Origin: an uncultured Methylococcaceae bacterium
GTDB lineage: Bacteria; Pseudomonadota; Gammaproteobacteria; Methylococcales; Methylomonadaceae
Assembly (NCBI GenBank): GCA_903903765.1
Contig: CAIVAH010000151.1
Span: forward strand, 1 to 12,527
Length of the DNA stretch: 12,527 nt
Reading direction: 5' to 3'
This document shows positions 1-12,527 of this stretch, in pieces. Within the stretch, counting starts at the first letter, position 1. Each line of letters begins with the position of its first letter. The notes under the pieces are model-generated. The model was not told where the DNA came from. It searched no databases and worked only from the letters and a program-made list of their open reading frames with translations. Both the position numbers and the translations under genes were made by a program.

Positions 1-66
1 ATTCGTAAGATTTTAAAATAAGCGAGATTCTGAGTAAAAATGGGATTAATAATAAAAGTGATTATT

Positions 67-98
67 GCACTAACACCTTAACATCAAAATGCTAGTGC
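67..98 (-). terminator. Possible weak hairpin just downstream of the FN3-like gene
   Basis: Six-base arms GCACTA (67-72) and TAGTGC (93-98) are perfectly complementary around a 20-nt loop. They lie a few bases past the minus-strand stop codon at 105-107. The stem is short, the loop is long, and only an AT-rich stretch follows rather than a clean U-run. This is at best a weak transcription end signal and could be chance. Confidence 0.2.
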
Positions 99-104
99 TT
101 AACT

Positions 105-734
105 CTAAGGCACTATTCTTTCAACGGGGTCTGAATAATTATAGATGCCCATTTTATTTGCTTCGGAACTGATTGCTGTGGCTTTAAACACTAACTTGGT
201 TTCGTGCGTCAAATTGGTAATCATACCTTTGTAACTTGATACGGTTTTGCTATGCCAGTCCGCAAGGTCTGCAGGGGCGGGTAAGGTAGAATACAGAATG
301 ATATAACCGGAGGCATGTGGCGTACTGGTAATTTCATAATTAATTTCGCCTGGGTTATTGCCAGAGTGGATGATCAAATTGGGGGCTTCTAAAATACCGA
401 CGGGTTCGGGTAGTTTTGAAATATTAAATCCTGAGCTTTCTAATTTAACTACATCATAATTGGCGGTTAAATTAACGTAGGTTGCTAAGGAGTTTAACGC
501 GTTTTCTAGGCTTAAGCGGGTGGCGTTTTTATTGGCAGTATCGGCTTTATTGCCATCATCGGCTTTAATTAAAGCCGCGTTGTAGGCTGTGATAAAACTT
601 TGGATGCTGAGTAAGGGGGGTTGTGGATTTAAGAAATTAGTATTACCCGTCATCTTGCTGAAAATGTTTTGCGCGTAGATGGTTAACTCATAATCTTTTA
701 GGTTGCTGCTGTTAATCAGTGCTTTTTGTTTCAT
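105..734 (-). CDS. Hypothetical protein with fibronectin type III-like C-terminal half
   Basis: Protein of 209 aa with no known specific function. The start is taken at ATG 734 because GAGGG lies 4 bases upstream, a good ribosome binding site. The frame stays open upstream to an ATG at 782 and a TTG at 788, but neither has a comparable site. There is no signal peptide and no membrane segment. Residues about 40-95 look helical (an Ala/Asn-rich stretch with regular hydrophobics, ending in a LATYVNL segment). Residues about 108-209 look like one fibronectin type III-type beta-sandwich: a Pro-rich entry (LPEPVG), a central Trp160, an LVFKATAIS strand, and a terminal YSDPVERIVP strand. It resembles a family of roughly 200-aa bacterial proteins with a helical region followed by an FN3 fold, whose role is unknown to me. 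It stands alone, about 500 nt from radC on the same strand. Confidence is high that it is a gene and moderate for the fold. Confidence 0.75.
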   Translation of the reverse strand: MKQKALINSSNLKDYELTIYAQNIFSKMTGNTNFLNPQPPLLSIQSFITAYNAALIKADDGNKADTANKNATRLSLENALNSLATYVNLTANYDVVKLESSGFNISKLPEPVGILEAPNLIIHSGNNPGEINYEITSTPHASGYIILYSTLPAPADLADWHSKTVSSYKGMITNLTHETKLVFKATAISSEANKMGIYNYSDPVERIVP

Positions 735-1234
735 AAATCCCTCGATAGGCCCATTCAATGGGCATGATAAATTTGAAATCATATTCAAAATTACGGTAGC
801 AAGTCAGATGAGTCTAAGCGTTACCGTTAAAGGCAGTATAGTCCTTTATGGAATAAAAACACTATAAATAATGTTTTTTATATAAATAACAATCTATTCA
901 ATATCTTAGTTGTCTTGAGCGTTACTGATTTTATAAAAAATGCTTTAAGCAAGGGTTAGCCTGTAATAAGTTGGCCTTAAGATGGTTTTAGCGAGGTTTA
1001 AGTAGAAATTAATGAGGATTCGTTTAAGGCATTTTAAACCTAGGATGGAACAAGCTAAGTTTCAGATAAAGCATACGACTATTAGGTTTAAGTTTTATAG
1101 AGCTAATCTGGTTTAAATGAATGTTACGATGGCTTATGGCCAACTTCAGATGTAGCAAGCGGGTAATGACTTGTTTCGATGTCTGTTTAGAAGATAACAA
1201 GACAGTTTATAGTCGCTCTATGAAAACAGGTTCT
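735..1234. other. Non-coding intergenic region between radC and the FN3-like gene
   Basis: About 500 AT-rich bases with no convincing gene. The only plus-strand open frame (from 1121) runs into and opposite radC and looks like a shadow. A minus-strand TATACT (835-840) could be a -10 box for the FN3-like gene, but no -35 sits at 16-18 bp. An imperfect pair of arms, ACGGTA (793-798) and TACCGT (822-827), surrounds a 23-nt loop within the probable leader of that gene. The 10-mer AGGTTTAAGT occurs twice (994-1003, 1084-1093). I see no tRNA, no mobile-element ends and no clear terminator for radC. Confidence 0.5.
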
Positions 1235-1912
1235 CTAACTCATCAAGCCGTGTTCGGCAAACGAGTAGGGATCGCCATCGCCGATAACAAAATGATCCAG
1301 TACTCGGATATCAAATAATGCTAAGGCGTTTTTAAGTTTTTCGGTAATTTGTTTATCGGCTTGACTGGGTTCCGTAATACCAGAGGGGTGGTTATGGGCA
1401 AATATAACAGCGGCGGCATTATGATATAGGGCTTGTTTTACCACTTCTCTAGGATAAACACTGGCGCCGTCTATTGTGCCTCTAAATAACTCTTCAAATT
1501 GAATGACGCGATTTTGATTATCTAAAAATAAACAGCCAAACACTTCATAGGTGTAGCCTCTGAGTTGGGCGCTTAAATAAGCGCGGGTAATTTCTGGACT
1601 TGTTAACGCGCTTCCTCGTTGGATGATTTCTTTAAAATGCCGTTTAGCCATTTCTAACACCGCTTGTAATTGTGCGTATTTAGCACTGCCTAAGCCATGC
1701 CCTAAACAAAAGTGTGCTTGATCTGCATCTAATAGGGATTTTAATGAGCCAAATTGGTCAAGTAACTCTCGAGCTAAATCAACTGCTGTTTTGCCAGCGG
1801 TACCGGTGCGTAAAAAGATGGCTAAAAGTTCTGCATCCGTTAAAGCCGCAGAACCCATTTGTAGTAATTTTTCTCTTGGTCGTTCTGCTGCAGGCCAGTC
1901 CTTAATCGTCAT
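1235..1912 (-). CDS. radC: RadC family JAB/JAMM-domain protein (UPF0758)
   Basis: A 225-aa protein of normal length for RadC. Residues 1-100 form the N-terminal helical part, with a helix-hairpin-helix-like segment around 69-91 (LGHGLG followed by a helix). Residues about 104-225 form the MPN/JAB domain. The zinc-site pattern is complete: E141 in the ELFRGT motif, then H173, H175, S177 and D186 in the H-N-H-P-S-G...S-x-x-D motif. The family was originally linked to DNA repair, but that role is doubtful and the biochemical function remains unsettled. The ATG at 1912 is preceded by AAGGAAA about 8 bases upstream, which supports the start. It lies 78 nt downstream of the DUF1348 gene on the same strand, so it could be the last gene of the dab transcript or have its own promoter. 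I found no good -35/-10 pair in the gap. In many gammaproteobacteria radC sits next to coaBC; here it does not. Confidence 0.95.
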
Positions 1913-1990
1913 ACGGAATTTCCTTAGGGGGGGTGTAACACTCGTAGGGCTATTTTACACACATAACATAAGGATATTGGCTTCTTATTC

Positions 1991-2470
1991 TTAAAGGCCT
2001 AATTCACTTAAACTGGCATGTTCATCCGGTCTGCGTCCTATCGGCCAATGGAACTTTCGATCTGCTTCGGTAATCGCAAGGTCATTAATACTCGCATAAC
2101 GCCGCTGCATCAGGCCGTTACTATCAAATTCCCAATTTTCATTGCCATAAGATCTAAACCATGTGTTATTGGCATTATGCCATTCATAAGCAAAGCGCAC
2201 AGCTATGCGGTCTTCAGTAAAAGCCCATAGTTCTTTAATTAAACGGTACTCTATTTCTTGAGACCATTTAAGTTCTAAAAACTCAATTATCTCAGCACGA
2301 CCGTTGATAAACTCATTACGATTACGCCATGCGCTATCTGGACTATATGCTAAGGCAATACGGTGTGGGTCTTGATTATTCCAAGCATCTTCTGCCATGC
2401 GTACTTTTTGGATAGCCATGTCGCGCGTGAAAGGTGGAAACGGGGGGCGAGCTTCAATGGAGGTGTGCAT
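1991..2470 (-). CDS. DUF1348 / NTF2-like superfamily protein
   Basis: A 159-aa soluble protein that matches, by recognisable sequence, the DUF1348 family of the NTF2-like (cone-shaped alpha+beta) superfamily. Hallmarks are the N-terminal RPPFPPFT segment (8-15), [14 protein letters not shown] (22-35), [11 protein letters not shown] (41-51), [18 protein letters not shown] (67-84), a YGNENWEF strand (108-115) and the C-terminal [14 protein letters not shown] segment (138-151). The length is typical for the family. The fold usually forms a small-molecule pocket, but no catalytic role is established for this family, so none is assigned. The start at ATG 2470 is firm: GGAG lies 6 bases upstream. 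It follows the third NuoM-like gene after only 28 nt with no terminator between, so it is probably cotranscribed with the dab operon. Such genes also occur as stand-alone genes, so a role in carbon uptake is not shown. Confidence 0.9.
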
Positions 2471-2498
2471 TTAATTCTCCTTGCTTAGCTAGACGCAT

Positions 2499-4043
2499 TT
2501 AGGGATTGATCAGTTGCGCGATTTCATTGCGCTCAACTTTTGTTGGCTCTAGTAAATGTGTTAACCAAGCGTCTACTGCTGTTTGGTTAATGTTAAGCAA
2601 ATAAGTGGGGGCAAAGCCTAAAGCGATAATCATTATGGCTGGGACGCAGAGTAAACCGATTTCTCGGGGCCGTAAATCATGTAGTTGGCTGACTGCTGAA
2701 CGAGTAATAGGTCCTAAGAAAGCTCTGCGCGTAAAAGACAGCATATAAGCTGCACTTAATACCGCTCCAGCTAATGCCGTAATGCCTAAACTATGGTGTG
2801 CGCTTAAGGCACCAAAAATAACTAATAGCTCTGCAGGAAAGCCACTGGTGCCGGGTAAAGCTATACTGGCCAACATAAATAAAAAATAAAAGCTGGTTAA
2901 GCGCGGCATAACACCAGCCACCCCACCTAGGTGTAAAACTTCAGTACTACCTATGCGATGTTGGATAAAGCCGGCAATCAACATCAATGAACTGGAAATG
3001 AGTGTAAAGTTAACTAATTGAAATAATGCCCCTTGTAAACCTTGTGGGGTTAATGAGGCAATACCAATTATAACTAAACCTACGTGACTGATACTGGCAT
3101 AAGCCAGTAAACGCCTTAAGTTAGTTTGTTGTGAGGCGATTAAACCCGCATAAATTAGCGTGATGGCTCCTAATATACCCAAAGCCCAACTGTATTCAAC
3201 GGCGGCGACGGGAGCTAGGGGTAAAGCAAAACGTAAAATGCCATACAAGCCTAGCTTTAAACCGATTAATAAGGCGGTCACTTGAGTAGGGCCTTCCATT
3301 GTGGCGGTAGGTAACCAAGTATGGAAAGGCACTAAAGGCGATTTGGTCGAAAAGCCTAGTAAAAATAAACTGAATACGATTAATTGTAAGGGGTCGGCTA
3401 AAGGCGTTTCTAACAGCTTAATGATGTCAAAACAGAGCGCATCCGGTAGGGAGCCGTTTATTGTAGTGGCGTGGTTTATGGCTAATAATAAAATAGCAAA
3501 TAATAACGGCACCCCACCAAATAGCATAAATAAGGTGTATTTCATAGCAGCGCTTCGGCGCTTAGGCCCGATTCCCCATAAGCCTAATAAAAAGAAGAAC
3601 GGGGGTAAGCTAAGTTCCCAAAATAAAAAGAACAGCATGGTATCAGTGGCAGTAAATACGCCAATAGTCACCCCTGCTAATACTAACAATAAAGCAAAAT
3701 GTTGGCGATGTAATTGTTGAACTGAGTTCCAACTAGCAATGATGGCACTTAAGGTTATCAAGGCTGTCATCGGTAAAAATAGGATGGAGATGCCATCAAC
3801 TCCAAGTGCGTAATTTATATTTAAGCGTGGTATCCATGCATAGTGTTCTACCAATTGATATGTGTTGCCTTCGATACTGTTAAATAAGCTTAGGGCAATC
3901 AGTGTTAGGATGCATTCAATAATGGCTGTGCCTAGGGCGAGTCTTTTTGATAGTTTTATATCAGAGACTAAGGCGGTTGCAATAGCCCCAAAGATTGGCC
4001 ACAAGATAATAACACTCAGGAAAGGGTAGTGAGTTGGACTCAT
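2499..4043 (-). CDS. NuoM-like antiporter subunit (third NuoM-type copy of the dab operon)
   Basis: A 514-aa polytopic membrane protein of the NuoM/MrpD (Proton_antipo_M) family, with about 14 predicted membrane helices. Proton-path residues of the family are present: E143 in FWELSLPP (TM5), K234 in FSTKSPLVPFHTWLP (TM7), K263 in LKLGLYG (TM8), H320 in ASISHVG and E405 in PGTSGFPAELL (TM12). One position differs: the His usually found in the later H-G-L-I motif is F346 here (VNFTLIS). It should sit in the inner membrane and move protons or sodium through the DAB-associated module; this is inferred from family and operon position. The ATG at 4043 has AAGGA about 8 nt upstream, lying inside the last codons of the preceding NuoM-like gene, with a single base between stop and start. 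Translation is therefore almost certainly coupled. No quinone or NADH-binding subunit is encoded nearby, so a true complex I role is unlikely. Confidence 0.9.
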   Translation of the reverse strand: MSPTHYPFLSVIILWPIFGAIATALVSDIKLSKRLALGTAIIECILTLIALSLFNSIEGNTYQLVEHYAWIPRLNINYALGVDGISILFLPMTALITLSAIIASWNSVQQLHRQHFALLLVLAGVTIGVFTATDTMLFFLFWELSLPPFFFLLGLWGIGPKRRSAAMKYTLFMLFGGVPLLFAILLLAINHATTINGSLPDALCFDIIKLLETPLADPLQLIVFSLFLLGFSTKSPLVPFHTWLPTATMEGPTQVTALLIGLKLGLYGILRFALPLAPVAAVEYSWALGILGAITLIYAGLIASQQTNLRRLLAYASISHVGLVIIGIASLTPQGLQGALFQLVNFTLISSSLMLIAGFIQHRIGSTEVLHLGGVAGVMPRLTSFYFLFMLASIALPGTSGFPAELLVIFGALSAHHSLGITALAGAVLSAAYMLSFTRRAFLGPITRSAVSQLHDLRPREIGLLCVPAIMIIALGFAPTYLLNINQTAVDAWLTHLLEPTKVERNEIAQLINP

Positions 4044-4044
4044 G

Positions 4045-5598
4045 TTATTTGTCCTTAGCCAACGGGATCAGCTCTAATTTTTGAGAGCTATGTTTAGGGT
4101 AATGAGCGCCAATATTGGTAGCTTCTTGGTCAATAAAGTTTAACCATGGTGTAGTGTAAAAACCGGTAATAATTAATAAAGCACAAATAATCAAGGTTAT
4201 AAGGCGCTCTTCTTTAATCGGATGATGGCTACTGTGGTAAGGTTGTTGAAAGCGTTTGGGGGTGGCAATAAACATTTGTTGAAAGGCTCTTAATAAAAAA
4301 GCCGCTGCCAGTACATTGCCTAATAATATGGCAATGGCCAATAACCAACCATCTTCCTCAATAACGCCTTCTAATAATAGATGGGCGGCATCATAGCCGG
4401 GTGTGCCAGGCATCACCATAGTGCTTAAGGCGGACACTAAAAATAATATAGCAATGGTGGCATTAGTATCAAATAAGCCGCCTAAGCGCGGAATAAAGGC
4501 GGTGCGGGTGCGCTCATAAATTAAACCGACGCTAAATAACATTCCGGCAGTGGCTAAGCCATAAGCAATGCAGAGTAATAGACTGCCCTCTAAGCCAAAT
4601 TCATTAAAGCAGAAGATGCCGATCATTAACATGCCCGTGTGACTGACTACAGAAAAAGCGAGTAAACGCCGAATATTAATTTGCATTAAAGCCAGCAATG
4701 CACCGTAAAAAATACTAATTAAACTCAAGCTTAATACGAACTGTGACCATTGTTCTGCGACCCCGGGAACTAGGGGTAAGATGAAGCGAATTACCCCGTA
4801 TAAGCCAATTTTTAAACCTACGATAAAGATAGCGCCGCTGGCAACCGTGCCTTGTTCAGCTAATAAAGGTAACCAACCGTGAAAGGGAAACAAGGGCATC
4901 CGAATGGAGAAGCCGAAGAATAATAGGATAAATATTAAGACTTCGTCATGTAAATAGGCGTTATTTTGCTTTAGGGTTAGCCAATCAAAGGTCAGGGCAT
5001 TTTCGGCATCCATTAAACCAAAGCCCAGTAACATAAAGGCCGCTAAGGTCATGATTAAACCACTTCCCCAATATTGCATTAATAGCGTGATAATCCAACG
5101 TCGGTTATTGCCCGTACCGGCGTGGCGGGTTAAGAGAATAACCGGAAGTATTTCTAGTAAGCACCATAGCCAAAACTGCATAAGATTTAAGGCACTAAAG
5201 GCGCCTATCAAGATGCCTTCATAGCCTAATAGGCAGGCAATAAATAAACGATCAGTAACATGGCGGGTAATTAAAGTGTAGGTTAATACTAGTAAAGTTA
5301 AGATGGCTGTTAAAGGGATAAATAAGATATTAGCGCCATCAACACCTACGGTATAACTTAACCAGCCTAAGTGGACTTTTTCGACTAATTGAAGGCTAGG
5401 ACTACCTGAGTTAAATATGCTTAATAAGTACAAGCTCAGTAAAGCAGTCAATAAAGTCCCGGTGAAACCATAGCGTAAGGCTATCTTATTTGAGCTAGAC
5501 AGCAAAATTCCTAACATGCTTGCTAGTGGTACTAGGGTTAATGTTGTTAGTAACGGGAATGCCGCTGTCGATGACCAATAAATAATAGGCAAGTTCAT
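4045..5598 (-). CDS. Divergent NuoM-like antiporter subunit (second NuoM-type copy)
   Basis: A membrane protein of the NuoM/MrpD family with about 14 predicted helices, 517 aa from the ATG at 5598. The open frame extends to a TTG at 5616 (523 aa) that would overlap dabB by 11 nt. I prefer the ATG because it follows the dabB stop by 7 nt and starts next to the first helix. Neither start has a clear ribosome binding site, so coupling to dabB is likely. Residue numbers below count from the TTG; subtract 6 for the ATG start. TM5 E155 (CLLEILP) and TM8 K269 (LKIGLYG) are kept, but the TM7 lysine is R239 (FSIRMPLFPFHGWLP), the TM12 glutamate is A411 (PGTPGYDAAHLL), and the usual later His is Y352. 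The C-terminal tail after the last helix is charged (KHSSQKLELIPLAKDK). These changes suggest an altered or lost proton path in this subunit, perhaps with a structural role in the module; that is inference. Confidence 0.88.
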   Translation of the reverse strand: MNLPIIYWSSTAAFPLLTTLTLVPLASMLGILLSSSNKIALRYGFTGTLLTALLSLYLLSIFNSGSPSLQLVEKVHLGWLSYTVGVDGANILFIPLTAILTLLVLTYTLITRHVTDRLFIACLLGYEGILIGAFSALNLMQFWLWCLLEILPVILLTRHAGTGNNRRWIITLLMQYWGSGLIMTLAAFMLLGFGLMDAENALTFDWLTLKQNNAYLHDEVLIFILLFFGFSIRMPLFPFHGWLPLLAEQGTVASGAIFIVGLKIGLYGVIRFILPLVPGVAEQWSQFVLSLSLISIFYGALLALMQINIRRLLAFSVVSHTGMLMIGIFCFNEFGLEGSLLLCIAYGLATAGMLFSVGLIYERTRTAFIPRLGGLFDTNATIAILFLVSALSTMVMPGTPGYDAAHLLLEGVIEEDGWLLAIAILLGNVLAAAFLLRAFQQMFIATPKRFQQPYHSSHHPIKEERLITLIICALLIITGFYTTPWLNFIDQEATNIGAHYPKHSSQKLELIPLAKDK

Positions 5599-5605
5599 GG
5601 GTAAT

Positions 5606-7168
5606 TTAAAAGGCAAGCAATAAAGTGGTTAATACGAATAACACCAAATAACGGGGTCTTAAGACTAGTAGTTCAAATTTATTAGCCGTCCGGCCTAGTT
5701 TTCTACCCATATTCAATGCATCTTTACCTATACCACGTAATATAAAGCGATCTTCAAACCAATGCATAACGCTAGCAAATCCGCTAGTTATTTTTCCTGC
5801 TATACCGCTACCATTAGTGAACGGGTTTTTAGTCTGTTCAAGGTGAGCACCGAGTAATTTTTCTTCAAATTCAGCTAAAGATGAGATGGTGTTAATCGTT
5901 GGAGTGGGTATCCCCATTAGTTGATCTAAGACATGATCATCAAAGTAACTTAAATCATGCGCGAGTCTTTTAATAGGTCTAACGAGCATCCAGTCCGCTA
6001 ATTGATCTAGCCAAAAGCGTTGGATTGAAGCGGTATACGCCCATTGAAGTTGCGAAATGTTAGGGTTAATTGGCTTGATGGGGTTGTCTTTAACCTTATG
6101 CATTAAAGACGGAGCTGATAAAAAACCATAACAACGCACAATTGCATGGGCACAGAGATGCCAGATGGCAAGTGACCAATAACCTAAGCCACATTCAACA
6201 AACATTAAGCCTAGTTGACCTGAGGTGGCGTAGGCTAAAGAGCTTTTAATATCCGTTTGAGTCAGGCCAACCCAATAGCTATGTATCGCGGTGATAGCGC
6301 CAATGACTATCAGTACTCCCATGGCGAAGGGGGATTTTTCAAACAAGGGTTCTAGCATGTATACCAAATAAACGCCGGCACTAATCATGACAGAACCATA
6401 AAATGCTGTACTTGAGGGCGTAGGTCCTTCCATTGCACGTGATAACCAAGGCGTAAAAGGTACTTGAGCTGATTTGGTAAAAGCTGCTAGGCTAAAACAT
6501 AAAGCAATCGCGGTAGCTTCACTGGTAGTGAGTTCGGTGGCATATGTAGGTAAATCTAACCAATTAGCATTACTTGTCCAGGCTAAACTTAAACTTATTC
6601 CTAATATGAAGCCAATGTCACCTAGTCTGTTAGTGACAAATACGCGTGTTGCATTTACCGTAGCAACGGGACGTTGGTAGACATAAAGGATTAATAGATA
6701 AGAACATAAGCCAGCGATTTCCCAACCAAAAAAGGTACCTATGGCATTTCCTGATAAAACCAGAAAAAGCATAGCAGCTGCAAATAAACTTAAGATAGCG
6801 AAGAAGCGATGAAAGCCAATTTCTCTGTGCATATAATTAACTGAGAACCGCATGACGATACTTAGTATCAAGCTAAAAAGTGCGGCTAAGATGATATTAA
6901 TGCTGTGGGTAATAAAGTTAATTTCTATGTTTAAATTATCACTTGTTAACCATGAGCCTAAGTTTAAACTGCCAGTGCTTTTGTGCATCAAGTCTGTAAC
7001 CAGCAGGGTCAGTGCGAGTAAGCAGGACATGTTGATAGACCAATTAGCGATAGTCGCTGTTGTAGCTTCGCTGTTCTCTCCCTCAATATATCCGGATAAT
7101 AGGCCACTAGCTATTAGAAAGGCAGCAATGAAGGGTAAAAGGGGGATTAAAACTACTAAACTATCCAT
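5606..7168 (-). CDS. dabB: DabB: shortened NuoL-type proton-channel subunit of the DAB inorganic-carbon transporter
   Basis: A 520-aa inner-membrane protein of the NuoL/DabB family. Its partner is DabA, encoded directly upstream; together they are thought to couple cation influx to CO2 hydration. E150 in FFGWEIAGLCSYLL (TM5) and K232 in AAFTKSAQVPFTPWL (TM7) are kept. In the HLCAHAIVRC motif H337 and H341 are kept, but the position that is Lys in NuoL is R345. It is shorter than NuoL (about 600 aa): membrane helices stop near residue 355, and a soluble stretch (about 365-500) follows. That stretch holds two NuoL-C-terminus-like motifs (FWLDQLADWMLVRPIKRL near 385-402, WFEDRFILRGIGKDALNMGR near 470-489). 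One hydrophobic helix (about 500-520) ends the protein, so the TM12-TM15 part of NuoL is absent. The ATG at 7168 is 3 nt past the dabA stop, with AAGG inside the dabA tail as a distant ribosome site. A generic NuoL label is the alternative, but adjacency to dabA favours DabB. Confidence 0.9.
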   Translation of the reverse strand: MDSLVVLIPLLPFIAAFLIASGLLSGYIEGENSEATTATIANWSINMSCLLALTLLVTDLMHKSTGSLNLGSWLTSDNLNIEINFITHSINIILAALFSLILSIVMRFSVNYMHREIGFHRFFAILSLFAAAMLFLVLSGNAIGTFFGWEIAGLCSYLLILYVYQRPVATVNATRVFVTNRLGDIGFILGISLSLAWTSNANWLDLPTYATELTTSEATAIALCFSLAAFTKSAQVPFTPWLSRAMEGPTPSSTAFYGSVMISAGVYLVYMLEPLFEKSPFAMGVLIVIGAITAIHSYWVGLTQTDIKSSLAYATSGQLGLMFVECGLGYWSLAIWHLCAHAIVRCYGFLSAPSLMHKVKDNPIKPINPNISQLQWAYTASIQRFWLDQLADWMLVRPIKRLAHDLSYFDDHVLDQLMGIPTPTINTISSLAEFEEKLLGAHLEQTKNPFTNGSGIAGKITSGFASVMHWFEDRFILRGIGKDALNMGRKLGRTANKFELLVLRPRYLVLFVLTTLLLAF

Positions 7169-7171
7169 TTT

Positions 7172-10100
7172 TTATCGACCTTGCAATTCAGCTTGTTTGA
7201 TTAGCATGGGTGCTACTGCTAAGGTTTGGTCTTGGTAGCAAGCGCGAGAGTTTTCTGCCATTGGGATGTCTAATGTGCTTACCCGCCAAGGCCTAAATCC
7301 ATTTTCAGGGTTAAAGATAAATATTGCTGCACTGTCAGGATCTTTAGCGATTAAATGTATCCAGCCGCCTCCGATGAGCTCCCTTAAGCTGGCTTGTTCT
7401 GTATATATACGCTCGAGCACAGTCGTTTTGGCTTCTACGATGAGTTGTAAGCGCATGGCTTCATGAATTTCTACCATTTGTTGGGGTAAGCCGGTGCGTA
7501 AATCGCTATTTGTTCCTTCCATGACGCCAAAAAATCCGGTGACATTATGAGGCACTTTAGAGCCACAGCCTAAACGTTCATTATTAACGCTAGAAAAGTA
7601 ATATTCTAGATTAATACCGGCGCCTACGGGGCCTACTGCTAATAAAATGTTCTCAAGTATTTTTCCTTCGGGATCTTGAGTCGGGTCATAAGATATTAAG
7701 AATAGGCGTCGGTCAAAAAAGGCGCCTTGTGTTAATGATCTTCTACCCACTAAAGCAGCGGCATTGGTGGCGTGGCCTAGTTCTGGACGAGCCTGAGAGA
7801 AATCCACTGCCCGTTCTTGAATATGAGCCAAAGCTTCTTTAAGGGGAGAATTTTTGGGGGCAGACGCTAAGCGTCGACATCGTTCGTGTGCTGATAGATG
7901 TTGAGCGTGCGTTAAGGCTTGTTTCAAATCTCTTAGCGGTTCTAATGCTTGACTTGGTAAAGTATCTAAGTCGTACCAACTGATTTCTTCGTTACAGGTA
8001 TTATGTTCCGCGCCTATAAACCAAGTATCGGTTGGGATATGGATGCCTTGCTCAGTTAAAAGCTGACGTATTTCGGTTCTATTGGCCATAGCCGCAAAAG
8101 CGCGCGCATTGGGGCCACCATGTCTACCACTGCAAGCGCCACAGTCGTAAGCGGCTAGATGGGGATTATTTTGGCTAATCGAGCCATGCCCCATTAACAC
8201 AACTAAGGGTGAAAATTGTTGAGTAAGACCTATATTTTTTAAGAATCCAGCGACGCGAGTGGCTTGTTCGTTATCAGTGAATCCAAGTTGCGGATGTTCT
8301 GTGCTAGCTGTGCTAAGGTCATGGCTTGCATTAATATTTAATTTAGTTTTTATAGATTGTGTAAGACCGGCACTTAGGTTTTTTAAAAAGCTATGCTCTG
8401 TGCTGGGTATTAGTGATTTTGCAATTAATCCCAATAGCGTAATGGGCGCGATGAGCATAATCAGTGGATTAGATAATAATAAATTGCGTCTTAAACTATG
8501 GTGCAAGGCATTTGCTAGTATTTTTCGGGCTTTTTTTACTTGGTTATAGCGGTTTAATTGCTGTTGATTTAAGGCGGTTTCATAAATGTTATGAGCAGGC
8601 GTGACGACGATTGGGCACAAAGGGGTTAAATGTTGGTCATCAATGCCTTGATAATTCATGGCAACGCCAAAAAACCCCGCAGCCCCAAAGGTTTCCAGTG
8701 CGGGGTTGTATTCTTCCAAATGCCTACGAAATCCTTCTTCTCTATCATCCATACAAAATATTAATTGAGCCTTTGGTGGATGATATCTTGTTTCCCAGCG
8801 ACCTCTAAGATGATTGGCGTTTAGGGTGCTTAATAAACGATCACGGTAATTAATTTCATAAGCGGTAAGCCAGATTTTATGGCGAGCTGTTTCATCAAAC
8901 TGATTGAGCACAGCTAGCATGTTTATGAGATCGGATTTGTTTAAAGCATTAACCTGATTTGGAGTCATGCCCAGATGTTGGCATAATCGGAATAAGCGCC
9001 AGCCACTGTTGTGTGCTCTATGTCCGTTATTTTGTCCGGCGATGCGATAGCATTTCCAAGTCCAGATAAGTTCGGTTAATTGTTGCCAAGCGGCGCGACT
9101 TTGTCGTTCTGGATCGGCTTTTATGGTAAGTGTTTCGGCTAACTGGGTAAGGTATTCAGGTAAGTTGCCTTTATAGAGATAAAGGCGCACTGTAAATTCA
9201 GCAAGATTTTTACGAAAATAGCTATGTAGTTTGGTTAAAGTTGCAGATGTATTCCATATTTCCATACAGACATGGTTTAACCATAACCTATCTAAAGTTA
9301 AACGTATTGCCAGGAAATCAGCTAAAGTTGGGAGAGCAAGGTTTTGGATTGTGTAATTGGGATGGTGTTGCCGCCAATTAATCATGCCAGCCCAGCCAGG
9401 AATTTCGAGTGCTAAGCGCTTTAAATAAACTGACCAGTTTTGTTGAGGTATTTCAAGTTGTGTGAGTTGCAAGATGATTGTATCTATCGCCGTCTCTGGG
9501 AGTTCTGTTAAGGCTTGTTGCCAATTAGGAAGTTCATGTAAAAATGGATTAGCGTCATATTTCAATGTGGCACGCCAAGACGAATATAAACCTAAGTCAT
9601 GATTTTTTGGTTTTTTCCATGAAGCTACTCCTTCATCTAAATCAGAGGCACAGAATTTGATCAGTTCTGGCCTAACTGATTCAAGTATATCAACGCCAGT
9701 TAATTTAAGAATAAGGTCTCTTAGTGTTAAGGGTGCGCCAATTTGTAAAAATAAATCGTCAAGAGCCTTGGTGTCATTGGTTTCTTCACCTAAGCGTTGC
9801 TCTTGATTTGGTTTGAAGGATACGTAGTTGGCTAACCATTCTTCGGCTTGTTCTAAGGATAGATCAAGTAGATCTTCTGGATGTAAAGTGGTTTCTTGTA
9901 TATCTAGTAGTTCTACAATACGATTCCATAATTGTTTAATTGCCGAATTTTTAAGGGGGTCGTTTCTAAATATTTCCGCCTGAATAAGACTAGGTACATC
10001 TTTTTGCACGGTGTTTAAAGCGTCTAATTCATCGTTTTGCCACTTTAACTCACTCATAGTGAGCGTTTTAAAGTCGAATAATAAAGCGAGTTGATAAAGT

Positions 10101-10435
10101 TCTTTTCTAGTAATGATTCGGGTATCTATTTGGCAGACCACCTGCTCGGCTTCTAGCAGTGGATTTTCAGCAAGAGCGAGGCTGATATCACCATCCGTAA
10201 TCCGGTTTTGTTGATAGAAAAATCGGCTTTTGGATTCGGGTAAATAGGCATTGATACCGGTAAGCTCTTTAAATTCAGCTAAGGCTTGTTCAAAGGGTAG
10301 GTGCTGAAATCCATGCAGGGTATTGTGATGCACAAAGTTAAGGATGGGTGCTTGTGCAGGTAAAACGGTATCTAGCTCTGCTAAGATTGCGGCTATTTCG
10401 TTGCGTTGTTGTATTGTAATGGCGGGTATGTGCAT
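7172..10435 (-). CDS. dabA: DabA: zinc-site subunit of the DAB inorganic-carbon transporter (UPF0753/DUF2309)
   Basis: A 1087-aa protein of the DabA family, distantly related to beta-carbonic anhydrases. It is thought to sit on the cytoplasmic face of DabB and convert CO2 to bicarbonate. The zinc-site residues are recognisable: C561 and D563 in IFCMDDREEGFRRH, H750 in LMGHGS, and C765 in YDCGACSGRHGGPNARAFA. The 15-residue spacing of His to Cys matches what I recall for Halothiobacillus DabA2 (C351, D353, H524, C539). The N-terminal signature ILNFVHHNTLHGFQHLPF (31-48) is typical. A hydrophobic stretch at about 651-677 may dip into the membrane. The protein is about 250 aa longer than Halothiobacillus DabA2 and belongs to the long form known from other sulfur oxidisers; the extra sequence lies N-terminal to the C-x-D motif. 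The ATG at 10435 is 5 nt after the upstream NuoM stop and has no clear ribosome site, suggesting translational coupling. The function is strongly supported by family, and transport of CO2 rather than another substrate follows from it. Confidence 0.93.
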   Translation of the reverse strand: MHIPAITIQQRNEIAAILAELDTVLPAQAPILNFVHHNTLHGFQHLPFEQALAEFKELTGINAYLPESKSRFFYQQNRITDGDISLALAENPLLEAEQVVCQIDTRIITRKELYQLALLFDFKTLTMSELKWQNDELDALNTVQKDVPSLIQAEIFRNDPLKNSAIKQLWNRIVELLDIQETTLHPEDLLDLSLEQAEEWLANYVSFKPNQEQRLGEETNDTKALDDLFLQIGAPLTLRDLILKLTGVDILESVRPELIKFCASDLDEGVASWKKPKNHDLGLYSSWRATLKYDANPFLHELPNWQQALTELPETAIDTIILQLTQLEIPQQNWSVYLKRLALEIPGWAGMINWRQHHPNYTIQNLALPTLADFLAIRLTLDRLWLNHVCMEIWNTSATLTKLHSYFRKNLAEFTVRLYLYKGNLPEYLTQLAETLTIKADPERQSRAAWQQLTELIWTWKCYRIAGQNNGHRAHNSGWRLFRLCQHLGMTPNQVNALNKSDLINMLAVLNQFDETARHKIWLTAYEINYRDRLLSTLNANHLRGRWETRYHPPKAQLIFCMDDREEGFRRHLEEYNPALETFGAAGFFGVAMNYQGIDDQHLTPLCPIVVTPAHNIYETALNQQQLNRYNQVKKARKILANALHHSLRRNLLLSNPLIMLIAPITLLGLIAKSLIPSTEHSFLKNLSAGLTQSIKTKLNINASHDLSTASTEHPQLGFTDNEQATRVAGFLKNIGLTQQFSPLVVLMGHGSISQNNPHLAAYDCGACSGRHGGPNARAFAAMANRTEIRQLLTEQGIHIPTDTWFIGAEHNTCNEEISWYDLDTLPSQALEPLRDLKQALTHAQHLSAHERCRRLASAPKNSPLKEALAHIQERAVDFSQARPELGHATNAAALVGRRSLTQGAFFDRRLFLISYDPTQDPEGKILENILLAVGPVGAGINLEYYFSSVNNERLGCGSKVPHNVTGFFGVMEGTNSDLRTGLPQQMVEIHEAMRLQLIVEAKTTVLERIYTEQASLRELIGGGWIHLIAKDPDSAAIFIFNPENGFRPWRVSTLDIPMAENSRACYQDQTLAVAPMLIKQAELQGR

Positions 10436-10440
10436 ATTAT

Positions 10441-11922
10441 TTATAACAGACGCTGGCTTATTTGGTTAATCATAGTATTAATAGTCGCGGCTGATAACTC
10501 TATGACTGGGCTAGGTATTAAACCTAAGCCGATGATGCTGATAACTAAAATCCCGGCGGCCAGTTGTTCGCGTCCGTTTAAGTCGGTTAAGTTGAATTTG
10601 TTGGCTTTATCTGGGCCTAGTAATAATAAGTTGATGCTGCGCATTGCGTAGGCTGCGTTAATCAGTACAGTGATGCTAAACAATATCATTATTACGCCCC
10701 ATTGTTGAAAGCCACCCATTAACGCATGAAGTTCTGCGATAAATCCAAAGGTACCGGGCAGTCCCATGGCGCCTAATAAAGCTAAGCTAATGAATAAGGC
10801 AAAGCGGGGCATGCTATGGATTAATCCGCCGAAGTCTTGTATGTTTCGAGTATGAGTGCGCTCATACAGTAAGCCAACTAATAGAAAGAGTGCGGCAGAG
10901 ATTAAGCCATGTGCGGTCATTTGTAATACGGCACCGGTTAATCCCATTTGATTTAAACTGGCAATACCTAATAACACAATGCCCATGTGGCTAAATGAAG
11001 AATAGGCAATCATGGCTTTTAGATCGGTTTGTCGCCATGCTAATAGGCCACCATAAATCATGCCGAATAGGGCTAGGGAAACTAATACGGGTTGCAGGAT
11101 GTGAACTGCTTCAGGAAGCATGTTAACCGCTCTAATAAGACCATAAGCACCCATTTTTAATAGCACGCCGGATAATAGAATGCTCACTGGGCTAGGTGCT
11201 TCAACATGCGCTAAGGGTAGCCAACCATGTAAGGGAAATATTGGCATTTTTACCCCAAAGCCAATTAAAAAGCCTAATAGAACCAATATTTGTTCATTTC
11301 TTGGCATGTCTTTAGCGGCTTGATGCATGGTAGACATCAAAGATCCCGCTTGTTGTAAGTCATATTGACTGATGGCGAGCAAACTCATCAGCATAAATAC
11401 TGAGCCAACCATGGTATAAAGTACAAAATTTAAACTCGCGGCGTGGCGGCGTTTACCACCCCATCGACCAATGAGGAAGAATAAGGGGATTAAGGTAAGC
11501 TCCCATGCTATATAAAATAGTGCCCAATCCTGCGCTAAAAAAACCCCTAATAAGCCAAATTCCAATAATAAGATGCTCAAATAATAGCCTTTAACATTCT
11601 CAGTGCGAGGGTAAGAAGCCAGTAAAGCAATAGAGGTAAGTAGAGTTCCTAACAGCAACATGGGCATTGAGAGCCCATCGACTCCTAAAGCATAAGCACT
11701 GCCTAGATTAGGGTTGAGCGGGAAATATTCATTAAATTGCAGTTCGGCAGTGTTTTGTTGATAAAGGTGCAGTATCCAGAAACTTAGTAATAGCGTTATG
11801 GTGGAGAAAAAGTTGGCGATAATGCGAATAGCTTGGGTGTTTTGATTAGGTGCAAAAATTAACACGAGAACGCCTAATGCGGGTGTCCAGAGCAGTAAAC
11901 TGAGAATGCCCATCTGATTCAC
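10441..11922 (-). CDS. NuoM-like antiporter subunit (first gene of the dab operon)
   Basis: A 493-aa NuoM/MrpD-family inner-membrane protein with about 14 helices, the most canonical of the three NuoM-like copies. All family proton-path residues are present: E141 in AWELTLIPLFFLIG (TM5), K225 in GFGVKMPIFPLHGWLP (TM7), K256 in LLKMGAYGLIR (TM8), H312 in SSFSHMG, H338 in TAHGLISAALFLLVG and E397 in PGTFGFIAEL (TM12). By sequence alone it could pass as a subunit of a complex I. However, dabA follows 5 nt after its stop and no other nuo genes are present, so it is better read as part of the DAB module. The first possible start is a GTG at 11922, with an ATG three codons on (11913). Neither has a strong ribosome binding site (an AGG lies about 11 nt before the GTG). 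It follows the minus-strand promoter at 11965-11992 and is probably the first gene of the transcript. Confidence 0.9.
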   Translation of the reverse strand: MNQMGILSLLLWTPALGVLVLIFAPNQNTQAIRIIANFFSTITLLLSFWILHLYQQNTAELQFNEYFPLNPNLGSAYALGVDGLSMPMLLLGTLLTSIALLASYPRTENVKGYYLSILLLEFGLLGVFLAQDWALFYIAWELTLIPLFFLIGRWGGKRRHAASLNFVLYTMVGSVFMLMSLLAISQYDLQQAGSLMSTMHQAAKDMPRNEQILVLLGFLIGFGVKMPIFPLHGWLPLAHVEAPSPVSILLSGVLLKMGAYGLIRAVNMLPEAVHILQPVLVSLALFGMIYGGLLAWRQTDLKAMIAYSSFSHMGIVLLGIASLNQMGLTGAVLQMTAHGLISAALFLLVGLLYERTHTRNIQDFGGLIHSMPRFALFISLALLGAMGLPGTFGFIAELHALMGGFQQWGVIMILFSITVLINAAYAMRSINLLLLGPDKANKFNLTDLNGREQLAAGILVISIIGLGLIPSPVIELSAATINTMINQISQRLL

Positions 11923-11964
11923 TATTTTTGAAGCCTGTTGTTAAGATTAAAATTTATAGTTGCA

Positions 11965-11992
11965 ATTATACGGAGCGAGCATTAATTGGCAA
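11965..11992 (-). promoter_or_regulatory. Sigma70-type promoter of the dab operon
   Basis: Read on the minus strand: -35 TTGCCA (11987-11992, five of six consensus bases), a 16-bp spacer, and -10 TATAAT (11965-11970, perfect). Transcription would start near 11958, giving a leader of about 36 nt before the GTG of the first NuoM-like gene. It is the only strong promoter I see for the whole minus-strand gene block. Confidence 0.65.
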
Positions 11993-12007
11993 GCATTCAG
12001 GCATATA

Positions 12008-12025
12008 CCAAGTACTTTACTATGG
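12008..12025. promoter_or_regulatory. Candidate operator 1: imperfect inverted repeat
   Basis: CCAAGTA (12008-12014) faces TACTATGG (12018-12025) across three bases; the arms pair except for one extra base. It overlaps the -35 (12016-12021) of the promoter for the Rrf2-type gene and lies just upstream of the dab -35. Autoregulation by the Rrf2-type protein is plausible but unproven. The sequence is not an obvious match to the E. coli IscR type 1 site. Confidence 0.35.
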
Positions 12026-12044
12026 ATTTAAATAGTACTATAAT
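12016..12044 (+). promoter_or_regulatory. Sigma70-type promoter of the Rrf2/SUF-type regulator gene
   Basis: -35 TTTACT (12016-12021, four of six consensus bases), a 17-bp spacer, and -10 TATAAT (12039-12044, perfect). The start codon is at 12068 and is preceded by the ribosome site GGGGG at 12059-12063, so the 5' leader would be very short, roughly 15-20 nt. Confidence 0.6.
12032..12041. promoter_or_regulatory. Candidate operator 2: perfect 10-bp palindrome over the -10 box
   Basis: ATAGTACTAT is a perfect palindrome overlapping the first bases of the TATAAT box of the regulator's promoter. Its core AGTACT recurs 23 bp upstream (12011-12016) inside the first inverted repeat, a spacing of about two helical turns. 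This arrangement suits an autorepressor. Short palindromes are also common by chance in AT-rich DNA. Confidence 0.35.
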
Positions 12045-12067
12045 GGTACACAATTAACGGGGGTGAG

Positions 12068-12527
12068 ATGTTACGAGTTAGTAAGTTAACAGATTATGCA
12101 ACAGTCATATTAAGTCTAATGGCTAAAGAAAACACGCAGGTTCGTACTGCGGTGGATTTAGCAGCAGTGACTGGGATTGCAATACCGACGGTTAGCAAAA
12201 TATTAAAGCTTTTGGTGAATGCAAAGGTATTAATTTCTACTCGGGGTGCTAAGGGTGGCTATGCCTTAGCTAGAAGTCCTGAAGCGATCACTATCGCCAA
12301 CGTGATTAGTGCTTTAGAAGGGCCGATTGCTTTGACTGAGTGCAGTATTTCTCAGCAGGGTTGTGAGCAAGCTTCTGGTTGTGATATTAGGGGGAATTGG
12401 CATTTAATTAATCGAGCCATTCATGATGCCTTAGAGTCAGTCACGTTGGCTGATATGATTAAACCGACTGCTACGCATGATTTAGCATGGAAATCAGAGG
12501 TTTTCATTCCCGTAGCCAGTTTATATC
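12068..12527 (+). CDS. Rrf2-family SUF-type Fe-S cluster assembly regulator (partial, 3' end outside the window)
   Basis: 153 codons are visible with no stop before the window ends; family members are usually about 150-165 aa, so little is missing. Residues 1-70 are the winged-helix DNA-binding domain: LRVSKLTDYATVIL (2-15), recognition-helix region IPTVSKILKLL (39-49), and wing STRGAKGGYALAR (57-69). The motif ALEGPIALTEC (82-92) and three cysteines (C92, C99, C105) are placed as in [2Fe-2S]-binding Rrf2 proteins (IscR and SUF-type). The segment RGNWHLINRAIHDAL (108-122) is typical of the proteobacterial SUF-system regulator, whose gene usually precedes sufB, sufC, sufD and sufS; those would lie beyond the window. 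It is transcribed divergently from the dab operon and shares a 145-bp intergenic region with it. It may autoregulate through the palindromes near its promoter; any effect on dab is speculative. Confidence 0.92.
   Translation, partial: MLRVSKLTDYATVILSLMAKENTQVRTAVDLAAVTGIAIPTVSKILKLLVNAKVLISTRGAKGGYALARSPEAITIANVISALEGPIALTECSISQQGCEQASGCDIRGNWHLINRAIHDALESVTLADMIKPTATHDLAWKSEVFIPVASLY

What the first reader, a model, noticed from the sequence alone, without database searches (positions are those of the whole stretch)
2499..11922. Expanded DAB operon: DabA with one NuoL-type and three NuoM-type subunits
The characterised DAB transporter needs only dabA and dabB. Here five tightly packed, probably translationally coupled genes encode DabA plus four antiporter-family subunits, with no electron-input genes of complex I. 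This suggests a larger membrane module in which several ion channels may be joined to one CO2-hydrating subunit, comparable in logic to cyanobacterial NDH-1/CUP CO2-uptake complexes or a multi-subunit Mrp antiporter. The gene content is seen directly; the complex is inferred.
Basis: partly seen in the sequence, partly recalled or inferred. Interest (0 to 1): 0.75.

Follow-up and report, generated by a model that had tools for sequence, protein, structure and literature searches.

The report
Five-gene bacterial CO2-uptake pump operon
A bacterial gene set that probably turns incoming CO2 into bicarbonate with the cell's ion gradient carries three extra channel-like proteins besides the known two, in the same gene order in distant bacteria, and its usual channel partner has lost part of itself, so the five proteins probably work as one larger machine.

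Summary
Five same-strand genes, spaced +5, +3, -11 and +1 bases, encode M1 (NuoM-like), DabA (1087 aa), L (NuoL/DabB-like), M2 and M3 (NuoM-like).

The set is conserved. Loci picked by DabA alone gave a group of 98 DabA. Of the 67 rows with all four partners as separate genes, 66 read M1-DabA-L-M2-M3. Hosts include methanotrophs, nitrifiers, sulfur oxidisers and Magnetococcales. L and M2 are fused in six loci (five genomes). In the seven genomes where the cluster is split, the missing partners were found elsewhere.

L is a DabB relative without the hydrophobic helices after TM11 (none in 77 of 82 rows; four in 60 of 71 two-gene DabB). The finger glutamate essential in DAB2 is absent in 98 of 98 DabA. 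M1 and M3 keep the core NuoM channel residues; M2 has lost two in every row. So it cannot work exactly like two-subunit DAB2.

None of 15 sampled genomes of this family has a full-length complex I NuoD, so the NuoM copies there are not complex I parts.

NuoM genes beside dabA were noted in print in 2017. I found no description of the five-part architecture in the library searched. The complex itself is inferred.

The parts
10441..11922 (-). M1: NuoM-type subunit, 493 aa, first gene; all core NuoM channel residues kept
   Evidence: residues in 87 of 87 distinct M1 rows; own clade next to NuoM
7172..10435 (-). DabA, 1087 aa: zinc site kept (C561, H750, C765, D563, R565); His888 where DabA2 has Leu658; no Glu at the finger column
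5606..7168 (-). L: DabB relative, 520 aa, like NuoL up to TM11; helices TM12-15 missing, last hydrophobic helix at 498-521
4045..5616 (-). M2: degenerate NuoM-type subunit, 523 aa (TTG start; an ATG lies 18 bases downstream); fused to L in Competibacter-type genomes
   Evidence: E144 and E407 absent, K234 is Arg, in 77 of 77 distinct rows; fusions
2499..4043 (-). M3: NuoM-type subunit, 514 aa, last of the five; core channel residues kept except H348 (Phe)
   Evidence: 69 of 69 distinct rows
11965..11992 (-). Promoter-like site 42 bases or more upstream of M1 (TTGCCA, 16, TATAAT; best match of the window)
   Evidence: consensus match only, and the window holds fewer such sites than its shuffles

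Best explanation
The operon encodes one five-subunit membrane complex, an enlarged DAB-type vectorial carbonic anhydrase. DabA hydrates CO2 at a buried zinc site on the cytoplasmic side. L is a DabB whose exit half (TM12-15) is gone, so it acts as the joint between DabA and the channels rather than as a complete channel. M1 and M3 are complete NuoM-type channels, and M2 is a degenerate linker next to L. Inward ion flow, probably of protons, through M1 and M3 is passed along the row to L and the DabA finger and drives CO2 to bicarbonate one way. Shown: gene set, order, fusions, residues kept and lost, loss of helices by hydropathy. Inferred: one complex, direction, ion, stoichiometry, positions of the subunits.
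For: Order M1-DabA-L-M2-M3 in 66 of 67 complete rows across several orders. L-M2 fused in six loci, five genomes. In all 8 incomplete unfused-or-split loci (7 genomes) the missing partners lie elsewhere in the genome. L lost TM12-15, and the finger Glu is gone in 98 of 98 DabA, so the exit path of DAB2 is missing on both sides. M1 and M3 keep all core channel residues. Zinc ligands and Asp-Arg dyad kept in 97 or 98 of 98. Best solved relative of DabA is DabA2, E 3e-76. SbtA-family genes within the flanks of 5 of 97 loci and SulP or carboxysome-type carbonic-anhydrase-like neighbours in others.
Against: No direct evidence of a complex or of activity. A shared operon does not prove contact. The three two-gene, dabA-first relatives share His888, Glu566, L-type E144, Tyr254 and Arg342 and also lack the finger Glu, so these changes do not require M subunits; one of them, L197, also shows no late hydrophobic segments, in a short tail (88 residues) that I did not check. 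41 of 98 DabA have Asp at the finger column. The carbonic-anhydrase-like neighbour is as common near other DabA (14 of 84) as here (14 of 97). In DAB2 replacing Leu658 did not impair function (PMC13144422), so the His may matter little.
Confidence: 0.6

Rival explanations
1. Two modules in one operon: DabA-L works as an ordinary two-subunit DAB, and M1-M2-M3 form a separate ion antiporter or channel that is merely co-expressed.
For: Two-subunit DAB2 is sufficient in H. neapolitanus (PMC13144422), and genomes such as L080 and L207 have the set split over two places.
Against: L lacks the late helices in 77 of 82 rows and the finger Glu is missing. L, not DabA, is what stays with M2-M3 in the split genomes G426 and G427, and L is fused to M2 in five genomes. 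M2 is unlikely to be a channel by itself.
Confidence: 0.2
2. The M proteins are alternative subunits of respiratory complex I.
For: All are PF00361 proteins, and M1 lies next to NuoM with modest support (SH-aLRT 83).
Against: 0 of 15 sampled genomes of this family has a full-length NuoD match; 6 of 35 handles with the five-gene type lack one and the other 29 have complex I in addition. M1, M2 and M3 form clades of their own. Note that Methylobacter marinus (G439) does have a full-length NuoD.
Confidence: 0.03
3. The complex runs the other way or on another substrate: a reaction at DabA drives ions outward, or bicarbonate is moved together with sodium, as proposed for MpsAB.
For: The outward idea was put forward in PMC5700660. 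PMC13144422 reports a Na+/HCO3- symport proposal for MpsAB. SbtA and SulP genes nearby fit sodium as well as protons.
Against: The zinc site and Asp-Arg dyad of a carbonic anhydrase are kept, and CO2 hydration by itself yields too little energy to pump ions outward (general knowledge, no call). M1 and M3 have the Glu of complex I NuoM in TM12, where MrpD has Lys (PMC7419157, passages).
Confidence: 0.15

Closest known systems
DAB2 (DabA2-DabB2) of Halothiobacillus neapolitanus, PDB 9rd0, PMC13144422
   Same: PF10070 subunit with the same zinc ligands and Asp-Arg dyad; NuoL-like partner gene next to it; hydrophobic finger region kept
   Different: Three more NuoM-type subunits; L lacks TM12-15; finger Glu444 not kept; Leu658 is His and Ser356 is Glu; dabA lies upstream of the L gene
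COG3002-NuoL-NuoM gene clusters ('clade C' of PMC5700660)
   Same: dabA-type gene upstream of a nuoL homologue with NuoM genes nearby: very likely includes this type
   Different: The paper reports frequent neighbours only; no fixed five-gene order, residue changes or shortened L in the parts read (1 and 2 of 3; supplement not seen)
Respiratory complex I membrane arm (NuoL, NuoM, NuoN)
   Same: Several antiporter-like subunits; M1 and M3 keep the NuoM channel residues; L keeps the E144/R175 and D178/K229 pairs
   Different: No redox subunits, no NuoH, J, K or N; DabA instead; L is cut short; M2 degenerate
Mrp Na+/H+ antiporter
   Same: Several antiporter-like subunits without redox subunits
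   Different: No small Mrp genes in the window; TM12 Glu instead of Lys in M1 and M3
Cyanobacterial NDH-1MS/CUP CO2-uptake complexes
   Same: Idea of CO2 hydration coupled to NuoL/NuoM-type subunits
   Different: Those are driven by ferredoxin oxidation (PMC13144422); here there is no electron-input gene, and the soluble subunit is DabA

Membership tests
DabA (PF10070) | Match to the curated family model | tested here: met
   E 3.4e-250, 833 bits, cut-off 25
DabA (PF10070) | Zinc ligands Cys2His and Asp-Arg dyad | tested here: met
   C561, H750, C765, D563, R565 in the window; 97 or 98 of 98 in its group
Two-subunit DAB of the DAB2 type | Finger glutamate (Glu444) | tested here: not met
   No Glu in 98 of 98, Met in the window; Glu in 72 of 76 other DabA. 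Alignment is weak there
Two-subunit DAB of the DAB2 type | Leu at position 658 | tested here: not met
   His in 98 of 98; Leu in 73 of 76 others
Two-subunit DAB of the DAB2 type | DabB with helices after TM11 (15 TM in DabB2) | tested here: not met
   No hydrophobic segment there in 77 of 82 L rows; four in 60 of 71 two-gene DabB
DAB systems | Gradient-driven CO2 hydration and rescue of a carbonic-anhydrase mutant | not testable with these tools
   needs an experiment
Complex I / NDH-1 | Redox and quinone subunits encoded with it | tested here: not met
   None among the window's ORFs of 80 aa or more; no NuoD match in this 80% complete genome; 0 of 15 in the family with a full-length match
Mrp antiporter | Small subunits MrpB, C, E, F, G beside the large ones | tested here: not met
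   No such ORF of 80 aa or more in the window
Cyanobacterial NDH-1MS/CUP | CupA or CupB hydrating subunit | not tested
   No Cup model was searched by name; the only Pfam match of the soluble subunit is DabA
DAB multi-subunit type proposed here | The five proteins form one complex | not testable with these tools
   only indirect: order, fusions, retention when split

The most novel reading that the evidence does not exclude
An obligate five-subunit, redox-free vectorial carbonic anhydrase in which DabB is cut down to an entry half-channel and joint, while two intact NuoM-type channels and a degenerate one supply the ion flow. Using more than one ion per CO2 would allow steeper bicarbonate accumulation than two-subunit DAB. 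The catalytic site carries a His where DAB2 has Leu and beta-carbonic anhydrases have Gln or His.
Probability: 0.5. Interest if true: 0.82.

Novelty: new variant of a known kind. Interest (0 to 1): 0.64.

Why it matters
If true, it is a complex-I-like membrane arm coupled to CO2 hydration instead of electron transfer, in ecologically central bacteria (methanotrophs, ammonia and nitrite oxidisers, sulfur oxidisers, Magnetococcales). It would give a redox-free system for the long-standing question of how a row of antiporter subunits passes energy to a distant active site. It would also mean that annotating these genes as spare NADH dehydrogenase subunits is misleading, and it offers a candidate stronger bicarbonate pump for engineered CO2-concentrating systems.

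Tried and rejected
Complex I parts: rejected for this lineage. Uniqueness to this genome: rejected. A strict tie to RuBisCO: rejected (22 of 35 handles have it; handles G199 and G428 are one genome, without it). His888 and L-type E144 as marks of the five-gene state: dropped, because the two-gene, dabA-first systems L192, L197 and L211 share them. Carbonic-anhydrase-like neighbour as evidence specific to this type: dropped, 14 of 97 loci against 14 of 84 other loci. Fold search with the DabA model: nothing at E <= 0.001, although the sequence search finds DabA2. Fold comparison of L: NuoL-type chains; DabB2 was not among the rows shown, which proves nothing. The DabA-Mrp hybrid of L132: only in its own genome among 61 of its order, where 11 had any match and the others were 36-45% identical. 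Ten paper searches listed no description of the five-gene set; the library holds open-licence PubMed Central papers only, and I did not see the 2019 paper that introduced DAB (recalled) or the supplement of PMC5700660.

Counts: several printed counts hold the window or another row twice (89, 79, 70, 82 and 75 rows). One search repeats them on distinct sequences (87, 77, 69, 80 and 74). One search was not repeated: its 82 L rows include the window twice and its 8 NuoL rows include E. coli twice.

Full report
WHAT IS THERE. The window is contig 151 of a 1.92 Mb assembly in 328 contigs, 80% complete. Five minus-strand ORFs run from 11922 down to 2499: M1, DabA, L, M2, M3, spaced +5, +3, -11 and +1 bases. 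DabA is PF10070, the other four PF00361. The nearest named relative, an uncultured Methylococcaceae assembly (L039), has the same operon, with DabA 87% and M1 97% identical; that this genome is a methanotroph of the Methylococcales is inferred from such names. The genome has a second, two-gene DAB on contig 58 (DabA 850 aa, DabB 629 aa). Apart from that DabB, the four proteins here are its only PF00361 matches.

CONSERVATION. Loci were chosen by DabA alone. A tree of 174 DabA of at least 700 aa (172 different; six shorter frames left out) holds a group of 98, in 97 loci, that includes all 90 rows labelled as having M genes nearby (local support 93 for that split, 100 for the split of 97 just inside). 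Of the 98, 67 have all four partners as separate genes on the locus, 22 are cut by a locus or contig end, and 9 are incomplete although the flanks are long enough. Of the 67, 66 read M1-DabA-L-M2-M3; the other row is the second DabA of Thiothrix L111, whose cluster reads M1-DabA-L-DabA'-L'-M2-M3.

THE INCOMPLETE NINE. L092 has every part, with L and M2 fused. L088, L093, L158 and L159 also carry the fusion (about 1040 aa; a sixth, L090, is cut by the contig end; L088 and L159 are one genome). For the eight loci other than L092 (seven genomes) the missing partners were found elsewhere in the same genome: L-M2-M3 together for L059 and L080, M1 for L059, L158, L088/L159 and L093 (for L093 and L088/L159 M1 also lies on or at the edge of the locus), L and M2-M3 for L181, M1-L-M2-M3 for L207 (L208), and M3 for L158 and L088/L159 (L216 and L215). 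The M3 of L093 is called only from its score to M1, which is in the range of other M3.

BREADTH. By record title or the labels, hosts include Methylococcales, Nitrosomonadales (Nitrosomonas, Nitrosospira, Nitrotoga), Thiotrichales, Acidiferrobacterales, Competibacteraceae and Magnetococcales. M2 at E <= 1e-60 was found in 36 of 398 genomes sampled from the phylum. It is not universal near home: the complete same-family genome G249 has neither DabA nor a NuoM-like match.

ORIGIN OF THE SUBUNITS. In a tree of 107 proteins M1, L, M2 and M3 are each one clade (SH-aLRT 100, 100, 100, 97). L groups with the contig-58-type DabB (98; those two are long branches) and with other DabB (84). M2 and M3 are sisters (97). 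M1 lies next to NuoM (83). Pairwise identities over 62 loci correlate at r 0.87-0.94 between the five proteins, as expected for genes inherited together; M1 is the most conserved (mean 64%), M2 the least (51%).

DabA RESIDUES. Zinc ligands C561, H750, C765 and the dyad D563/R565 are kept in 97 or 98 of 98. The place of Leu658 of DabA2, reported as strict in 150 homologues and standing where beta-carbonic anhydrases have Gln or His (PMC13144422), is His888 in 98 of 98, against Leu in 73 and His in 3 of 76 others. Ser356 is Glu566 in 98 of 98; of the others 73 have Ser and 3 Glu. The three exceptions are the two-gene, dabA-first systems L192 (contig 58), L197 and L211, so both changes mark a wider group than the five-gene type. 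[quoted passage not shown] The column of the finger Glu444, essential in DAB2, has Glu in 72 of 76 others and in none of the 98 (Asp 41, Asn 14, Ala 14, Thr 8, Leu 7, others 14; Met in the window). The region aligns weakly; 47 of 98 have some acid between 652 and 669, against 73 of 76 others. The AF2 model of DabA (mean pLDDT 77) has helices 624-650 and 652-675 there.

CHANNEL RESIDUES. On distinct sequences (repeating), against E. coli NuoM: M1 keeps E144, K234, H241, K265, H322, H348, E407 in 87 of 87; M3 keeps all but H348 (Phe) in 69 of 69; M2 lacks E144 and E407 and has Arg for K234 in 77 of 77, but keeps H241 and K265. L keeps the NuoL pairs E144/R175 and D178/K229 (79 or 80 of 80), with Tyr for H254 and Arg for K342. 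Two-gene DabB have E144 in 3 of 74, exactly the three dabA-first ones.

NOT COMPLEX I. In the 15 sampled genomes of this family, this one included, no NuoD match is full length; the few matches there (about 1e-31) cover part of the profile and are probably hydrogenase-like, which is my reading. Among 35 handles with the five-gene type, 6 lack a match above 300 bits and 29 have one in addition to the operon, Methylobacter marinus included.

CONTEXT. In Nitrosospira sp. NpAV an SbtA-family bicarbonate transporter gene and a gene with a carboxysome-shell carbonic anhydrase domain flank the operon; in several Nitrosomonas a relative of the latter follows M3 on the same strand (for L073 just under the family cut-off). 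SbtA-like genes occur in 5 of 97 loci of this group and 2 of 84 others. Sulfurimicrobium has a SulP-type gene upstream. RuBisCO was found in 22 of 35 handles; not in this genome or in the Methylococcales handles G426, G427, G429, G431 and G439, but in G136 of the same order. A supply of bicarbonate for other carboxylases is my inference for these methanotrophs.

MECHANISM. Reported for DAB2: gradient-dependent hydration by a zinc site, tied to proton flow through DabB and the finger (PMC13144422; introduction, results and discussion read). Inferred here: M1 and M3 carry the ions, M2 and the shortened L connect them to DabA, and more than one ion per CO2 may be used. I put about 0.75 on one complex, 0.8 on an inorganic-carbon role and 0.5 on M1 and M3 being the working channels.

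PRIOR WORK. PMC5700660 (parts 1 and 2 of 3 read) reported in 2017 that COG3002 genes upstream of a nuoL homologue often neighbour NuoM and sulfate-permease genes, and suggested that more membrane subunits may mean more ions. PMC13144422 mentions one-, two- and three-gene systems in the sections read. PMC7419157, PMC10714799 and PMC9080137 were seen as passages; other papers only as listings. Hence a new variant of a known kind.

Noticed in passing
L132 (G025:C1:73800-93700), 1074-12981, minus strand: A SulP gene, a 950-aa DabA and a set of Mrp-type genes (MnhE, MbhD/E-like, MnhB, an Oxidored_q2 subunit, an MnhD-like one) plus NuoL- and NuoM-like genes stand in a row on one strand: a possible DabA-Mrp hybrid. 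No second close copy among 61 genomes of its order.
   Followed up: partly
L111 (Thiothrix sp. STA_22), 8442-23114, plus strand: Duplicated core: M1-DabA-L-DabA'-L'-M2-M3, suggesting that DabA and L are copied as a pair.
   Followed up: partly
G000:C58 (L192, 8553-12991, plus strand): The same genome has a second DAB with only dabA and dabB, dabA first, which shares His888, Glu566 and the missing finger Glu with the five-gene type but keeps the late DabB helices.
   Followed up: partly
window 1991-2470 (-) and 12068-12526 (+): A DUF1348 (SnoaL-like) gene 28 bases after M3 and a divergent Rrf2-type regulator upstream of M1 recur in 7 of 97 loci of this group, the window and six Methylococcales (DUF1348 in 0 and Rrf2 in 1 of 84 other loci). 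Perhaps a lineage-specific sixth gene and a regulator.
   Followed up: partly
L073:17038-18120, L048:18060-19178 and other Nitrosomonas/Nitrosospira loci: A roughly 360-aa protein with a partial carboxysome-shell carbonic anhydrase domain lies beside the operon in nitrifiers and also near other DabA types (14 of 97 and 14 of 84 loci).
   Followed up: partly
L088, L090, L092, L093, L158, L159: In Competibacter/Contendobacter-type genomes L and M2 are one reading frame of about 1040 aa.
   Followed up: yes
window 105-788 (-): A 227-aa ORF without a Pfam match.
   Followed up: no
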